Notes under the pieces: model-generated
Told to the model about the DNA's origin: nothing
What the model saw: the letters and a program-made list of their open reading frames with translations, nothing else
The model's database searches: none
In this document: in pieces, positions 1 through 64,000 of the stretch
Numbering within the stretch: position 1 is the stretch's first letter
Layout of the letters: every line of letters starts with the position of its first letter
Translations under genes and position numbers: made by a program
DNA from: Thermoanaerobaculia bacterium
GTDB taxonomy: Bacteria > Acidobacteriota > Thermoanaerobaculia > Gp7-AA8
Length of the DNA: 64,000 nt
Direction of reading: 5' to 3'
NCBI GenBank assembly: GCA_017883235.1
Contig: JADGNY010000001.1
Location: 62,001-126,000, forward strand

Positions 1-1481
1 ACGGCGACGTCTCCGTCCCAAAGAAAATGACCATCGGCTACTTTCGGCAGGACATCGAAGAGATGTCGGGCCGGTCGGTCCTGGACGAAGCCATCGCCGG
101 CAGCGGCCGGCTCGGCGATCTCCATCACGAGCTCGAAGCGCTGCAGAACGCCATGTCCGATCCGGACCGGACCTATGAAAATAACGCTGAGATGGACGCG
201 ATCCTCGACCGCTTCGGACACGTCCAAGAGGACTACTCCCACCTCGGCGGTTACGAGCTCGAGGCCCGCGCCCGCGAGGTGCTGCATGGTCTCGGCTTCG
301 AAGACGACCGGATCGACGGCGACGCCGGCGCCCTCAGCGGCGGCTGGAAGATGCGCGTGGCCATGGCCAAGGTCCTCCTCGGCCGTCCGGACGTGTTGCT
401 GATGGACGAGCCGACCAACCATCTCGACATCGAATCGATCATCTGGCTCGAAGACTTTCTGAAGCGCTACGACGGCTCGCTGCTCATGACCTCACACGAC
501 CGCGAGTTCATGAACCGCGTGGTCACGAAGATCGTCGAGATCGATGAGGGCGACCTCGTCACCTACTCCGGCAACTTCGAGTTCTACGAACGGGAGCGCG
601 CCATCCGCGAGACGAACCGCGAAGCCGCGTACGCCCGCCAGCAGTCGATGCTGGCCAAGGAGCAGCGTTTCATCGACCGCTTTGCCGCACATGCGGCGAA
701 GGCCGCGCAGGTGCAGAGCCGGGTGAAGGCGCTCGATAAGATCGAGAAGCTCGAGCCGCCGAAGAAGCGGAAGACGATGAAGTTCGATTTCCGCAGACCT
801 TCCCGCTCCGGCGACGACGTGGCGGTGCTGAAAGGTGTTTCGAAGAAGTACGGACAGCGGACGATCTACGACGGCTTCGACTTCCTGGTCCGCCGCGGCG
901 AGCGCTGGTGCGTGATGGGAAAGAACGGCGCCGGCAAGTCCACCCTGCTGAAGATGGTCTCAGGCTCCCTGGAGCCCGACGGCGGAAGCGTCCGCCTCGG
1001 CGCGTCGCTGAAGATGGGCTACTTCTCGCAGCAGGCCTTCGACGTCCTCGATCCGAACCTCACCGTATGGGAACAGATCCAGAAGGACTTCCCACTCGAG
1101 TCGATCGGGACGCTGCGCAGTCTCCTCGGCGCGTTCCAGTTTTCCGGCGACGAGGTCGAGAAGAAGATCCGCTCCCTCTCCGGCGGCGAGCGCTCCCGAC
1201 TCGTACTGGCCCGGATGCTGCTCGATCCTCCGAACTTCCTCGTGCTCGACGAACCGACGAACCATCTCGATCTGGCGACGAAGGAGATGCTCGTCGAAGC
1301 GTTGAAAGACTTCGACGGGACGATGCTCTTCGTCTCGCACGACCGCATGTTCCTGCGCGGCCTCTCGAACCGCGTGCTCGAGCTCCCCGAGGAACGCGGC
1401 GCCGCGCCGCGCGTCTACGGCGGGTCGTACGTGGAGTATGTGAACGCCAGCGGCCACGAAGCGCCGGGCGTGCACGCGTAG
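1..1481 (+). CDS. ABC-F family ATPase (5' end outside window)
   Basis: This is a soluble tandem ABC ATPase of the ABC-F type (EttA/Uup/YheS-like). Known members act on the ribosome rather than in transport. The frame is open from base 3, so the gene begins upstream and the first Walker A is missing. Domain 1 retains its signature LSGGWKMR and Walker B LLMDEPTNHLD. A basic interdomain linker follows. Domain 2 is complete, with Walker A GKNGAGKST, signature LSGGERSR and LVLDEPTNHLD, and there are no membrane segments. The C-terminus is short after domain 2, so there is no Uup-type DNA-binding tail. Which ABC-F subfamily it belongs to cannot be decided from this fragment. Confidence 0.93.
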   Translation, partial: GDVSVPKKMTIGYFRQDIEEMSGRSVLDEAIAGSGRLGDLHHELEALQNAMSDPDRTYENNAEMDAILDRFGHVQEDYSHLGGYELEARAREVLHGLGFEDDRIDGDAGALSGGWKMRVAMAKVLLGRPDVLLMDEPTNHLDIESIIWLEDFLKRYDGSLLMTSHDREFMNRVVTKIVEIDEGDLVTYSGNFEFYERERAIRETNREAAYARQQSMLAKEQRFIDRFAAHAAKAAQVQSRVKALDKIEKLEPPKKRKTMKFDFRRPSRSGDDVAVLKGVSKKYGQRTIYDGFDFLVRRGERWCVMGKNGAGKSTLLKMVSGSLEPDGGSVRLGASLKMGYFSQQAFDVLDPNLTVWEQIQKDFPLESIGTLRSLLGAFQFSGDEVEKKIRSLSGGERSRLVLARMLLDPPNFLVLDEPTNHLDLATKEMLVEALKDFDGTMLFVSHDRMFLRGLSNRVLELPEERGAAPRVYGGSYVEYVNASGHEAPGVHA

Positions 1482-1515
1482 GGTTGCGTCGCGTTGTCGG
1501 TTGTCGGTTATCGGC

Positions 1516-1619
1516 CGGAGCGCTGGCGTCTCGCCGGCTGGCTCGGGGGCGTCTCGCCCCCGACCCGGCAAGACTCCATACATTTGCTGGTAACCCGGCG
1601 GCGAGACGCCAGCGCTCCG
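1516..1619. repeat. inverted-repeat element, 21-bp arms
   Basis: The 21-nt arm at 1516-1536 is exactly complementary to 1599-1619. An inner hairpin (1544-1550 with 1556-1562, 7-bp stem, loop gtctc) repeats the core cgtctcg. Just upstream, 1494-1514 has three heptads of the gttgtcg type. No coding potential is visible. It lies downstream of the ABC-F gene and could act as its terminator or be a dispersed repeat. Confidence 0.7.
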
Positions 1620-1630
1620 TTTGCTAGCCC

Positions 1631-1769
1631 GCATTTCTCACACTCTCACTCGAATCGTCGGCAGCCTGTTACTCGTCGAGAGCCTTCTCCCCCAGCGCTT
1701 TTCAGCTGGGGGAGAAGGACTCTCGACGAAAGGGCGTTGCAAGTGATTCAGACAGACTGTGAGAAATGC
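1631..1769. repeat. MITE-like palindromic element, complete copy
   Basis: The 139-bp element has perfect 12-bp terminal inverted repeats, GCATTTCTCACA at 1631-1642 and its complement at 1758-1769. A central hairpin at 1673-1729 has a 24-bp stem with a single bulge and an 8-nt loop. A second, truncated copy in the opposite orientation lies at 31134-31223, so it is dispersed. It carries no ORF and would need a transposase supplied elsewhere. Confidence 0.75.
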
Positions 1770-1772
1770 CGG

Positions 1773-2555
1773 TTAACGCGCCTCGATGTGAATCGATCCG
1801 TTCGTCGTGCGGAGATGCAGCTCCGGTCCGCCGCCGTTCAACGTGCCCCGCAGCTCGTGTTTGTTGTGCGACCCGGTCATGGTCACCGGCAGGTCGGTCT
1901 CGATCGAGCCGTTGGTATTCGCCGCGTCGATGCGCGCTCCCAAGGTACGGGGCAAACGGGCGTGAATCCCACCGTTCGTCGTCTCCAACCGAATGGCCCG
2001 TCCGGCGGTGACTGCGGTGAGCTCGGCTTCGATCGTGCCGTTCGTCGTTTCCGCATTGAGGTCGCCGGCGCAACGCGCCAGCGTGATGCGGCCGTTGGTC
2101 GTCTCGATCTTGTGCGAACCGCGCACGTCGCTCGCTTCAATCGAACCATTCGTGTTGTCGATCCGCAGATCCATCGTGCGCGGGACCATCACCTCGTAGG
2201 TGACCGTCATGTTCACGCTCGTGCCCGCGATCCACTCGAAGATGCCGTCGTTGTGCTTCGGGTACCTCGTGTCGATGGTCAGGCCGCCGTTCGGCTGGGA
2301 CAAGGCGATCGTGAGCGCCTTCATGGCGTCGCGCGCGGAATCGCCGTCACGGCTCTCGACGTGCTTGAGCGCATGAACGCGGATGCGGGGCTGATCCCAG
2401 GCCCGGACGGTGATGTGTCCGTTCGTGTTCGTCAGCGAGAAGACCGCCCCCGGGCGGACATCGAAGGTGCGGTCGAAGGCCTGATCGAGAGTGGTCGCGT
2501 TCGCGGCCGCGGCGAGGATGGCGAGGATGGCGGTGAGCAGGATGCGCTTGAACAT
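1773..2555 (-). CDS. exported DUF4097-family protein
   Basis: The 260-residue protein has an N-terminal signal peptide (MFKRILL then a hydrophobic run ending near ANA, about residues 1-21). The rest is built from repeated strands with the motif TTNGxI or NTNGxI, seen about eight times from residue 43 to the end. This is the beta-solenoid signature of DUF4097 (putative adhesin) proteins. No catalytic residues are evident. It is probably periplasmic or surface located. It is divergent from the M28 peptidase, with only 50 bp between their starts, and its stop lies 3 bp from the MITE-like repeat. The family has no firm function. Confidence 0.85.
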   Translation of the reverse strand: MFKRILLTAILAILAAAANATTLDQAFDRTFDVRPGAVFSLTNTNGHITVRAWDQPRIRVHALKHVESRDGDSARDAMKALTIALSQPNGGLTIDTRYPKHNDGIFEWIAGTSVNMTVTYEVMVPRTMDLRIDNTNGSIEASDVRGSHKIETTNGRITLARCAGDLNAETTNGTIEAELTAVTAGRAIRLETTNGGIHARLPRTLGARIDAANTNGSIETDLPVTMTGSHNKHELRGTLNGGGPELHLRTTNGSIHIEAR

Positions 2556-2592
2556 GTCTCGATGTACGCAACGGATGGCCGCGGGTTGCAGC

Positions 2593-2598
2593 TACAAT
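2593..2598 (+). promoter_or_regulatory. -10 element TACAAT, leaderless start
   Basis: TACAAT ends 7 nt before the GTG start of the M28 peptidase gene, so transcription should begin at or within a few bases of the start codon. No Shine-Dalgarno is present. No convincing -35 hexamer is seen 16-18 nt upstream. Confidence 0.5.
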
Positions 2599-2605
2599 CC
2601 CTCCC

Positions 2606-4813
2606 GTGAAACGCGGCGGCGCGACAGCGCTCCTGTTTGCCATGCTCGCCGCCATCCTCGGCGTGTTACTGCTGAGGATGCCCGGCCCCGCCCCGCTTCC
2701 GGAATCGGCGCCGCCATCGTCGTTCTCCGCCGCGCGCGCCATCGCCTTCGAGCGCGAGATCCTCGGCGGGGATGTGCCGCATCCTGTCGGCACCGCGGCT
2801 CACGATGCGGTCCGGGAGCGTCTGGCCGCGCGTTTCCGCGCACTTGGCTACGACGTCACCATCCAGCGATCCTTCGCCTGCAGCCCATTCGTCACCTGCG
2901 CGCCGGTGGCAAATGTCATCGCACGCGTCCCCGGCGATGCCCGGCCGGACGCGCTGGTTCTGGCAGCGCACTACGACTCCGTACCGGCCGGTCCCGGCGT
3001 CACCGACGACGGCATCGGCATCGCCGCGCTCGTGGAAACGGCCCGCGCGCTGCGCAATGAACACTTCCGCAACCCGATCGTCTATTTGATCACCGACGGG
3101 GAAGAGGTGGCGCTCCTCGGGGCGGAAGGCTTCGTCGCCGATCCGGCCTCACTGCGGGGGACCGCTGCCGTGATCAATGTCGAAGCGCGCGGCACAGACG
3201 GACCGAGCTTCCTCTTCGAGACCAGCCGCGGCAACGCCTGGATCGCCCGCGCGATCGCACGGTCGCTGCCGCGTCCCGCCACGAGCTCGTTCTACTACGA
3301 CATCTACGAGCTGCTGCCGAACGACACCGACCTCACGGTCTTCAAACGCGCCGGATTCGCCGGCATCGGTTTCGGCAACATCGGACGTCCGATCCATTAC
3401 CACACGCCGCTCGACAACTTCGCCAATGCCTCGCCGTCGACGCTGCAGCATCACGGCGATCACGTGCTGGCCATGGCCCGCGCGCTGGCAGCCACGAACC
3501 TCCGCCAGACGAGCGGCAACGCCGTCTGGTTCGACGTCCTCTCGTTCTTCGTCATCTCGTGGCCGCAATACTTTTCGCTCGGCCTCGCCATCGCCGGCGT
3601 CGTCGTTTTGCTCATCGCCGCCTTCAACCTGAAGACGCGGGCCCGCGCGATCACGATCGGCGTCGGCTCGTTCTTCCTGAGCCTGGTGGCCACGCTCCTG
3701 GTTGCGCTTGGCGGTAACCGGCTGTCGGGCCTGCGCGTCGGCGGCGCGGTGTGGGTCGCGCATCCCGGCCCGGCCATCGCCGTGGCCTGGTTCATCGGCG
3801 CGGTCGTCACGATCTTCGTCGCCCAGCGTCTCGTCGCGCGTGCCGGCGTCGATGGCCTCTTCCTCGGGCAGGCCCTCTGCTGGTCGGCCATCGCCGTGGC
3901 GCTGTCGATCGTGCTGCCGGGCGGAAGCTATCTGGCCCTCGTCCCGGCATTGGCGTGCGCCCTCTGCCTGATCTGGCGGGTGGGCGACGGTGTCGTTGCC
4001 GTCGTCTGCTCCTCCGCGGCCGCCATCGTGCTCTTCCCGCTCGGCCTGGCGCTGTACGACGCTCTCGGCCGTCCGATTCTGCCGTTCGTTGCGGTGCTGA
4101 TCGCTCTGGTGACGACGACATTCGCGCCGCTCCTGGCGAGCATGCCCGGCCTCCGCCGTCCGCTGAATGCATCGCTGGCCGCCGCGGCCATCGCCTGCAT
4201 CGCCATGGCGCTCATCGTTCCGGCACACGAAGCCAACTCACCGCGCCATATCAACCTCGAGTATACCGACGATGGCGTCGCCCCCCGCTGGCAGACGGAT
4301 GCGCTCCTTCCCGCGATTCAGCGCGCCGCGCATTTCAATCCGACGCCGCAGCCGGTCTACGAGTGGAGCGTGCCGCCGTTCCGCGCGCTCGTCGCTCCCG
4401 CACCACCCCTCGGACTGCCACCCGCGGAATTGAACATCGTCCGCGACGATCGAAGCGGCGGCCGGCACCTGACGCTCCACCTTCGCTCCGCCCGCAATGC
4501 ACCGCGTATCGGCTTCCTCTTCCGCGCGCCGTCATTCGCCGCGCTGCGCGTTAACGGCATCACCCCTCCACCCATGACCCGCCCCCGCGGTGGGCTCGCT
4601 CCGGGATGGCATCGCGTCAGTGTCCGAGGGGCGTCGGAAGCGACGGTCGAGATCGACCTGACACGGGATGAGCCGATTGACGCGGTAGTCGTCGACAGCT
4701 CCTACGGCCTCCCACCAGCCGGCGCCGCCCTCGCACACGCGCGCGACGCGTCCCTGGCGATCCCCGTTCAGGAAGGGGACCTCACGACGACGATGCGGCG
4801 GATGCGGCTGTAG
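2606..4813 (+). CDS. membrane-bound M28 family metallopeptidase
   Basis: The 735-residue protein has a GTG start. An N-terminal hydrophobic anchor (about residues 7-25) precedes an M28 aminopeptidase domain. The zinc site can be followed in order: HYDSVPAGPGVTDDG (His and bridging Asp), the DGEEVALLG Glu pair, NVEARGTDG, and a final His in HYHTPLDNF near residue 268. The next 200 or so residues form about eight hydrophobic membrane segments, followed by a soluble C-terminal region of about 190 residues. This layout matches bacterial homologues of ER aminopeptidase Fxna/ERMP1. It probably trims peptides on the outer face of the inner membrane; the substrate is unknown. Confidence 0.9.
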   Translation: MKRGGATALLFAMLAAILGVLLLRMPGPAPLPESAPPSSFSAARAIAFEREILGGDVPHPVGTAAHDAVRERLAARFRALGYDVTIQRSFACSPFVTCAPVANVIARVPGDARPDALVLAAHYDSVPAGPGVTDDGIGIAALVETARALRNEHFRNPIVYLITDGEEVALLGAEGFVADPASLRGTAAVINVEARGTDGPSFLFETSRGNAWIARAIARSLPRPATSSFYYDIYELLPNDTDLTVFKRAGFAGIGFGNIGRPIHYHTPLDNFANASPSTLQHHGDHVLAMARALAATNLRQTSGNAVWFDVLSFFVISWPQYFSLGLAIAGVVVLLIAAFNLKTRARAITIGVGSFFLSLVATLLVALGGNRLSGLRVGGAVWVAHPGPAIAVAWFIGAVVTIFVAQRLVARAGVDGLFLGQALCWSAIAVALSIVLPGGSYLALVPALACALCLIWRVGDGVVAVVCSSAAAIVLFPLGLALYDALGRPILPFVAVLIALVTTTFAPLLASMPGLRRPLNASLAAAAIACIAMALIVPAHEANSPRHINLEYTDDGVAPRWQTDALLPAIQRAAHFNPTPQPVYEWSVPPFRALVAPAPPLGLPPAELNIVRDDRSGGRHLTLHLRSARNAPRIGFLFRAPSFAALRVNGITPPPMTRPRGGLAPGWHRVSVRGASEATVEIDLTRDEPIDAVVVDSSYGLPPAGAALAHARDASLAIPVQEGDLTTTMRRMRL

Positions 4814-4845
4814 CCGTCAATTCAATACGCAAACCTTCATAAAAG

Positions 4846-4872
4846 CGAAGGCCCGCGCGAGGCGGGCCTTCG
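4846..4872. terminator. bidirectional intrinsic terminator
   Basis: An 11-bp perfect stem (4846-4856 with 4862-4872) encloses a 5-nt loop in the gap between the convergent M28 peptidase and rplQ genes. On the minus strand the stem is followed by gcttttat, giving a terminator for the 20-kb ribosomal array. On the plus strand the U-tract is poor. Confidence 0.8.
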
Positions 4873-4881
4873 GGGATCGGC

Positions 4882-5454
4882 TTACTTGCCGCTTTTCTTC
4901 TTGGTGGTTGTCTTCGGCTTCGCTTTGGCCTTGGCGGGCTCTTTCTTGGGTGCTGCCTTCTTCTTCGTGGCAGACTTCTTAGCCGGCTTCTTCGGCTCTT
5001 CATCGCCCTCTTCTTCTTCCGCCTTCGCCTTCGGCCTTACCTTCTTTGGAGCGGCTTTGGCCTTCTTTGCCGGAGCCTCTTCCTTCGCCTCAGTCTCGAG
5101 CTTGAAGTCGACGAACTCGAGAATGGCTACCTCGGCGGCGTCGCCGCGGCGAGGTCCGAGTTTGATGATGCGGGTGTAGCCACCGGGACGATCGGCGAAC
5201 CGCGGTCCCAGGATATCGAACAGCTTGGCGACCATGGTCTCGTCGACCACGCGCACGGCCTGCCGGCGATTGTGAACGCTGTCGGTACGGGCGAGGGTGA
5301 TGAGGCGCTCGATCTGCGGGCGCAGCTCCTTGGCCTTCGGCAGCGTGGTGATGATGCGTTCCTTGTCGATCAGGGAGGCAAGCTGGTTGCGGAAGAGCGC
5401 GTTGCGATGCGCGCTCGTGCGGCCCAGCTTGCGATTGACCATTCCGTGTCTCAT
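4882..5454 (-). CDS. rplQ: 50S ribosomal protein L17, extended tail
   Basis: L17 binds 23S rRNA in the large subunit. Residues 1-118 are a standard L17 core, beginning [12 protein letters not shown] and ending near [11 protein letters not shown] tail of about 70 residues rich in Lys, Ala and Glu ([24 protein letters not shown]) follows and has no fixed fold. It is the last gene of the alpha operon, 36 bp downstream of rpoA and followed by a strong terminator. Total length is 190 residues against roughly 120 for the usual family. Confidence 0.97.
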
Positions 5455-5490
5455 TGCGTTCCCCTCACTTTCCTCGTCCGGCGGAGATAA

Positions 5491-6474
5491 CTAGTCGCGC
5501 ATCTCGGCGCCGCGGGCGGCCTTGGTCATACCGAACGACAGACCGAGGGACGCGAGAACGTCCTTGATCTCATCGAGCGACTTGCGGCCGAAGTTCTTTG
5601 TCGACAGCATCTCCCGCTCGGTGCGCTGCACGAGATCGCCGAGCGTGCGGATGTTGGCGTTCTTGAGGCAGTTCGCGGAGCGGACGGAGAGGTCGAGCTC
5701 CTCGATCGGCTTGGTGAGCATCTCGGCCATGCGCGGATCGACTTCCGGCATCGACACGTCTTCCGCCTCTTCGCCGCGCGCTTCGAACTGGCTGAAGATG
5801 CGCAGGTGATCGCCGAGAAGGTCGGCGGCAAGGCCGACGGCTTCCTGAGGCGAGACGGCGCCATTGGTCCACACTTCGATGACGAGCTTGTCGTAGTCGG
5901 TCATCTGGCCGACGCGGGCTCCTTCGACGTGATAGTTCACGCGGCGGACCGGCGAATGGATCGAGTCGATGGGGATGTAACCGAGCGGCAGATCGCCATC
6001 GGAATTGCGGTCGGCCACCTGGTAGCCGCGGCCGCGCTTGAGACGCGCCTCGAGCTTGAGCGAGCCTTCCTTCGACAAGGTGGCGATGTGCGCCGACGGG
6101 TCGAGGATCTCGACGTCCGAATCACTCTCGAAGTCGGCGGCGGTGACGACACCCGGGCCCTTCTTCTCGAGATAAAGCGTCTTTGGACCCTCGCCATGCA
6201 TACGGTAGGGGACCTGTTTGAGGTTGAGGACGACGTCGGTCATATCTTCGACCACGCCGGTGAGCGACGAGAACTCGTGGAGCACGCCTTCGACGCGGAC
6301 GGCCGTAATCGCGGCACCTTCAATCGATGAAAGCAGCACACGACGGAGGGCATTGCCAATCGTCGTACCGAAGCCGCGCTCGAACGGCTGGGCGACGAAC
6401 CGGCCGTAGTTCGGCGTGAGAGTTTCGGCATCGTAATCGAGCTTTTTTGGTTTCTGGAAATCTGACCACAACAT
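5491..6474 (-). CDS. rpoA: RNA polymerase alpha subunit
   Basis: This 327-residue subunit has an N-terminal assembly domain ([21 protein letters not shown], about 20-40) and a C-terminal DNA-binding domain ([16 protein letters not shown] onwards, about 240-310). I chose the ATG at 6474 because the protein then begins [15 protein letters not shown], as in the family. The 24 codons upstream, in a longer open frame, read into a repeat hairpin and are not conserved. It lies between rpsD and rplQ, the usual alpha-operon order. Confidence 0.98.
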
Positions 6475-6496
6475 ATGAGCGGCCTCCTCATGTTCG

Positions 6497-6565
6497 CTGC
6501 TGGCTCCCAGCTCCTGGCTCTTAGAAGTGTGTCCCCTAAGAGCCAAGAGCTGAGAGCTAGGAGCT
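6497..6565. repeat. heptad-repeat hairpin between rpsD and rpoA
   Basis: The units follow a 7-nt period (gctggct, cccagct, cctggct, cttagaa). The core arm 6509-6524 pairs with 6536-6551 with one mismatch, and more complementary units follow to 6565. There is no U-tract, so it is more likely an RNA processing or stability element, or an inserted repeat, than a terminator. Confidence 0.7.
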
Positions 6566-6571
6566 GTTTTC

Positions 6572-7198
6572 TTACTTCGAGTAGAGTTCGACGATGAGCT
6601 GTTCCTGGATCGGCAGGCGGATGTCTTCGCGCTTCGGAAGATCGTTCACACGTCCGAGGAACTGATCGGGACTGAGCTCGAGCCACGACGGAATGCCGCG
6701 GCCGCTGGCCGTTTCGACGGCCTGGCGGATCTGGTCATTCTTGCGGCTCTTTTCGCGAACCTGGATGACATCCCCTTTACGACCCTGGTAGGACGGGATG
6801 TTGATTTTCCGGCCGTTCACTTCGATGTGGCCATGGCGCACGAGTTGGCGTGCCTGAGCCCGCGAAGCGGCGAATCCGAGGGAGTAGACGACGTTATCGA
6901 GCCGCAGCTCGAGCTGGCGGAGGAGATTGTCGCCGGTGATTCCGGTCTTGCCCGCGGCGCGCTGGAAGTAGAGCCGGAACTGGCGCTCGAGCAGGCCGTA
7001 GATGCGCTTGACCTTCTGTTTTTCGCGAAGCTGGATTCCGTAGCCGAGGACCTTGGAACGGCGGCGTCCGTGCTGGCCCGGCGCGTAGTTGCGGCGCTCG
7101 ATCGAGCACTTGTCCTTGAAACAGCGGTCCCCTTTCAGAAACAGCTTCATTCCCTCTCGCCGGCAGAGCCGGCAAACGGGATCCGAGTAACGAGCCAC
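6572..7198 (-). CDS. rpsD: 30S ribosomal protein S4
   Basis: S4 is a primary 16S rRNA binder that nucleates 30S assembly. The 208-residue protein starts [16 protein letters not shown]. Its zinc motif is visible as CxxC near residues 9-12 and CFKDKC near 26-31, the C+ form. The S4 RNA-binding domain ([25 protein letters not shown]) lies around residues 97-150. It sits in the alpha operon between rpsK and rpoA, and repeat hairpins occupy both flanking gaps. Confidence 0.98.
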
Positions 7199-7304
7199 TA
7201 TGCCTCCTGATGTTTCGCGCCCGCCCCACCATGGAACGTCGCGTGTACGACGGCTGCTGCGCGCCGTACGGAACTGGGGCCGGTGCTACGCGCACCGGAA
7301 AAAC

Positions 7305-7388
7305 GAGCTCTCAGCTCTTAGCTTCCAGCTCTTAGAAGGACCGATGCGCGTCGATTCCCCAAGAGCCGGCAGCTAAGAGCTAAGAGTC
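7305..7388. repeat. heptad-repeat hairpin between rpsK and rpsD
   Basis: Tandem 7-nt units of the cagctct/tagcttc type (7305-7334) face complementary units aagagct at 7361-7388 across a loop of about 26 nt. It is the same sequence flavour as the hairpin at 6497-6565. Confidence 0.7.
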
Positions 7389-7393
7389 AAAAA

Positions 7394-7807
7394 TCAGACT
7401 CTGCGTCTCTTCGGGGGCCTGCAGCCGTTGTGCGGGATCGGCGTGACGTCCTTGATCGACTTGATGTCGAGACCGGACGCGGCCAGGGCACGGATGGCGG
7501 ACTCACGTCCGGCGCCGGGTCCCTTGACCCTCACATCGACCGAGCGAACACCGTGCTCCTGCGCGAGCTGGGCGGCGTTCTGCGCCGCTACCTGCGCGGC
7601 GAACGGCGTCCCTTTCCGGGAACCCTTGAAGCCGATGCGGCCGGCACTCGACCACGACAGCGTGTTCCCCATCGGATCGGAGATGGCCACGATCGTGTTG
7701 TTGAACGACGCGTTGATTGCCGCCACGCCGTGCGGAATGCTCTTCCGCTCTTTCTTCTTCGTTCCCGCGCGGCGGGCTCCAGCTTTCGGTGCTCGTGCAG
7801 TTGCCAT
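7394..7807 (-). CDS. rpsK: 30S ribosomal protein S11
   Basis: S11 lines the 30S platform near the mRNA exit (E) site. The 137-residue protein has a short basic N-terminus followed by the family core ([18 protein letters not shown]) and ends [11 protein letters not shown]. Position between rpsM and rpsD is canonical. Confidence 0.98.
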
Positions 7808-7847
7808 TGATTCTCTATCCTTCTAACAATTCATCATTCCGAAAACG

Positions 7848-7917
7848 GGAGCCGGGGATCGGGGGTCGGGCGTCGGAAATTCTGTCTCCGACACCCGACC
7901 CCCGACTCCCGACACCC
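7848..7917. repeat. heptad-repeat hairpin between rpsM and rpsK
   Basis: A run of gtcgggg-type 7-nt units (7848-7876) is followed by a short loop and complementary cccgact/cccgaca units up to 7917. It ends 8 bp from the rpsM stop. Confidence 0.75.
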
Positions 7918-7924
7918 ATGAGAA

Positions 7925-8308
7925 CTATTTCTTCGTTGCCTTCTTCTTGCCGGCGATGGCGCCCTTGCGGGGACCTTTACGGGTGCGGGCATTCGTGTGC
8001 GTCCGCTGGCCGCGTACCGGGAGACCGCGGCGATGACGCATGCCCCGGTAGCAGTTGATCTCCATCAGGCGCTTGATGTCGAGCCCGATGTCTTTGCGAA
8101 GATCGCCTTCGACCTTCCCCTCATCGGTGATGACCTGACGGATCTTGCGTACGTCATCCTCGGTGAGATCCTTGACGCGCGTGTCCGTGCCGACGGTCGC
8201 CTTCGTCAGGATGTCTTTCGAGCGCGACCGGCCGATGCCGTAGATATACGTCAGGCCGACTTCGACCCGCTTGTTCAGTGGAAGGTCCACACCTGCAATA
8301 CGTGCCAT
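7925..8308 (-). CDS. rpsM: 30S ribosomal protein S13
   Basis: S13 sits in the 30S head and contacts the P-site tRNA and the 50S subunit. The 127 residues begin [19 protein letters not shown], carry the helix-two-turn-helix region [12 protein letters not shown], and end in the basic tail with [14 protein letters not shown]. It follows rpmJ by 18 bp. Confidence 0.98.
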
Positions 8309-8326
8309 GGTTCCGTTAGCTCCTCG

Positions 8327-8440
8327 TTATCCCTGACGCTGCTTATGTTTCGGAATCTCGCAAATGATGCGAATCACGCCTTGACGGCGGACGACCTTGC
8401 ACTTCACACAAATCTTCTTGACCGATGAACGTACTTTCAT
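8327..8440 (-). CDS. rpmJ: 50S ribosomal protein L36
   Basis: This 37-codon gene was decoded by hand on the minus strand. The protein starts [19 protein letters not shown] and ends IPKHKQRQG before TAA. Zinc ligands C11, C14, C27 and H32 are all present, which is the zinc-binding form. It lies between infA and rpsM, as in most bacteria. Confidence 0.97.
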
Positions 8441-8448
8441 GATTCAGC

Positions 8449-8667
8449 TCACTTATACCGATAGGTAATGCGACCTCTCGTCAGGTCGTACGGCGACAAT
8501 TCCACGAGGACTTTGTCTCCAGGAAGGATGCGGATGAAGTGTTTGCGCATTTTGCCGGAGATGTGCGCGAGCACCTTGTGCTTGTTCTCCAGCTCGACCT
8601 GGAACATCGCGTTCGGCAATGTCTCCAGGACGGTTCCGGTCACTTCAATCGCTTCTTCCTTTGACAT
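8449..8667 (-). CDS. infA: translation initiation factor IF-1
   Basis: IF-1 is a 72-residue OB-fold protein that blocks the ribosomal A site during initiation. Typical family stretches are visible, such as [32 protein letters not shown] and the end GRITYRYK. It starts 7 bp after the map stop and precedes rpmJ. Confidence 0.98.
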
Positions 8668-8674
8668 GTTCCTC

Positions 8675-9499
8675 CTACTTCCCCAGCACTAGCGGACCGT
8701 CGGCCGTGATCGCAATCGAATGTTCGAAATGCGCGGCCAGCGTTCCGTCGATCGTCCGGGCCGTCCAACGGTCGTTGTCGGTCCGTACGTCTTCAATGAC
8801 TCCATCCCTGCCTACCCGTTCGATCCGGGAGCGAAGCTTCGATCCGATCTCGCAAAGCATCGGCTCGACCGCCAGGACCATTCCCGCCCGCAGCTCCAGA
8901 CCACGGCCGCGGCGGCCGTAGTTGTAGACCTGAGGATCTTCGTGCATGCGCCGCCCGATGCCGTGTCCGACGAAGTTCCGGATGACATGGAACCCGTGCT
9001 GTTCGGCATGCTCCTGAACCGCGGCACCGATATCGCCGAGGTGCCTGCCGGGACGCATCTCATCGATGGCCAGATCGAGACATTCGCGAGTCGTGTCGAT
9101 CAGCTCCTGCGCCCGGGGGGTGACTTTGCCCACCGCCACGGTGATGGCGCCGTCGCCGACGAAACCGTCGAGGATCGAACCGAAATCGAGGCCGACGATG
9201 TCGCCCTCCTCCATCCGGGCGCGGCTCGGAATGCCGTGAACGATCACGTCATTGACCGAGGCGCACACGACGGCCGGGTACGGCGGCAATCCCATCGGAG
9301 CGTAGCCTTTGAACGGCGACTTCGCGCCACGCTTGGCCAGCTCTTCTTCGGCCATGGCATTGAGCTGCGCCGTCGTGGCCCCGGGCTTGATCATCGAGCG
9401 CATCATCTCGAGGATCTCGAGAACGATGCGATTGGCCCGATCCATCACCGCGATTTCCTCGCGGTTCTTGAGAATCGGACCTTTCATTCGATCGAGCAT
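8675..9499 (-). CDS. map: methionine aminopeptidase type I
   Basis: This enzyme removes the initiator Met from nascent proteins. The 274-residue pita-bread fold has the five metal ligands in order: Asp in GLDFGSI, Asp in GDGAITV, His in [12 protein letters not shown], Glu in LAVEPML, and Glu of the terminal-domain segment near [21 protein letters not shown]. The start could also be the Met five codons later. It is 1 bp from the adk stop and in the usual secY-adk-map-infA order. Confidence 0.96.
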
Positions 9500-9500
9500 G

Positions 9501-10163
9501 TCAGGACAGGGACTTCTCTATACGTTCAAAGACCTCATCGACGGGACCAACCCCGTCGACTTCGCGCAACAGTTGCTTTGCCTTGTAAAACGTGGCGACG
9601 GGAAGAGTCTGACGATGGAACGCTTCCAGCCGCTTGCGAACAGCGGTCTCATTGTCGTCCGGACGAGCAATCAGCGCCGCACCTTCACGGTCACAGACCG
9701 TGTCGACTGCGGGGGGCGCGGATTCGAGGTGATAAATCGCCCCGCAGGTCGGACACGACCGGCGCAGCGAGATCCGCTTCACGATGGCCTCGTCAGGGAC
9801 CAGTAGCTGAAGAACCCGGAGCCCGCCGGCCCCATTCCCTGAGCCATTTCCCTTACTGTCGCCAACGATCGTATCGAGCTTTTCTGCCTGCACCAAAGTG
9901 CGCGGGAAGCCATCCAGGATGAAACCGCGCTGCGCATCCGGCTTGGCCAGACGCTCATCGATGATACCGAGCATCAGCTCATCGGAGACGAGCGCGCCGG
10001 AGGCCATGATCGGAGCCGCCTGCCGGCCGAGCTCGGTACCGCCGGCAATGGCCTCGCGGAGCATGTCCCCTGTCGAGATGTGCGGCACGCCATGCTGCGC
10101 GGCAAGCCGCTTCGCCTGTGTTCCCTTGCCGCTGCCCGGCGGTCCGATGAAAATCAGCTTCAC
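9501..10163 (-). CDS. adk: adenylate kinase
   Basis: The enzyme converts AMP and ATP to two ADP. I chose the GTG start at 10163 because the protein then begins VKLIFIGPPGSGKGT, with the P-loop at residues 7-15. The 220-residue long form has a LID insertion. Three LID cysteines (C137, C140, C157) match the zinc-binding type, but the fourth ligand position, normally Cys or Asp, is Glu160 in CDREG. A Gly/Asn-rich insert (residues 104-114) precedes the LID. It starts 11 bp after the secY stop, which suggests coupling. Confidence 0.96.
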   Translation of the reverse strand: MKLIFIGPPGSGKGTQAKRLAAQHGVPHISTGDMLREAIAGGTELGRQAAPIMASGALVSDELMLGIIDERLAKPDAQRGFILDGFPRTLVQAEKLDTIVGDSKGNGSGNGAGGLRVLQLLVPDEAIVKRISLRRSCPTCGAIYHLESAPPAVDTVCDREGAALIARPDDNETAVRKRLEAFHRQTLPVATFYKAKQLLREVDGVGPVDEVFERIEKSLS

Positions 10164-10174
10164 CCGTTCCGCCC

Positions 10175-11581
10175 TTACCCACGCCGCCCGCGGATGCGTC
10201 CGCGCTTCATGAACCCGTCGTAATGACGCATGACGAGCTGTGACTCGATCTGCTGAATCGTGTCCATGGCCACACCGACGACGATCAGCAGCGAGGTGCC
10301 GCCGAAGTAGAAGTTGAAGCCCATCCCCAGCGTGAACCATTGCGGCAGAACGCGGTCGAGCGTCGCACCGACCCCGAAAGGCAACTGGCTTACGTGTATG
10401 CCGGCGATGAGAAACTCCGGCAGGATGCAGACCGCGGCCAGATAGAGCGAGCCGACGAAGGTGATACGTGTCAGCACGCGATCGATGTAGTCCGAGGTCT
10501 TTTTGCCCGGGCGGATGCCGGGGATGAAGCCGCCGTACTTGCGCATGTTGTCAGCCGTATCGACCGGATTGAAGACGATCGACGTGTAGAAGTAGCAGAA
10601 GAAGACGATGCCGATGACCTGCAGCAGGTAGTAGAGCGGCTCGCCGACGCGCATCTGGCTGCCGATGGACTGCGCCCACGGCGTCTTGATCAACGTGGTC
10701 AGCGTCTGCGGGATCACCAGGATCGACGATGCGAAGATGACCGGAATGACGCCGGCGGTGTTCACCCGCAACGGGAGATACGTGTTCGACCCGCCGTAGA
10801 CCTTGCGGCCGACGACACGCTTGGCGTACTGCACGGGGATGCGCCGTTGCGCCCGCTCCATGAAGACAACGAAGGCGACCACGGCCACCATGAAGACGAT
10901 CAGACCGAGCATGGCGAAGAGGTTGCGTTCACCCGTACGGATGTCGTCGATGATTCCCAGGACGGCATGCGGCAGATTGACCACGATGCCGGCGAAGATG
11001 ATCAGCGAGATCCCGTTGCCGATGCCGCGCTCGGAGATCTGCTCACCGAGCCACATGATGAAGGACGTGCCGGTGGTCAGCGTCAGCACCGTCATGATCG
11101 GGAAGCCGACACCCCACAGAGCGTCCTGAACGCTCACCGGAACGAGCGGTGCGCCGCCCGGGGCGGCTTGCGACCTGAGCCAGAAGGCCACGCCGAGCCC
11201 CTGCACGATCGACAGCGCCACCGTGCCGTAGCGGGTGTACTGGTTGATCTTGCGGCGCCCCATCTCCCCTTCCTTCGAGAGCTTCTCGAGGTAGGGCCAG
11301 ACCACCGTGAGGAGCTGAAGAATGATCGACGCCGAGATGTACGGCATGATGCCGAGGGCGAAGACCGAGAGGCGCCGGAGCGCGCCGCCCGAAAAGAGGT
11401 CGAGGAAGCCCAGGACGCCGCCCATCGACTTGAAAAACTCCGCCAGCGCGACCGGGTCGACGCCAGGCGTCGGGATGTGCGATCCGAGGCGATAGACGGC
11501 AAGCAGAGCAAACGTGAACAGCACACGTTTGCGCAGATCTTCGATTGCCCAGATGTTGCGGAGTGTCTCGAGGAAGTTCAA
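10175..11581 (-). CDS. secY: preprotein translocase subunit SecY
   Basis: This is the pore subunit of the SecYEG translocon in the inner membrane. The 468-residue protein has ten hydrophobic spans. Family motifs include GSHIPTPGVD after helix 1, MPYISASIILQLLT in helix 2, and GGFIPGIRPGKKT before helix 9. It is 1 bp from the rplO stop in the spc operon. Confidence 0.98.
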   Translation of the reverse strand: MNFLETLRNIWAIEDLRKRVLFTFALLAVYRLGSHIPTPGVDPVALAEFFKSMGGVLGFLDLFSGGALRRLSVFALGIMPYISASIILQLLTVVWPYLEKLSKEGEMGRRKINQYTRYGTVALSIVQGLGVAFWLRSQAAPGGAPLVPVSVQDALWGVGFPIMTVLTLTTGTSFIMWLGEQISERGIGNGISLIIFAGIVVNLPHAVLGIIDDIRTGERNLFAMLGLIVFMVAVVAFVVFMERAQRRIPVQYAKRVVGRKVYGGSNTYLPLRVNTAGVIPVIFASSILVIPQTLTTLIKTPWAQSIGSQMRVGEPLYYLLQVIGIVFFCYFYTSIVFNPVDTADNMRKYGGFIPGIRPGKKTSDYIDRVLTRITFVGSLYLAAVCILPEFLIAGIHVSQLPFGVGATLDRVLPQWFTLGMGFNFYFGGTSLLIVVGVAMDTIQQIESQLVMRHYDGFMKRGRIRGRRG

Positions 11582-11582
11582 G

Positions 11583-12026
11583 TTACTGAATCTCCTGGCA
11601 GGTGCCGCCTGCCGCTTCGATCTGTTTGCGGGCCGTCTCGGAGAACTTGGTGGCGTGCACGGTCAGCTTCTTGGAGAGCTTGCCGTGGCCGAGAATCTTG
11701 ACGCCGTCGTTCTTACCCTTGACGAGACCGGCCTGGCGAAGCGCCCCCTCGTCAATGGTGGACCCGTTGTCGAAACGCTCGAGGTCGGCGAGATTCACGA
11801 CCGCGTGCACTTTCTTGAAGATGTTGGTGAAGCCGCGCTTGGGCAGGCGGCGGTGCAGCGGCATCTGGCCGCCTTCGAAGCCGCGCATCCGGGAGAAGCC
11901 CGCACGCGATTTCTGCCCCTTCTCGCCGCGCCCGGCGGTCTTGCCGGTGCCCGATCCCGGGCCTCGGCCGACGCGCTTTTGAGCGTGACGGGAGGATCTT
12001 TTTGGTCTCAGGTTACTCAGTTCCAT
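11583..12026 (-). CDS. rplO: 50S ribosomal protein L15
   Basis: This 147-residue late-assembly protein of the large subunit has the characteristic Gly/Arg-rich N-terminus ([20 protein letters not shown], then [16 protein letters not shown]) and a C-terminal globular domain. The gap to rpmD holds a 16-bp perfect palindrome at 12039-12054. Confidence 0.97.
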
Positions 12027-12062
12027 TGTTGTCTCCGGCTGTCGGCCGACAGCTCTTTCGCC

Positions 12063-12260
12063 TTACGACTCCACTACCTGCACGAGATGAGGGATGCGGG
12101 CGATCATGCCGCGCGTTTCCGGCGTATCGACACGCGAGGTCACGCGATGCATCTTACCGAGGCCGAGGGCACGAAGCGTCTCGCGCATATAGCGCGGGCA
12201 GCCGATGCCGCTGCGGACCTGCTTGATCTGAATCATCTTCCTGCTCGTGGCCGCGCTCAT
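12063..12260 (-). CDS. rpmD: 50S ribosomal protein L30
   Basis: This small ribosomal protein has about 65 residues. The core reads IQIKQVRSGIGCPRYMRETL and LGLGKMHRVTSRVDTPETRG. I use the ATG at 12260, whose first base overlaps the rpsE stop (TGATG). A GTG one codon upstream or the Met at MIQIKQ are alternatives. Confidence 0.95.
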   Translation of the reverse strand: MSAATSRKMIQIKQVRSGIGCPRYMRETLRALGLGKMHRVTSRVDTPETRGMIARIPHLVQVVES

Positions 12261-12796
12261 CACTCGGCTCCCTCTTCGACGCCGCGGAGCGAGTTGTACT
12301 GCGCCTCGCTGCGGAGTTGCTGGAGTGCATCGAACGTCGCCTTGACCACGTTGTGCGGGTTGGCCGTGCCGAGCGACTTGGTCAGGATGTTCTGGATCCC
12401 GGCCGACTCGAGGATGGCCCGGACCGGACCACCGGCGATGACGCCCGTGCCTTCCGAGGCCGGCTTGAGCATGACCTTGCCGGCGCCGTAGTGACCGAGA
12501 ACGGCATGCGGGATGGTCGTCCCGGACATCGAGATCGAGACCATATTCTTCTTGGCGATCTCGATCCCCTTCTTGATCGCCGCCGGCACTTCCTTGGCCT
12601 TGCCCGAGCCGAAACCGACGCGGCCCTTGCCATCACCGACGACGACGAGCGCGGAGAAGCTGAAGTTCTTGCCGCCCTTGACGACTTTGGTGACGCGGTT
12701 GATGTGGACGACCTTGTCGATCATCCCGCTTTCGCTGCGCTCGTCGCGGCGATCACCGCGCGGGCCGCCCTGACCTCGTTGCATCGGACGCTGCAT
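12260..12796 (-). CDS. rpsE: 30S ribosomal protein S5
   Basis: S5 contributes to decoding accuracy and mRNA unwinding. The 178-residue protein has a flexible N-terminus rich in Arg, Gln and Gly (residues 1-20), then the double-stranded RNA-binding domain ([19 protein letters not shown]) and the C-terminal domain ([18 protein letters not shown]). It overlaps rpmD by one base. Confidence 0.97.
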
Positions 12797-12805
12797 GATG
12801 CCTCC

Positions 12806-13165
12806 CTAGAATTCCAGACCGTTTTCGCGCGCGGCATCCGCGAGCGCTTTGATGTTGCCGTGGTACAGGTAGCCGCCGCGGTCGAATACCACGCGCGTGA
12901 TCCCTTTGTCTTTCGCCTTCTTGGCGATGAGAACACCGACGGCCTTGGCGGCCGCGGCGTTCGCACCCTTCGAGCCGGCATCCTTCTCGCGGGTCGATGC
13001 CGAGGCGATCGTGTTGCCGCTGGCGTCGTCGATGATCTGCGCGTAGACGTGCTTCAGACTCTTGAAGACAGCCAGACGGGGACGCTCCCCGGTACCGGTG
13101 ACTTTGCGCCGGATCCGTTCCCGGATTCGGCCTCGTGATTGAACTCTCTGTTTTGCGCGATCCAT
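12806..13165 (-). CDS. rplR: 50S ribosomal protein L18
   Basis: L18 binds 5S rRNA. The 119-residue protein has a basic N-terminus ([20 protein letters not shown]) and ends [11 protein letters not shown]. It lies between rplF and rpsE. Confidence 0.97.
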
Positions 13166-13207
13166 TGTTTTTTCACCTGCTGCCGAGGCGTTGTACCCGG
13201 CTGTTTT

Positions 13208-13284
13208 CGGGTGTCGGGGGTCGGGGGTCGGGGGTCGGAACGATCAATTTCTCCGACACCCGGCTCCCGACTCCCGACCCCCGG
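13208..13284. repeat. heptad-repeat hairpin between rplF and rplR
   Basis: Perfect tandem gtcgggg heptads (13212-13238) are followed by a 14-nt AT-rich loop and complementary cccgact/cccgacc units. The structure ends directly against the rplF stop codon. Confidence 0.8.
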
Positions 13285-13827
13285 TTATTTTCCTGCCGCC
13301 TTACCGGCTTTTCTGCGAATCACTTCGTTGGTGTACTTGATACCCTTGCCCTTGTACGGATCGGGCTCGCGGAGCGAACGGATCTCGGCGGCGGTCTGAC
13401 CGACCTTCTGCTTGTCGATGCCGGTGATGGTGATGTGGTAGGTCTTTGGCTCGACGGCGATATCGATTCCGTCCGGAATGGGGAACCGCACCGGGTGCGA
13501 GTACCCCAGGGCGAAGACCACTTCCTTCCCCTTGACCTCGGCGCGATAGCCGACGCCGACGATGTCGAGCTCGCGCTTGAACCCGTCGGTCACGCCGCGG
13601 ACGTTGTTGGCAACGAGCGCACGCATGAGGCCGTGGAACGCGCGCGATCTCCCTTCGTCGTTGGAGCGCGTGAACTGCACCACGTTGTTCTCGATCGTCA
13701 CACCGATGCCGGGGACGACCGCGGTGGTCAGGGTGCCCTTGGGTCCCTTGACCGTCACGACGTTTCCGTCATGTTTGATCTCGACGCCTTTCGGCACCGG
13801 GATTTCTTTTCTTCCAATACGTGACAT
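13285..13827 (-). CDS. rplF: 50S ribosomal protein L6
   Basis: L6 lies near the factor-binding centre of the large subunit. The start at 13827 gives the family N-terminus MSRIGRKEIPVPKGVEI and 180 residues. The 56 codons upstream in the same frame overlap rpsH and are not L6-like. Two L6 repeats are visible, and the second ends with DPYKGKGIKYTNEVIRRKAG. Confidence 0.97.
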   Translation of the reverse strand: MSRIGRKEIPVPKGVEIKHDGNVVTVKGPKGTLTTAVVPGIGVTIENNVVQFTRSNDEGRSRAFHGLMRALVANNVRGVTDGFKRELDIVGVGYRAEVKGKEVVFALGYSHPVRFPIPDGIDIAVEPKTYHITITGIDKQKVGQTAAEIRSLREPDPYKGKGIKYTNEVIRRKAGKAAGK

Positions 13828-13852
13828 GGGGAATCTCCTTACCAGGTGCTCG

Positions 13853-14254
13853 CTACCAGACTTGGCAGAGGACTTCGCCGCCGACGCCGCTCTTGACCGC
13901 TTCCTGTCCGGACAGCACGCCCTTCGAGGTCGAGACGATGGCAAGCCCGAGGCCGCCGAGCACGCTCGGGATCTCCTGCTTGTTACGGTAGACACGGCGG
14001 CCCGGGCGCGAGATGCGCTCGATCCCGTGGATGACCGGCTCGCCGCTGGGCGAGTATTTCAGGTCGATCCGGAGCGTCCCCTGGGGCTCGTCCTTCTGAA
14101 CGAGGTTGTAGTTGCGGATAAAGCCCTCAACTTTGAGGATGCGGGCGATCTCCACTTTCAGCTTCGACGCGGGAAGCTCGACGCGTTCGTGATGCGACTG
14201 GATTCCGTTGCGAATCCGCGTAAGCATGTCCGCGATTGGGTCTGTCATCGACAT
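13853..14254 (-). CDS. rpsH: 30S ribosomal protein S8
   Basis: S8 is a primary 16S rRNA binder and a known translational regulator of spc operons. The 133-residue protein begins MSMTDPIADMLTRIRNG and ends with ISTSKGVLSGQEAVKSGVGG and EVLCQVW. The Met at codon 3 is an alternative start. Confidence 0.97.
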   Translation of the reverse strand: MSMTDPIADMLTRIRNGIQSHHERVELPASKLKVEIARILKVEGFIRNYNLVQKDEPQGTLRIDLKYSPSGEPVIHGIERISRPGRRVYRNKQEIPSVLGGLGLAIVSTSKGVLSGQEAVKSGVGGEVLCQVW

Positions 14255-14293
14255 TCGTGACTCCTGTGATTCCTTGTCAGTCGTGAGCCGGGA

Positions 14294-14479
14294 CTACCAG
14301 CTCGCCTTCGTGATACCCGGGATGTAACCACCGAGCGAAAGCTGCCGGAAGCAGATACGGCAAAGCCGGAACTTCCGCAGGAAGCCGCGCGGACGTCCGC
14401 ACACCTTGCAGCGATTAACCTTGCGGGACTTGAACTTCGGCTTCCGCTCCGCTTTGACGATCATCGAGATTTTTGCCAT
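14294..14479 (-). CDS. rpsN: 30S ribosomal protein S14, zinc type (Z)
   Basis: This 61-residue short form has two CxxC pairs ([10 protein letters not shown] and [10 protein letters not shown]) that bind zinc. The C-terminus [11 protein letters not shown] is typical. It lies between rplE and rpsH. Confidence 0.97.
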
Positions 14480-14491
14480 GCGATCCTCTTA

Positions 14492-15034
14492 TTACTTCGT
14501 GAAGGGCAGTCCGAGCTCGCGGAGGAGGAAACGAGCCTGGTCGTCGTCCTTCGCATTGGTGACGATGGTGATGTTCATCCCCTTCGACTTTTCGACTTTG
14601 GTGATGTCGATCTCGGGGAAGATGAAGTGATCGCGGATGCCGAGGGTGTAGTTGCCGCGCCCGTCGAACGATTTCGAAGGGACGCCGCGGAAGTCGCGGA
14701 CGCGCGGCAGCGCGGTGGAGATCAGACGGTCGAGGAACTCGTACATCTTTTCCCCGCGCAGCGTGACCATGGCGCCGATGGACTGTCCCTCGCGCAGTTT
14801 GAAGCTGGCGATCGACTTCTTGGCCTTGGTGATGATCGGCTTCTGGCCGGTGATCTGCCCCAGCTCGTCGACGGCCGCGTCCAGGATCTTGGCGTTCGAG
14901 ATCGCTTCACCCATCCCCATGTTGAGGACGACCTTCTCGACCTTCGGAACGGCCATCGTATTCTTGATTCCGAATTGGTCCTGAAGTTTCTTTCTCACTT
15001 CTGTCTGATATTTCTCTTTGAGTCGTGCTGCCAT
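14492..15034 (-). CDS. rplE: 50S ribosomal protein L5
   Basis: L5 binds 5S rRNA and the P-site tRNA elbow. The chosen start gives 180 residues beginning [20 protein letters not shown]. The 57 codons upstream in the open frame translate the GC-rich repeat hairpin and are rejected. Family motifs include [11 protein letters not shown] and [20 protein letters not shown]. Confidence 0.97.
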
Positions 15035-15079
15035 TGCGTTCCCTGGTTCCTTCCGGGCCGGCGTTGTACGGCCTCGTTG

Positions 15080-15153
15080 AGGGGGTCGGGGGCCGGGGGT
15101 CGGGGGTCGGAGTGATTGGCTCCGACTCCCGACTCCCGATTCCCGACTCCCGG
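15080..15153. repeat. heptad-repeat hairpin between rplX and rplE
   Basis: The arm at 15080-15111 is made of gtcgggg and ccggggg 7-nt units. After a loop of about 9 nt, complementary cccgact/cccgatt units run to 15153, 6 bp from the rplX stop. Confidence 0.8.
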
Positions 15154-15158
15154 ATTTC

Positions 15159-15512
15159 CTACATCTCCGTGTCGCACTTCCTGCAGAACCGCGTGCTGCC
15201 TTCATCGGTGCGGTGCTTGCCGGTGCGGGTTGGCTTGTCGCAGCTTGGGCAGACGACCTGCAGGTTCGAGAGCTTGATCGGCGCTTCGCGCTCGAGCACG
15301 CCGCCGGCCACGTTCTTCTGCGGGTTGGGCTTGGTGTGCTTCTTCATCATGTTGGCGCGCTCGACGATGGCCGTGCCCTTCATCGCGTTCACCCGCAGCA
15401 CCTTGCCCTGCTTGCCCCGGTCCTTACCCGTGAGGATGAGGACCGTATCGTTCTTCTTCACGTGCGGTTTGACGCGCACGACTTCTTTTTGCTTCGTCGG
15501 ATTTCCGTACAT
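15159..15512 (-). CDS. rplX: 50S ribosomal protein L24 with zinc ribbon
   Basis: L24 initiates 50S assembly. The KOW motif reads [20 protein letters not shown] at about residues 22-41. The C-terminal segment has two CxxC pairs (VVCPSCDK and [10 protein letters not shown]), a zinc-ribbon tail found in some lineages. The first 12 residues are not strongly conserved, so the true start could be an internal GTG. Confidence 0.95.
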
Positions 15513-15524
15513 TGGGTAGCTCCG

Positions 15525-15896
15525 TTAAATGACTTCCGGCGCGAGCGAGATGATCTTCATGAACTTCCGCTCGCGCAGCTCGCGTGCAACCGGGCCGAAG
15601 ACGCGCGTACCAACCGGCTCGCGCGCGTCGTTGATGAGAACGGCCGCGTTGTCGTCGAATTTGATGTACGAACCGTCGCGGCGGCGGCTCTCTTTCACCG
15701 TCCGGACGACGACGGCCTTGACCACCGCGCCCTTCTTGACGGTACCGTCGGGCGAGGCTTCCTTGACCGACGCCGTAATCACGTCGCCAAGGCGCGCATA
15801 CTGGCCGGCGGTCGAACCGCCGAGCATCTTGATGCAGGCGATCTTCTTCGCGCCGGTGTTGTCGGCCACCTGTAAAACTGTTCCCATCTGAATCAT
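15525..15896 (-). CDS. rplN: 50S ribosomal protein L14
   Basis: L14 lies at the subunit interface. The 123-residue protein begins [18 protein letters not shown], the standard family start, and ends [11 protein letters not shown]. It is 12 bp upstream of rplX. Confidence 0.98.
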
Positions 15897-15913
15897 GACG
15901 TACCCCTTGTCTC

Positions 15914-15984
15914 TGGTTGTCGGTTATCGGTTGCCGGTTGCTCCGTTCAGCGCAACCGAAAACCGACAACCGACAACCGACAAC
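15914..15984. repeat. heptad-repeat hairpin between rpsQ and rplN
   Basis: Units ggttgtc, ggttatc, ggttgcc and ggttgct (15914-15941) face complementary aaccgac/aaccgac units (15953-15984). This is the second sequence flavour of the same 7-nt architecture. It ends at the rpsQ stop. Confidence 0.8.
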
Positions 15985-16257
15985 TTAACTAGCCGCCTTC
16001 TCCACTACCTCACGCACCGCCCACCGCTTCCGTTTGGAGAGCGGCCGCGTCTCCACGATCAGTACGCGATCGCCGATGTTGAGGGCGTTGTCGGCATGCG
16101 CGAGAAACTTGCTCGTGCGCTTGATGTACTTCTGATACATCCCGTGCTTGACGAGGTTCTCGACGGCAACGACGACCGTCTTCTCCATCTTGTTGGAGAC
16201 GACGACGCCGGTCTTCGTCATCATGTTTCCCTGAGTTTTTTTCTTTTCTTCGGCCAT
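15985..16257 (-). CDS. rpsQ: 30S ribosomal protein S17
   Basis: S17 is an OB-fold 16S rRNA binder. Residues 10-80 carry the family core: [20 protein letters not shown] and [19 protein letters not shown]. It begins 2 bp after the rpmC stop. Confidence 0.97.
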
Positions 16258-16259
16258 CG

Positions 16260-16451
16260 TTAACCCCGTGCCTTTTCGCCCAGGAGTGTCTTGATCCGGG
16301 CAATCTCGCGTCGCACTTCTTTCACTTTCGACGGCGCTTCCATACGCCCGGTGGCGCGCTGGAAACGGAGCTTGTAAAGCTGCTCGGTCAGATCCTTCTC
16401 CCGGGTCAGGAGCTCGTCGGCGGACTTATCACGCATCTGATTCGTCTTCAT
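16260..16451 (-). CDS. rpmC: 50S ribosomal protein L29
   Basis: This 63-residue two-helix protein lies near the exit tunnel. Its motif is [20 protein letters not shown], followed by [12 protein letters not shown]. It overlaps the rplP stop by 4 bp (ATGA). Confidence 0.97.
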
Positions 16452-16873
16452 TCACCCACCTCCGTCTGCTGGCGCGTGACGAAGCGCGTCTTGATCGGAA
16501 GCTTGTGCGCGGCCAGCCGGAGTGCTTCCTCGGCGATCTCGCGCGTCACGCCTTCCATCTCGTAGAGGATGCGCGCCGGCTTGACGACGCATACCCATTC
16601 TTCCGGTGCACCCTTGCCCTTACCCATACGGGTCTCGAGCGGCTTCTTGGTGATCGGCTTGTCCGGGAAAATGCGGATCCAGATCTTTCCGCCGCGCTTG
16701 ACGTGACGGGTCATGGCGATACGGGCAGCCTCGATCTGGCGCGCTGTAACCCAGCCCGCTTCCATCGCCTGCAGCCCGAAATCCCCAAAAGAGACCTTCG
16801 CGCCGCGCGTAGCCACACCCCGGCGGCGTCCGCGCTGCTGTTTTCTGAACTTGACTTTCTTCGGCATCATCAT
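16448..16873 (-). CDS. rplP: 50S ribosomal protein L16
   Basis: L16 organises the A-site region of the large subunit. The 141-residue protein begins [19 protein letters not shown], and includes [20 protein letters not shown] and the segment [19 protein letters not shown]. It overlaps rpmC by 4 bp and lies behind a heptad hairpin. Confidence 0.97.
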
Positions 16874-16891
16874 GATGCGTTGTTCTCCTGT

Positions 16892-16963
16892 GAGGGAGTC
16901 GGGGGTCGGGAGTCGGGAGCCGGAGATTCAGCTCCGACATCCGACACCCGACGCCCGACGCCC
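16892..16963. repeat. heptad-repeat hairpin between rpsC and rplP
   Basis: gtcgggg/gtcggga units (16898-16920) pair with ccgacat/ccgacac/ccgacgc units to 16963 across a short loop. It belongs to the same family as 7848, 13208, 15080 and 35107. Confidence 0.8.
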
Positions 16964-16976
16964 AAATCGCGTCGGT

Positions 16977-17627
16977 TTACTGCGGGCGCCTGCGGCTTCT
17001 GGCCTTGGCCATCTCGCCCTTGAAAATCCACACCTTGACGCCGATGATCCCGTACGTCGTTTTGGCCAGGGCCAGACCGTAATCGATGTCGGCCTTCAGC
17101 GTGTGCAGCGGAAGACGGCCGTCCTGGTACCACTCCGTGCGGGCGATCTCAGCGCCGTTCAGGCGCCCGCCCACGCGGACCTTGATCCCCTTTGCTCCGA
17201 AGCGGAACGCCGACTCCATCGCCTTTTTCATGGCGCGGCGGAAGGCGATACGGCGCTCGAGCTGCGTGGCGATGTTCTCGGCTACCAGTTGAGCGTCGAG
17301 CTCCGGACGCTGGATCTCCTGGATGTTGATGTACACCTCGCCGTTGACCATCTTCTGCAGCTCATCGCGCAGCTTGTCGACCTCGGCGCCCTTGCGTCCG
17401 ATGATGATGCCGGGACGCGAGGTGTAGATGTTGATGCGCATCTTGTTCGCCGTGCGCTCGATGTCGATCTCCGAGACTCCGGCGTGGGAGAGACGCTTTT
17501 TCAGATCGGCGCGAAGCTTCAGATCGCGATGCAGCGTCTCCGCGTAGGCCTTCCCCGCAAACCAGCGGGAGTGCCACGTCTTGTTGAAACCAAGCCGAAA
17601 TCCGTAGGGGTTGACCTTCTGACCCAA
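16977..17627 (-). CDS. rpsC: 30S ribosomal protein S3
   Basis: S3 forms part of the mRNA entry channel. The 216-residue protein starts [18 protein letters not shown]. Its KH domain includes [19 protein letters not shown] (about 72-90), and the C-terminal domain includes [19 protein letters not shown]. Confidence 0.98.
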
Positions 17628-17638
17628 GATAGCCTCCG

Positions 17639-18028
17639 TTATTTCGCTGCGCGGGTGCGGCCTTTGCCGCCGCTCCGCTCGTTGACCGCTTTGACTTCAT
17701 CCGACACATGCACCGTCACGTGCGCCTGCCGCTTCTGGATGCGATAGGCACGTCCCATCGGCGCCGGCTGAATGCGCTTCTCGCGCGGCCCCTCGTCGAC
17801 GTAAATCTTCGAGACGACCAGCTCGTCGGTGTCGAGGTTGGCCTCTTTGCCCTCGGCGTTCGCAACCGCCGAGCGCACCAGCTTCTCCAGATCCTTCGCG
17901 CACGTTTTCTTCGTGAAGCGGAGGATCTGCAGCGCTTCCTCGACCTTCTTCCCACGCACCAGGTCCACCACCAGGCGGACCTTCTGCGGGGACATCTTCA
18001 GATACTTCAGAGTTGCAGTCGCTTCCAT
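17639..18028 (-). CDS. rplV: 50S ribosomal protein L22
   Basis: L22 has a beta-hairpin that lines the peptide exit tunnel. The 129-residue protein has [20 protein letters not shown] near the N-terminus and the hairpin segment [20 protein letters not shown] basic tail ends KGRTRAAK. Confidence 0.97.
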
Positions 18029-18038
18029 CGGATCACCT

Positions 18039-18332
18039 TTACCTGGCGGCGGGCTTCGCCGTCTTTTCGACCTTCTTGCCGCTATGTCCCTTGAACGTGC
18101 GGGTCATCGAAAACTCGCCGAGCTTGTGGCCCACCATGTTCTCGGAGATGTAGACCGGCACGAACTTGCGCCCGTTGTGGACGGCGATCGTGTGGCCGAC
18201 CATGTCCGGAATGACGGTCGATCGGCGCGACCAGGTCTTGATGACCTTCTTGTCGCGTTCGCGATTCATCGTGTCGACCTTCGTCTGCAGATGGCCGTCG
18301 ATGAACGGTCCCTTCTTGAGTGAACGTGCCAT
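18039..18332 (-). CDS. rpsS: 30S ribosomal protein S19
   Basis: S19 is a head protein next to S13. The start at 18332 gives [19 protein letters not shown] and 97 residues. Codons further upstream overlap rplB and are rejected. Its initiator ATG shares one base with the rplB stop. Confidence 0.97.
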
Positions 18333-19156
18333 TACTTGGTTCTCCGCTTGACGATGAACTTGTTCGTCCGCTTGTTCTTGCGTGTCTTGTGACCCTTGGT
18401 CGGTTTGCCCCACGGCGTGACCGGGTGACGGCCACCCGAGGTCTTGCCCTCACCGCCGCCGAGCGGATGATCGACGGGATTCATCGACACGCCGCGGTTG
18501 TGAGGCTTCTTGCCGCGATGACGGGTCCGGCCGGCCTTGCCGATCGAGACGTTCTCGTGCTCGAGATTGCCGACCTGGCCGATCGTGGCATAGCAGCGGA
18601 TGTGCACCTTGCGCATTTCGCTGGAGGGCAGACGGAGCGTCGCCCAGTCATCTTCGCGGGCCATCAATTGAGCAAAGGCCCCGGCCGAGCGGGCCATCTG
18701 GCCCCCCTTCCCTTCCTTCAGCTCGATGTTGTGGATCGTCGTGCCGAGGGGGATCTTCGAGAGAGGGAGCGAGTTGCCGACCAGGATGTCGGCCTCGGGG
18801 CCGGACATGATCGTCGAACCGACTTCCAGGCCGTTCGGCGCCAGGACGTAGCGCTTCTCGCCATCCGCATAGTTGAGCAGGGCGATACGCGCCGTACGGT
18901 TCGGGTCGTACTCGATCGCGGCGACCTTGGCCGGGATGCCGTGCTTCTCGCGGCGGAAGTCGATCTCGCGATACTTCTGCTTATGACCGCCGCCGATGAA
19001 GCGCGAGGTGATCCGGCCGATGGCATTGCGGCCGCCGGTCTTCGGCTTCCCTTTGGTGAGCGACTTCTCGGGCGACGTCTTCGTAATCTCATCAAACGTG
19101 TGATGAGACTGAAAACGGATGCCGGGAGATGTCGGCTTGTATTTTTTGACAGGCAT
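18332..19156 (-). CDS. rplB: 50S ribosomal protein L2
   Basis: L2 is required for subunit association and peptidyl transfer. The 274-residue protein begins [19 protein letters not shown]. The conserved C-terminal region has [20 protein letters not shown], including the His needed for activity. Confidence 0.98.
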
Positions 19157-19185
19157 AGTGTCCTCTGTTTATCGCCGTTCGAGAG

Positions 19186-19476
19186 CTACACGCCCTCGAT
19201 GAAGTCGGGCGTCTTGTCGTCCTTATGGAGCCGCACGTAGGCCTTGCGCCAGTCACGGCGCTTGCCCTCATACCGGCCCATCCGCCTGATCTTGCCGCGG
19301 ACGTTGAAGAGCCGCACGTCCAGAACCCTCACCTTGAAGAGCTCTTCGACAGCGCTCTTGACCTGGATACTGTTCGCCTTCGGGTCAACCTCGAAGGCGA
19401 TGACGTTGGCACCTTCGCGCAGCAGCGTCGATTTTTCGGTGACGAGCGGGCGGCGGATGATCTGATTCGCGTTCAT
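19186..19476 (-). CDS. rplW: 50S ribosomal protein L23
   Basis: L23 is the docking site for trigger factor and SRP at the tunnel exit. The 96-residue protein has IIRRPLVTEKSTLL at the start and MGRYEGKRRDWRKAYVRL near the end. It overlaps rplD by 4 bp. Confidence 0.97.
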   Translation of the reverse strand: MNANQIIRRPLVTEKSTLLREGANVIAFEVDPKANSIQVKSAVEELFKVRVLDVRLFNVRGKIRRMGRYEGKRRDWRKAYVRLHKDDKTPDFIEGV

Positions 19477-20099
19477 GATTCGAGTGCCTCCGTCAGACGC
19501 TGCAAGGCGTCCTGGCTGAGCACGACGAAGCGCGCGTTGACGACGTCGTAGACGGTCACGTGGAGCGCATCGACCAGCGTCAGCTTCGGGTTGTTCCGCG
19601 ATGCCAGCGCGAGATTCGCGTTCTCGAACGAATCGACGAGTAGCGCCTTGCCCTCGATACCGATGCCTACAAACTTCTCGGCAAGCGCCTTCGTTTTCGC
19701 TTCGTCGATGGCCAGGTCATTGAGAAGGACGAGCTTGCCTTCCTTGACCCGCTGCGAGAGCGCCGACTTGAGGGCGTTCTTCTTTTCCTTCGCGTTCATC
19801 TTGTACGAGTAGTCGCGAGGAGTGGGGCCGAAGACCGTGCCGCCGTGGCGATGGATCGGCGGACGATTGCCGCCCTGGCGCGCCCGGCCTGTGCCCTTCT
19901 GCCGGAACGGCTTCTTGCCCGAGCCGCTCACCTCGGAGCGGTTCTTGACTTTGGCCGTTCCCCGGCGCAGCGAGGCCAGGTAGTTGCGCACCGCCTCGTG
20001 GATCAGGTGCTCTTTGTACGGATAGGCGAAGATCGCTTCCGGCAGGTCGACCGAGCCGACCTTCTTGTTGTTCCAGTCTTTGATATCGATGGTCGGCAT
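19473..20099 (-). CDS. rplD: 50S ribosomal protein L4
   Basis: L4 lines the exit tunnel and in E. coli represses its own operon. I chose 20099, giving MPTIDIKDWNNKKVGSVDLP and 208 residues. The longer open frame overlaps rplC. The extended loop is visible as KKPFRQKGTGRARQGGNRPP. Confidence 0.97.
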   Translation of the reverse strand: MPTIDIKDWNNKKVGSVDLPEAIFAYPYKEHLIHEAVRNYLASLRRGTAKVKNRSEVSGSGKKPFRQKGTGRARQGGNRPPIHRHGGTVFGPTPRDYSYKMNAKEKKNALKSALSQRVKEGKLVLLNDLAIDEAKTKALAEKFVGIGIEGKALLVDSFENANLALASRNNPKLTLVDALHVTVYDVVNARFVVLSQDALQRLTEALES

Positions 20100-20100
20100 G

Positions 20101-20790
20101 TTATTCACCCCGCTTCCCGTTCCTGGAGAAGCGCACGACCACGAGGCCGTTGCGTCCACCCGGAACCGCGCCGCGGATGTAGAGCAGATTGTTCTCGGCA
20201 TCCACCTTGGCCACGCGGAGGTTCTTGACCGTGACCTGATCACCGCCCATCCGGCCGCCCATGCGCATGCCCTTCATGACGCGCGAAGGGAATGCCGAGG
20301 CGCCGATCGAGCCGGGAGCACGATGGAACATCGAGCCGTGCGTGGCCCGGCCGCCGGCGAAGTGATGACGCTTCATCACGCCCTGGAAGCCTTTGCCCTT
20401 CGACTGGCCGACGACGTCGATCGAATCGCCCGCCTTGAAGATGTCGACCTGCACGCGGTCGCCGACGTTGGCGTCGCCCTCGTACGGAAACTCGACCAGC
20501 GTCCGCATGGGGGGGACGTTGATGGAGCCTTCTTGACCGTCACCCCGCCGCTCACGGGCAACCCGTTCCGCCTTCTCGAAGTGGCCGCGGGCCGCGCTGG
20601 TGATCCGGCGGTTGGAGATTTTCTCCACGAGGCCGACCTGGACGGCGTCATAGCCATCCTTCTCGGCCGTCTTCTTCTGTACAACGAGGCAAGGTCCGGC
20701 CTGGATGACCGTGACCGGGACCAGCGCGCCGTCGTCGGCGAACACCTGGGTCATCCCCACCTTCTTGCCAATGATTCCTTCGATTGCCAT
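20101..20790 (-). CDS. rplC: 50S ribosomal protein L3
   Basis: L3 reaches the peptidyl-transferase centre. The start at 20790 gives [20 protein letters not shown] and 229 residues. Another Met three codons upstream is possible. The central extension carries [20 protein letters not shown]. Confidence 0.97.
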
Positions 20791-20827
20791 GTCGTTCACC
20801 TTGGAACCCTAACCGGGTTCGTGTGTG

Positions 20828-21145
20828 CTATTTCCCGAACGCCTTGATCTCGACGTCCACACCAGCCGGCAGCTCGAGCTTCATGAGCGCGTCGACCGTC
20901 TGTGTCGTCGGCTCGAGAATGTCGAGCAGCCGCTTGTGCGTCCGCATTTCAAACTGCTCCCGCGACTTCTTGTCGACGTGCGGGCTGCGCAGAACCGTGT
21001 AGCGCGCAATCTGCGTCGGCAGAGGGATCGGTCCCGCCACCTTCGCGCCCGTGCGCTTGGCCGTGTCGACGATCTCGGACGTCGATTGATCGAGGACGCG
21101 GTAGTCATACGCTTTGAGTCGGATGCGGATCTTTTCGTTCATCAT
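20828..21145 (-). CDS. rpsJ: 30S ribosomal protein S10
   Basis: S10 is a head protein and also the NusE transcription elongation factor. The 105-residue protein begins [20 protein letters not shown] and contains [20 protein letters not shown] and [19 protein letters not shown]. It is the first gene of the S10 block, downstream of tuf. Confidence 0.98.
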
Positions 21146-21171
21146 GATTTCGGCACCTTATAAAGAACGTA

Positions 21172-21194
21172 GAGCCGGGCTTCGAGCCCGGCTC
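21172..21194. other. intercistronic hairpin between tuf and rpsJ
   Basis: Nine-base arms gagccgggc and gcccggctc enclose a 5-nt loop in the 56-bp gap after tuf. A U-tract is absent on the minus strand, so it is more likely an RNA stabilising or processing stem than a full terminator. Confidence 0.55.
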
Positions 21195-21201
21195 CTTTCG
21201 A

Positions 21202-22395
<1,194 letters not shown>

Positions 22396-22447
22396 CGTGA
22401 AATCTCCCTGCTTGTTCTTTTCTTCTGACGAAAGGTTGTTTCGTTTC

Positions 22448-24538
<2,091 letters not shown>

Positions 24539-24742
24539 GACTTACCTTTTCCGCGACGACAACAGACGCTCGGCGGGGGGCTAGCCGCCGCCGGGCGTTC
24601 AGTGAAACCTCGATTGTTGTTTTTCCCGTTGCTCGGTCCGGAACCGCAGAACCCGTTCTGTGTTATCCGGTCGAGACGGAGCTACGGAAATCTCGATGGT
24701 TGACGCTATGAAACCGTTAGAACTCAGGCGAACCGAAAAAAA

Positions 24743-25213
24743 TTACCAGCGGTAGTGAGCGAATGCCTTGTTCGCTTCCGCCATCTTGTGCGTGTCTTCC
24801 TTCTTCTTGATCGCGTTGCCGCGGTTGTTCGCGGCATCCATGATCTCGCCCGCCAGCTTGTCCATCATCGTCTTCTCGCCGCGGCTGTTGGCGTAGGTGA
24901 TCAGCCAGCGGATGGCCAGCGCCGTGCGGCGCGACGGACGGACTTCGATGGGAACCTGGTAGTTCGACCCGCCGACGCGGCGGCTCTTGACCTCGAGCGC
25001 CGGCTTGACGTTGTCGACAGCCTTCTTGAAGAGCTTGATCGGATCATCCTTGGACCGGTCTTCGACCTTCTTCAGGGCGTTGTAGAACACCCGCTCGGCA
25101 ACCGACTTCCTCCCCTGCGACATCAGGGAGTTGATGAACTTGGTCACGAGCTGGCTGTTGTAGACCGGATCCGGCAGGATCTCGCGTTTCGGAACTTCTC
25201 GGCGTCTCGGCAT
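24743..25213 (-). CDS. rpsG: 30S ribosomal protein S7
   Basis: S7 nucleates the 30S head. The chosen ATG at 25213 gives 156 residues starting [20 protein letters not shown] and ending KAFAHYRW. The larger open frame to 25684 runs through rpsL out of phase and is not used. The 204-bp gap to fusA holds a GC-rich inverted repeat (24571-24592) but no gene. Confidence 0.98.
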
Positions 25214-25218
25214 CTGGA

Positions 25219-25596
25219 TTAACCCTTCTTCGGCCGCTTGGCCCCGTACTTCGAGCGGCTCTGCATCCGCTTGGCGACGCCGACGGTGTCGAGCGTTCCG
25301 CGAATGACGTGATAGCGAACTCCCGGCAGGTCCTTCACACGGCCGCCGCGGATGAGCACGATCGAGTGCTCCTGGAGGTTGTGGCCCACACCCGGGATGT
25401 AGGTCGTCACTTCGATTCCGTTCGTCAAACGGACGCGCGCCACCTTGCGGAGCGCCGAGTTCGGCTTCTTCGGAGTCGAGGTGTAGACGCGCGTGCAGAC
25501 GCCGCGCTTCTGCGGGCTCGACTGCAGCGCCGGAGACTTCGTCTTGTACGCGACCTTTTCGCGTCCTGCGCTGACGAGTTGGTTGATCGTTGGCAT
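25219..25596 (-). CDS. rpsL: 30S ribosomal protein S12
   Basis: S12 monitors decoding at the A site. The 125-residue protein has the [17 protein letters not shown] segment (residues 41-57) with the Lys usually changed in streptomycin resistance intact, and the GVRYHVIRG loop. It is the first gene of the ribosomal array. Confidence 0.98.
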
Positions 25597-25661
25597 TCCT
25601 ACCTATCCTTTTGAAGACACGTACAGCGAAAAGGCACTTGCCGCGGGGGCAAAACTCGCGC

Positions 25662-25691
25662 ACTCTACGCGCGCAACCGGGCAAATGTCAA
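25662..25691 (-). promoter_or_regulatory. putative str-operon promoter
   Basis: Read on the minus strand, TTGACA (25686-25691) is followed after 18 nt by TAGAGT (25662-25667), about 66 bp upstream of rpsL. A second TTGACA lies at 25702-25707 but has no good -10. The perfect -35 and the position at the head of a 20-kb operon support it; the -10 is weak. Confidence 0.55.
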
Positions 25692-25762
25692 TAGCACTAA
25701 CTGTCAACCGCTATAGCTTCGCCGGACTCGCGCTAACCGCACTGGAAAAACGCTTATTCCGG

Positions 25763-26731
25763 TCAGAAATCGATGCTTAGGCCCTCTCCCAAGCGGCGCG
25801 CCTTTTCGAAGAGAAACTCCGCCGAGGCGAGGTCTTCGACCGCCAGCCCGAGCGACTTGAACAGCGTGATCTCCTTGGCCGACCTCCGGCCTCGGGTCTT
25901 GCCGATCAGGATGTCCCCAATCTCGCCGCGGATGTGGTCGTCACCGATGTCGCCTTCCCGAAGGGCAGAGAGGTAGTCGCCCGATTCGTTCACCGTCGAC
26001 TCCCTTCGATCGACAAACAGCGAGGCGGCCGCGACCGTAGCGCCGTCGAGCTCCCGCGCGGCGGCAATGCTCGAGCCGATCGCATTGATGTGGGCGCCGT
26101 CCGCGATCCATTCGCGCTTGATCACTGGCTCGCGTGAGCTGGTGGCGGTCACGATGATGTCGGCCCCGCGCACCGCTTCTTCGACCGACTCGACGACCCG
26201 AACGCCCTTCCCCGCCAGCGCTTCCGCCTTTCCGCGCGTCCGGCTGACGATGCGGATGTCATCGATGTCGCGAACGAGCGGGATCGCTTCCAGATGCGTG
26301 CGCCCCTGCACCCCCGCGCCGATGATGGCCAGGCTTCGCGCCTCTTCGCGTGCCAGCAGGCGCGTGGCGACGGCGGAGACAGCGGCCGTGCGGATGGCGG
26401 TAATCGCCGAGGCGTTCATGACGGCCATCAACTGGCCGGTTTCGCCGCTGTGCAGAAGAACCGCCCCGAGGTGCGTGTCGAGACCGCGGGCCGGATTGCC
26501 CGGGAAGACGCAGACCTCCTTCAGCGCGTAGAGCGGGGTCTTTCCGCCGCGAAAGGCCGGCATCAGACCGAGAAAACCGCTCGCTCCCGATGCCCGCACG
26601 ACGTTTCGCAGCGGGTTGGTTACCTCTCCGCGCGCCAGCGACGCCAGCGCCTCTTCCATCACCCCGATGCACTCGCGCATCGTGAGGAGATGTTCGACCT
26701 CGTGCTCGTTGAGAATGAGAATCTTCGTCAT
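25763..26731 (-). CDS. ornithine cyclodeaminase / mu-crystallin family protein
   Basis: Family members are NAD(P)-dependent and convert ornithine to proline, reduce cyclic imines, or act as alanine or ectoine-type dehydrogenases. The 322-residue protein has a substrate-binding N-terminus (LNEHEVEHLLTMRECIGVME) and a Rossmann motif AIIGAGVQGRTHLEAI near residues 132-147. The ATG at 26731 overlaps the TGA of the membrane-protein gene (ATGA), so the two are coupled. The substrate cannot be told from sequence. The 165-bp gap to rpsL holds the str promoter. Confidence 0.88.
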   Translation of the reverse strand: MTKILILNEHEVEHLLTMRECIGVMEEALASLARGEVTNPLRNVVRASGASGFLGLMPAFRGGKTPLYALKEVCVFPGNPARGLDTHLGAVLLHSGETGQLMAVMNASAITAIRTAAVSAVATRLLAREEARSLAIIGAGVQGRTHLEAIPLVRDIDDIRIVSRTRGKAEALAGKGVRVVESVEEAVRGADIIVTATSSREPVIKREWIADGAHINAIGSSIAAARELDGATVAAASLFVDRRESTVNESGDYLSALREGDIGDDHIRGEIGDILIGKTRGRRSAKEITLFKSLGLAVEDLASAEFLFEKARRLGEGLSIDF

Positions 26732-28131
26732 CGAACCGGAGCGTACAACCAATACCGCTCATCCGTCTTCTCGAAAACCGCCTGCTGGTTCGTGTAGAGC
26801 AGCCTGAATCCGTGCCGTTCGGCGTCCGGGATCTCGACGTTGAAGAGCAGCAGCCAGTCGCGCCCCGCGAACTGCCGCTTTGCCCGCTCCTCGGCGACGG
26901 GATACGGCATCTCCAGCGCCCGCTCCTGCGCCGCATCCCACTTCAGATAGGTACCGTACTCGCCGAGACCGGCGTACCAGAAGCGGGTACGGGGAAGGTA
27001 AGGAAGCAGCGCCTCGCACTGCGTCAGGTTGTGCGCGGCGATCTCCGCGGATTCGAGATGGTGGTCACGGATGAATGTGGCCATCTCCTTCGCACCGGAA
27101 AACGCCTCCCGCGTGTCGTCGATCCAGTAGCGGGCAGCGACACAAACGGAGATCAGGAGCGCGCCGTTCAGCAGCAGCGCCGCCGCGGAGGTAACGCGAA
27201 GGTCGGCATCGCGCGCGCCGAGCCAGAGAGCGACGAGCGTGATGACCAGCAGGAACCCGGCGTGGCGAAGTCCTCCGAGCCAGACATAGGAATAGAGAGT
27301 GAGGAGAGCAGCGATCGTCACCCATAGGACGATCAGCGCGCTCCGGGAATGCCGGATGGCAAGCGTGACTACGACGAGCACCAGGACCCCGATCGCACAG
27401 CCGGCGGCCAGCGGCAGCGTCGGCGCGAAGGCATTTCCGAGCGTCCACGGGATGGCGATGGCGTTGAAGGCGTGCCGAGCCCCCTCACGCGCCGGATCGG
27501 GCGGCGTCCGCACCTGCCACCAGGCCACCAGCGCACCGATGGCAATGATCGCGTTCGGACGGATGGCCCGCTCGGCTAGAAGCGCTACCGCGAATGCTCC
27601 TGCCACCACGAATCCCTGCGCGTTCGTGTTGCACAGAAGCGCGAGAACGAACGCCAGCCCGATCGGCCGCTCCGCCCGACGCGGCCAGAGCGCCGCCGCG
27701 GCGAAGATCAGGAGGATGGCCAGCGCGTAGCTGCGGACGATGATCGAGTACTCGTAGGCGAAAAAGTACGAGAAAACGGCCAGAACCTTCGTGAGACGCG
27801 AGAGCGGCGCGTACGCCACAAAGATCGCCACCGCCGCGACGGCAACAGCGAGATGGAGCCACTGCTGGCTTGCGTACGGAAGCCCCGACCGCGCCAGCGG
27901 AGCGATGAATCCGTACCAGAGCAGAGGCGTTCCGGCATGCCGCGACCAGTCGAAGAGGTGCGTGAGATCGATGTCCCGGACCACCAGCCAGGCATCGGCC
28001 TCGTCACGCCACGGCTCGTGATGCACGGCGACGAACGCGGCGATCGCGGCGAAGAGGGCCACGACGCCGGCAACGAACGAGCGCGGCGTTGCCTCCTCCG
28101 TCGTCAGCCGCCGCGGATCCCACTCGCGCAT
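26728..28131 (-). CDS. polytopic membrane protein, GT-C glycosyltransferase-like
   Basis: This 467-residue protein starts MREWDPRRLTTEE at 28131. It has about ten hydrophobic segments, beginning with SFVAGVVALFAAIAAFVAVH. A conserved acidic loop HEPWRDEADAWLVVRD directly after helix 1 resembles the catalytic acidic motif of GT-C enzymes such as PMT/ArnT-like transferases. The C-terminal 80 residues are soluble. The start overlaps the cupin stop by one base. The donor and acceptor are unknown, and an enzymatic role is an inference. Confidence 0.7.
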   Translation of the reverse strand: MREWDPRRLTTEEATPRSFVAGVVALFAAIAAFVAVHHEPWRDEADAWLVVRDIDLTHLFDWSRHAGTPLLWYGFIAPLARSGLPYASQQWLHLAVAVAAVAIFVAYAPLSRLTKVLAVFSYFFAYEYSIIVRSYALAILLIFAAAALWPRRAERPIGLAFVLALLCNTNAQGFVVAGAFAVALLAERAIRPNAIIAIGALVAWWQVRTPPDPAREGARHAFNAIAIPWTLGNAFAPTLPLAAGCAIGVLVLVVVTLAIRHSRSALIVLWVTIAALLTLYSYVWLGGLRHAGFLLVITLVALWLGARDADLRVTSAAALLLNGALLISVCVAARYWIDDTREAFSGAKEMATFIRDHHLESAEIAAHNLTQCEALLPYLPRTRFWYAGLGEYGTYLKWDAAQERALEMPYPVAEERAKRQFAGRDWLLLFNVEIPDAERHGFRLLYTNQQAVFEKTDERYWLYAPVR

Positions 28132-28493
28132 CACGCGTCGCGATGAACGGTATCGATCGAGAAGGCCGGCAGGCACACGGCGATGTACTCCGCCCCTTCG
28201 GCTCCGGGCGTCGAGTACTGCACCCACTCCCCTCTGTGCGTGATGACCGCCTCACCGGCACCGACGTCGATGACACCGTCGCGCGTGGTGACCCGCAACG
28301 ACCCGTTCAGCACGACTGTGTACTCGTCGAACTCCGGTGTCTGCCCCGGCTCGACCCACCCCCCGGGACTCTTCATCCGTGCCACGCTCACACCGCCGGT
28401 CTTCGAGTTGACCCGCCCGATGAACTCTTCGATCCGTTTCGGCTTGTTCCCGGCTGCTTCGATGACGGAGGGTTGTTTGATGTGCGTCGGCAT
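28131..28493 (-). CDS. small cupin-domain protein
   Basis: The 120-residue single-domain cupin has motif 1 around GQTPEFDEYTVVLNGSLRV (residues 50-68) and motif 2 around AGEAVITHRGEWVQYSTPG (79-97). Motif 1 lacks the usual HxH pair, keeping Glu in the EFDE stretch, and motif 2 has one His (THRGE). It may bind metal weakly or just a ligand. It heads a three-gene overlapping operon with the membrane protein and the cyclodeaminase homologue. Confidence 0.75.
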   Translation of the reverse strand: MPTHIKQPSVIEAAGNKPKRIEEFIGRVNSKTGGVSVARMKSPGGWVEPGQTPEFDEYTVVLNGSLRVTTRDGVIDVGAGEAVITHRGEWVQYSTPGAEGAEYIAVCLPAFSIDTVHRDA

Positions 28494-28599
28494 GGGGGGA
28501 GTTTAACGCGGAGGCAATTGGCAACCGCCTGAAATCAGCGCGCTGGAGCGCTGCCAAGCCGACCCGATCCCCAGGGGACAGCCGCGGAGCCCACCGGCG

Positions 28600-28815
28600 G
28601 CGTGAAGCCTGTTCAGGTGGACTCAGAGACTGCCCGCAGATACCGGGAGCCTCTTGGCAGATACCCGGAGCCTCTTGGTAGAGGCTGTAAGCCTCTTCGG
28701 GTGGGCGTCGAGCCTCTCCATAGAGGCTGTGAGCCTGTTCGGGTGGGCGTAGAGCCTCCCCATAGAGGCTGTGAGTCTCTTCGGGTGGGCGTAGAGCTTC
28801 TCCTGGATCAAACAC
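28600..28815. repeat. minisatellite A1: AGGCT-GTG-AGCCT hairpin units
   Basis: About four to five imperfect units of roughly 42 bp run from 28685 to 28800, with degenerate units back to 28600. Each carries the hairpin AGAGGCT-GTG-AGCCTCTT followed by cgggtgggcgt. One more unit sits on the far side of the neighbouring array (29565-29612). Open frames through it are not maintained. Confidence 0.8.
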
Positions 28816-29505
28816 GTTGATCTGCGAATCAAACCCGTTGATCTGCGGGATCACACACGTTGATCTGCGGGATCAAACTCTTGATCTGCGGGATCAAACA
28901 CGTTGATCTGCGGGATCAAACTCTTGATCTGCGGGATCAAACACGTCGATCTGCGCGATCAAACACGTCGATCTGCGCGATCAAACATGTCGATCTGCGG
29001 GATCGAACATGTCGATCTGAGGGATCAAACTTTCGATCTGCGGGATCAAACATGTCGATCTGCAGGATCAAACTTTCGATCTGAGGGATCGAACATGTCG
29101 ATCTGAGGGATCAAACTTTCGATCTGAGGGATCGAACATGTCGATCTGAGGGATCAAACTTTCGATCTGCAGGATCAAACACGTTGATCTGCAGGATCAA
29201 ACTTTCGATCTGCGGGATCGAACATGTCGATCTGAGGGATCAAATTTTCGATCTGCAGGATCAAACACGTTGATCTGCAGGATCAAACTTTCGATCTGAG
29301 GGATCAAACATGTCGATCTGCAGGATCAAACTTTCGATCTGAGGGATCACACATGTCGATCTGAGGGATCGAACTTTCGATCTGCGGGATCAAACATGTC
29401 GATCTGCAGGATCAAATTTTCGATCTGCGGGATCAAACATGTCGATCTGCAGGATCAAATTTTCGATCTGAGGGATCAAACATGTCGATCTGCGAGATCA
29501 GACAC
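28816..29505. repeat. minisatellite A2: TTGATC-TGCGG-GATCAA hairpin units
   Basis: About 32 units occur over 690 bp. A conserved core GATCTGCGGGATCAAAC alternates with two linkers (acatgtc or acacgtt, and actttc or actctt), so 22-bp and 21-bp units combine into a 43-bp higher-order repeat. The core varies at the loop (tgcgg, tgagg, tgcag). Left-hand units are palindromic with 6-bp arms, and each unit has two GATC sites. Frame changes between units argue against a protein. Confidence 0.9.
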
Positions 29506-29635
29506 TTTGTTCCGCGGATCAGACCGTTTGCTACCCGGATCGTTCCCGGAAATGAGTGTCCAGGCTGTGAGCCTGTTCAGGTGGGCGTGGAGCCTCTTGG
29601 GGTGGCGTGAAGCGATCGAAAAGGCCGCCGCGACG

Positions 29636-29959
29636 CTACGCGTTCCGCTTCGCACCCATTTGACGGCGTGCCTCGCCAAAGGCGCGCTCTTCGAGCTCCA
29701 CGCGCTCCCGAACGATCCGCTCAAGCCATGCGTCGAGATTCCGCTCCCGGTGCAATCGCGCCAGAAACGCGGCTCGGCAGGCGAGACTCGCAGAAAGACC
29801 GACTGATTTCGCAGGACGCTTTACATCGACCGGCGCTTCCCAGGCTGAGGGATCAGGTGCCTCGGCGATGACACGCTCGTCGATCAGATCCTGCCTCGCT
29901 TTGACGGCTCTGGTTGATCGCTTTCGAGAGGTCGCGACTGCTTGCTTCGCTTTTGTCAT
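29636..29959 (-). CDS. small basic protein, possible ribbon-helix-helix type
   Basis: The 107-residue protein is unrecognised at gene level. The N-terminus is basic (MTKAKQAVATSRKRSTRAVK). The segment SVGLSASLACRAAFLARLHR, followed by a helix ERNLDAWLERIVRERVELEE, resembles the strand-helix-helix layout of CopG/MetJ-type antitoxins. No toxin gene is adjacent. Its start abuts the dispersed repeat at 29960, and its stop lies 25 bp from the last minisatellite unit. Confidence 0.5.
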   Translation of the reverse strand: MTKAKQAVATSRKRSTRAVKARQDLIDERVIAEAPDPSAWEAPVDVKRPAKSVGLSASLACRAAFLARLHRERNLDAWLERIVRERVELEERAFGEARRQMGAKRNA

Positions 29960-30052
29960 AACGGTTTCCAGGAGTCTGCGCGGCAGAACGATCGAGCGAA
30001 AATGATGGCCGGGCCTTGGGCAACCAGCGCCGCCGGCCGTGCCGGCCTAGGC
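29960..30052. repeat. dispersed intergenic repeat, copy 1
   Basis: It begins aacggtttcca and ends in the hairpin gccggccgtgccggc. The 3' third (gccttgggcaacca then cgccgccggccgtgccggc) is nearly identical to 36021-36052. The middle is diverged. It overlaps the last two codons of the emfourin gene. Confidence 0.7.
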
Positions 30053-30304
30053 CTTCAGCCTTTCGATCAACTTCCCCCAAGCCCCCGACGGCTCCGTCAT
30101 CTCGTGCCGCGCCCCATCGATCGTGATCACGTAGGTAAACGCATCCGGCATCGGATCCGGCGACGCCGGTGACTTGATCGCGGCCGCGGCCAGCCGCTCG
30201 ATCTCCGCGGCCTCGGCGGGCGGGAGCGTGGCGGTGTCGACCTCGCGGTGAAGGCGGATGTTGGCGAAGCCGCCGCTGCGGTCCATCGTGATGTGCATCG
30301 TCAC
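30047..30304 (-). CDS. emfourin-family protease inhibitor
   Basis: Emfourins inhibit M4 peptidases of the protealysin group and are normally encoded beside them. The 85-residue protein has the family hallmarks: N-terminal RSGGFANIRLHREVDTATLP, then PPAEAAEIERLAAAA and the core MPDAFTYVITIDGARHEMT. The GTG start overlaps the upstream 63-codon gene as GTGA, so they are coupled. No M4 peptidase adjoins; the nearest gluzincin-like gene is at 38757. The family call rests on recognised sequence pattern. Confidence 0.8.
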   Translation of the reverse strand: MTMHITMDRSGGFANIRLHREVDTATLPPAEAAEIERLAAAAIKSPASPDPMPDAFTYVITIDGARHEMTEPSGAWGKLIERLKA

Positions 30305-30492
30305 TTCGAGGCGCGGCGGCGGCGCGGCGGGCGGTGGTGATCGAGCGGCGGAAGCTCGGCTGCCGCCATGGGAGGCTGAAAAGCGGGATGGGCCGCGATG
30401 ACCAGCTTTGGATTGGCGGTCGTGGCGCCAGCGACAGAAGACGGATCGATGCCCGGCTTCTCACAAGGCTCAACGTGCATGCGCCGGCTCAT
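30301..30492 (-). CDS. small protein upstream of emfourin, unknown
   Basis: This is a 63-codon gene. Its start is supported by a strong Shine-Dalgarno (ggggagg, 5 nt before ATG) and its stop overlaps the emfourin start. The protein begins MSRRMHVEPCEKPGIDPSS, has a Pro/His-rich middle and ends in an Arg-rich tail RRRRASK. No domain is recognised. It occupies the position where a protealysin-type peptidase would be expected, so it might be an unrelated partner or a relic. Confidence 0.5.
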   Translation of the reverse strand: MSRRMHVEPCEKPGIDPSSVAGATTANPKLVIAAHPAFQPPMAAAELPPLDHHRPPRRRRASK

Positions 30493-30552
30493 GATGACCT
30501 CCCCTGTCGTGCGGATAGCGACAAGGTAACGCCGCCGGACGGCGCAGGCAAC

Positions 30553-31134
30553 TTATTTCCTCAAAATATCCTCGATGGCTGCCAGCGCGCGCGGATCGTT
30601 CTTCTGCCCCAGCCAGAAGGCCGCCTTTTTGCGAACGGCCGGATCGCGGTGGGTCTTCATCAACTCGGCGAGCATCGGGACGGACTGGTCGTTCGGAAGT
30701 TGCGAGAGTGCGAAGACCGCCTTCTCGCGCAAGTGTGGCGACGACGATTGCGAGCGGGCCACGGCCAGGACATCCTCGAATCCGCGGCGTCCGCGCGTCT
30801 GGCCGAGCCAGAAGGCGGCGTGACCGCGCGTCTCGTCCGAGGCGTCGGCCGATTTCAGCATCCGTTCCAGCTCCGTCGTCGCGGAGGCGTCGGCATGCAG
30901 GGCCAGGGCGGACATGACGTAGTCGGAATGATGGCCGGGAGCGGCGATGAGCGATGCGAGCAACGCGACGCTCCTGCGCGGGTCGACACCGTCGATCCAC
31001 GTCACCGCCGCGCCGTTCGCGTCGAGGACGCATTCCATCGAGTAGCTGCGGACCTTTGCGATTTCGCCGTTTTCGACGCGATAGATGATGGCGAACATTC
31101 CGTTGGCCGGATGAAGCTGTTCGTGGTCATCCAC
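30553..31134 (-). CDS. HEAT-repeat protein, probably N-terminally truncated
   Basis: The 193-residue protein carries PBS-lyase/HEAT-like helical repeats in its second half, with the repeated phrase AAFWLGQ seen at about residues 107 and 174 and a related copy AVFALSQLP between them. The N-terminus lacks a signal peptide and begins inside what looks like a globular segment (GMFAIIYRVENGEIAKVR). The GTG start coincides with the edge of a MITE-like repeat, so the original 5' end was probably cut by that element. Confidence 0.65.
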   Translation of the reverse strand: MDDHEQLHPANGMFAIIYRVENGEIAKVRSYSMECVLDANGAAVTWIDGVDPRRSVALLASLIAAPGHHSDYVMSALALHADASATTELERMLKSADASDETRGHAAFWLGQTRGRRGFEDVLAVARSQSSSPHLREKAVFALSQLPNDQSVPMLAELMKTHRDPAVRKKAAFWLGQKNDPRALAAIEDILRK

Positions 31135-31223
31135 CTTCTCCCCCAGCTGAAAAGCGCTGGGGGAGAAGGGTCTCGACGAGGTACAGGGTGCCGACGATTC
31201 CAGTGAGAGTGTGAGAAATACGG
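31134..31223. repeat. MITE-like element, truncated second copy
   Basis: The reverse complement matches about 1628-1718: one terminal repeat (31210-31220), the spacer and the 14-bp stem hairpin (gctgggggagaagg). The other terminal arm is absent. It abuts the HEAT gene start. Confidence 0.75.
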
Positions 31224-31252
31224 CTTGGACCGCGCTGTCGCGCGCCGGTTAG

Positions 31253-32341
31253 CTACGCGACCGGATAAATCGGATCGTTGAGAGGTGCCTTGGCCAGAGC
31301 ATCCAGCCGGGCCGCATGCGGCGTCAACGGCGTGGGACGGTAGTCGATGTCGCGCCAGCGCTCGATGATCGACCGGTGGAAGTACTCGGTTTTGAACTTC
31401 GTGGCACCGACCGTTCGATTCGCTCCGCTGAAGGTATAGACGATCGACTTCGAGTTGTGCACCGCCTGTTTGTAATCAGGGCTTGTCGGGAGTGCGCTGA
31501 TTGCCTTTTGGTCGTACTCGAGCCCGGCGGTCTCCGCCGACGCCATCATCCATTCAAAGGCGATGTCGGAGAGTCCGTGCTCCGGATAGCCGCCACCGAC
31601 GTCGCTGTGGGCGCCGGCGAACCAGACCTGCTGCACCATCTGTCCCGGATCGGGCTGGCTTTCCCAGAGCGTGGGCAGGAATGGATGGCGATGCTCGTCG
31701 ATGGCGAGGGCGTGGAACGCGAATTTAGCGGCACGGCTCAGGCTCGTGTCGAGAAACTGGAACTCCTTCTGATTCCAGGCACCAAAGGCCCGAAGCGGGA
31801 TGCCGAGGGCTCCGACTGTGTCCCAGACACCGACGCACTGGATGGGCGTGTCCGGCTCGATCGCGTAGGCGTTCTTGAACTTGACCGCGGCCGGATTGTC
31901 GGGCTTGACACCGCTCCGGTAGAGGGTCTTCGCGTCGGGATATTGCCTGACGGCGTCGCGGCGGAGAATGCCACAGCGGCGGATCATGCCGGCGATGCTG
32001 CGCGCCGTGTACGCGCCTCGGCTGAATCCGAAGAGATAGATGGAGTCGCCAGGCTCGTAGTTGGCGATGAGAAAACGGTAGGCGTCGTTGATGTTTCCTT
32101 CCAGCCCGTCACCGAACGCACCGCCGCCGATGCGGTCGGCGAGGTTCCCGGTTCCCACACCCTGGTCGTAGTAGACGATCTGCAGTGAACCGTCTTTTTT
32201 CCCCTTAGCGACCCGGCAGGCGATCTTGAGGACATTGGTGACACACAGGTCTTCCGTCACCTTACCGTTCACTTCGACCTTCTTCTTCTCCTGATCGGCG
32301 CTGTTCCAGGTTCCATCGCAGCAGAGGATGATGCTGGCCAT
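31253..32341 (-). CDS. DUF2235 alpha/beta-hydrolase
   Basis: DUF2235 proteins include the Tle1-type phospholipase effectors of type VI secretion and many cytosolic homologues. The 362-residue protein has the N-terminal nucleophile-fold start MASIILCCDGTWNSADQ, the nucleophile elbow FGFSRGAYTARSIAGM near residue 106, and a catalytic Asp/His region HSDVGGGYPEHGLSD near 230. There is no signal peptide and no VgrG, PAAR or T6SS gene nearby, so secretion is unsupported. A paralogue is at 37357. Confidence 0.85.
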   Translation of the reverse strand: MASIILCCDGTWNSADQEKKKVEVNGKVTEDLCVTNVLKIACRVAKGKKDGSLQIVYYDQGVGTGNLADRIGGGAFGDGLEGNINDAYRFLIANYEPGDSIYLFGFSRGAYTARSIAGMIRRCGILRRDAVRQYPDAKTLYRSGVKPDNPAAVKFKNAYAIEPDTPIQCVGVWDTVGALGIPLRAFGAWNQKEFQFLDTSLSRAAKFAFHALAIDEHRHPFLPTLWESQPDPGQMVQQVWFAGAHSDVGGGYPEHGLSDIAFEWMMASAETAGLEYDQKAISALPTSPDYKQAVHNSKSIVYTFSGANRTVGATKFKTEYFHRSIIERWRDIDYRPTPLTPHAARLDALAKAPLNDPIYPVA

Positions 32342-32394
32342 GATTGATCTCCTGTTTTGTGGATGTTAATCCCAAGGCGGCGTCGCGGCAGTGC

Positions 32395-32400
32395 TACAAT
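32395..32400 (+). promoter_or_regulatory. -10 element TACAAT for the thrS leader
   Basis: TACAAT ends 10 nt before the leader-peptide ATG, so the transcript would begin essentially at that codon. The -35 region is not recognisable. Confidence 0.55.
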
Positions 32401-32410
32401 CCGCCGCTCC

Positions 32411-32476
32411 ATGCGACCGTCATCGACACCTTGCACCACGCGAACGACGGAGACGCCTCCTCCGCCCTGTCGATGA
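32411..32476 (+). CDS. Thr-rich leader peptide of thrS
   Basis: Twenty-one codons encode a peptide that begins MRPSSTPCTTRTTETPPPPC and ends in Arg before TGA. Six of the residues are Thr (codons 6, 9, 10, 12, 13, 15). The last three sense codons overlap the antiterminator arm 32464-32472. The peptide is expected to act only through ribosome position: stalling at Thr codons when Thr-tRNA is scarce, or reaching the stop when it is plentiful. The start is probably leaderless. Confidence 0.75.
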   Translation: MRPSSTPCTTRTTETPPPPCR

Positions 32477-32530
32477 TCCAAGCTTGAACGAACACGCGAC
32501 AGGGCCGAGCAATCGGCCCTGTTTGATTTT
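32464..32530 (+). promoter_or_regulatory. transcription attenuator (antiterminator/terminator) of thrS
   Basis: Arm 1 (32464-32472) is perfectly complementary over 9 nt to 32497-32505. The same 32499-32508 segment instead pairs over 10 nt with 32513-32522, with loop gcaa, followed by ttgatttt, which is an intrinsic terminator. The two pairings exclude each other. A ribosome at the leader stop would cover arm 1 and favour the terminator; one stalled at the Thr codons leaves arm 1 free. Confidence 0.78.
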
Positions 32531-32541
32531 GGAGACAAAAC

Positions 32542-34494
32542 ATGCACGTTGAATTACCAGACGGATCAAAACGCGAAGTTCCCGACGGCGCCACCGTGGC
32601 CGACGTCGCCGCATCGATCGGCAAGGGGCTGGCCAGGGCTGCCATCGCCGGCAAGGTGAACGGTAAGGTCGTCGACGTCTACTCCCCGGTCCCCGACAAC
32701 GCCAAAATCGAGATCGTCACGCCGAAGAGCGAGGCCGGGCTCGATACCATCCGCCACTCCACCGCCCATCTCATGGCCATGGCCGTACAGGATCTCTTCC
32801 CCGGGACGCAGGTCACCATCGGCCCGGTCATCGAGAACGGGTTCTTCTACGACTTCGGCACCGACCGGCCGTTCTCCGATGAAGACCTCCGCCGCATCGA
32901 GGAGAAGATGGCGGAGATCGTCAAGCGCGATCTCCCGGTCCGGCGCGAGGTGCTCAGCCGCGACGAGGCCATCGCCACGTTCGAGAAGCTCGGCGAGAAG
33001 TACAAGGTCGAGATCATCAAAGGCATCCCCGGCGATGAACCGCTCTCGGTCTACCGGCAGGGGGAGTGGTTCGATCTCTGCCGCGGGCCGCACGTCCCCT
33101 CCACCGGCCGGCTCGGCGCGTTCAAGCTGACCTCCGTCGCCGGCGCGTACTGGCGCGGCGACGAGCACAACGCCATGCTGCAGCGGATCTACGGAACCGC
33201 CTGGGCGGACAAGGACGAGCTCAACGCCTACGTCAAGCGCGTGGAAGAGGCGAAGGCGCGCGACCACCGCAAGCTCGGCAAGGAGCTCGATCTCTTCATG
33301 TTCTCGCAGTTCGCGCCGTCGATGCCCTTCTTCCTGCCGAAGGGAGCGACGATCTACAACGCGCTGATCGACTTCGTCCGCGACTTCTACGCCCGCGACG
33401 GCTACAGCGAGGTGATCGCGCCGATCATCTTCGATACCGAGCTGTTCAAAATCTCCGGGCACTACGACAACTACAAGGACAACATGTTCTTCTCGGAGAT
33501 CGAGGAACGGGAGTACGGCGTCAAGCCGATGAACTGCCCCGGTCATATCCAGATCTTCGCCATGGAGCGGCGCTCCTACCGCGATCTGCCGATCCGCTAC
33601 GCCGAGTTCACCCGGCTGCACCGCTACGAGCGCTCGGGCGTCACCCACGGGCTGGTGCGGGTCCGGTCGTTCGCGCAGGACGACGCTCATCTCTTCGTCA
33701 CTCCCGATCAGATCGAGCCCGAGATCGAACGCGAGCTGCGCCTGATCAAGGAGATCTACGACATCTTCGATTTCAAGGAGGTGCGCATCGCCCTCTCCAC
33801 CCGCCCCGAGAAGCGCCTCGGCTCGGACGCGTTGTGGGACAACGCCGAAAGCGCCCTGGAGAGCGCGCTGAAGAAAAACGGCGTCGACTACCACATCAAC
33901 CCCGGCGAAGGGGCGTTCTACGGCCCGAAGCTTGAGTTCCAGGTCACCGACGCCATCGGCCGTCCCTGGCAACTGGGAACCATCCAGCTCGACTACGCGC
34001 TGCCGGAGCGCTTCCAACTGCACTACATCGGCGCCGACAACGGCGTGCACCAGCCGGTGATGATCCACCGCGCAATACTCGGCTCCCTGGAGCGGTTCAT
34101 CGGCATCATCATCGAACACTTTGCCGGAGCGTTCCCGTTATGGCTGGCGCCGGTGCAGGCCTCGGTGCTGCCGCTGTCGGAGAAGTTCCTCGACTACGGG
34201 CGCGAGACGGCGGCCACGCTTCGCAAGGCCGGCTTGCGGGTCGAGACCGACGAGTCGAACGAGAAGCTCGGCGCGAAGATCCGCGACGCGCAGTTGAAGA
34301 AGATTCCCTACATGCTGGTGGTCGGCGAGAAGGAAGTCGCGGCAGGAACGGTGTCCGTCCGGAAACGGACCGGCGGCGATCAGGAGCGTTTGGGGTCTCC
34401 TCTCAACCTCGATCGGCTGCTTCGATCGATGTCGGTCGACGATTTCGTCGCCGAAGCGAAGCGGGGCATCGCGGCCCGCTCGTTGACTTTGTGA
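32542..34494 (+). CDS. thrS: threonyl-tRNA synthetase
   Basis: The enzyme charges tRNA-Thr. The 650-residue protein has the full class II layout: TGS domain (1-62), editing domain with RHSTAHLMAMAV (about 71-82), catalytic core with zinc ligand Cys in NCPGHIQIF and motif 2 LHRYERSG, motif 3 region near IHRAILGSLERF, and the anticodon-binding domain to the end. GGAG at 32531 precedes ATG. It is preceded by the leader-peptide attenuator and followed by infC. Confidence 0.98.
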   Translation: MHVELPDGSKREVPDGATVADVAASIGKGLARAAIAGKVNGKVVDVYSPVPDNAKIEIVTPKSEAGLDTIRHSTAHLMAMAVQDLFPGTQVTIGPVIENGFFYDFGTDRPFSDEDLRRIEEKMAEIVKRDLPVRREVLSRDEAIATFEKLGEKYKVEIIKGIPGDEPLSVYRQGEWFDLCRGPHVPSTGRLGAFKLTSVAGAYWRGDEHNAMLQRIYGTAWADKDELNAYVKRVEEAKARDHRKLGKELDLFMFSQFAPSMPFFLPKGATIYNALIDFVRDFYARDGYSEVIAPIIFDTELFKISGHYDNYKDNMFFSEIEEREYGVKPMNCPGHIQIFAMERRSYRDLPIRYAEFTRLHRYERSGVTHGLVRVRSFAQDDAHLFVTPDQIEPEIERELRLIKEIYDIFDFKEVRIALSTRPEKRLGSDALWDNAESALESALKKNGVDYHINPGEGAFYGPKLEFQVTDAIGRPWQLGTIQLDYALPERFQLHYIGADNGVHQPVMIHRAILGSLERFIGIIIEHFAGAFPLWLAPVQASVLPLSEKFLDYGRETAATLRKAGLRVETDESNEKLGAKIRDAQLKKIPYMLVVGEKEVAAGTVSVRKRTGGDQERLGSPLNLDRLLRSMSVDDFVAEAKRGIAARSLTL

Positions 34495-34549
34495 TGGTTT
34501 ATTCGTAGATTTCGCGCTTCCGCGCAACAGATAACAGGAGGATTTCCGC

Positions 34550-35107
34550 ATTTTCCCACCACGACGAGGATCGCGTTTCGACCGGAGACCTGCAGAACCT
34601 GAGTCCAGAATCAATGAAATGATCCGCGGCATCCCTGAGGTCCGCCTCATCGGTGCTGACGGCTCCCAGATCGGTGTCGTCCCCCTGCTGCAGGCGCAGG
34701 ACATGGCCCGAGAGAAAGACCTCGACCTCGTGGAGATCTCGCCGACGGCGAACCCTCCCGTCTGCAAGGTCATGGACTACGGCAAGTACGTTTTCCAGCA
34801 GAAGAAGAAGCAGAGCGAGGCCAAGAAGAAGCAGAAGGTGATCGTCGTCAAGGAGGTGCAGTTCCGCCCCCGCATCGACGACCACGATTTCGATTTCAAA
34901 AAGAACAACATCGTCCGTTTCCTGCAGCACGGCGATAAGGTCAAAGCCTCGATCCGCTTCCGAGGACGGGAGATGACCCACATGGAGCTCGGCCGGGCCG
35001 TGCTCGATCGCCTGCTCAGCGAGATCAAGGAGTTCGGCGCTCCCGAGAATGCCAATCCCGACGTTCAGGGGAACCGCATGACGATGGTGATATCGCCGGT
35101 GAAGTAG
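34550..35107 (+). CDS. infC: translation initiation factor IF-3, AUU start
   Basis: IF-3 checks start-codon selection. The conserved N-terminal segment SRINEMIRGIPEVRLIGADG requires a start upstream of the ATG at 34619. In that frame ATT at 34550 lies 8 nt after a perfect AGGAGG (34536-34541), giving 185 residues beginning (M)IFPPRRGSRFDRRP. A rare AUU start is the conserved basis of IF-3 autoregulation. The linker is Lys-rich (FQQKKKQSEAKKKQK), and the C-domain ends VQGNRMTMVISPVK. Confidence 0.93.
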   Translation: MFPPRRGSRFDRRPAEPESRINEMIRGIPEVRLIGADGSQIGVVPLLQAQDMAREKDLDLVEISPTANPPVCKVMDYGKYVFQQKKKQSEAKKKQKVIVVKEVQFRPRIDDHDFDFKKNNIVRFLQHGDKVKASIRFRGREMTHMELGRAVLDRLLSEIKEFGAPENANPDVQGNRMTMVISPVK

Positions 35108-35179
35108 GGAGTCGGGAATCGGGGGTCGGGAGTCGGAGAAAAACCTCCCGACTTGTCTCATCCGACGCCCGACCCCCGT
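35107..35179. repeat. heptad-repeat hairpin between infC and rpmI
   Basis: gtcggga/atcgggg/gtcggga heptads (35111-35137) face cccgact and ccgacgc/ccgaccc units to 35177. It is the same flavour as the hairpins in the ribosomal array 20 kb away and on the opposite coding strand, so it is not tied to one operon. Confidence 0.8.
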
Positions 35180-35217
35180 GGAATTCACATTCCCCTCAGT
35201 CAGTTAGGAGCCAAGCT

Positions 35218-35415
35218 ATGCCGAAGATGAAAACGCATCGTGGAGCCGCCAAGCGGTTCAAGAAGTCGGGAACGGGCAAGATTCAGCGCAATCACGCCTT
35301 CCATTCGCACATCCTCACCAAGAAATCGCCCGGCCGCAAAGCGGAACTGGGACGAGAGACTCAGGTGTCGAAAGCGAACGAGAAGACCGTGCGGCGGATG
35401 ATTCCGTACCTGTAG
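35218..35415 (+). CDS. rpmI: 50S ribosomal protein L35
   Basis: The 65-residue basic protein begins MPKMKTHRGAAKRFKKSGTG and contains HILTKKSPGRKAELG. It lies between infC and rplT. A weak hairpin (35416-35453, ggctcttagctgtcgg facing ggcagccgagagtc) fills part of the 111-bp gap to rplT, and nothing else is seen there. Confidence 0.97.
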   Translation: MPKMKTHRGAAKRFKKSGTGKIQRNHAFHSHILTKKSPGRKAELGRETQVSKANEKTVRRMIPYL

Positions 35416-35526
35416 CCGGCTCTTAGCTGTCGGACACCCGGCAGCCGAGAGTCACCAACCCGAGCGAGGCACGGTAATCACCACTCCTGACCCGCCCGCT
35501 CAGAACGAAGCAAACGAGGAGACAAG

Positions 35527-35955
35527 ATGCCGAGAGTCAAACGGGGTCCAAAGAGAAAGAACCGCCGCACCAAGATCCTGAAGCTGGCCAAAGGCTACTT
35601 CGGGATGAAGTCGCGCGGTCACCGCATCGCGAAACAGCAGGTCGAGAAGGGGCTGAACTCCGCCTTCGCCGGCCGCAAGGATCGCAAGGGTGATTTCCGG
35701 ACGCTCTGGATCGCCCGCATCAACGCCGCCGCCCGCTTGAACGGGATCTCCTACTCGCAGCTCATCGCCGGCCTGAAGGCCGCCGGTTCGCTGGTCGACC
35801 GGAAGATCATGGCCGACATCGCCGTCCGCGATGCCGCCGCGTTCACCGCCTTCGTCGACGCCGCGAAAGCTGCCCTGAACAAGCAGCAGCTTCGTACCGC
35901 GCTCGACAAAGAGACGGCCGCGAAGCACCCCGCAGCGAAACAGGCCACGGCGTAA
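35527..35955 (+). CDS. rplT: 50S ribosomal protein L20
   Basis: L20 is essential for early 50S assembly. The 142-residue protein begins [20 protein letters not shown] and has [20 protein letters not shown]. The Ala/Lys-rich C-terminal tail of about 25 residues is longer than usual. A Shine-Dalgarno gaggaga precedes the ATG. Confidence 0.97.
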
Positions 35956-36052
35956 CGGTTTCCAAGGTTCAAGCAGGAGTCCGCGCGACCGTACATTCTT
36001 CGCGGAAATGGCGGCTGAGCCTTGGGCAACCAACGCCGCCGGCCGTGCCGGC
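35956..36052. repeat. dispersed intergenic repeat, copy 2
   Basis: It starts directly after the rplT stop with cggtttccaagg and ends with gccggccgtgccggc before the pheS promoter. Its start (aacggtttcca) and 3' third match the copy at 29960-30052 in the same orientation. An in-frame translation exists but is not PheS-like. Confidence 0.7.
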
Positions 36053-36055
36053 TTG

Positions 36056-36061
36056 TACAAT
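36056..36061 (+). promoter_or_regulatory. -10 element TACAAT for pheS
   Basis: TACAAT ends 12 nt before the pheS ATG at 36074. No Shine-Dalgarno lies in that space, which suggests a very short or absent leader and a promoter separate from the thrS transcript. Confidence 0.5.
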
Positions 36062-36073
36062 CGCCGGCCCGAC

Positions 36074-37111
36074 ATGCTCGACGACATCACACGCATCCAT
36101 CACGAATTCGACGCCGCCCTCGCCGGCGCCAACACCGCCGCCGCGCTCGACGAGCTGCGCGTCCACTACTTCGGCCGCAAGGGCGGCCTGATCCCCGCGC
36201 TCTTCGCACGCCTCAAGGAAGTGCCGAAGGAGCAGAAGAAGGACGCCGGCGACGCGCTGAACAAGCTCCGCGACCGCCTCGAGTCGGAGCTGAAGGAAAA
36301 GCACGAGCGCATCGCCGCCGAGGAGTCGAAGCGGAAGGAGACGCGCGACATCATCGACGTCACCCTCCCCCCCCGCCTTCCCAACCTCGGCCACCTTCAT
36401 CCCGTGACCATCGTCCGCCGCGAGATGGAGACCATCTTCGCCGAGATGGGCTATTCGCTCGATCCCGGCCCCGAGGTCGAGACCGACTGGTACAACTTCG
36501 AAGCGCTCAACTTCACCCCCGACCACCCGGCCCGCGATACGCAGGACACGTTCTTCCTCAATGCATTTCTCAACGCTGAACCATACCTCCTGCGCACCCA
36601 CACCTCGAACGTGCAGATCCGATCGATGGAGAAGTACAAGCCGCCGGTGAAGGTGCTCTCCTGCGGCCGCGTCTACCGCCGCGACGAGATCACCATGCGC
36701 CGCTCGCCGATGTTCCATCAGGCCGAGGGCTTCCTCGTCGACAAAGGGATCCACATCGGCCACCTCCGCGCCACGCTCGAGCACTTCATCAAGCGCCTCT
36801 TCGGCGCCGACTCGAAGATGCGCATGCGCCCGAGCTTTTTCCCCTTCACCGAACCGTCCGCCGAAGTCGACATGTCGTGTGTGTTTTGTAAAGGTTCCGG
36901 CTGTGGGACCTGCTCTCAAACCGGCTGGATGGAGATCCTCGGCTGCGGCATGATCCACCCCCAGGTCCTCCGCAACGTCGGCATCGACCCCGAGGAATGG
37001 AGCGGCTTCGCCTTCGGCCTCGGCCTCGACCGCTGCGCCATGATCAAGTTCGACATCCCGAACATCCGGACGCTGTTCGAGAACGATCTGAGGGTGCTGC
37101 AGCAGTTCTAA
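36074..37111 (+). CDS. pheS: phenylalanyl-tRNA synthetase alpha chain
   Basis: This is the catalytic chain of the heterotetrameric enzyme. I chose 36074 (MLDDITRIHHEFDAALAG); the 22 codons before it lie in a dispersed repeat. The 345-residue protein has an N-terminal coiled coil (about 1-85), the catalytic core from HPVTIVRREMETIFAEMGYS, motif 2 SCGRVYRRDEITMRRSPMFH, the Cys-rich loop CVFCKGSGCGTCSQTGWMEI, and motif 3 GFAFGLGLDRCAMIKFDIPN. pheT does not follow. Confidence 0.97.
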   Translation: MLDDITRIHHEFDAALAGANTAAALDELRVHYFGRKGGLIPALFARLKEVPKEQKKDAGDALNKLRDRLESELKEKHERIAAEESKRKETRDIIDVTLPPRLPNLGHLHPVTIVRREMETIFAEMGYSLDPGPEVETDWYNFEALNFTPDHPARDTQDTFFLNAFLNAEPYLLRTHTSNVQIRSMEKYKPPVKVLSCGRVYRRDEITMRRSPMFHQAEGFLVDKGIHIGHLRATLEHFIKRLFGADSKMRMRPSFFPFTEPSAEVDMSCVFCKGSGCGTCSQTGWMEILGCGMIHPQVLRNVGIDPEEWSGFAFGLGLDRCAMIKFDIPNIRTLFENDLRVLQQF

Positions 37112-37164
37112 CTCCCGCTTTCACACGCACCTTCATTCACGAGCCGTTCCTAGCGCAACGTCAC

Positions 37165-37356
37165 CGAGCGATTTTTTGGGACCTCACCGATAAACGCATT
37201 CGCCGCAGAACGTTCACTTCAGTCGACGAGCTGAATAAGGCGATCTTCGAACTAGAAAGACTGAGCGCATCCTCTCCCTTTCTCTTCGCCGTGCTTTCCA
37301 ATGGCAATCGATCAAAGGTGGAGATAGGGAAACCCTCCGGCGTGTTACTCTCATAA
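37165..37356 (+). pseudogene. possible remnant of an IS630-type transposase C-terminus
   Basis: An open frame with no start of its own reads RAIFWDLTDKRIRRRTFTSV then DELNKAIFELERL. This resembles the FF-LT-RIRRG-F-SV-EL-AI ending of IS630-family transposases. The following 30 residues (SPFLFAVLSNGNRSKVEIG) are not typical, so this may be a chimaera or another small gene. It sits exactly where pheT would be expected and stops directly at the start of the next gene. Confidence 0.35.
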
Positions 37357-38760
37357 GTGAGGTGGCTCGTGAACACTTTGGTTCGACTTGGGGTACTCAT
37401 CATGGCGGTCGAAAGCATGCGCGCGGGTGCGGGGCAGGCTGCGCAAACTGAGACTACACCGTCGCGCGCGCCGCGGCGGATCGTGCTCTGTCTTGACGGG
37501 ACATGGAACGGCGCGTTCGATGAGACGAAGCGACGCGACGGCCAAACGGTACTGAAGCCGACAAACCCGCTCAAGCTTTGCCGGGCCGTGAAGCCGTTCG
37601 ATGATAAGGGCGTGGGGCAGATCGCTTACTACGCGATCGGTGTTGGTTCGCTCTCCGTCTACCCAGGAACCTCGAACTGGCTGCTGCACCATTTCGACCG
37701 CATCCTCGGCGGCGCATTCGGCGCTGGATTCGAGGGAAACGTCGAAGATGCGTTGCATTTTCTAACGTTGAACTACGAGCCGGGCGATGAAGTATACATC
37801 TTCGGCTTTAGCCGCGGTGCGGGCACCGCGCGCGCCGTTACGAAGTTTCTGGAGTGGAACCGCGGCGTGCCACAAAAGGGCGATGCCTACTACCTGCCGC
37901 TACTCTTTCGCGAATACCTTCGCGTTCAGGGTGGTACAGATGACCGTCAGTACGAGCGCTTCAAAGACAAACTCGACGACGAGAACAAGAAACGACCCCA
38001 AAAGAAACCGTTAGAGCGGTTCACGCCCGTGACGGTCCGCTACCTTGGCGTGTGGGACACGGTCATGGCGCTCGGATCACGGCTGAATTCGAGGGGTGCG
38101 AACACCTCGTCGCAGAATCGAGCCTTCTTTGCCGGCGATGCTCCGGCTTCGTGTGTCAAGCGCGCACGGCAGGCGCTAGCCATCGACGAGCGCCGCTTCG
38201 ATTTCCGTCCCGAGGTTTGGATCAAAGCCCTCGATGGCCAAGAGGTTGAGCAACGCTGGTTCGCAGGCGTGCATTCGAACGTCGGTGGGGGCTACCTTCA
38301 CGACGGACTGGCCAACGTCGCGTTCCACTGGGTCATGAACGGTGCCGAGAAAGAGGGGCTGCAGGTCGATCATGCCTTCGCCGATGTTTACGAAGGAGGT
38401 TCGCTCGACTCTCTGTACCAATCGTCAACGCCGTTCTACCAAGTCTTCGATCTTATCCGCAACACGGTCGGACGCGGTGAGCGTGAGCTTCATGGATTCC
38501 ACGCCGACCTCTCCCCGTCGGTCATCGAGAGAATGCGCGCCAAACCTTCCGAAGTGTTGGACAGCGAGCGTCAGCCTTCTTCGAAGCCTTACCGGCCTGA
38601 GAACGTCCTGCGCTTCCTCGCTGCTCAGCCGAACCTCGACTCATATCTTCAGGAAATCGGGCTGAAGAACGTTGCGATCAAAGATCTACCGGAGGATGTG
38701 CAGGAGCGGATCAAGACGCTTCGGGCAACTTCCGCTGCTATAGGCGGGGCTCGGCCATGA
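37357..38760 (+). CDS. DUF2235 alpha/beta-hydrolase, operon gene 1
   Basis: The 467-residue protein has a GTG start; the ATG at 37402 is an alternative. The fold starts RRIVLCLDGTWNGAFDETKR, with the nucleophile elbow IFGFSRGAGTARAVTKFLEW near residues 148-167 and the catalytic Asp/His region GVHSNVGGGYLHDGLANVAF near 306-325. A short hydrophobic stretch at the N-terminus could be a weak signal or an artefact of the upstream start. It is longer than the paralogue at 31253. Its stop overlaps the next start (ATGA). The likely chemistry is ester or phospholipid hydrolysis, unproven. Confidence 0.82.
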   Translation: MRWLVNTLVRLGVLIMAVESMRAGAGQAAQTETTPSRAPRRIVLCLDGTWNGAFDETKRRDGQTVLKPTNPLKLCRAVKPFDDKGVGQIAYYAIGVGSLSVYPGTSNWLLHHFDRILGGAFGAGFEGNVEDALHFLTLNYEPGDEVYIFGFSRGAGTARAVTKFLEWNRGVPQKGDAYYLPLLFREYLRVQGGTDDRQYERFKDKLDDENKKRPQKKPLERFTPVTVRYLGVWDTVMALGSRLNSRGANTSSQNRAFFAGDAPASCVKRARQALAIDERRFDFRPEVWIKALDGQEVEQRWFAGVHSNVGGGYLHDGLANVAFHWVMNGAEKEGLQVDHAFADVYEGGSLDSLYQSSTPFYQVFDLIRNTVGRGERELHGFHADLSPSVIERMRAKPSEVLDSERQPSSKPYRPENVLRFLAAQPNLDSYLQEIGLKNVAIKDLPEDVQERIKTLRATSAAIGGARP

Positions 38761-40742
38761 GCGCGGGTAGGAATCGCGCCACGAGCGGACAGGGCTTCGC
38801 CCGGTCGCTGCCAAAGGCAAAAAGCTCGCAGCTTACCCCTGCGCCACAACCGCCCTCCCAGTCGTCGAAAAGAAAGAGACCGGAAGTTCCGCAGCCAGTT
38901 GCTCGACCGCTGAAGGCGTACGCGTTCGATCCGAGCGTTGGCAAACTCCTCGGAAACGAGATGACGCTGTCCGTGCGCTACCAGAAGCTCGACCGGGGAC
39001 CGACCGTCCTTGATCGCACGGCGGACGGGATCGCCATCGTCGACTACGACGGAGCGAACGGCTGGTACTACCTCCCGGTCGATCTCGACGATGCGCGCAT
39101 TCTCATCTGCGGCGGACTCGAACCATCCGAGGCGAACCCGCGCTTCCATCAGCAGATGGTATACGCGGTTGTCTCCGAGACCATCGAGCATTTCGAGAGA
39201 GCGCTCGGCCGGCGCATCCACTGGCGCCGCGGCCTATGGGATGGGCGCAAACATCCCGAGCGGGAGAAAATCGGGACGCTCCTTCTGTTGCCCCACGCGT
39301 TCATCGGTCAGAACGCGTTTTACAGTCCAGAGGCACATGGGATTCTCTTCGGTTATTTCCGCGCCGATCGCGATGCCACGGGTAACACTTTGCCGGGACA
39401 GACGGTCTACACTTGCCTCTCGCATGACATCATCGTCCACGAGACGACGCACGCGATCGTCGACGGAATCCGGACGTATTTCACCGAGCAGACGAATCCC
39501 GACGTACCTGCTTTTCACGAGGCCTTCGCCGATCTAGCGGCACTCTTTCGCCACTTCTCGCACAAGCAGGTGCTGCGGGACACGATCGAGCGGACGGGCG
39601 GTGCGCTTTATCAGTATCAGCTCCGCCCCGACGCGGCGATCTCGGCCGCTGACGCCTATGCTGGCGACAAAGACGGCACGCCGGTTGGGAGCTTCGAGGT
39701 CAGCGGTCGGAATCCGCTCGTCGAGTTGGCGAAGCAGTTCGGAGAGGCGACTGGGCGGCAGCGAGCCCTCCGCTCCGCCCTGGGTACGAAGCCGAATTTA
39801 AACGACATCCAGAAGTTGATGGAACCGCACGCGCGCGGCTCGATTCTGGTCGCCGCCGTCTTCGACGCGTTCTTCGCCATCTTCATCCAGCGGACGTCCG
39901 ACCTCTGGCGTATTTACCGTGCTGGAGGCGGCAGCGACCATCCGACGGACATCCCGACCGCGCTAGCAGATCGCCTCTGCGACGAGGCCACCGGGTTGTC
40001 TGAACAGTTCTTCCTTATCTGCGTGCGGGCTCTCGACTACTGCCCTCCCGTTGACATCACCTTCGGCGATTACCTGCGTGCGATCGTGACTGCGGACGTC
40101 GATCTCCAGCCGCGCGGTGAGGGAGGGATTCGCGGGGCGATAATGCAGTCGTTTCGGCTGCGCGGCATCGTGCCGGACGATGCCGACTACTTTTCCGAGA
40201 GGTCGATCGCCTGGCCGTCCGCTGAGTCGCGCCAGTTACCACCTATCATCGGCCTCCGCTTCGGCGACGGTAACGGCCTCACCCACAAGCAGGCGGACAA
40301 GGTGGGAAAGGTGCTGCGGAGATATCTAGACAACCCGTCCACTCGTGCCGATCTCGGTTTCGATCCGACCCTTCCCGTGACGCTCCCCTCTTTCCATCCC
40401 GCGTTCCGCATCAACTACGACGGCAGTCTGCGCATGGACCTGATCGCGGAGGTCGTACAGACGCGGGAGCAAACGGTGAACCCAAACGTTCCCGCCTTCG
40501 GCACCTTCCCGCTACGCGGCGGGGCGACGCTGATCATCCAGCGGCCTACTGTGGATGAGATCGTCGCGACCGACGATCGCACCGCGAAGATCCGCTATGT
40601 GATCGGGAAACACCTGCACGGGCCGGAGGGGGACCTGCGGCTGATGCGGCAACGCCGCTACTGCGAGCGGCTCGGACTCGAGGGCGACGACGGGGCGAGC
40701 CGTTTCCGCATCAACTTCGCTATGACCCACGAGGGACTTTGA
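38757..40742 (+). CDS. HExxH metallopeptidase-like protein, operon gene 2
   Basis: The 661-residue protein has a gluzincin-like zinc site: HETTH at residues 228-232 and a downstream HEAFAD whose Glu (about 255) would be the third ligand. That Glu is 23 residues after the second His, against 20 in thermolysin. A basic, Pro/Ser-rich leader (1-50) precedes the domain; there is no signal peptide. The C-terminal 350 residues match nothing I recognise and include segments such as RLIGLRFGDG-type strands. It is coupled to the DUF2235 gene by ATGA and to the next gene by a 1-bp gap. The substrate is unknown. Confidence 0.7.
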   Translation: MSAGRNRATSGQGFARSLPKAKSSQLTPAPQPPSQSSKRKRPEVPQPVARPLKAYAFDPSVGKLLGNEMTLSVRYQKLDRGPTVLDRTADGIAIVDYDGANGWYYLPVDLDDARILICGGLEPSEANPRFHQQMVYAVVSETIEHFERALGRRIHWRRGLWDGRKHPEREKIGTLLLLPHAFIGQNAFYSPEAHGILFGYFRADRDATGNTLPGQTVYTCLSHDIIVHETTHAIVDGIRTYFTEQTNPDVPAFHEAFADLAALFRHFSHKQVLRDTIERTGGALYQYQLRPDAAISAADAYAGDKDGTPVGSFEVSGRNPLVELAKQFGEATGRQRALRSALGTKPNLNDIQKLMEPHARGSILVAAVFDAFFAIFIQRTSDLWRIYRAGGGSDHPTDIPTALADRLCDEATGLSEQFFLICVRALDYCPPVDITFGDYLRAIVTADVDLQPRGEGGIRGAIMQSFRLRGIVPDDADYFSERSIAWPSAESRQLPPIIGLRFGDGNGLTHKQADKVGKVLRRYLDNPSTRADLGFDPTLPVTLPSFHPAFRINYDGSLRMDLIAEVVQTREQTVNPNVPAFGTFPLRGGATLIIQRPTVDEIVATDDRTAKIRYVIGKHLHGPEGDLRLMRQRRYCERLGLEGDDGASRFRINFAMTHEGL

Positions 40743-40743
40743 A

Positions 40744-42237
40744 ATGGCAACTACGAAAAAGAGCGCAACGAAGCAGAGAAAATCTGTCGCGACGACACCA
40801 AAGAATGTCGTTTCCAAGGCTCAGAGTCCGTCTGAAATCGCGACGCGCGTGGGACTGCGCGTGCGAATGTACCGCGTCGGCTTCGGCGATTTCTTTTTGC
40901 TGACGGTGACCGCGCCGGACGGGTCGAAGCATCACGTACTCATCGACTGCGGCGTTACGCCGGGCACGACGCACGCGGGCGACATCGGCACGATCAAGGA
41001 AGCGGTGGCCGACATGGCGCGTGAGACGGACAACAAGCTGGCCCTCATCATCGCGACACATCGGCACATGGATCATATTATCGGCTTCAGCCGTTGCGAA
41101 GAGATCTTCAAGGCCATGACTGTCGACGCGATCTGGATGTCGTACTGGGAGTCGGAGTATGACCAGCAGGCGCAGCCGACGGCGGCAAAGAAGTTCCAGG
41201 ACCAGCTGACGGCAAATGCCCTCGTTGCGCAGCAGAGGCTGGCGCTGGCGGCGGGGTCGAGCATTGAGGTTGATGCCATTCTGGCCATGCTTTACAACGC
41301 TACCGGCCTCGATCCGACGGCGGGTCAGCAGTCGGCGCTGGCCGCTACGGCCGCTGGCGTCCCGACGGGCAAGGGTGGCGGAAGCAACCCCCGTTCGCTG
41401 GCGCTGCTCAAGGGTGGCCTCGGCCCAAAGCCCGAGTACTACAAGAACGGCGACGAGCCGAAGCTGCCGCAGTCGCTCGTCGATGCGGGCCTGACCGCGG
41501 AGATCCTCGGTCCGCCGCCCGCCGACGCTGTAGCTTTCCTGCAGCTCACTGACCTGCAGAAGGGCGTGGGACAGTATCTCGGCGAATCCGGCAGCGAGGA
41601 CAGCGACAAGTTCGATCCCTTCGGTACTCTCTGGCACGCCACATCAGACGACTATCCCAAGCGCCCGTTCGGCGAGTTTTCGGGAGTGGCTGCGCTTCAG
41701 GATGCGGTGAAGGCATCGCAGCCGAGTGCGCTCCTTACAGCAGTAAAGAAGCTCGACGACTGTCTCAACAACCAGAGCCTCGTCGTGCTTTTCAAGTTCG
41801 GCGGCAAGAATCTTCTTTTTGCCGGCGACGCGCAGGGTGGCAACTGGGAGTACTGGATGTACGGCGGGACGCCCGACAAAGCACCCTCGATCGACAAGAT
41901 CTCGCCAGAGGGTAAAAGAATACTCACACAACTCGACTTCTACAAAGTCGGCCACCATGGCAGCACGAATGCGACGCCGGTCTCAGCCGTTGACGCGATG
42001 TCGGGGAGCTTCGTCTCCATGTGCTCAACTCAAGAGAAGACTTACGGGACGCTGTCCAAGGGAACCGAAGTGCCGCGCCTCCCGCTTCTTGAGGCCCTCG
42101 CGAAAAAAAGCAGCGTCGTGGTCCGAAGCGACCAGATCGCAGTCGCCGCCGGAGGCGGCATTCCGGCGGTCTCGGCCCCGCCCGACCTTCCGTCATCGTT
42201 CGAGCTGGGAGCGGTGTACATCGACTACAACCTCTGA
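40744..42237 (+). CDS. ComEC-like metallo-beta-lactamase-fold hydrolase, operon gene 3
   Basis: The 497-residue protein has a Lys-rich N-terminus (1-35, TKKSATKQRKS). It then follows the ComEC/Rec2-type MBL order: GFGDFFLLTV and HVLIDCG, the metal motif THRHMDHIIGF (H106, H108, D110, H111), an inserted region of about 200 residues, LLFAGDAQGGNW (bridging Asp) and YKVGHHGSTNATP (final His). ComEC-type MBL domains are DNA nucleases, but no membrane segments are present here. The basic N-terminus would fit nucleic-acid binding. It begins 1 bp after the peptidase stop. Confidence 0.8.
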   Translation: MATTKKSATKQRKSVATTPKNVVSKAQSPSEIATRVGLRVRMYRVGFGDFFLLTVTAPDGSKHHVLIDCGVTPGTTHAGDIGTIKEAVADMARETDNKLALIIATHRHMDHIIGFSRCEEIFKAMTVDAIWMSYWESEYDQQAQPTAAKKFQDQLTANALVAQQRLALAAGSSIEVDAILAMLYNATGLDPTAGQQSALAATAAGVPTGKGGGSNPRSLALLKGGLGPKPEYYKNGDEPKLPQSLVDAGLTAEILGPPPADAVAFLQLTDLQKGVGQYLGESGSEDSDKFDPFGTLWHATSDDYPKRPFGEFSGVAALQDAVKASQPSALLTAVKKLDDCLNNQSLVVLFKFGGKNLLFAGDAQGGNWEYWMYGGTPDKAPSIDKISPEGKRILTQLDFYKVGHHGSTNATPVSAVDAMSGSFVSMCSTQEKTYGTLSKGTEVPRLPLLEALAKKSSVVVRSDQIAVAAGGGIPAVSAPPDLPSSFELGAVYIDYNL

Positions 42238-42643
42238 GCGCTGCGTCTTGGCTCGGATTAAGCTCCGCCGCGTCGCCACGGGTGAAAAATTGCGTGGCGG
42301 ACGATCGAGAGATTGCATTCGCGCTCCGGTGCCGCGCGCGATGAAGGTGGCATATCTGGGATCCGACGATCCACGCCTATGCGATCAGAAATCGTGGTTG
42401 GCAACAGCCTGCCGCGAGATCCTGCGCGTGTTTTCTTCACGGCGACGGCGCGGGGGTCGGCGACCGGGGTCCGCGCGGAGATCGAGCGGTCGATGAGGTT
42501 CATCCTGACCAGGGACTCTCCGTTGGCGATCCACAGGTATTGCACCAGTTTGTGGAGGCGCCGTCGCCGACGAAGACGAGCGTGCAGCCGTCAGGGGGTG
42601 ATGTCGATGCTGGTCGGCCCGACCGGCCCGCTGTTCCTATGAG
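42238..42643. other. 406-bp stretch with no supportable gene
   Basis: Overlapping short frames exist on both strands but none has a start signal or recognisable product. The minus frame reading QYLWIANGESLVRMNLIDRS looks protein-like and may be a decayed beta-propeller or similar fragment. No terminator hairpin is obvious after the MBL gene. Confidence 0.4.
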
Positions 42644-43042
42644 TTACCCCGCGCTTAAGGTCGCGACAAGAATGGCAAGCCTGCCGTCTGGTTGCACGAT
42701 GACCTCGTAGCTCTCAATCCAGCGCTCCTCGGACGGAAAGAGGGTCATCTTCCGCTCAACGAGATCGGTGAGCCAGCGATCGGTGAGTGGAATCCCGCGG
42801 CTGACCGCGGATCGAACAGCCTCTCGGATCAAGTCGTCACGATCCTGCGCGGGGACGAGGGACAGATTCCAGGCTATCGCACCCAATGCCACCAATGCTT
42901 CGTAGCTACTCCTTGTTTCGTCGTCTACCGCGTGTGGTGCGATGAGCTGACCCAGGCGTGTTGAAGCCTTCCCGGCCTCAGGCTCAAGATCGATCGTGAT
43001 TGACCGATGGTGTTTCTTGCGAGACGCCTTGCCCACGAGCAA
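42644..43042 (-). CDS. hypothetical protein, 132 residues
   Basis: The protein is unrecognised. It begins MLVGKASRKKHHRSITIDLE, is predicted mainly helical (SSYEALVALGAIAWNLSLVP, DRDDLIREAVRSAV), and ends in a beta-like segment YEVIVQPDGRLAILVATLSA. There are no membrane segments or catalytic motifs. It runs against the three-gene hydrolase operon and could be a regulator or unrelated; nothing in the sequence decides. Confidence 0.45.
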   Translation of the reverse strand: MLVGKASRKKHHRSITIDLEPEAGKASTRLGQLIAPHAVDDETRSSYEALVALGAIAWNLSLVPAQDRDDLIREAVRSAVSRGIPLTDRWLTDLVERKMTLFPSEERWIESYEVIVQPDGRLAILVATLSAG

Positions 43043-43510
43043 CTCTCCGACTTCGTCCGGCTACTAACGGACCCAAGCTCCCCGGCTTGGAGCCGCGCGC
43101 GAAATGGTAACGCACTCGCGACGCAGCAACGCACGGCTCCAGGTCCGGTGCAGCGAATAGTTGGGCTCAGGCTCGTCGTTCGTTTGGATCACGTCTGGAA
43201 AATCAACTTCCGGATCGTCAACCGGCCTGGGTCACGATCGTCAGCCGCTCGTTCGGCAGGCGGTCTTTGAACGCCCGGAACCCTGGGCCACTGCCGATGT
43301 GGAACTGGATCAGCCGCCCACCTCCCTTCACGCCGTATCAGCTCATCGAACGGGAGGCCGCCGGCTCTCGCCGCGATCATCAATCGCAGGGTTGTAGCCG
43401 ACGTTGCCGTGGTTGTAAGTTGTCCCTGGCGGCGTCGAGCGGTTGCGGCTGATATGCCGGACAGCGGCGTGACACCACCTCGGCCATGGAAGGAACGCGA
43501 ACAGCCAAAA
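43043..43510. other. 468-bp stretch with no supportable gene
   Basis: Short frames only. On the minus strand 43218-43328 reads GGGRLIQFHIGSGPGFRAFK and DRLPNERLTIVTQAG before a stop, which may be the tail of a decayed gene. Nothing else is recognisable. Confidence 0.35.
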
Positions 43511-43760
43511 CTGGTAAGTCCGCGACTCCGCGAATCCAGAAGTGGACTCCGCGAGTCCAGTAGTGGATTCCACGAGTCCAGTAGTGGACTCCACGAGTCC
43601 AGTAGTGGACTCCACGAGTCCAGTAGTGGACTCCGCGAGTCCAGTAGTGGGACTCCGCGAGTCCAGTAGTGGACTCCGCGGGTCCAGTAGTGGACTCCGC
43701 GAGTCCAGTAGTGGACTCCACGAGGCCATTAGTGGACTCCACGAGGCCACCTAGTGGCCT
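43511..43760. repeat. minisatellite B1: TGGACTC-CAC-GAGTCCA hairpin units
   Basis: About ten units of 21 bp (gtccagtagtggactccacga with ccgcga variants). Each contains a perfect 7-bp stem with a 3-nt loop. One unit has an extra g at 43650, which breaks any reading frame. Units near 43730-43760 grade into the next array through ggccattagtgg and ggccacctagtgg. Confidence 0.88.
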
Positions 43761-44055
43761 CCACGAGACCACCTAGTGGTCTCCAGAGGTCACTAGGTGG
43801 TCTCCAGAGGTCACTAGGTGGTCTCCAGAGGTCACTAGGTGGCCTCCAGGAGGTCACTAGGTGGCCTCCAGGAGGTCACTAGGTGGTCTCCAGAGGTCAC
43901 TTAGGTGGCTTCCAGGAGGTCACTAGGTGGTCTCCAGAGGTCACTAGGTGGCCTCCAGAGGTCACCAGGTGGTCTCCAGAGGTCACTAGGTGGACTCCAG
44001 GAGGTCACCAGGTGGACTCCAAAAGCTCACTAATGGATTCCACGAGTCCATTAGC
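43761..44055. repeat. minisatellite B2: GGTCACTAGGTGGTCTCCAGA units
   Basis: About twelve units of 21-22 bp. Variants with ggcctccaggaggtcac form near-perfect 9-bp stems around a single base. The last units revert towards the B1 type (actaatggattccacgagtccattag). It ends about 50 bp before the molybdenum hydroxylase gene. Confidence 0.88.
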
Positions 44056-44103
44056 GCCCTCACATCCCCGTGTGACGTTCAACATTGACCGGTGTGAGCA
44101 CGC

Positions 44104-46686
44104 ATGGTCCGCTGCACGACCATGGCGACCCTCGATCTCACGCTGAACGGAGTGTCGTTGCGCGTCGAGGTTCGCCAGGGCGAGACGCTGCTCGAAACGC
44201 TACGCACGCGCTGCGGTGTGATGTCGGTCAAAGACGGATGCCAGCCGCAGGGGCAGTGCGGTTGCTGTCTCGTGTTGATCGACGGCAACGCCAAAGTGTC
44301 CTGTGCGATGCCGGCAGAGGCGGCGCGGGGACGGAGCATCGTCACGCTGGAAGGGATTGCCGCCGAGGAGCAGCGAATGCTGGCGCGCTCGTTCGTCGTC
44401 GCGGCGGGCGTGCAGTGCGGCTTCTGCATCCCCGGCATCGCCCTTCGTGCACATCATCTCGTCAGCAGGAATGCCGCGCCGTCGCGCGCGGAGATCGCGC
44501 GTGCGATCGATGGCCACCTCTGCCGCTGCACCGGTTACGCGAAGATCATCGATGCCATCGAGCTCTTCGCGCGCGCCAGGCGCGGCGAGGCCTTGCCCGA
44601 TCTTGTGGAAGGCGGCGTCGGCGTACGCGCGGCGCGGTTCCGAGGCGCCGACCTGATCCTCGGGCGAAAGGAATTCGTCGACGATCTCGTCCGACCCGGC
44701 ATGCTGCATGGCGCGGTCGTTCTCTCGCCGCATGCCCGGGCGCGCGTCGTCTCGATCGACACCAGGAAGGCACGCGCACATCCCGGCGTCGTGGCGGTGG
44801 CGACGGCGGATGACGTTCCGGGCCAGCGCCACTACGGCCTTCTTCGTGACGACTGGCCCGGCTTCGTGGCGGCCGGCGAAGAGGTGAGCTACGTGGGGGA
44901 TATCGTCGCCGCGATTGCCGCGGTCGACGAAGCGACGGCACGCGAGGCGGCCACGCTGGTCGACGTCGAGTACGAGCCATTGCCGCCGATCCTCGATCCG
45001 GAAAACGCGGAGCGAATCTACTCGCGGACGCATATCAAACGTGGCGACGTCGATGCTGCGCTCGCGGCCAGCGCCCACGTCGTCCGAGGCACGTGGCGGA
45101 CGCAGCGGATCGAGCATCTCTTCCTGGAGCCGGAGAGCGCGATGGCCGAGCCGCTTGACGGCGGGCGGCTGCGTCTGTTCAGCAGCGGACAGGGAATCTT
45201 CGACGACCGCCGTCAGGTGGCCGCATTCCTCGGCATCCCCGAGGAAGAGCTGCTGGTCGAGCAGCTCTCGAGCGGCGGGGCGTTCGGCGGAAAGGAAGAC
45301 CTGTCGATTCAGGCGCACGCGGCGCTGCTCACGTTCATGACCAAGCGGCCCGTGAAGCTCACGCTGAATCGCGAGGAATCGATCCGCATTCATCCCAAGC
45401 GCCATCCCATGACGCTTGATTACACGGCCGGCTGCGACGCCGAAGGCCATCTCACCGCCGTGCGCGCGCGGATCCTCGGCGACAGCGGCGCGTACGCGTC
45501 GGTCGGCGACAAGGTGCTCGAGCGCGCCGCCGGTCACGCCTGCGGCGCGTATCACGTTCCCAACGCCGACATCGAAGCGACGACCGCGTATACGAACAAC
45601 CCGCCATGCGGCGCGATGCGCGGCTTCGGCGTGAATCAGACGAACTTCGCCATGGAGGGATGTATCGATCTTCTGGCGACGGAGGCGGGCATCGATCCGT
45701 GGGAGATGCGCTGGCGCAACGCGCTGGACGTAGGCGGGACGTTCACCACCGGCCAGGTCCTCGAGAAGTCGGTTGGGTTGAGGAAGACGTTGGTGGCCGT
45801 TCGTCCACAGTACGAAGAGGCCAAGCGGCGCGGCCGCGCGGTCGGGATTGCATGCGGCGTGAAGAACTCCGGGATCGGCAACGGAGTGAAGGAGTTCGGA
45901 CGGGCGCGGCTGGTCGTCGAACACGACGGCACGATCTCGATCCACTTCGGCTTCTCCGAGATGGGGCAGGGCCTCGGCACGATTCTCGTACAGTTCGCCG
46001 TGGAGGTGACGAAACTGCCCACGTCGAGCTTTGTCCCGCGCGTCGACACCCGCTTCGCGTTGGATTGCGGCCAGACCACGGGCTCGCGGGCGACGCTCCT
46101 GGCCGGGCGGGCGGTGGTCGAGGCGGCGCAGAAGCTGCGCCTGGATCTCGATCGCGGAGCCACGCCCGAATCCCTTGCCGGCCGCGAGTATGCCGGCGAG
46201 GTGGTGATCGATGACACGAATGCCCTCGGTACCGGACCAAAGACACACACCACGTTCGGGTTCGCCACGCAGCTCTGCATCCTCGACGAGCAGGGCCGCG
46301 TGGAGCGCATCGTGGCCGCGCACGATGTCGGCCGCGCCATCAATCCGGCGTTCTGCGAGGGGCAGATCGAAGGCGCGGTTCACATGGGATTGGGATACGC
46401 GCTCACGGAGGAGTTGCCCTGTCCGGGAGGGATGCCGGCGACCTTCAAGCTGATGGAGATCGGCGTGCTGCGCGCCACGGACATGCCGCCGGTCGACGTC
46501 ATCCTGGTCGAAGATCCGGAGCCCGAGGGACCGTTCGGCGCGAAAGGGGTCGGCGAGATCGGTCTCGTCCCGACCGCGCCGGCAGTTGCCGGAGCGCTGG
46601 AAGCATTCGACGGCATCCGCCGCATGACGCTCCCGATGAAGGACTCCGCGGCTTCGCGTGTGATGCGCGCAGGACACCTCCGATGA
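44104..46686 (+). CDS. molybdenum hydroxylase (xanthine dehydrogenase family), fused FeS and Mo subunits
   Basis: The 860-residue protein joins the [2Fe-2S] subunit and the molybdopterin subunit. Residues 7-160 hold the plant-type cluster ([10 protein letters not shown] then Cys in KVSC) and the second cluster (VQCGFCIPG and [11 protein letters not shown]). Residues 170-850 form the Mo domain with [40 protein letters not shown] and the catalytic Glu in [12 protein letters not shown]. No FAD subunit is adjacent. The size and fusion match the family described as selenium-dependent molybdenum hydroxylases. The start may be the Met at 44122. The operon continues with ATGA into the amidohydrolase. 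Confidence 0.88.
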
Positions 46687-47645
46687 TCGTCAACGCGCAC
46701 ACGCATCTCTATTCGGCGCTGGTTCCGCGTTTCCCCGCGAGCGGGGAGCACGTGCGCGAAGAAAGAAGGGATTTCCTCGCCATCCTGGAGTCCCTTTGGT
46801 GGCCGCTCGATCGCACGCTGGACGAGCGTTCGTTGCGTGCGGCCGCGCGGCTCTATGTGGCGGAAGCGCGCCTCGCCGGTACGGACGTCCTCATCGATCA
46901 TCACGAGTCCCCGAATTTCATCGAGGGCTCGCTCGACGTCATCGCCGACGCCTGCCAGGAGCTCGGAGTCAGTGCGCTGGTCTGCTACGGCGCGACGGAG
47001 CGCAACGGCGGCGCGTCCGAGGCGCGGCAGGGGCTCGCCGAATGCCGGCGTTTCATTACCAGCAATCGGCGCCCGCTCGTGCGTGGCGCGGTCGGACTAC
47101 ACGCGGCGTTCACCGTGTCCGACGAGACGATGCGCGCGGCAGGACGGCTTTGCCGCGAGCTCGGCGCGCCGCTCCACGTGCATGTGGCCGAGGATGCGAT
47201 CGATGCGAAGGGATTCGCGCGCCTGGTGGCGAACGATGCGCTCGTGCCGGGGTCGATCCTCGCGCACGGCGTGCATCTGACCGAGGAAGAGGTGCGCCAT
47301 GCGGATCTCCTCGGATGCTGGTTCGTGCAGAATCCGCGGTCGAACGAGGCAAACGGAGTCGGCTATCCCTCCGCGTTGCGCGCCTCCTCGCGCGTGGCGC
47401 TCGGAACGGACGGCTTTCCCTCGAATATTGATGATGAAGTGGAAGTGATTCTTCATCGCGAATCGGCAGATGTGATCGCGCAACGCGACGGCGCCGGCGA
47501 GGTGCTGGCGCGCGAGCTGGGACTGCGCGGCCGCCAGCCGGCGACGTTCGACATCGACGCCATTCGCGCCGAAGCCGCGAAGGAAGCAGAAAGACTTTGG
47601 GAGAGGATGAATGAGTCACAGTGCGCCGTCGCCCCGTATCGTTGA
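46683..47645 (+). CDS. SsnA-like amidohydrolase, compact form
   Basis: This metal-dependent amidohydrolase TIM barrel is related to SsnA/cytosine deaminase-type enzymes. Metal and catalytic residues are visible in order: [10 protein letters not shown] (residues 4-13), GLHAAF, HVHVAED, LAHGVHL and ALGTDGF. At 320 residues it is about 120 shorter than SsnA, because the N-terminal beta-sandwich before HTH and the C-terminal part are absent. The start overlaps the hydroxylase stop by 4 bp, and its end overlaps the next gene by 35 bp. It probably deaminates or opens a nitrogen heterocycle, inferred from context. Confidence 0.8.
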
Positions 47646-49134
47646 CCAGGCTGTCCGCGACCGCAACATCGAAAGGCTGCGCGAGCGCGGCATCGTCCTG
47701 CCGCGTTTCTCGGAGCTCGCCAATCCCGAATCCATTCCGCACGCGGTACGCGAAGATCTGACGTCCGTCCACCGCGATGCCGCACATCCGATGAACCTCT
47801 TCCGGGTTCACTGGTTCAACAAGTCATCGAGCGGCGAAGACGCGATCGCCACGGTTCCGGAGCATCTCGTCCTGCCACCCGAGCTCACCGGCGTCGATGC
47901 CAAGATCGTCGTGCTCCTCGGCAACCGTTTCCCGATGATTCACGCGCACAAAGTGCTCGCCGCATACGCGTGTCTCGTACCGCGCATCGTCAGCGGCGCG
48001 TTCGACATCGGGCGCCAGCGCGCGGTCTGGCCGTCGACCGGCAACTACTGCCGCGGCGGCGTGGCCGTCTCGCACATCGTCGGATGCCGCGGTGTGGCCG
48101 TGCTCCCGGCCGGCATGAGCGCCGAGCGGTTTCGCTGGCTGGAGGAGTGGGTGAGCGATCCCGCGGACATCGTCCGCACGCCGGGAACGGAGAGCAACGT
48201 CAAGGAAATCTACGATGCCTGCCGGGAGCTTGCCCGCAATCCTGACAACGTGATCCTGAACCAGTTCAGCGAGCTGGCGAACTATCTCGTGCACTACCGC
48301 TGCACGGGAGCCGCGGTCGGACGCGTGTTCGAGTCCCTGTTCGATTCCCTGTTCGATTCAATGGTCTCACCGGAACCGCTGCAGCTTCGCGCGTTCGTCT
48401 CCGCGACGGGATCGGCCGGCACAATCGCCGCCGGCGATTTCCTGAAGACTCGATACGGCAGCGTCACGGTGGCGGTTGAGTCGCTGGAGTGCCCGACGAT
48501 GCTCTACAACGGGTACGGCGAGCATCGCATCCAGGGCATCGGCGACAAGCACATCCCGTTCATTCACAACGTCATGAATACCGACGTCGTGACCGCGGTC
48601 TCCGATCGCAGCACCGACGCTCTCAACGTCCTGTTCAATACCGCCGAAGGGCACCGCTACCTCTCCGAGCGCCGTGGCGTCAGCGAGGCGGTGCTCCTGC
48701 AGCTCGACTCGTTGGGGATCTCCTCGATCTGCAACATCCTGGCGGCGATCAAGACCGCGAAGTACTACCGGCTCGGACCGTCGGACGTCGTTGCCACCAT
48801 CGCCACCGACGGCGCCGAGATGTACGCGAGCGAGAAGGCGAAGATCCTGAACGAGCGTTTCGACCGCCGCTTCGACACCGCCGATGCCGCGTCCGTGTAC
48901 GGCCAGCACATCCTCGGCTGTGCGACCGATCATCTGATCGAGCTGTCGTTCCGCGATCGCGAGCGAATCTTCAACCTCGGCTACTTCACGTGGGTCGAGC
49001 AGCAGGGCTACGGCGTCGACGAGTTCAGCGCGCGCGCAAAACCGTCGTTCTGGAGCGACTTGCAGGATCTCGTCCCCGCGTGGGACGCGATGATCGACGA
49101 GGTGAATGCCGGGGTGAGCGTGACGGCTGTATGA
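47611..49134 (+). CDS. fold-type II PLP-dependent enzyme (cysteine-synthase-like)
   Basis: The 507-residue protein has a candidate PLP lysine in [19 protein letters not shown] (about residue 114), a Ser/Thr-Gly-Asn loop [20 protein letters not shown], and the glycine-rich phosphate loop [20 protein letters not shown]. The strand [16 protein letters not shown] is typical of cysteine synthase and cystathionine beta-synthase homologues. It is much longer than those enzymes, with about 100 extra C-terminal residues. Shine-Dalgarno gggagagga precedes the ATG. Probable beta-elimination or replacement; substrate unknown. Confidence 0.78.
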
Positions 49135-50381
49135 GCTCGAGGATGATCTGCGCGGGCTGCGGCTGGACCGCCCCGCCGCTCGATCCACGCCCGTTCCGCT
49201 GTCCGCACGCAGGGAGAGATGACGTCGATCACGTGCTGGCGCGCCGGCTGGAGAGCGCCTCGCCGGTTCCGTTCTTTGAGACCGAGACGAATCCATTTCT
49301 CCGCTATCGCACGTTCACGCACGCCTGGCACACGGCGCAAGCGATCGGAATGAGCGACGGCGAATTCGTCGATCTCGTACGCGCTCTCGACGCGCACGCC
49401 GGCGGAATTGTGGTCACGCCCTTCGAGCAGCGAGATGGCTTCTGGGTGAAAGACGAAACGGGCAACGTCGCCGGATCTCACAAGTCGCGCCATCTGATGG
49501 GGCTCATGCTCTGGCTGCTCGTCGCGGAGCGCATCGATCCATCGCTTGCGCACGCACGCCTGGCGATCGCGAGCTGCGGCAATGCGGCGCTCGCGGCGGC
49601 GACGCTCGCACACGCGGCGAAGCGGGAGCTCGACGTCTACGTGCCCGGCGATGCATCGCCATCAGTAATCGCGCGTCTGGAAACGCTCGGCGCGAACGTG
49701 ACGCGCTGCATGCGCGAACCGGGCGTCGCCGGCGATCCTGCCTATCTCCGCTTTCGCGAGGCGGTGGCGCGCGGTGCGCTGCCGTTCACCTGTCAGGGAA
49801 ACGAGAACGGGCTGGTGATCGAAGGGGGCCAGACGCTCGGATGGGAGCTTGCATCGCAGCTTGCGGCGCGAGGCGCGGCGCTCGATCATCTCTTCATCCA
49901 GGTCGGCGGAGGCGCCCTCGCCAGCGCAACGATTGCCGCGCTCGAAGAGGCGCAGGCGCTCGGCGTCCTTCCGCGCATGCCTCGCATCCACGCCGTGCAG
50001 ACGCTCGCCTCACCGCTGCGCCGTGCGTACGACCGCGTGCTGGAGCACGGAATCGACGAAGCGATTGCTCATCGCTCGCGGTTCATGTGGCCGTGGGAAA
50101 CCGCACCGCACAGCATCGCCACCGGCATCCTCGATGACGAGACCTACGACTGGGCCGCCGTCTTGCGCGGTGTTCTCTCGACCGGCGGCTCGGTGATCAC
50201 GGTCAGCGAAGACGAGCTGCGCGAAGCGAATCGCATCGCCGGAGATGATGTGAGCGCCACAGGATCCGCGGGCCTCGCCGGCGCGCTTTCAATGCGATGC
50301 GGGGATGAGTCCGTGGGCGTGCTGTTTACGGGGGCGAGCGTCACCGCACCGTTGTCTGTGACGCCCACGACGGCGTCCTGA
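49131..50381 (+). CDS. fold-type II PLP enzyme, threonine-synthase/diaminopropionate-lyase-like
   Basis: The 416-residue protein starts at the ATG overlapping the previous stop (ATGA). An N-terminal CAGCGW and later FRCPH resemble the zinc-ribbon start of threonine-synthase-like proteins. The PLP lysine lies in [13 protein letters not shown], with an Asn-containing loop [13 protein letters not shown] and the phosphate loop [13 protein letters not shown]. Its partners (molybdenum hydroxylase, SsnA-like) also occur with diaminopropionate ammonia-lyase YgeX, so a lyase role is plausible. The last 11 codons are partly duplicated at 54971. Confidence 0.78.
50346..50380 (+). repeat. 35-bp segment duplicated at 54971, left copy
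   Basis: The segment encodes the C-terminus [11 protein letters not shown] of the PLP enzyme. The right copy (54971-55005) has six base changes, four of them leaving the amino acid unchanged, consistent with a once-coding paralogue. Confidence 0.7.
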
Positions 50382-50439
50382 GGCACTCGCGGTACACATC
50401 GACAGGCCGCGGTGCGGGTTGAGAAACCAACGAACCAGT

Positions 50440-50479
50440 TTGACATTCCATGCATCTTTTTCTAGCATCTTGATGCATG
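50440..50479 (+). promoter_or_regulatory. vapBC promoter with operator palindrome
   Basis: TTGACA (50440-50445), a 17-nt spacer and TAGCAT (50463-50468) precede the antitoxin ATG at 50477 by 8 nt, so the transcript should be leaderless. An 8-bp perfect inverted repeat, CATGCATC at 50449-50456 and GATGCATG at 50472-50479, brackets the -10. It is a likely antitoxin operator. Confidence 0.7.
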
Positions 50480-50728
50480 CCAAAACGCACCACTGTGACT
50501 CTCGACGATGACGTCGTAGCCAAGCTGGCTGGCGAGGCGCACCGTTCCGGTCTGCCGTTCCGCCATGTACTCAACGAGGCGCTCCGCCGGGCAACGAGCC
50601 CGCCGCGCAAACCACGAGGATTGAAGCCGTTCAAGGTGCGCGCGCGTGACCTCGGAGCTCGCCCTGACCTGGATTTCGACAACATCGAGCAGCTTCTCGA
50701 TCAAGTCGAAGGGCCATTCCGGAAATGA
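50477..50728 (+). CDS. VapB-type antitoxin (ribbon-helix-helix)
   Basis: The 83-residue protein begins MPKRTTVTLDDDVVAKLAGE, the ribbon strand and helix of CopG-type DNA-binding domains. It ends with a toxin-binding tail (LGARPDLDFDNIEQLLDQVE). It overlaps the PIN-domain gene by 4 bp and lies behind a promoter-operator palindrome, so it probably represses its own operon and neutralises the toxin. Confidence 0.88.
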   Translation: MPKRTTVTLDDDVVAKLAGEAHRSGLPFRHVLNEALRRATSPPRKPRGLKPFKVRARDLGARPDLDFDNIEQLLDQVEGPFRK

Positions 50729-51156
50729 TCACCATCGACGCGAACCTGATCATCTACGCCCATCATTCAGCCGCGCCACAGCACGTCCAGGCACGGAAAT
50801 GGTTCGAGCGAGTCCTCTCGGGCTTTGAGCCGGTGCGTCTGGCGTGGAGCACCATCCACGCGTTTCTTCGAATCGCAACGCATCCGAGCATCTTCCCAAA
50901 GGCCTTTCCCATCGGCGAGGCCCGCTCACTGGTCGAAGATTGGCTCGCCCAACCATCGGTTGCACTCCTCGAACCTGGCGAGATGTATTGGGAGATATTC
51001 GGCCGGCTCCTCACCAGTGGTCAGGTTCGCGGCAACCTGGTGATGGATGCTCACCTTGCCGCACTGGCCATCGAACACGGCGCCACACTCTGCACAACCG
51101 ATCGCGATTTCAGCCGCTTTGAGGGACTGCGTCTTTCAAACCCGCTCTTGGGATGA
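50725..51156 (+). CDS. VapC-type PIN-domain ribonuclease toxin
   Basis: The 143-residue PIN domain has its acidic residues visible: Asp in ITIDANLIIYA (residue 5), Glu in the GEARSLVEDW region, Asp in LVMDAHLAALAIEHG (near 109) and Asp in CTTDRDFSRF (near 127). PIN toxins cut tRNA or rRNA. The gene pair is compact and self-contained, as in mobile toxin-antitoxin modules. Confidence 0.9.
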   Translation: MITIDANLIIYAHHSAAPQHVQARKWFERVLSGFEPVRLAWSTIHAFLRIATHPSIFPKAFPIGEARSLVEDWLAQPSVALLEPGEMYWEIFGRLLTSGQVRGNLVMDAHLAALAIEHGATLCTTDRDFSRFEGLRLSNPLLG

Positions 51157-51609
51157 CGATTTCGACACGTGGTTCACGCCTGGCTCCCGCCAGACACATG
51201 ACGCCATGAGAACGCGCTCAACCGGGCAATGCGACGGCAAAAGCGCGCGATGTCGCTCCACGAGTAGACCCTAATCGTGCGGCGCACGTGGCTCTCCTTG
51301 CCGCCGTAAACAAGAGGGCCACGACCGCGGACTCCGGCGATGATCCACGCACCTGATCACGCATCGTCGAAAGCGGCTCGAAGAACGAAGGCCCGACCCT
51401 ACGACGCCACTTCATCCTCTCTAGTTTCCCTGAGGTGCAGGGGCGGCGATTGGGCGTAGCGATGCTGGCGAGAGCCGTGCCGTGGATAACCGGCGGATGT
51501 CGGAAAGCTGCACGAGGAGAATTGCCGGAATGCCCCAGAAAGGCCGAGGTGCGCATGCTCATGGGACGTGCGACGATCGGCCCGCGTTTACGACGTTCGA
51601 GCCGATGCG
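51157..51609. other. 453-bp stretch with no supportable gene
   Basis: Only scattered short frames lie between the PIN toxin and the convergent exported-protein gene. No hairpin terminator or recognisable gene remnant was found. Confidence 0.4.
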
Positions 51610-52428
51610 TCAGAACTTGCCGTCTTCGTTCGTCTCGTCGACGAGCTGTCCCATCGGCGAAAGGGATTCCCCGTTCAAACTGCGGATAAGCAGGGAGATC
51701 GCATCCTCCGAGACCGTCTTGAGGGCGTCGACCAGCTCCGCGCGAGGGATCTCCTTCGCCTCGCGCCCTTTGTAACCCTTTGCGGACCATGCGATCACCG
51801 CGCCGTGCCAGATCACCTCGCCCGTGCTGTTCTTGCGAACCACGCCCAGGAGCCGGACGAAGGGGCGGTAGGTCTTCTTGAACCCCAGTTGCTCCCGGCC
51901 GGCCCTTGCACCGAAACCGTAGGAGACCTTGACGACGCACATCACGTCGCGTCCCTCGGCGGCGATCTTCCGCGCAGTCTCGCCGCCGGCTTTTGCCTCC
52001 GAAGAAGCGAGACTGACCAGCGCCTCGGCCAGCGCGGCGTCGTTGGTGAACTCGATCTCGAAGTGACGCGCCTCCGGCATCCTCGCGCGGAGCCGCTCGT
52101 TCACAGAGCCGGTCACGTCGAAATCACCGAGAAGGGCTTCGAAGGCGTTGGCTTCCTGCCGTACCGGAGCCTTGCCCTCGTACTTGCCTGACGCCCGCCA
52201 GACGGCCTGCTGGAAGGCGCCTCCGATGAACAGGCCGTACGCGATCGTTCTCCCGAGCTGCATGTACCGCTCCTGGAAGAACGAATTCGAGTACACGACG
52301 CCCGTGCCCCCGAGCTTCGCGTCGGGGGGAAGCGCCGCGACTCGAGACGTCACCGGCTGCGCGGACAGTTGCCCTGCCAGACCGATCACCACCATCACCA
52401 GGGCCAACGAAATGAAACGGATTCTCAT
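51610..52428 (-). CDS. exported protein of unknown function
   Basis: The 272-residue protein starts at the ATG at 52428, which places a clear signal peptide at the N-terminus: MRIRFISLALVMVVIGLAGQ then LSAQPVTSR, with cleavage near AQP. The mature part is mixed alpha/beta, with segments such as YMQLGRTIAYGLFIGGAF and EVIWHGAVIAWSAKGY. No catalytic motif is recognised. It is not a lipoprotein, since there is no Cys after the signal. It is divergent from the PfkB-AAA gene and lies inside the segment bounded by PLP-gene repeats. Confidence 0.75.
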   Translation of the reverse strand: MRIRFISLALVMVVIGLAGQLSAQPVTSRVAALPPDAKLGGTGVVYSNSFFQERYMQLGRTIAYGLFIGGAFQQAVWRASGKYEGKAPVRQEANAFEALLGDFDVTGSVNERLRARMPEARHFEIEFTNDAALAEALVSLASSEAKAGGETARKIAAEGRDVMCVVKVSYGFGARAGREQLGFKKTYRPFVRLLGVVRKNSTGEVIWHGAVIAWSAKGYKGREAKEIPRAELVDALKTVSEDAISLLIRSLNGESLSPMGQLVDETNEDGKF

Positions 52429-52565
52429 GATGTACCTTCTCTCATGGGGTAAGTTTGGATTAATTTGAAGATCCTGTGTCCCTGCCGACACACGAACTTC
52501 AGGAACGAACGAGCTCTCACCGAGAACCTTCCGAACTCTCAAAGTGAACGCCGGCGCGCGTGTGG

Positions 52566-52596
52566 CTGTCCGTGACTTGAATCACGAGTCAAAGTG
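52566..52596. repeat. 31-bp direct repeat, left copy
   Basis: The 31 bases, ctgtccgtgacttgaatcac onwards, are identical to 54886-54916. The two copies flank the PfkB-AAA gene at a distance of 2320 bp. Within the repeat, gact and agtc form short inverted arms. Confidence 0.85.
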
Positions 52597-52674
52597 AGCA
52601 TGATCCAAGGGAATCAGGATCCCTTTTCAGGAAGGTGCCATTATCGTTTGGTGGCCGACGTAGGAGCGGAAGGC

Positions 52675-52680
52675 TATAAT
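52675..52680 (+). promoter_or_regulatory. -10 element TATAAT for the PfkB-AAA gene
   Basis: A consensus TATAAT ends 6 nt before the ATG at 52687, which predicts leaderless or near-leaderless mRNA. No clear -35 at normal spacing. Confidence 0.6.
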
Positions 52681-52686
52681 AATGCT

Positions 52687-54801
52687 ATGCGTCGTAGTAG
52701 ACGATCGGCTCCTGCGCCACGCCCGTCTCCGCGGTTGCGCGCGCGACGGCGACCGGCACGTTCAGCAGCACGCGACACGGTCCTTGTCCTCGGGGACTTG
52801 GTCATCGACCGCTCCTGGCTGGTCGGCCCGGAGTTCGCCGAAAAACGCGTTCCCGTTCCCGGCGAGTCCCTTCCGCGCTCGCTCCTCGAGCCAGACCGGC
52901 AAACCGACGTCGCCGGCGGCATCGGCACCGTGGCGCGCGCGATCGCTGCCATCGACCCCAAGCGCCCCGTGATCGCCGCCGGCATCTGGGACAGGAACGT
53001 CGCCGAGAGCATCGACGAGCTGGTGCCTCCGAAGAAGAGCGATTTCCCTGAGCTGGCGTTCCGGCAGCTCGGCACCTCGAAGTTCACGTCGATCCGCCAT
53101 CGCATCTACGTTCCCGAGGTGAAGGGGGCCAAGCTACTGTACCGCTTCGACCGCGACATCGATACGACGCCGGTCCCGCTCGATCTCGCCGAATTGCCCG
53201 CGGCCGAAGACGTGGCGCTGCTCATCCTGGCCGACTACCACGGCAAATTGCTCGAGCGCCCGGAGCTGAAGAGATACGTTCGCAATCACTACCGCAACTG
53301 CCCGATTCTGATTCGCTCTTCCGATACCGATCTTCTGCGCGGTTTCCACTGGACGATTCTGACCCTGAATCTCTACTGGTTCGGACGCGTCCTCGATCGC
53401 GAAGAGCTGTTCGATCTGCCGGTCACGAGACAGGTCGAGAACACCTGCCGCTGGCATCCCGACCTGCTCGAGGCCTTGTCGTCGTTCGTCAAGAAAGTGA
53501 AGATGCGCCCGGAGCAGGTCTTCCTGCTGAATCTCGAGGAAGACGGAGCGCTGCTGCTTCACGACGACCAGATCACGCCGCTGGTCCTGCCCACGCCCGA
53601 GCCGACCCGCGGCTTGAACATCGGTGCGAACGACGTACAGCTCGCATGGTTCGTCCACCATCTTCTCGCGGAATGGGAGCCGGGCCAGCGATTGACCGAC
53701 GAGCTGCTCCAGAGAATCGGTAAGTTGGCGGTCAAGGCCAGCACGGCGTTCTCCGCGCGCGCCCAGCGCATCACCGAGGTCTCCGACCACTACTACGCGC
53801 CGCCGATCGAAGTCGAGCAATCAGCGATCGACGTCGCCCCGGCGGTGAGCTCGCGATCGCGCCTGTCGTTGACCGACTCCGTCAAACACCTCAGCGCCGC
53901 TCGCGATCTCGTCAACATCCTCCGCGATCCGAAGCGGAAGGTCGCTCCCCGCACGACCATCTGTCTGCACGACGCGAAGTGGTATCTGAACGATTTCCTG
54001 ACGATCAACAGCCAGTTCGGCACGGAGATCGTGAAGCTCAAGCGGCGCATGTGCGACTACCTGGCGAAGCCGACGTCGCGGCCGTTCGTCGCCGCCGTAT
54101 GCGGCGAGCCGGGCGCGGGGAAGACGATGCTCGCCAAAAAGCTCGCCGCCGTGGTCGGCTGCGATGCGATGTTCGAGAACGCGGCGCAGTGGAACACTGC
54201 CGAGGATCTCGGCTGGATGTGCGAGCGCATCCGCACGGCGCAGATGCGCAAGCACAAGCCGCTCGTCTTCATCGACGAAGTCGATACTTCGCTCCACGGC
54301 GAGCACCTCTACGGCAAGCTCCTGGCGCCGCTGTGGGACGGCGAGTACGTCGTGCACGGCGAGGAGCGCGCGTTCGGCCCGACGATTTTTCTCCTCGCCG
54401 GCAGCGATCAGTTCTGGCACTCCCGGAAAGCGCTTCTCGGCGAGAGCAAGAAACCGTCCAAGCTCGACGACCTGGTGTCGCGGATCGAGGTGCATATCGA
54501 CGTGCCGGCGCTGCATCTCCGCCGCGAAGACATCGTCTATCTGACCGCGAACTATCTGCTGCAACGCTTCCCTCGCATCAAGACGGCGGAGGAGGGCCTG
54601 TTTCGCCTCTTCGCGCAGTCGACGCCGAAACACGGCTCGCGCAGCATCGGCAGCGTGATCAAGCTGATTGCCTCCGGCGAAGGCATCAACATCCGCAACA
54701 AGGACCTGCCGGAGCCGCGCCGTAAAGAGCTCGTCAACTTCCTTGCCGATGTGCCGCGGGGGTGGGACCAGAAGCGCGAGCTCATCAACATCACCGCGTA
54801 A
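52687..54801 (+). CDS. PfkB-like kinase domain fused to AAA+ ATPase
   Basis: This 704-residue protein has two catalytic modules. An Arg-rich leader (1-30) precedes a ribokinase/PfkB domain: VLVLGDLVIDRSWLVG near 32-47, the glycine-rich DVAGGIGTVARAIAAI, and a C-terminal signature in which the usual GAGD is GAND (residues 313-316), keeping the catalytic Asp. A linker of about 130 residues follows. The AAA+ domain then has Walker A GEPGAGKT (473-480), Walker B LVFIDEVD (526-533), a sensor region LLAGSDQFWHSRKALL, and a lid helix domain. It is cytosolic, with no nearby partner gene. The combination is unusual; I do not recognise a named family. Confidence 0.78.
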   Translation: MRRSRRSAPAPRPSPRLRARRRPARSAARDTVLVLGDLVIDRSWLVGPEFAEKRVPVPGESLPRSLLEPDRQTDVAGGIGTVARAIAAIDPKRPVIAAGIWDRNVAESIDELVPPKKSDFPELAFRQLGTSKFTSIRHRIYVPEVKGAKLLYRFDRDIDTTPVPLDLAELPAAEDVALLILADYHGKLLERPELKRYVRNHYRNCPILIRSSDTDLLRGFHWTILTLNLYWFGRVLDREELFDLPVTRQVENTCRWHPDLLEALSSFVKKVKMRPEQVFLLNLEEDGALLLHDDQITPLVLPTPEPTRGLNIGANDVQLAWFVHHLLAEWEPGQRLTDELLQRIGKLAVKASTAFSARAQRITEVSDHYYAPPIEVEQSAIDVAPAVSSRSRLSLTDSVKHLSAARDLVNILRDPKRKVAPRTTICLHDAKWYLNDFLTINSQFGTEIVKLKRRMCDYLAKPTSRPFVAAVCGEPGAGKTMLAKKLAAVVGCDAMFENAAQWNTAEDLGWMCERIRTAQMRKHKPLVFIDEVDTSLHGEHLYGKLLAPLWDGEYVVHGEERAFGPTIFLLAGSDQFWHSRKALLGESKKPSKLDDLVSRIEVHIDVPALHLRREDIVYLTANYLLQRFPRIKTAEEGLFRLFAQSTPKHGSRSIGSVIKLIASGEGINIRNKDLPEPRRKELVNFLADVPRGWDQKRELINITA

Positions 54802-54885
54802 TCTCGGTTGACAAACGCGCGGCGATGCCCGATGAAACGCCGTCATGTTTCGTCGCGGGGTGTTCCTGCGTCGGCGCCCGTGGGC

Positions 54886-54916
54886 CTGTCCGTGACTTGA
54901 ATCACGAGTCAAAGTG
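54886..54916. repeat. 31-bp direct repeat, right copy
   Basis: It is identical over 31 bases to 52566-52596 and lies 84 bp after the PfkB-AAA stop. Together with the left copy it defines a 2.3-kb unit. Confidence 0.85.
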
Positions 54917-54970
54917 TTCGTCGAAGGCCACGCTCTGTTATCCCGCGCCGCGCGTGTCCGCTATGAAGGG

Positions 54971-55051
54971 GCGCCATTGTCTGTGACGCCCGCAACGGCA
55001 TCCTGTGACGCTAGCGCTTCCATGACCACGCGCCGTGTTGCACGGTAAAAC
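54971..55051 (+). pseudogene. 3' remnant of a PLP-enzyme paralogue
   Basis: The first 33 bases translate as APLSVTPATAS, against [11 protein letters not shown] at the end of the PLP gene at 49131. The original stop is lost (TGA became TGT) and the frame reads on to a TAA at 55049-55051. The rest of the gene is missing. Differences from the intact copy are mainly synonymous. Confidence 0.6.
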
Positions 55052-55058
55052 ACTGCCG

Positions 55059-55463
55059 ATGTCCAACACGACGTTTGCTCCGGTTCGCGACCGTTTTCGG
55101 ACCATCGCACGCACGATCGTTCCGGAGGCGGAGGCGCTCGACGAGGCCGGGTGGGCGGAGCTGGAGAGCATCGTCGAGCAGGGACTGGCTTCACGCCCTT
55201 CCTCGGTGCGGAGACAGTTGCGGCTCTTCGTCCGCGCGCTCGACCTGCTTCCGCTCCTCCGTTTCGGCCACACGTTCCGTGCGCTCGATCGCCGGCGGCG
55301 GACGCGATTCCTTCTCGCCGTGCAGGACGCGCGGCTGCTGCTTGTCCGCCGCGGCTTCTGGGGTCTTCGCACGCTCATCTTCATGGGCTACTACGGGCGC
55401 GCCGGCGCGGCCGCGGCGATCGGCTATCGCGCCGATGTGCGCGGATGGGAGATCCGCCGGTGA
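55059..55463 (+). CDS. small subunit-like protein of GMC dehydrogenase
   Basis: The 134-residue protein begins MSNTTFAPVRDRFRTIARTI; an ATG 8 codons upstream is possible. The segment RTIARTIVPEAEALDEAGWA resembles the start of gluconate 2-dehydrogenase subunit 3-like proteins, which accompany GMC oxidoreductases. The rest is helical (RQLRLFVRALDLLPLLRFGH). Its stop overlaps the GTG start of the GMC gene. It probably assists export or electron transfer of the flavoprotein, although no Tat signal is seen. Confidence 0.6.
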   Translation: MSNTTFAPVRDRFRTIARTIVPEAEALDEAGWAELESIVEQGLASRPSSVRRQLRLFVRALDLLPLLRFGHTFRALDRRRRTRFLLAVQDARLLLVRRGFWGLRTLIFMGYYGRAGAAAAIGYRADVRGWEIRR

Positions 55464-56989
55464 TCGACAAGTCATACGACGTCGTCGTCATCGGATCGGG
55501 AGCGGGAGGCGGTACGGTCGCCCAGGAGCTGGCCCCGCTCGTGCGCGATGGCCGCAACGTGCTGGTCGTCGAACAGGGGCCGCGCATTTCGCCCGAGGAG
55601 TGCAACGGCGTGGAGCTGGAGATGGCGCCGGCGCTCTACCAGGACGACGGCGGCTTTCTTACCGCCGATGGAACGATGACGCTCGCGTTCGGACGCGTTT
55701 ACGGCGGCTCGACGTTCGTCTACACCGGAACGTCCATGCAGCCGCCCGAACGGGTGATCCGCAATTGGAACGTGCCCGGGGTGGAGCACTCCGATCTCGA
55801 CGCGCGCGCTCGAACGTTCGCCGCGCAGAACAACGTTCACTTCCTCGCCGACGAACTGATCAACGAGAACAACCGGCTGTTCGTTGAAGGCTGCCGGCGT
55901 GCCGGCTACGTGGCGCAGCAGTTTCCGATCAATGTCCGCGGATGCAACGGCTCGAGCCTCTGCAACCTCGGATGCCCCCACGGCGCGAAGCAGGGAACGC
56001 ATCGCAAGCAGCTTCCCGCGGCGGAACGAGCGGGCGTGGCGGTGGTCACGCGTGCAGAAGCGCTTCGAATCGAAGAGCATGCGGTGATCGTCCGGGTCTC
56101 GGAGAAGCCGGACGGCGCGAAAGGTCAGCCGTCGGAGTGGCCGCCGGGGGACTACCGCATCCGCGCCGGTGCCATCGTTCTCGCCGCGGGTGCGGTCGGC
56201 TCCCCTGCGCTTCTCCTCCGCTCGCAGTTGCCGGGTCTGCCGCGTCGCGTGGGCGAGGGGTTCACCTGTCATCCCGCACACATCCTCGTCGGCGAACATC
56301 CGGGCGCCATCACGAACGATGTCGGACATCCGAAAAGTTTCTTCGTCGACCGCGCGGAGGAGGAAGGGTACGTTCTCGAAACGTGTATGTACTTCCCGTT
56401 CACCACGGCGAAGAATCTGGCCGGATTCGGAGAGCCGCACTCCACGCTCATGCAGGCCTTCCCACGCCTGCAGATGATTCTGGTGCTGGCGTGCGACAAG
56501 GCCGTGCCCGGCAATCGGGTTACGGTCGGCCGCGACGGAACGCCACGCGTCCACTACCGTTTCACGGAGGAGACCATCGCGGCGCTGATCCGCGCCACGC
56601 GCGCATCGGCGCGGATCTTCTTCGCGGCCGGAGCGGTGCGCGTTCATGCTCCTTCGGCGGATCCGCCGCTGCTCGAAGCGGCCGACGTCGATCGCATCGA
56701 CGAGCGGATCGACGCCCGGCATTTCAAGCCCGGAAAGATCTCCGTCTCGGCGGCGCATCTGATGGGAGGTTGCGGCATGGGCAGAAGCGCCGCCGATTCG
56801 GTGACCGACTCGCGCGGACGCGTTCATGGAATGCCGTGGCTGCGCGTAGCCGATGCCAGCCTCTTCCCCGACTCGCTGGAGATCAATCCGTATCTCACGA
56901 TCATGGCGCTCGCCGATCGGGTGGCTGAAGGGATTCGGCAGGACGCCGGATCTTTTCTGCCGATGAACGAGGCGGTTTCGCGATGGTGA
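55460..56989 (+). CDS. GMC family FAD-dependent oxidoreductase
   Basis: The 509-residue protein uses a GTG start overlapping the previous stop (GTGA). The FAD motif VVVIGSGAGGGTVAQELA covers residues 8-25, followed by the GMC-type loop FGRVYGGSTFVYTGTSMQPP. A Cys-rich segment CNGSSLCNLGCPHGAKQGTH (near 166-185) is typical of gluconate- and cholesterol-oxidase-like GMC proteins. The C-terminal active-site region AAHLMGGCGMG and NPYLTIMALADRVAEGI is present. The substrate is an unknown alcohol. It overlaps the TPP-enzyme gene by 7 bp. Confidence 0.88.
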   Translation: MIDKSYDVVVIGSGAGGGTVAQELAPLVRDGRNVLVVEQGPRISPEECNGVELEMAPALYQDDGGFLTADGTMTLAFGRVYGGSTFVYTGTSMQPPERVIRNWNVPGVEHSDLDARARTFAAQNNVHFLADELINENNRLFVEGCRRAGYVAQQFPINVRGCNGSSLCNLGCPHGAKQGTHRKQLPAAERAGVAVVTRAEALRIEEHAVIVRVSEKPDGAKGQPSEWPPGDYRIRAGAIVLAAGAVGSPALLLRSQLPGLPRRVGEGFTCHPAHILVGEHPGAITNDVGHPKSFFVDRAEEEGYVLETCMYFPFTTAKNLAGFGEPHSTLMQAFPRLQMILVLACDKAVPGNRVTVGRDGTPRVHYRFTEETIAALIRATRASARIFFAAGAVRVHAPSADPPLLEAADVDRIDERIDARHFKPGKISVSAAHLMGGCGMGRSAADSVTDSRGRVHGMPWLRVADASLFPDSLEINPYLTIMALADRVAEGIRQDAGSFLPMNEAVSRW

Positions 56990-58695
56990 TGAGCGGTGCC
57001 GAACTGGTGATCCGCGCGTTGGAGGACGAGGGCATCCGCCTCACCTTCGGCATCCCGGGAACGCACAACATCGAGCTGTACGATGCTCTGCTGGAGTCCG
57101 ATCGCGTGCGCCCTATTCTCGTGACCGACGAGCAGAGCGCATCGTTCATGGCCGACGCGGCGTGGCGTGCGTCAGGCGTGATGGCCTGCGTCAACGTCGT
57201 TCCCGGGGCGGGACTCACGCACGCGCTCTCCGGAATCGCCGAAGCGTTCATGGACGCGGTCCCGATGCTGGTCCTCGGGTGCGGCATTCGCACCGACAGC
57301 AGCATGGCCTATCAGCTCCACGACATCGATCAGAGGGCGGTCGTTGGGCCAGTCACGAAGGGGACGTTCTCGCCGGAACGGGGAGAGGATATTTATCCCA
57401 CGATCCGCCGCGCATGCACGCTGGCACGAGCCGGGCGTCCCGGACCGGTATTCGTCGAGATCCCGGCGAATCTCTATCTCTTCCGGTATGGGAAGGCAGA
57501 AGGCAGAGGGCAGAAAGCAGAAGGGGAATCTCCTGTCCCGGACCATTTGCTGGAACAAGCCGCGGGGCTGCTCGCGAAGGCGCGACGACCGTTGCTTTAC
57601 GTTGGACTGGGGGCCGCGGGGGCGGATCTCGTGGCATTAGCGGAGCGCCTCGAGGCGCCGGTGGCGACCACGTTTCAGGGGAAAGGCGTCTTCCCGGAGA
57701 CGCACCCGCTGGCGCTGTGGCCCGGCTACGGGGCATCCGCGCCGCCGTTCGCCCGGAAGATCGCGGCCGGCTGCGACATCACGCTGGCTATCGGCTGCCG
57801 CTTCGGCGAAGTGGCGACGGGAAGCTACAGCGCGCCGCCGCGCGGTCCGCTGATTCATGTCGACATCGATCCAGCGGCCGTCGGACGCAACTACCCAGCG
57901 GCCGTCGGTATCGCCGCCGGCGCGCGCGAGATCGTGCCGGCCCTTTTGGCACGGCTTTCCGCGCGCGCTGTCGACGAAGAACTGCGCGCCGCGATCCGCG
58001 GCGGGCGCGAGGACGTTGCACGCGAGATCGCAGAGCCCGCCCGGAAGGGAGTCTCTCCAGGCCGATTGCTTCGTGCGCTTCAGGAGCGATTCGGACCGGA
58101 GACGATCTTCACGACCGACAGCGGCAACGGCACTTTCCTCGCCGTCGAAGCGTTGGTGCTCGACAAGCCCGGGAAGTTGCTCGCGCCGGTCGACTACTCC
58201 TGCATGGGCTACGCGGTTCCGGCGGCAATCGGCGCGAAGCTCGCAGCGCCCGACGCCCCTGTCGTAGCGCTCGCCGGCGACGGCGCCTTTCTGATGACCG
58301 GCCTCGAACTGCTGACGGCCGCCGCGCTTCGGTTGCCGCTGATGGTCTTCGTCCTTCGCGATGGCGAGCTCGCGCAGATCGCGCAGTTTCAGTCCGTGGC
58401 GTTCGGGAGAAAGGCGCAGAGCGAGCTCCCCGACTTCGATCTCGCATCGATCTGCCGCGGAGTGGGGGTGGAGTGCCTCACCCTGGCCGGCGACGACGCG
58501 ATCCGTGACGTGGTCGAGCGCGCGGCGACGATCTCCGGCGATAGACGCCCGGTGGTCGTCGAGGTGGCGATCGACTATTCACGCAAGACGTTCTTCACGC
58601 GTGGCGTGGTCAAGACCACCCTGGGACGCCTCCCGTGGCCCGATCGCCTGCGTTTCATCGGCCGTGCCGTGGCGCGAAAGATCGGCGTGAGCTGA
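56983..58695 (+). CDS. thiamine-diphosphate enzyme, acetolactate-synthase-like
   Basis: The 570-residue protein has the three-domain TPP layout. The PYR domain begins GAELVIRALEDEGIRLTFGI with catalytic Glu50 in VTDEQSASF. A central domain follows, and the PP domain has the GDG motif in LAGDGAFLMTGLELL (near 430). The usual NN of the TPP motif is replaced by DGE near 459. A Gly/Lys/Glu insert near residues 170-183 is encoded by a heptad repeat. It is translationally coupled to the GMC gene, so it may act on the keto product of that enzyme. Benzoylformate-decarboxylase or glyoxylate-carboligase-type activities are equally possible. Confidence 0.85.
   Translation: MVMSGAELVIRALEDEGIRLTFGIPGTHNIELYDALLESDRVRPILVTDEQSASFMADAAWRASGVMACVNVVPGAGLTHALSGIAEAFMDAVPMLVLGCGIRTDSSMAYQLHDIDQRAVVGPVTKGTFSPERGEDIYPTIRRACTLARAGRPGPVFVEIPANLYLFRYGKAEGRGQKAEGESPVPDHLLEQAAGLLAKARRPLLYVGLGAAGADLVALAERLEAPVATTFQGKGVFPETHPLALWPGYGASAPPFARKIAAGCDITLAIGCRFGEVATGSYSAPPRGPLIHVDIDPAAVGRNYPAAVGIAAGAREIVPALLARLSARAVDEELRAAIRGGREDVAREIAEPARKGVSPGRLLRALQERFGPETIFTTDSGNGTFLAVEALVLDKPGKLLAPVDYSCMGYAVPAAIGAKLAAPDAPVVALAGDGAFLMTGLELLTAAALRLPLMVFVLRDGELAQIAQFQSVAFGRKAQSELPDFDLASICRGVGVECLTLAGDDAIRDVVERAATISGDRRPVVVEVAIDYSRKTFFTRGVVKTTLGRLPWPDRLRFIGRAVARKIGVS
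57491..57526 (+). repeat. in-frame heptad repeat inside the TPP gene
   Basis: Four consecutive 7-nt units (aggcaga, aggcaga, gggcaga, aagcaga) at 57494-57521 encode a Gly/Lys/Glu/Gln-rich linker between the PYR and central domains. It shows the same 7-nt periodicity as the intergenic hairpins. Confidence 0.7.
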
Positions 58696-58715
58696 GGCTG
58701 CCCCGGTGTGAGGAT

Positions 58716-58721
58716 TATGAT
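58716..58721 (+). promoter_or_regulatory. -10 element TATGAT for the Uma2 gene
   Basis: TATGAT ends 8 nt before the ATG at 58730, predicting a leaderless transcript. No Shine-Dalgarno precedes the start. Confidence 0.45.
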
Positions 58722-58729
58722 GCTCCGCG

Positions 58730-59353
58730 ATGGCTCGTGCAGCGAAACGCGCGGCGACGTATGACGATCTTCTGAAGGCGCCCGACCATTTTATCGCCGA
58801 GATCGTCGATGGCGAGCTGTTTACCAGCCCACGCCCCGCGTTGCGTCACGCTACGGCATCCTCGGCTCTCGGTGCACTCCTGGGCTCGGCGTTCATGTTC
58901 GGCCACGGTGGGCCCGGCGGCTGGTGGATCCTCTTCGAGCCGGAGCTGCATCTCGAAGCCGATGTTCTCGTACCCGATCTCGCGGGCTGGCGGCGCGAGC
59001 GGATGCCCGAGGTCCCTGACGAAGCGTGGTGTGACATCGCTCCCGACTGGGTCTGCGAGGTCGTCTCTCCCTCCACGGGGCGTCTCGATCGCGTGCGAAA
59101 GATGCCGAAGTACGCCGTACAAGGCGTTTTGCATCTCTGGCTCGTCGATCCCGGCGTTCGAACGCTGGAGGGTTACCGCCTCGAACAGCGGCGATGGTCT
59201 CTGATTGCAACTCACGGCGACGATGATGTTTCCCTCATTCGCGCCGAGCCGTTCGACGCCATCGAGCTCGATCTCCGCCTGCTCTGGGGACTCGCCGCTC
59301 CGTCATCGAAGCCCCGCGCAGCCCGCGGACGGCCCTCGAAGAAGCGTCTCTGA
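58730..59353 (+). CDS. Uma2 family (DUF820) putative nuclease
   Basis: The 207-residue protein has the PD-(D/E)xK-like core of Uma2 proteins: EIVDGELFTSPRPALRHATA near the start, the acidic strand ADVLVPDLAGWR (Asp near 87), and WVCEVVSPSTGRLDRVRKMP (Glu near 109, Lys near 124) followed by YAVQGVLHLWLVDP. The C-terminus is basic (RGRPSKKRL). These genes multiply in cyanobacteria and other bacteria; their biological role is unresolved. Confidence 0.88.
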   Translation: MARAAKRAATYDDLLKAPDHFIAEIVDGELFTSPRPALRHATASSALGALLGSAFMFGHGGPGGWWILFEPELHLEADVLVPDLAGWRRERMPEVPDEAWCDIAPDWVCEVVSPSTGRLDRVRKMPKYAVQGVLHLWLVDPGVRTLEGYRLEQRRWSLIATHGDDDVSLIRAEPFDAIELDLRLLWGLAAPSSKPRAARGRPSKKRL

Positions 59354-59408
59354 GAACTTCCGTCCGCCTCACCTACTCGAGCATGAGGCGGACTGGGCGC
59401 GGCAGGGT

Positions 59409-59501
59409 CAAGACACGTTGCTCGTCACCTTGCGATAGACGCTCGGGAAGCGCGCCAGGAACGCGATGACCGTTGTGTTTGAGCTGAATTCGGCGGGGGC
59501 G
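59409..59501 (-). pseudogene. 3' remnant of an M20 peptidase paralogue
   Basis: On the minus strand it reads TTVIAFLARFPSVYRKVT then SNVS and a stop. The intact M20 gene at 63138 ends DTVIAFLARFPSVFHKVT. Over 50 bases (59425-59474 against 63153-63202) there are four differences. The remainder of the gene is absent, so this is a decayed duplicate. Confidence 0.75.
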
Positions 59502-59506
59502 ACGAA

Positions 59507-59540
59507 GCCTTGCCCGGCAGCCTGCTGCCGGACAAGGCTC
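59507..59540 (-). terminator. hairpin downstream of the multicopper oxidase gene
   Basis: A stem of about 14 bp with one mismatch (agccttgcccggcag against ctgccggacaaggct) encloses a 3-4-nt loop, 39 bp after the oxidase stop. The following U-tract is poor (tcgtcg), so termination is plausible but not certain. Confidence 0.5.
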
Positions 59541-59578
59541 ACTGCTCTCAACGCGGTCTGGTCTGTTCTGCTTGGGAG

Positions 59579-61516
59579 TTACGGGGCTTTTGCCTTCATA
59601 GGACGCATCATGTCGTTGTCCTCGTGATCGAGGATGTGGCAATGCCAGACATAGCCGGGCCCTTTGGTCGCATCGAAGGGGAATGGGTTGAATCCCTTCA
59701 CCAAGGCGCTCTGCGGCGTGGTCTGGGGCGCAAAGCGGATGAGGATTCTGGTGACCTTTCCGGGGGGCGCGACGAAGGTGTCCTTCCACCCACTCTCGGA
59801 CGGCGAGGGCTCTTCCACGGGACCGGTGAGGAAGTCATGGACGGTTCCCGTCGCAGGGTCGAATACCGGAACCTCGACGTTGGCTCTCACCGTTGGGTGA
59901 TTGAGCGGCAACGTCGCCCCGTTCAGACTCTCCCAATATGCCTTGAAACGGTCCTTGTCGATTGCCTGCCGATCCTCCAACTGGAACTCGACGAGGTGAA
60001 TGTGGATCGGATGGGCGTCTTCCGTGAGATTCTGGAAGTACCACTCCTCGGTGGTGCCTACCTTGGGGAGCTCGGTGATGTCGGCATCAAAATGCTGCCC
60101 GTCGATGAGCACGGCGACCGGATCGCCGGTGTTGCTCTCCTGCTCGTTCAAGGTGAAGAGCTTCGGGTTTCCGATGTTCGGTGTCGGCGTGAGCGTGGGG
60201 ATGCTGATGAGCGTCGCGGGGAGCGGGCGCGGGGTCACTGCCGGTCCGCTCTGTACCTCGAATCGCATGATCTGCCCGGTCGTTTGCGGATCGGGGAGAT
60301 CACCAGTCGGGAAGGGGGCGGCGGCGGTGTTCTGCAGGATGATCTTTGTTCCGGCCGGCACCGTGGAGAAGTCGATGAGCATGTCCACGCGCTCGGCTGG
60401 GGCTATGAGCTTCGAGGTGAGTGTCGCCGGCGCGGGCAGATAGCTGCCATCCGCGCCGATCTGGGTGAAGGACATGCCATTCGAAAGCCGGATGTTGTAG
60501 AAGCGCGCGTTCGAGGCATTGACGATCCGGAATCGGTATTGGCGGCGGGCGACGCTGAGGCCGGGCCATACTTTGCCGTTGACCATGATCGTGTTGCCGA
60601 AATACTCCGGATCCCAATACGGGTGGATACCGGGATTGTCACCCACCTGGGTGAAGGCGATCGAGCCATCCGTGTTGAAGGCCTTGTCCTGGATCATCAG
60701 GGGGAACTCAAACTGCGTTGAAGGCAGCAAAGGGGCGATCGGGTCCTTCGGGTCACGAATGAGGTAGAAACCCGCCAGGCCCGCCGCAACGTTGAGCCGG
60801 GTCATGCCGATGGTGTGGTCGTGATACCACAAGGTCGTGGGCAGTTGCACGTTGTAATAGTGAAACATCGAACCCGAGAACGCGGGGCCTTTGATCCGTT
60901 CGTCGGCCGTGAACCAGGCCTTCGGAAAACCGTCGGACGCCGACGGTGTGACGCCCCCGTGTAAGTGCGGCACCATGGGGATCGGATCCTGGGCCTGCGC
61001 ATAGCCCGGCGGGAACGGCTTGAAGGGAGGAAGCGGGATTCGCATGTTGTTCGGATTCGGGAACGAATCCAGGGTTGGATCGACCGGGAACATGTGATCA
61101 CCGTCAAGCTCATTCCGGTATTGAACGAAGATCGGCTGGTCGCGAATGGCCTCGAACGTCGGTCCCGGCACGGTGAAGTCGATCCTCTGGGGAGACCGAT
61201 CATCGTCGGCGTCCCTCACGACGCCGCCGTAGGCAAACACCGGCGTCAAGGGGAAACCCTGTGGCAGGAGCTGTTCACGAGTCTTCATGGCCGTGACCGT
61301 GTAATTGGGGACGAAGGACAGGGTGGAAAAGTCGAACGTATAGAAGGGAACGTGCACGGGCGGTTTGGTGAGGCGATTGACATACTTGGGAATCGTCAAC
61401 GGATCCAGCGGCCGCGGTGTGGGGTTGGCAGGCGCCGCGGCCTGCCCAAATGCAATGGCCGCATTCAACATCCCGATGCAAATACCGATCAAACCGAATT
61501 TGAGAAATGACTTCAT
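59579..61516 (-). CDS. multicopper oxidase, CotA/bilirubin-oxidase-like
   Basis: The 645-residue protein is exported; its signal peptide begins MKSFLKFGLIGICIGMLNAA and ends near AFG. The start at 61516 follows AGGAGG by 5 nt. All copper ligand groups are visible: PHLHGGVTP and LWYHDHTIGM in the first cupredoxin domain, HPIHIHLVEF near residue 505 and YVWHCHILDHEDNDMM near 632, with Met as the type 1 axial ligand. It oxidises phenols, metals or bilirubin-like substrates in the periplasm, and the substrate is not determinable. Confidence 0.92.
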   Translation of the reverse strand: MKSFLKFGLIGICIGMLNAAIAFGQAAAPANPTPRPLDPLTIPKYVNRLTKPPVHVPFYTFDFSTLSFVPNYTVTAMKTREQLLPQGFPLTPVFAYGGVVRDADDDRSPQRIDFTVPGPTFEAIRDQPIFVQYRNELDGDHMFPVDPTLDSFPNPNNMRIPLPPFKPFPPGYAQAQDPIPMVPHLHGGVTPSASDGFPKAWFTADERIKGPAFSGSMFHYYNVQLPTTLWYHDHTIGMTRLNVAAGLAGFYLIRDPKDPIAPLLPSTQFEFPLMIQDKAFNTDGSIAFTQVGDNPGIHPYWDPEYFGNTIMVNGKVWPGLSVARRQYRFRIVNASNARFYNIRLSNGMSFTQIGADGSYLPAPATLTSKLIAPAERVDMLIDFSTVPAGTKIILQNTAAAPFPTGDLPDPQTTGQIMRFEVQSGPAVTPRPLPATLISIPTLTPTPNIGNPKLFTLNEQESNTGDPVAVLIDGQHFDADITELPKVGTTEEWYFQNLTEDAHPIHIHLVEFQLEDRQAIDKDRFKAYWESLNGATLPLNHPTVRANVEVPVFDPATGTVHDFLTGPVEEPSPSESGWKDTFVAPPGKVTRILIRFAPQTTPQSALVKGFNPFPFDATKGPGYVWHCHILDHEDNDMMRPMKAKAP

Positions 61517-61690
61517 AGCCACCTCCTGGCCGAATCGGGCAGATGTGACCTTCCCATCGCCCGTGGTTAGCGTCCGACGTCGACGCCTTGCTTTGTAGCG
61601 TCCGACACAGACGCCCGCAAAGAAGAAGGACTTGATGGAAACCCATCACGCCTCTAGACGCCCCGACAGCCTTACGTCTGGCGCAACCTC

Positions 61691-61721
61691 TATATATGGG
61701 TATCTGTTCGTCGTTTGTCAA
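61691..61721 (-). promoter_or_regulatory. putative multicopper oxidase promoter
   Basis: On the minus strand a perfect TTGACA (61716-61721) is followed after 18-19 nt by an AT-rich TATATA/ATATAT hexamer (61691-61697). Downstream, agcgtccgac occurs twice, at 61569-61578 and 61597-61606, 28 bp apart, and may be a regulator site. The 175-bp leader is long compared with other genes here. Confidence 0.5.
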
Positions 61722-61867
61722 GAGTGTGTCCTTGCCGGTGTCTTGCGTCGGACACAAACAGTCCGTCCGCGCAATGGCCGGGTGAAAGACGGAGATCGCG
61801 CTATGTGGAGGCACTGCAACACATTAAGGACTGCGAAGCGAAGAACATCACGCGAGACGTAAGCGTG

Positions 61868-61970
61868 TGTCATATCTGGATGTGACGGCACGCATCGCGA
61901 ATAGGCGATCGGCCATAAATGTCACATCTGAATTTTGACGGGCGCAAATGTCACATATGGGTGTGACGGC
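61868..61970. repeat. three palindromic motifs TGTCACAT-n-TGTGACGG
   Basis: Copies start at 61868, 61920 and 61949. Each has TGTCACAT (or TGTCATAT) and a partly complementary TGTGACGG (or TTTGACGG) about 6 nt later. The array occupies part of the 584-bp gap between the multicopper oxidase and chorismatase genes. They may be operators or the ends of a lost insertion sequence. Nothing else is recognisable from 61971 to 62100. Confidence 0.6.
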
Positions 61971-62100
61971 GCAACGACTCGAAGCTCTTCCGTACGCTGT
62001 CTCCGAACCACTACGTGGCAAGGTGCCGAACAAGTTGGGCAGGAAATGCCGGCGTTTCTTCTGGAGAGTTGTTGAGCCGATAGCGGCAACAGCGGATCCC

Positions 62101-63141
62101 TCAGCGTGAGCAGACATCGTGAACGATCGATGACTGGTCACTGAGAATGATCGCTTCCGCTTCGAGTAGCAAGCCGGCACGGCAGATGTCGCTCTCCAGT
62201 ACGAGCAGCGACGCTGCCGGCGCGGACTCACGAAACCGTTCCACGATGCGCGCGGCGCCGGCGGCGTGGCGTACGTAGAGCTTCAGTGCCTGCGCCTCGC
62301 CAAGCGAGCGGCCACACTCCACGGCGATCCGATTGAGGTTCGCTATCGTCTCCTCCAACTGACCTTCGACGTCGCCCGCATGCAACGTTTCGTGGCCGCG
62401 GACGCTCGAGGTTCCGGAGATGAAGACGCTGCCGTCATGCGCAATCGTCGCCCGCGCGAAGGAGGGGCTGCGCGGTCCGTACTGCCGCGGATACTCGTAC
62501 GCGCTCACCTGCCGCGGATTTTCCGCGTTGCGTCCTCGTTCGCGCGACGCGAGAAAGTGAATGCTGAGATTCCCACCCCGCATGCCGACAGCGCTGGCTG
62601 CCGGAAAATCAGACTTCGTCAGCCCTGCGGCGACGAGCGCATCGTGCCTTCCGGCCGAGAAACACTTGTAGCGCTCGCGGTCCCCGTCAGCCTGCCGATC
62701 CTGAGATTCACCATCATGATCGAGAGCCGCAGAGTGACACTGTGCGTTCAAGTCGCGAACGTGATTCCAGATGCGCAGAAAGAAAGGGAATCCTTCGGCG
62801 CGCATGACGCCTACGATCGCGCCGTACGCGACGCGCGCGGCACGTTCGACGTTCGGATCAGAGGACGCGATGGCACCTGCCAGAACGTGCTCGTCGTGCG
62901 CGAAGGCGACCGCGCCGCGCGTGCCGCGAGTCACGGGCAGGCGAGAACGCCACACTTCGGTATCCACGGAACCGAGCGGTCGAATGGCCAACGTGACGTC
63001 CGTGTCCGTGAGGGAGACATGATCGGCGTAGTGCACCGCCGCAATCACCTCCGCGGCGCACGAGCATTTGTCCGATGTGAGTTTCAAGCGCGAAAGCTTT
63101 CCGATCCGGGTTTCAGGAAATCTCGAGCACGTACCTCTCAT
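62101..63141 (-). CDS. chorismatase-like protein (FkbO/Hyg5/XanB2 family)
   Basis: Family enzymes hydrolyse chorismate to a dihydroxycyclohexadiene carboxylate or to 3- or 4-hydroxybenzoate and pyruvate. The 346-residue protein has the RidA-like fold with the family-typical stretch QVSAYEYPRQYGPRSPSFAR and ATIAHDGSVFISGTSSVRGH (about 225-265), then AGDVEGQLEETIANLNRIAV. The N-terminal half is a divergent copy of the fold. The start overlaps the M20 stop (ATGA). Which of the three product classes applies is not clear from the residues I can see. Confidence 0.8.
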   Translation of the reverse strand: MRGTCSRFPETRIGKLSRLKLTSDKCSCAAEVIAAVHYADHVSLTDTDVTLAIRPLGSVDTEVWRSRLPVTRGTRGAVAFAHDEHVLAGAIASSDPNVERAARVAYGAIVGVMRAEGFPFFLRIWNHVRDLNAQCHSAALDHDGESQDRQADGDRERYKCFSAGRHDALVAAGLTKSDFPAASAVGMRGGNLSIHFLASRERGRNAENPRQVSAYEYPRQYGPRSPSFARATIAHDGSVFISGTSSVRGHETLHAGDVEGQLEETIANLNRIAVECGRSLGEAQALKLYVRHAAGAARIVERFRESAPAASLLVLESDICRAGLLLEAEAIILSDQSSIVHDVCSR

Positions 63142-64000
63142 CCTTCGCCGCGCGTCACCTTGTGAAAGACGCTCGGGAATCGCGCCAGGAACGCGATGAC
63201 CGTATCGAACTCCCGCGAATCGACGTTCTCGCCGATCTTGTGCGTGTTTTGTTCGACGCCGGGGCCGATGCCGAACATCGCCGGATACCGATAGTCGCCG
63301 TCGTGGATCCAGCGCTTCGCAGGCGGTACTTCGAGCGTTCGCGTCGGGAATCCGACTCCGTCCGTCGAGAAGATCCAGCGGGCCACGCGCGGCTTGCGGG
63401 CGGCGACACGTGTGTATGCGTCTACGGCGGCAACGATGGACGGATGCGTTTCGGGCGTGACCCATCCCGGATAGACCTGCGGGTTGTTGAGCCGATAGCC
63501 GCGCCAGGTCGGGTCGGTGTAGAGCGGCGCGCGGATGTCGATGCGCAGGCCGTCGGCGATTGCCTTGGCCACGGAGGGAAGAGAGCGCACATCGTCGAGC
63601 GCGCGTTCGGGAATCTCGCCGGCGGTGAGCCGGCGATCGAAGCGGAACGTGAATCGCTCGGGAACGGCGCAGTCGCTCGGTGTGGCCAGTGTGGCCCAGC
63701 TCGCGGTGCGCGTGCCGCCGCCGAGGAACGGGTCCCCCGCAAACCCTTCGCCATCGCGATATCGCTGCGCGGCTTCCACGATCATGGCCGCACCGTATTC
63801 GAGCGGGTTGAGTCCTTCCCACGGCATCGAGCCGTGACAGCTCCTGCCGGTGACTTCGACCTCGATCTGCATCCTTCCCCGTTGTCCACGATAGATGCCC
63901 AGCGGTCCGAGTTTCGCGCAGCCGGTTGCCTCGGTGAGGATCACCACGTCGGGGATGTGCTCCTGCGCCGCGGCCGGAAAGACATCGCGCATCAGATACA
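63138..64000 (-). CDS. M20 family peptidase, YgeY-like (5' end outside window)
   Basis: The C-terminal 287 residues of a di-zinc M20 amidohydrolase. The frame stays open to the window edge, so the N-terminus with the first metal ligands is missing. Visible features are the lid-domain segment RGRMQIEVEVTGRSCHGSMP (dimerisation domain His), and near the end the metal-ligand region FGIGPGVEQNTHKIGENVDS with the last His. The sequence resembles YgeY, the selenium-metabolism-linked hydrolase found with SsnA and molybdenum hydroxylases, which fits the locus at 44104. It is coupled to the chorismatase gene by ATGA. Confidence 0.85.
   Translation of the reverse strand, partial: YLMRDVFPAAAQEHIPDVVILTEATGCAKLGPLGIYRGQRGRMQIEVEVTGRSCHGSMPWEGLNPLEYGAAMIVEAAQRYRDGEGFAGDPFLGGGTRTASWATLATPSDCAVPERFTFRFDRRLTAGEIPERALDDVRSLPSVAKAIADGLRIDIRAPLYTDPTWRGYRLNNPQVYPGWVTPETHPSIVAAVDAYTRVAARKPRVARWIFSTDGVGFPTRTLEVPPAKRWIHDGDYRYPAMFGIGPGVEQNTHKIGENVDSREFDTVIAFLARFPSVFHKVTRGEG

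Follow-up and report, generated by a model that had tools for sequence, protein, structure and literature searches.

A predicted threonine-codon attenuator in front of thrS in an order of Acidobacteriota

Described thrS control and the locus in the window

The threonyl-tRNA synthetase gene thrS is controlled by T-boxes in Firmicutes, and in E. coli by ThrS binding to its own leader. Classical attenuators are also known to precede synthetase genes, namely pheST in gamma-proteobacteria as well as trpS and leuS in Streptomyces (PMC1262725). In Streptomyces lividans TK24, a Thr-containing leader ORF (thrL) has been predicted before thrS and is leaderless by RNA-seq (PMC8079986). The leader RNA of S. 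meliloti trpL (peTrpL, rnTrpL) likewise begins at the AUG of its leader ORF (PMC7298713). Attenuators have been predicted in Acidobacteriota as well, where in 2010 they were almost wholly without assigned function (PMC2965389).

Here, we describe positions 32392-32541 of the window (the whole stretch of 64,000 nucleotides that was analysed, from a member of the class Thermoanaerobaculia in the Acidobacteriota), which lie directly before thrS. From their sequence and that of their relatives, we propose with a probability of roughly 0.87 that they regulate thrS by ribosome-mediated transcription attenuation of the trp/his/thr type, with charged tRNA(Thr) as the signal sensed. This control possibly extends to the genes behind thrS.

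The identity of thrS is given by four Pfam domains (TGS, tRNA_SAD, tRNA-synt_2b, and HGTP_anticodon). It is followed on the same strand by infC, rpmI, rplT, and pheS, where the identities of infC (IF3) and pheS were confirmed and those of rpmI and rplT were assigned from the ORF sequence. The upstream neighbour (31253-32341, minus strand) is divergent from thrS, which thus has no upstream operon partner in the window. As the thrS AUG also lies just 18 nt 3' of the terminator stem, no other obvious promoter for thrS fits. The features of the leader are the following:

32392-32400, plus strand: extended -10 promoter element TGCTACAAT (from the sequence; in relatives mostly TGCTATACT)
32411-32476, plus strand: leader ORF MRPSSTPCTTRTTETPPPPCR with its stop, 21 codons, six of them Thr; probably leaderless (from the sequence and relatives)
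32419-32428, plus strand: segment 1, possible protector strand that would pair with 32468-32477 in the absence of a ribosome (minimum-energy fold)
32464-32472, plus strand: segment 2, 5' arm of the antiterminator (GCCCTGTCG), within the last leader codons beside the UGA stop
32497-32505, plus strand: segment 3 (CGACAGGGC), common to the antiterminator (with 32464-32472) and the 5' strand of the terminator
32498-32523, plus strand: intrinsic terminator stem-loop of 11 pairs with a loop of 4 and a U-rich tail at 32523-32530
32531-32534, plus strand: GGAG, likely Shine-Dalgarno sequence of thrS (from the sequence)
32542-34494, plus strand: thrS, threonyl-tRNA synthetase, 650 aa, the putatively regulated gene (Pfam)

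The leader ATG at 32411 follows TACAAT (32395-32400) after a gap of 10 nt, and its Thr codons begin at 32426, 32435, 32438, 32444, 32447, and 32453, before a TGA stop at 32474-32476. An equally Thr-rich short ORF arose in five of 2000 dinucleotide shuffles of 32342-32541, and the leader is the sole ATG-started ORF so rich in Thr across both strands of the window. Segment 2 is the exact reverse complement of segment 3 over 9 nt, and a complement of that length to the 5' strand of the terminator appeared in 30 of 20000 leader shuffles. The terminator consists of ten Watson-Crick pairs (32499-32508 with 32513-32522) and one G-U pair (32498-32523), followed by TTGATTTT, and folds with -21.5 kcal/mol (z -5.5). 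Compared with shuffles, the antiterminator piece of the window reaches a z of -3.5 and the whole leader -4.1. Chance is a poor explanation in view of the ORF and arm frequencies among shuffles and the z value of the terminator.

The first-pass annotation had placed the TACAAT box, the 10-nt gap, the 21-codon ORF with six Thr codons, and both pairings at positions that were all reproduced exactly on recomputation. Its claim that 32497-32505 takes part in two mutually exclusive pairings was borne out by the perfect 9-nt arm and the ten-pair terminator helix. Two features go beyond it, namely the extension of the -10 box and a possible protector hairpin of ten pairs, one of them G-U, between 32419-32428 and 32468-32477. 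In a codon-shuffle test, this latter pairing scored z -3.5 in the window and a Stouffer z of -2.8 over 17 leaders; the result is not uniform, with the pairing being strong in the window and weak or absent in several relatives.

The surroundings of the locus hold two further features. Two genes with a T6SS Tle1-like phospholipase catalytic domain (PF09994), at 31253-32341 (minus strand) and 37357-38760 (plus strand), bracket thrS-infC-rpmI-rplT-pheS. Further upstream, about 16 tandem copies of a 43-bp unit, consisting of two near-repeats of GATCTGCGGGATCAAAC, occupy 28819-29500 and adjoin a 42-bp tandem array at 28668-28803.

Conservation and distribution of the leader

The order, a group of soil Acidobacteriota, is represented by 19 genomes in the set, 18 of which have DNA upstream of thrS. 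G017 was left out since its contig begins 4 nt before thrS, and a weak match on another contig is not its leader. All 18 members carry the layout of leader ORF, terminator, and thrS, with one copy of the element per genome directly before thrS. The leader ORF, arm, and terminator are conserved over 12-13 genera of the order. All 17 members of the first family have a clear arm at the final leader codons, and the second-family genome G018 is without a clean antiterminator arm. A Thr-rich leader ORF occurs in 17 of the 18 genomes with the consensus M.RTTT..TRTT...PPCR; examples from the first family are MTRTTTTAQTRTGRTPAPCR, MKRTTTGLTRTTTGSPPCR, MFRTTTTIGQTRTTSTSSSPCR, and MKHTTTTQTRTTGTTLMPCQ, and the peptide of the second family reads MTTTSTTTDEVRRPGS. 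The C-terminal PPCR is explained by the arm, as GCCCTGTCG(A/T)TGA spells those residues. When the 18 leaders are pooled, Thr accounts for 125 of 340 codons (37%) in frame versus 7/322 and 10/322 (2-3%) in the other two frames, and the length gaps among leaders are mostly multiples of three, so that the frame is kept. In G008 (L012), the ORF is cut to MRPTCSSPPCR (11 codons, one Thr) with the arms and terminator intact; either the sensor has been lost in nature or the assembly is faulty here.

Among the 17 aligned relatives, 94.1% of the cells of the antiterminator arm are paired, C-A mismatches occurring in G002 and G011. Two antiterminator pairs show changes on both sides (four cells), and none of 500 shuffles reached the covariation score or the cell count. 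Such both-side changes at the arm and the terminator strand occur in G009, G004, G005, and G014. In G009, the same position differs in each of the three strands, with C-G for U-A in the antiterminator and G-C for A-U in the terminator, as is characteristic of two helices that share a strand. As judged from the alignment, compensatory change in the antiterminator and the terminator is thus limited but real; the covariation rests on few columns because the core arms are nearly invariant, and these invariant columns are neutral as evidence. The sequence of the stem above the arms varies freely, and over the set this stem is stabler than with shuffled inner sequence (Stouffer z -5.5), whereas the leader of the window shows no such advantage (z +0.9).

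The -10 box is of the extended kind in 15 of the 18 leaders and absent in G005, G014, and G018. In 11 of the 15 leaders with a box, the ATG lies 7-14 nt after it, which is where the transcript should begin, and the leader mRNA is therefore probably leaderless. In G011, whose 5' end is longer, GAGGA precedes the ATG by a few bases, and a GAGGCGGG stretch occurs in G006, both of which fit a need for translation of the leader. The two genomes of genus g4 (G014 and G005, loci L014/L016) lack a -10 box of their own and carry the leader directly behind two tRNA-Val genes, from whose transcript it may be released. It had been suggested in the first-pass annotation that the leader is leaderless and that it works by trp/his-type attenuation, for which an alignment of the DNA upstream of related thrS genes was named as a check. 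The position of the ATG relative to the -10 box agrees with the former, and the alignment, with its conserved Thr-rich ORF, arm, and terminator, in-frame gaps, and compensatory changes in both pairings, supports the attenuation reading.

The choice of codons within the leader is biased. ACG makes up 92 of the 125 leader Thr codons versus 29 of 79 in six genes of the window that begin with thrS and continue downstream (P = 2e-7). Selective charging theory predicts such a bias (PMC1183508), and either selective charging or pairing inside the leader could cause it. In addition, the Arg codon in the Thr-Arg-Thr-Thr core (window positions 32438-32449) is nearly always CGA in most relatives. CGA is a minor Arg codon (9/155 in the same six genes) and perhaps slows ribosomes or serves pairing.

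Elsewhere in the class, 30 regions upstream of thrS were examined; none contains a Thr-rich short ORF, and several carry two tRNA-Val genes in its place. A covariance model of the whole leader gave 1e-11 to 1e-25 at the 18 loci of the order. These loci trained the model and score so by construction, which does not hold for the absence of other copies: nothing convincing was found elsewhere in the 149-genome class set or in a 297-genome phylum-wide sample, in searches of a size that uses stricter filters, by which weak members could be lost. The next matches, considered as copies before other genes, are GAC-repeat stretches in G305 and G306. A weak extra match in G011 was rejected because a coding region, which has an ordinary terminator, runs into it at its end.

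The proposed switch and its alternatives

In the proposed mechanism, RNA polymerase would start at the leader AUG or a few bases before it. When Thr-tRNA is plentiful, the translating ribosome would reach the UGA at 32474 and cover 32464-32472, whereby 32497-32505 would be free to pair with 32513-32522 and transcription would stop before thrS. With Thr-tRNA in short supply, the ribosome would stall on the Thr codons at 32426-32447, and the open segment 32464-32472 would pair with 32497-32505 before the 3' strand of the terminator is made, so that thrS would be transcribed.

The switch was modelled on transcripts cut before the 3' strand of the terminator. The shared arm then pairs upstream completely, or nearly so, as long as the A site holds a Thr codon other than the final one or two; with the stop codon in the A site, it is mostly unpaired. 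In the window, the contrast is a clear one of 1.0 for the former versus 0.22 for the latter, and it is weaker in some relatives. When the full transcript was taken at equilibrium, the terminator prevailed over the antiterminator wherever the ribosome stood, with few exceptions, in five of nine leaders, including the one in the window. The switch must therefore be kinetic, as attenuators of this class usually are, with an antiterminator that forms first and persists in the manner of the textbook examples. A partition function computed at equilibrium across the ribosome positions is no fair model of a co-transcriptional switch and was replaced by the cut transcripts.

The terminator might also be a fixed leaky end or dampener, for example a remnant of a tRNA-Val unit, with the Thr-rich ORF being translated for another reason and threonine exerting no control. 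Such an origin is suggested by L022, L023, and L024 elsewhere in the class, where a T-tailed hairpin lies between a pair of tRNA-Val genes and thrS, and by the leaders of G005 and G014, which still follow tRNA-Val genes. A plain terminator, however, needs no upstream complement, whereas the arm is kept complementary throughout the family, including the both-side changes in four genomes, and the leaders keep the number of their Thr codons even though the positions shift between relatives. We consider this explanation quite unlikely. It is less probable still that translation or Rho, and not intrinsic termination, is the main target of the leader (through ribosome occupancy or reinitiation at thrS). 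Reinitiation after a short leader can increase translation (PMC4833913), and the leader stop of the window is 65 nt from the thrS start. This distance, however, varies among the relatives between about 60 nt and well above 100 nt, reaching several hundred in G015, which is a poor fit with reinitiation, and nearly all of the 18 leaders keep a strong terminator with a U tail.

The least probable alternative is that the leader senses by another device known for thrS, either a T-box reading tRNA(Thr), as established in Firmicutes, or ThrS binding to its own leader, as established in E. coli. Neither predicts a Thr-rich ORF, and the 20-45 nt of unconserved RNA between the ORF and the terminator are too little for a tRNA-binding domain or a tRNA-mimic operator. 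An Rfam scan of the window and four sister loci gave, tRNAs apart, no family at the gathering score, including the T-box and the Thr operon leader. Nor does the window show the tRNA(Thr)-like hairpins with which an E. coli-type operator covers the ribosome-binding site of thrS: its conserved structures are the terminator and antiterminator, and only 18 nt separate the terminator stem from the AUG. The observations taken together favour ribosome-mediated attenuation as the function of the leader.

Origin of the leader and comparison with known systems

A leader ORF beginning with MTPRT or MTLRT was found at 22 of 74 other thrS loci, mostly of beta- and gamma-proteobacteria, and is mostly followed by a terminator. 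In Burkholderiales, an MTPRTTT.. leader precedes thrS at L040, L041, L044, L045, L052, L056, L059, L063, L069, L078, and L099, with the conserved context AAAGGCA..GGTTATG and in most cases a GCGCGG..CCGCGC terminator before thrS. By its sequence, it is a second candidate thrS attenuator, and no paper on the peptide string MTPRTTT was found in the literature searched. It shares the Thr-codon ORF and the mostly U-tailed terminator with the Acidobacteriota leader and differs in its peptide, hairpin sequences, and longer spacing; there is no sign of common descent between the two. We regard it as an even bet that Thr-codon thrS leaders arose independently at least twice (in the Acidobacteriota order, in Burkholderiales, and perhaps in Streptomyces), and that the Acidobacteriota leader emerged in the spacer between tRNA-Val and thrS, where later, in most genera, a new leaderless promoter replaced the tRNA genes. 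The g4 genomes, in which the leader is still behind tRNA-Val genes, might represent an intermediate stage.

The proposed mechanism is of a known kind, and it is the thrS member and the occurrence in Acidobacteriota that appear to be undescribed in the sources searched, with an earlier mention in a comparative survey being possible. The first-pass annotation had called a ribosome-mediated attenuator at this locus a distinct solution, which is too strong given the known synthetase attenuators, the predicted S. lividans thrS leader (PMC8079986), and the Burkholderiales leader. The element is complete, is conserved throughout the order in strict association with thrS, and has an obvious candidate for its signal. 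It would therefore be a firm trp-type example outside the well-studied phyla, and a further way of controlling thrS in addition to T-boxes and the E. coli operator. Viewed alongside the Burkholderiales leader, this suggests that a trp-type switch is easily re-invented for synthetase genes.

Like the thr, his, and trp attenuators of E. coli, the leader described here combines a short ORF rich in codons for the amino acid presumably sensed with mutually exclusive antiterminator and terminator pairings, and its stop codon lies beside the antiterminator arm; the possible protector hairpin would correspond to the 1:2 pairing of trp. Unlike these systems, it would govern a synthetase gene, is probably leaderless, is reduced to a minimal three-segment core in most relatives, and has no match to the Rfam leader families. 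The attenuators of pheST, trpS, and leuS likewise stand before synthetase genes but concern other amino acids and other phyla. S. lividans thrL has two Thr in 18 codons and no clear terminator, whereas nearly all of the Acidobacteriota leaders combine 5-9 Thr with a strong terminator. The trpL leader of S. meliloti would share the leaderless leader ORF, and it differs in being based on Trp, in preceding trpE(G), and in having trans-acting roles that have been shown.

What the first reader, a model, noticed from the sequence alone, without database searches (positions are those of the whole stretch)
37357..42237. Coupled operon of DUF2235 lipase-like, HExxH peptidase-like and ComEC-like MBL proteins
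Three long genes are joined by a 4-bp overlap (38757) and a 1-bp gap (40742/40744). Each carries an apparently intact active site for a different polymer class: lipid ester (GFSRGA), protein (HETTH plus Glu) and nucleic acid (THRHMDH with HHGST). None has a convincing signal peptide, and no secretion genes adjoin. The operon replaces pheT behind pheS and follows a possible transposase scrap. Combining lipase, protease and nuclease-like activities in one cassette is what one expects of a conflict or cell-suicide module. That role is my inference; I know of no described system with this gene trio.
Basis: partly seen in the sequence, partly recalled or inferred. Interest (0 to 1): 0.75.

Follow-up and report, generated by a model that had tools for sequence, protein, structure and literature searches.

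The report
Metallopeptidase–nuclease pair with swappable lipase
Three joined bacterial genes encode a cell-internal protein-cutter, a DNA-cutter that looks locked until it is cut, and a membrane-lipid cutter; the first two travel together across many bacterial phyla while the third is swapped, which makes this a likely, untested self-destruct defence module built like recently described protease-activated nuclease systems but with a different protease.

Summary
The three genes, their coupling and their active-site motifs are real. The unit is not a fixed trio. It is a conserved PAIR plus a swappable partner. The pair is a cytosolic-looking M4/M36-fold HETTH metallopeptidase followed directly by a ComEC-type MBL protein, adjacent in 78 of 79 testable homologous loci. 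Catalytic residues are invariant and the two proteins co-evolve tightly (Mantel r 0.905). The partner beside it is a patatin, a DUF2235/Tle1-like lipase, a PLD-like protein or an alpha/beta-hydrolase, an N-terminally fused subtilase, or nothing recognised. Pairs with DUF2235 recur in at least four unrelated loci. The MBL carries about 160 extra residues between HxHxDH and GD compared with ComEC, where the protease-gated pro-nucleases of Hachiman/AVAST (Tuck et al. 2025, PMC12799240) carry their autoinhibitory insertions. Best reading: infection or damage activates the peptidase, which unlocks the MBL nuclease, with the lipase as a second membrane-directed effector. Enzyme classes and pairing are shown; activation, trigger and phage defence are inferred. 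For defence: transfer across phyla, an occupied/empty-site difference, and plasmid neighbours including CBASS, Hachiman and SIR2. Against: no defence-gene enrichment around chromosomal copies. 'Replaces pheT' and 'transposase scrap' are not supported. A new variant of a known kind.

The parts
37357..38760 (+). DUF2235/Tle1-like (PF09994) alpha/beta-hydrolase lipase candidate, 467 aa; alternative in-frame ATG start at 37402; the swappable partner gene
   Evidence: Pfam E 2.7e-63; GFSRGA Ser152, Asp, His context invariant in 9 homologues; GC3 0.69 versus 0.89 for pheS/thrS
37804..37821 (+). GFSRGA nucleophile elbow of the lipase (residues 150-155)
   Evidence: translation; invariant positions G150-A155
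38757..40742 (+). HETTH metallopeptidase, 661 aa: M4/M36-fold domain (~46-490) plus a C-terminal domain whose weak matches are small cone-like folds; no signal peptide; core gene
   Evidence: AlphaFold2 pLDDT 83.5; VIA Z 22.6 over 313 residues to M36 fungalysin 7z6t, 18.9 to M4 vibriolysin/elastase; no Pfam/NCBIfam/PADLOC hit; hydropathy
39438..39452 (+). HETTH zinc-site motif (residues 228-232)
   Evidence: H228, E229, H232 invariant in 51 homologues
39513..39533 (+). FHEAFAD segment (residues 253-259) with third zinc ligand E255 and D259
   Evidence: H254, E255, D259 invariant
40744..42237 (+). ComEC-type metallo-beta-lactamase-fold nuclease candidate, 497 aa; core gene
   Evidence: VIA Z 23.6 over 253 residues to the ComEC nuclease domain 9ic4; profile E 1e-12 to ComEC 9vc6; PADLOC LmuA E 3e-15
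41056..41076 (+). THRHMDH metal-binding motif (residues 105-111)
   Evidence: H106, H108, D110, H111 invariant in 56 homologues
41077..41766 (+). 230-residue stretch between HxHxDH and N342 (motif gap to GD 249 versus 87-91 in ComEC) holding the putative gating insertion(s); low-confidence loops at residues 191-210 and 281-300
41617..41622 (+). P292-F293, conserved 80% and 96%, inside the low-confidence loop: candidate cleavage site for the partner peptidase (inference)
   Evidence: conservation; pLDDT
41953..41967 (+). HHGST metal-binding/active-site motif (residues 404-408)
   Evidence: K401, H404, H405, S407, N409 invariant

Best explanation
The locus is a mobile intracellular effector module. 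Its core is a metallopeptidase–pro-nuclease pair, and a lipase is attached as an exchangeable second effector. Proposed working: a trigger (phage infection or DNA/cell damage, unknown) activates the cytosolic M4/M36-like peptidase. The peptidase cuts the long insertion that sits between the metal-binding motifs of the ComEC-like MBL protein. The freed MBL active site then degrades DNA, while the DUF2235 lipase (patatin or PLD elsewhere) attacks membrane phospholipid. The infected cell stops or dies and the invader does not spread. Shown here: enzyme classes, intact active sites, near-obligate pairing, co-evolution, the insertion at the place of the known gates, partner swapping, and sporadic/mobile distribution. 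Inferred: proteolytic activation, DNA as substrate, lipid attack, the trigger, and defence as purpose.
For: MBL directly downstream of the peptidase in 78 of 79 testable loci. Mantel r 0.905 peptidase versus MBL (n=93; permuted maximum 0.081) against 0.403 for peptidase versus patatin (n=27). Gap from HxHxDH to GD: 194-291, median 246, window 249, versus 87-91 in four ComECs of related genomes. Loops 191-210 and 281-300 have low pLDDT, and F293 is 96% conserved in the second. Tuck et al. 2025 (PMC12799240) showed experimentally that ComEC-like MBL nucleases with insertions blocking the active site are proteolytically activated by an adjacent trypsin (Hachiman, AVAST) or caspase (Canu), and stated that homologues pair with other protease families. 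Partner swapping: 28 patatin, 15 subtilase fusions, 2 subtilase+DUF2235, 4 DUF2235, 3 PLD, 2 alpha/beta-hydrolase, 47 none, with at least 34 state changes on the peptidase tree. Phylum labels need 28 changes against a minimum of 11. 42 plasmids carry it, 21 predicted conjugative. Plasmid neighbours: CBASS (L112, L113), Hachiman (L111, L113), SIR2 (L146), ubiquitin-like/ThiF/JAB genes (L151, L152, L149, L110, L148); none of CBASS/Hachiman/SIR2/RM in 280 kb of control from the same plasmids. An N-terminal TPR-S sensor on one homologue and a caspase gene beside another. Insertion absent behind pheS of same-genus G001; GC3 lower than neighbouring genes.
Against: No experiment. Around chromosomal copies there is no PADLOC enrichment: 11 loci in the window's class versus control regions of the same genomes, and 100 nearest neighbours across phyla gave scattered hits. 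The strongest plasmid cases (L111-L113) are close relatives and not independent. About half of the loci have no recognised lipase. No sensor gene was identified in the window. That the insertion occludes the active site was not measured (no coordinates available), and only one conserved residue in a putative gate was found, not the two cut sites known in HamM/Avs1a.
Confidence: 0.52

Rival explanations
1. Same enzymatic cascade (peptidase-activated MBL nuclease plus lipase), but for non-phage cell death or stress lysis: a response to DNA damage, starvation or plasmid loss, with no antiviral role.
For: No defence-gene enrichment around chromosomal copies; copies sit among unrelated metabolic genes; only one unverified phage-collection scaffold and six weak viral contigs carry relatives.
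Against: Transfer across phyla and partner swapping, sporadic presence in 21 of 297 phylum genomes, and plasmid co-location with CBASS/Hachiman/SIR2 fit conflict genes better.
Confidence: 0.2
2. An effector cassette exported into other cells: the lipases belong to families used by type VI secretion (Tle1, PLD, patatin), and the MBL and peptidase would be co-delivered toxins or processing factors.
For: PF09994 is named for T6SS Tle1 lipases.
Against: No T6SS sheath VipB in the own genome, scored 100% complete. No signal peptides in 101 peptidases and 98 MBLs except single outliers. Ten of 15 pair-bearing genomes lack any sheath gene. No secretion genes adjoin in the window.
Confidence: 0.1
3. 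The lipase is an incidental neighbour and only the peptidase-MBL pair is functional, possibly as a housekeeping turnover enzyme pair with a non-nucleic substrate (the MBL fold also resembles phosphorylcholine esterase).
For: 47 of 101 rows have no recognised lipase; Pce/CbpE is the second-best structural match of the MBL, Z 19.8 versus 23.6 for ComEC.
Against: The lipase overlaps or abuts the pair in many independent loci on the same strand; four unrelated lipase families recur there and are absent from all control regions scanned. Sporadic, mobile distribution is unlike housekeeping.
Confidence: 0.15

Closest known systems
Protease-gated MBL nuclease pairs in Hachiman (HamMAB) and AVAST type 1 (Avs1a/Avs1b), also Lamassu and DRT variants (Tuck et al. 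2025, PMC12799240)
   Same: ComEC-like MBL protein with intact metal ligands, extra sequence between the HxHxDH and GD motifs, an adjacent co-evolving protease gene, transfer between lineages, intracellular
   Different: Partner is a zinc metallopeptidase of M4/M36 fold, not a trypsin fused to HamA/Avs/LmuA; gene order is protease then nuclease; no helicase/STAND/SMC/RT sensor; a lipase gene is often attached. Avs1a model score 36.9 versus cut-off 420
Canu caspase-nuclease systems (same paper)
   Same: Stand-alone protease upstream of an MBL pro-nuclease, third gene of variable kind, TPR domains in some members (TPR-S on L107)
   Different: Caspase replaced by a metallopeptidase; a caspase gene stands beside the peptidase only in L102, which lacks the MBL
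T6SS lipase effectors (Tle1/DUF2235, PLD-type) and CBASS patatin effectors (CapV)
   Same: Same enzyme families for membrane phospholipid attack
   Different: No T6SS in this genome, no cGAS-like cyclase in the operon; lipase tied to a peptidase-nuclease pair
Secreted M4 (thermolysin/elastase) and M36 (fungalysin) peptidases
   Same: Fold, HExxH...E zinc site
   Different: No signal peptide and no recognised propeptide domain; additional C-terminal domain; operon with an MBL gene

Membership tests
Protease-gated MBL nuclease pairs (Tuck et al. 2025) | ComEC-like MBL nuclease fold with intact metal ligands | tested here: met
   Z 23.6 to 9ic4; invariant H106/H108/D110/H111/D362/H404
Protease-gated MBL nuclease pairs (Tuck et al. 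2025) | Adjacent, co-inherited protease gene | tested here: met
   78 of 79 testable loci; Mantel r 0.905
Protease-gated MBL nuclease pairs (Tuck et al. 2025) | Extra insertion sequence between HxHxDH and GD relative to ComEC | tested here: met
   Gap 249 (family 194-291) versus 87-91 in ComEC
Protease-gated MBL nuclease pairs (Tuck et al. 2025) | Insertions occlude the active site and hold two conserved cleavage residues | tested here: inconclusive
   Low-confidence loops 191-210 and 281-300; one strongly conserved candidate, F293; occlusion not measurable without coordinates
Protease-gated MBL nuclease pairs (Tuck et al. 2025) | Proteolytic activation of DNase and antiphage activity | not testable with these tools
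   Needs biochemistry and plaque assays
AVAST type 1 / Hachiman HamMAB | Trypsin-like protease fused to STAND or HamA core; Avs1a family score | tested here: not met
   No trypsin, STAND or HamA in the operon; Avs1a 36.9 bits versus cut-off 420
Canu | Caspase (C14) partner protease | tested here: not met
   Partner is an M4/M36-fold HExxH peptidase
6A-MBL anti-phage system (NCBIfam) | MBL equivalog score | tested here: not met
   20.1 bits versus cut-off 220
Clan MA(E) metallopeptidase of M4/M36 type | Thermolysin/fungalysin fold with HExxH and downstream Glu | tested here: met
   Z 22.6 and 18.9; invariant zinc site
Clan MA(E) metallopeptidase of M4/M36 type | Secretion signal and propeptide of the classical secreted members | tested here: not met
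   1 of 101 homologues with a hydrophobic N-terminus; no propeptide Pfam hit
T6SS Tle1 effector | Tle1-like catalytic domain | tested here: met
   PF09994 E 2.7e-63
T6SS Tle1 effector | T6SS apparatus in the genome | tested here: not met
   VipB/TssC absent from G000

The most novel reading that the evidence does not exclude
A previously undescribed, phylum-crossing immune module in which a cytosolic thermolysin/fungalysin-type zinc peptidase is the activator of a gated ComEC-like nuclease and, through the same trigger, of a swappable phospholipase (or, in fused forms, works together with a subtilase): a bacterial proteolytic cascade that attacks DNA and membrane at once.
Probability: 0.3. Interest if true: 0.82.

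Novelty: new variant of a known kind. Interest (0 to 1): 0.64.

Why it matters
Protease-activated nucleases are a newly recognised principle of bacterial immunity that mirrors caspase cascades. A widespread branch using a zinc metallopeptidase, with a lipase that is exchanged like a cartridge, would show that the gated nuclease has been paired independently with several chemically unrelated proteases and coupled to membrane attack. It gives a concrete test: does the HETTH peptidase cut its MBL partner, and does that unleash DNase activity?

Tried and rejected
pheT replacement by the operon: rejected, pheT is elsewhere and pheS/pheT appear unlinked in relatives too. Transposase scrap at 36997-37356: no support. 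T6SS delivery: no VipB in the genome. Injection-system link: weak, size-confounded co-occurrence, not required. Defence-island enrichment on chromosomes: tested by PADLOC bags and not found. Phage carriage: only weak or unverified hits. Foldseek alone gave only a marginal match for the peptidase; VIA-align on its candidates settled the fold. Six literature searches for the trio or for single partners found nothing relevant; the gated-nuclease paper was found through AVAST, and later searches found no description of a metallopeptidase version. Its supplement (fig. S2, listing other protease families) could not be read, so prior mention of an M4/M36 clade there is not excluded. A first patatin motif pattern (GxSGG) was too strict; the family has SxSGG. 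An Avs1a family search was too unspecific to count systems, with 0 of 396 over the cut-off.

Full report
WHAT IS IN THE WINDOW. Three same-strand genes follow pheS: 37357-38760, 38757-40742 (4-bp overlap) and 40744-42237 (1-base gap). The first is a DUF2235/Tle1-like lipase domain protein (PF09994, E 2.7e-63), the third an MBL-fold protein. The second has no hit in Pfam, NCBIfam or PADLOC. Trio GC3 (0.69-0.77) is lower than that of pheS/thrS (0.89), as expected of acquired genes. In the same-genus genome G001, pheS is followed within about 150 bases by DNA matching window position ~42439 onward, with the trio missing. This is an empty-site difference; note that the upstream context of pheS in that contig differs, so it bears on the downstream side only. 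The pheT remark fails: pheT lies at G000:C149, and relatives lack pheT in the stretch fetched behind pheS.

THE REAL UNIT IS A PAIR PLUS A SWAPPABLE PARTNER. A genome-collection scan gave 477 relatives of the HETTH protein, of which the best 80 were kept. The MBL gene lies directly downstream in 78. One more locus ends at its contig edge (L058) and one truly lacks it (L102). Peptidase and MBL distances correlate at r 0.905 over 93 loci (permuted maximum 0.081); peptidase and patatin only at 0.403 over 27. Next to the pair, on either side, stand patatins (PF01734), DUF2235, PLD-like or alpha/beta-hydrolase proteins, or the peptidase carries an N-terminal subtilase. Among 101 rows: 28 patatin, 15 subtilase, 2 subtilase+DUF2235, 4 DUF2235, 3 PLD, 2 alpha/beta-hydrolase, 47 none recognised, needing at least 34 changes on the peptidase tree. 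In the window's own well-supported clade of 18, patatin, PLD, DUF2235 and 'none' all occur. DUF2235 contiguous with the pair recurs in L117 (Agrobacterium plasmid), L151 (Rhizobium plasmid) and L164 (a genome of the window's class), and lies close in L152, L079 and L146.

ENZYME IDENTITY. The HETTH model (pLDDT 83.5) aligns with M36 fungalysins at Z 22.6 over 313 residues and with M4 elastase/vibriolysin/thermolysin at Z 18-19. H228, E229, H232, E255 and D259 are invariant in 51 homologues. Classical members are secreted pre-pro-enzymes (established knowledge); here 1 of 101 homologues has a hydrophobic N-terminus and no propeptide family is hit. The MBL model (pLDDT 82.9) aligns with the ComEC nuclease domain at Z 23.6 over 253 residues and by profile at E 1e-12. 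Its metal ligands are invariant. DUF2235 nucleophile and neighbouring residues are invariant in nine members. 24 of 29 patatins satisfy a relaxed three-motif test.

THE GATE. Between HxHxDH and GD the MBL has 249 residues (family 194-291), while ComECs of related genomes have 87-91. Avs1a-like MBL proteins beside stand-alone subtilases (L229, L230) have 224-242. The extra stretch contains two low-confidence loops (about 191-210 and 281-300), the second with P292 (80%) and F293 (96%) conserved. Thermolysin-type enzymes favour bulky hydrophobic residues at P1' (established knowledge), so a cut before F293 is a fair but untested guess.

WHAT IT WORKS LIKE. Tuck et al. 2025 (PMC12799240) showed that ComEC-like MBL nucleases in Hachiman and AVAST are pro-enzymes blocked by two insertions and opened by a partner trypsin, that Canu does the same with a caspase, and that homologues pair with proteases of other families. 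They name protease co-evolution and active-site-blocking insertions as hallmarks for finding more. The window's pair shows co-evolution and the insertion at the right place; blocking itself was not measured. The main text mentions no metallopeptidase, subtilisin, lipase or patatin; the supplement was not readable. Hence: works like a gated nuclease-protease pair, probable; member of AVAST1, Hachiman or Canu, no (failed defining features).

DEFENCE OR NOT. For: transfer among at least twelve phyla, patchy presence (15 of 100 class genomes, 21 of 297 phylum genomes), plasmid carriage (42 records, 21 predicted conjugative), and plasmid neighbours including CBASS, Hachiman and SIR2, plus ubiquitin-like/ThiF/JAB genes, with none of CBASS/Hachiman/SIR2/RM in 280 kb of control from seven of the same plasmids (read by annotation). 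Also an N-terminal TPR-S domain in L107 and a caspase protein beside L102. Against: within the window's class, 81 neighbours of 11 loci gave only scattered generic PADLOC hits, and 90 control proteins gave mainly kinase hits; 100 nearest neighbours across phyla also showed no enrichment. The plasmid cases L111-L113 are near relatives. So defence is favoured, not shown. A stress-death role with the same biochemistry, or export through an injection system (no T6SS here; weak sheath association), remain possible.

VERDICT. A real, conserved and mobile module, ordinary in no single part, close in logic to a 2025 discovery but with a different protease class and an attached, exchangeable lipase. 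New variant of a known kind; confidence in the stated mechanism is about one half.

Noticed in passing
window 31253-32341 (-): A second, distantly related DUF2235 gene lies on the other side of thrS-infC-rplT-pheS; these two are the only PF09994 genes in the genome, and it is absent from the HEAT-thrS gap of same-genus G002.
   Followed up: partly
L229:6252-9673 and L230:6396-9784: Subtilase (S8, ~690 aa) directly upstream of an Avs1a-like MBL with a 224-242 residue motif gap, without the HETTH protein: another possible protease-gated nuclease pair in the window's phylum.
   Followed up: partly
L102:4868-9731: A caspase (C14) + amidase protein ends 1 bp before a HETTH peptidase gene; no MBL follows.
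   Followed up: no
L107:7227-9995: HETTH peptidase with an N-terminal TPR-S (PF20308) sensor-type domain.
   Followed up: no
own genome G000:C206:16227-17196: Another Avs1a-like MBL appears split over two frames: a decayed gene or a sequencing frameshift.
   Followed up: no
own genome G000:C120:35151-38500: Two contractile tail-sheath genes in tandem, suggestive of an extracellular contractile injection system.
   Followed up: no
window 43524-44050: Two adjacent 21-bp tandem-repeat arrays (GTGGACTCC-type units, about 12 and 14 copies) between the trio and the xanthine-dehydrogenase-like gene.
   Followed up: partly
L111-L113 (Rhizobiaceae plasmids): Patatin-peptidase-MBL cassette sits between or beside CBASS and Hachiman operons, a compact multi-system defence cluster.
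   Followed up: partly
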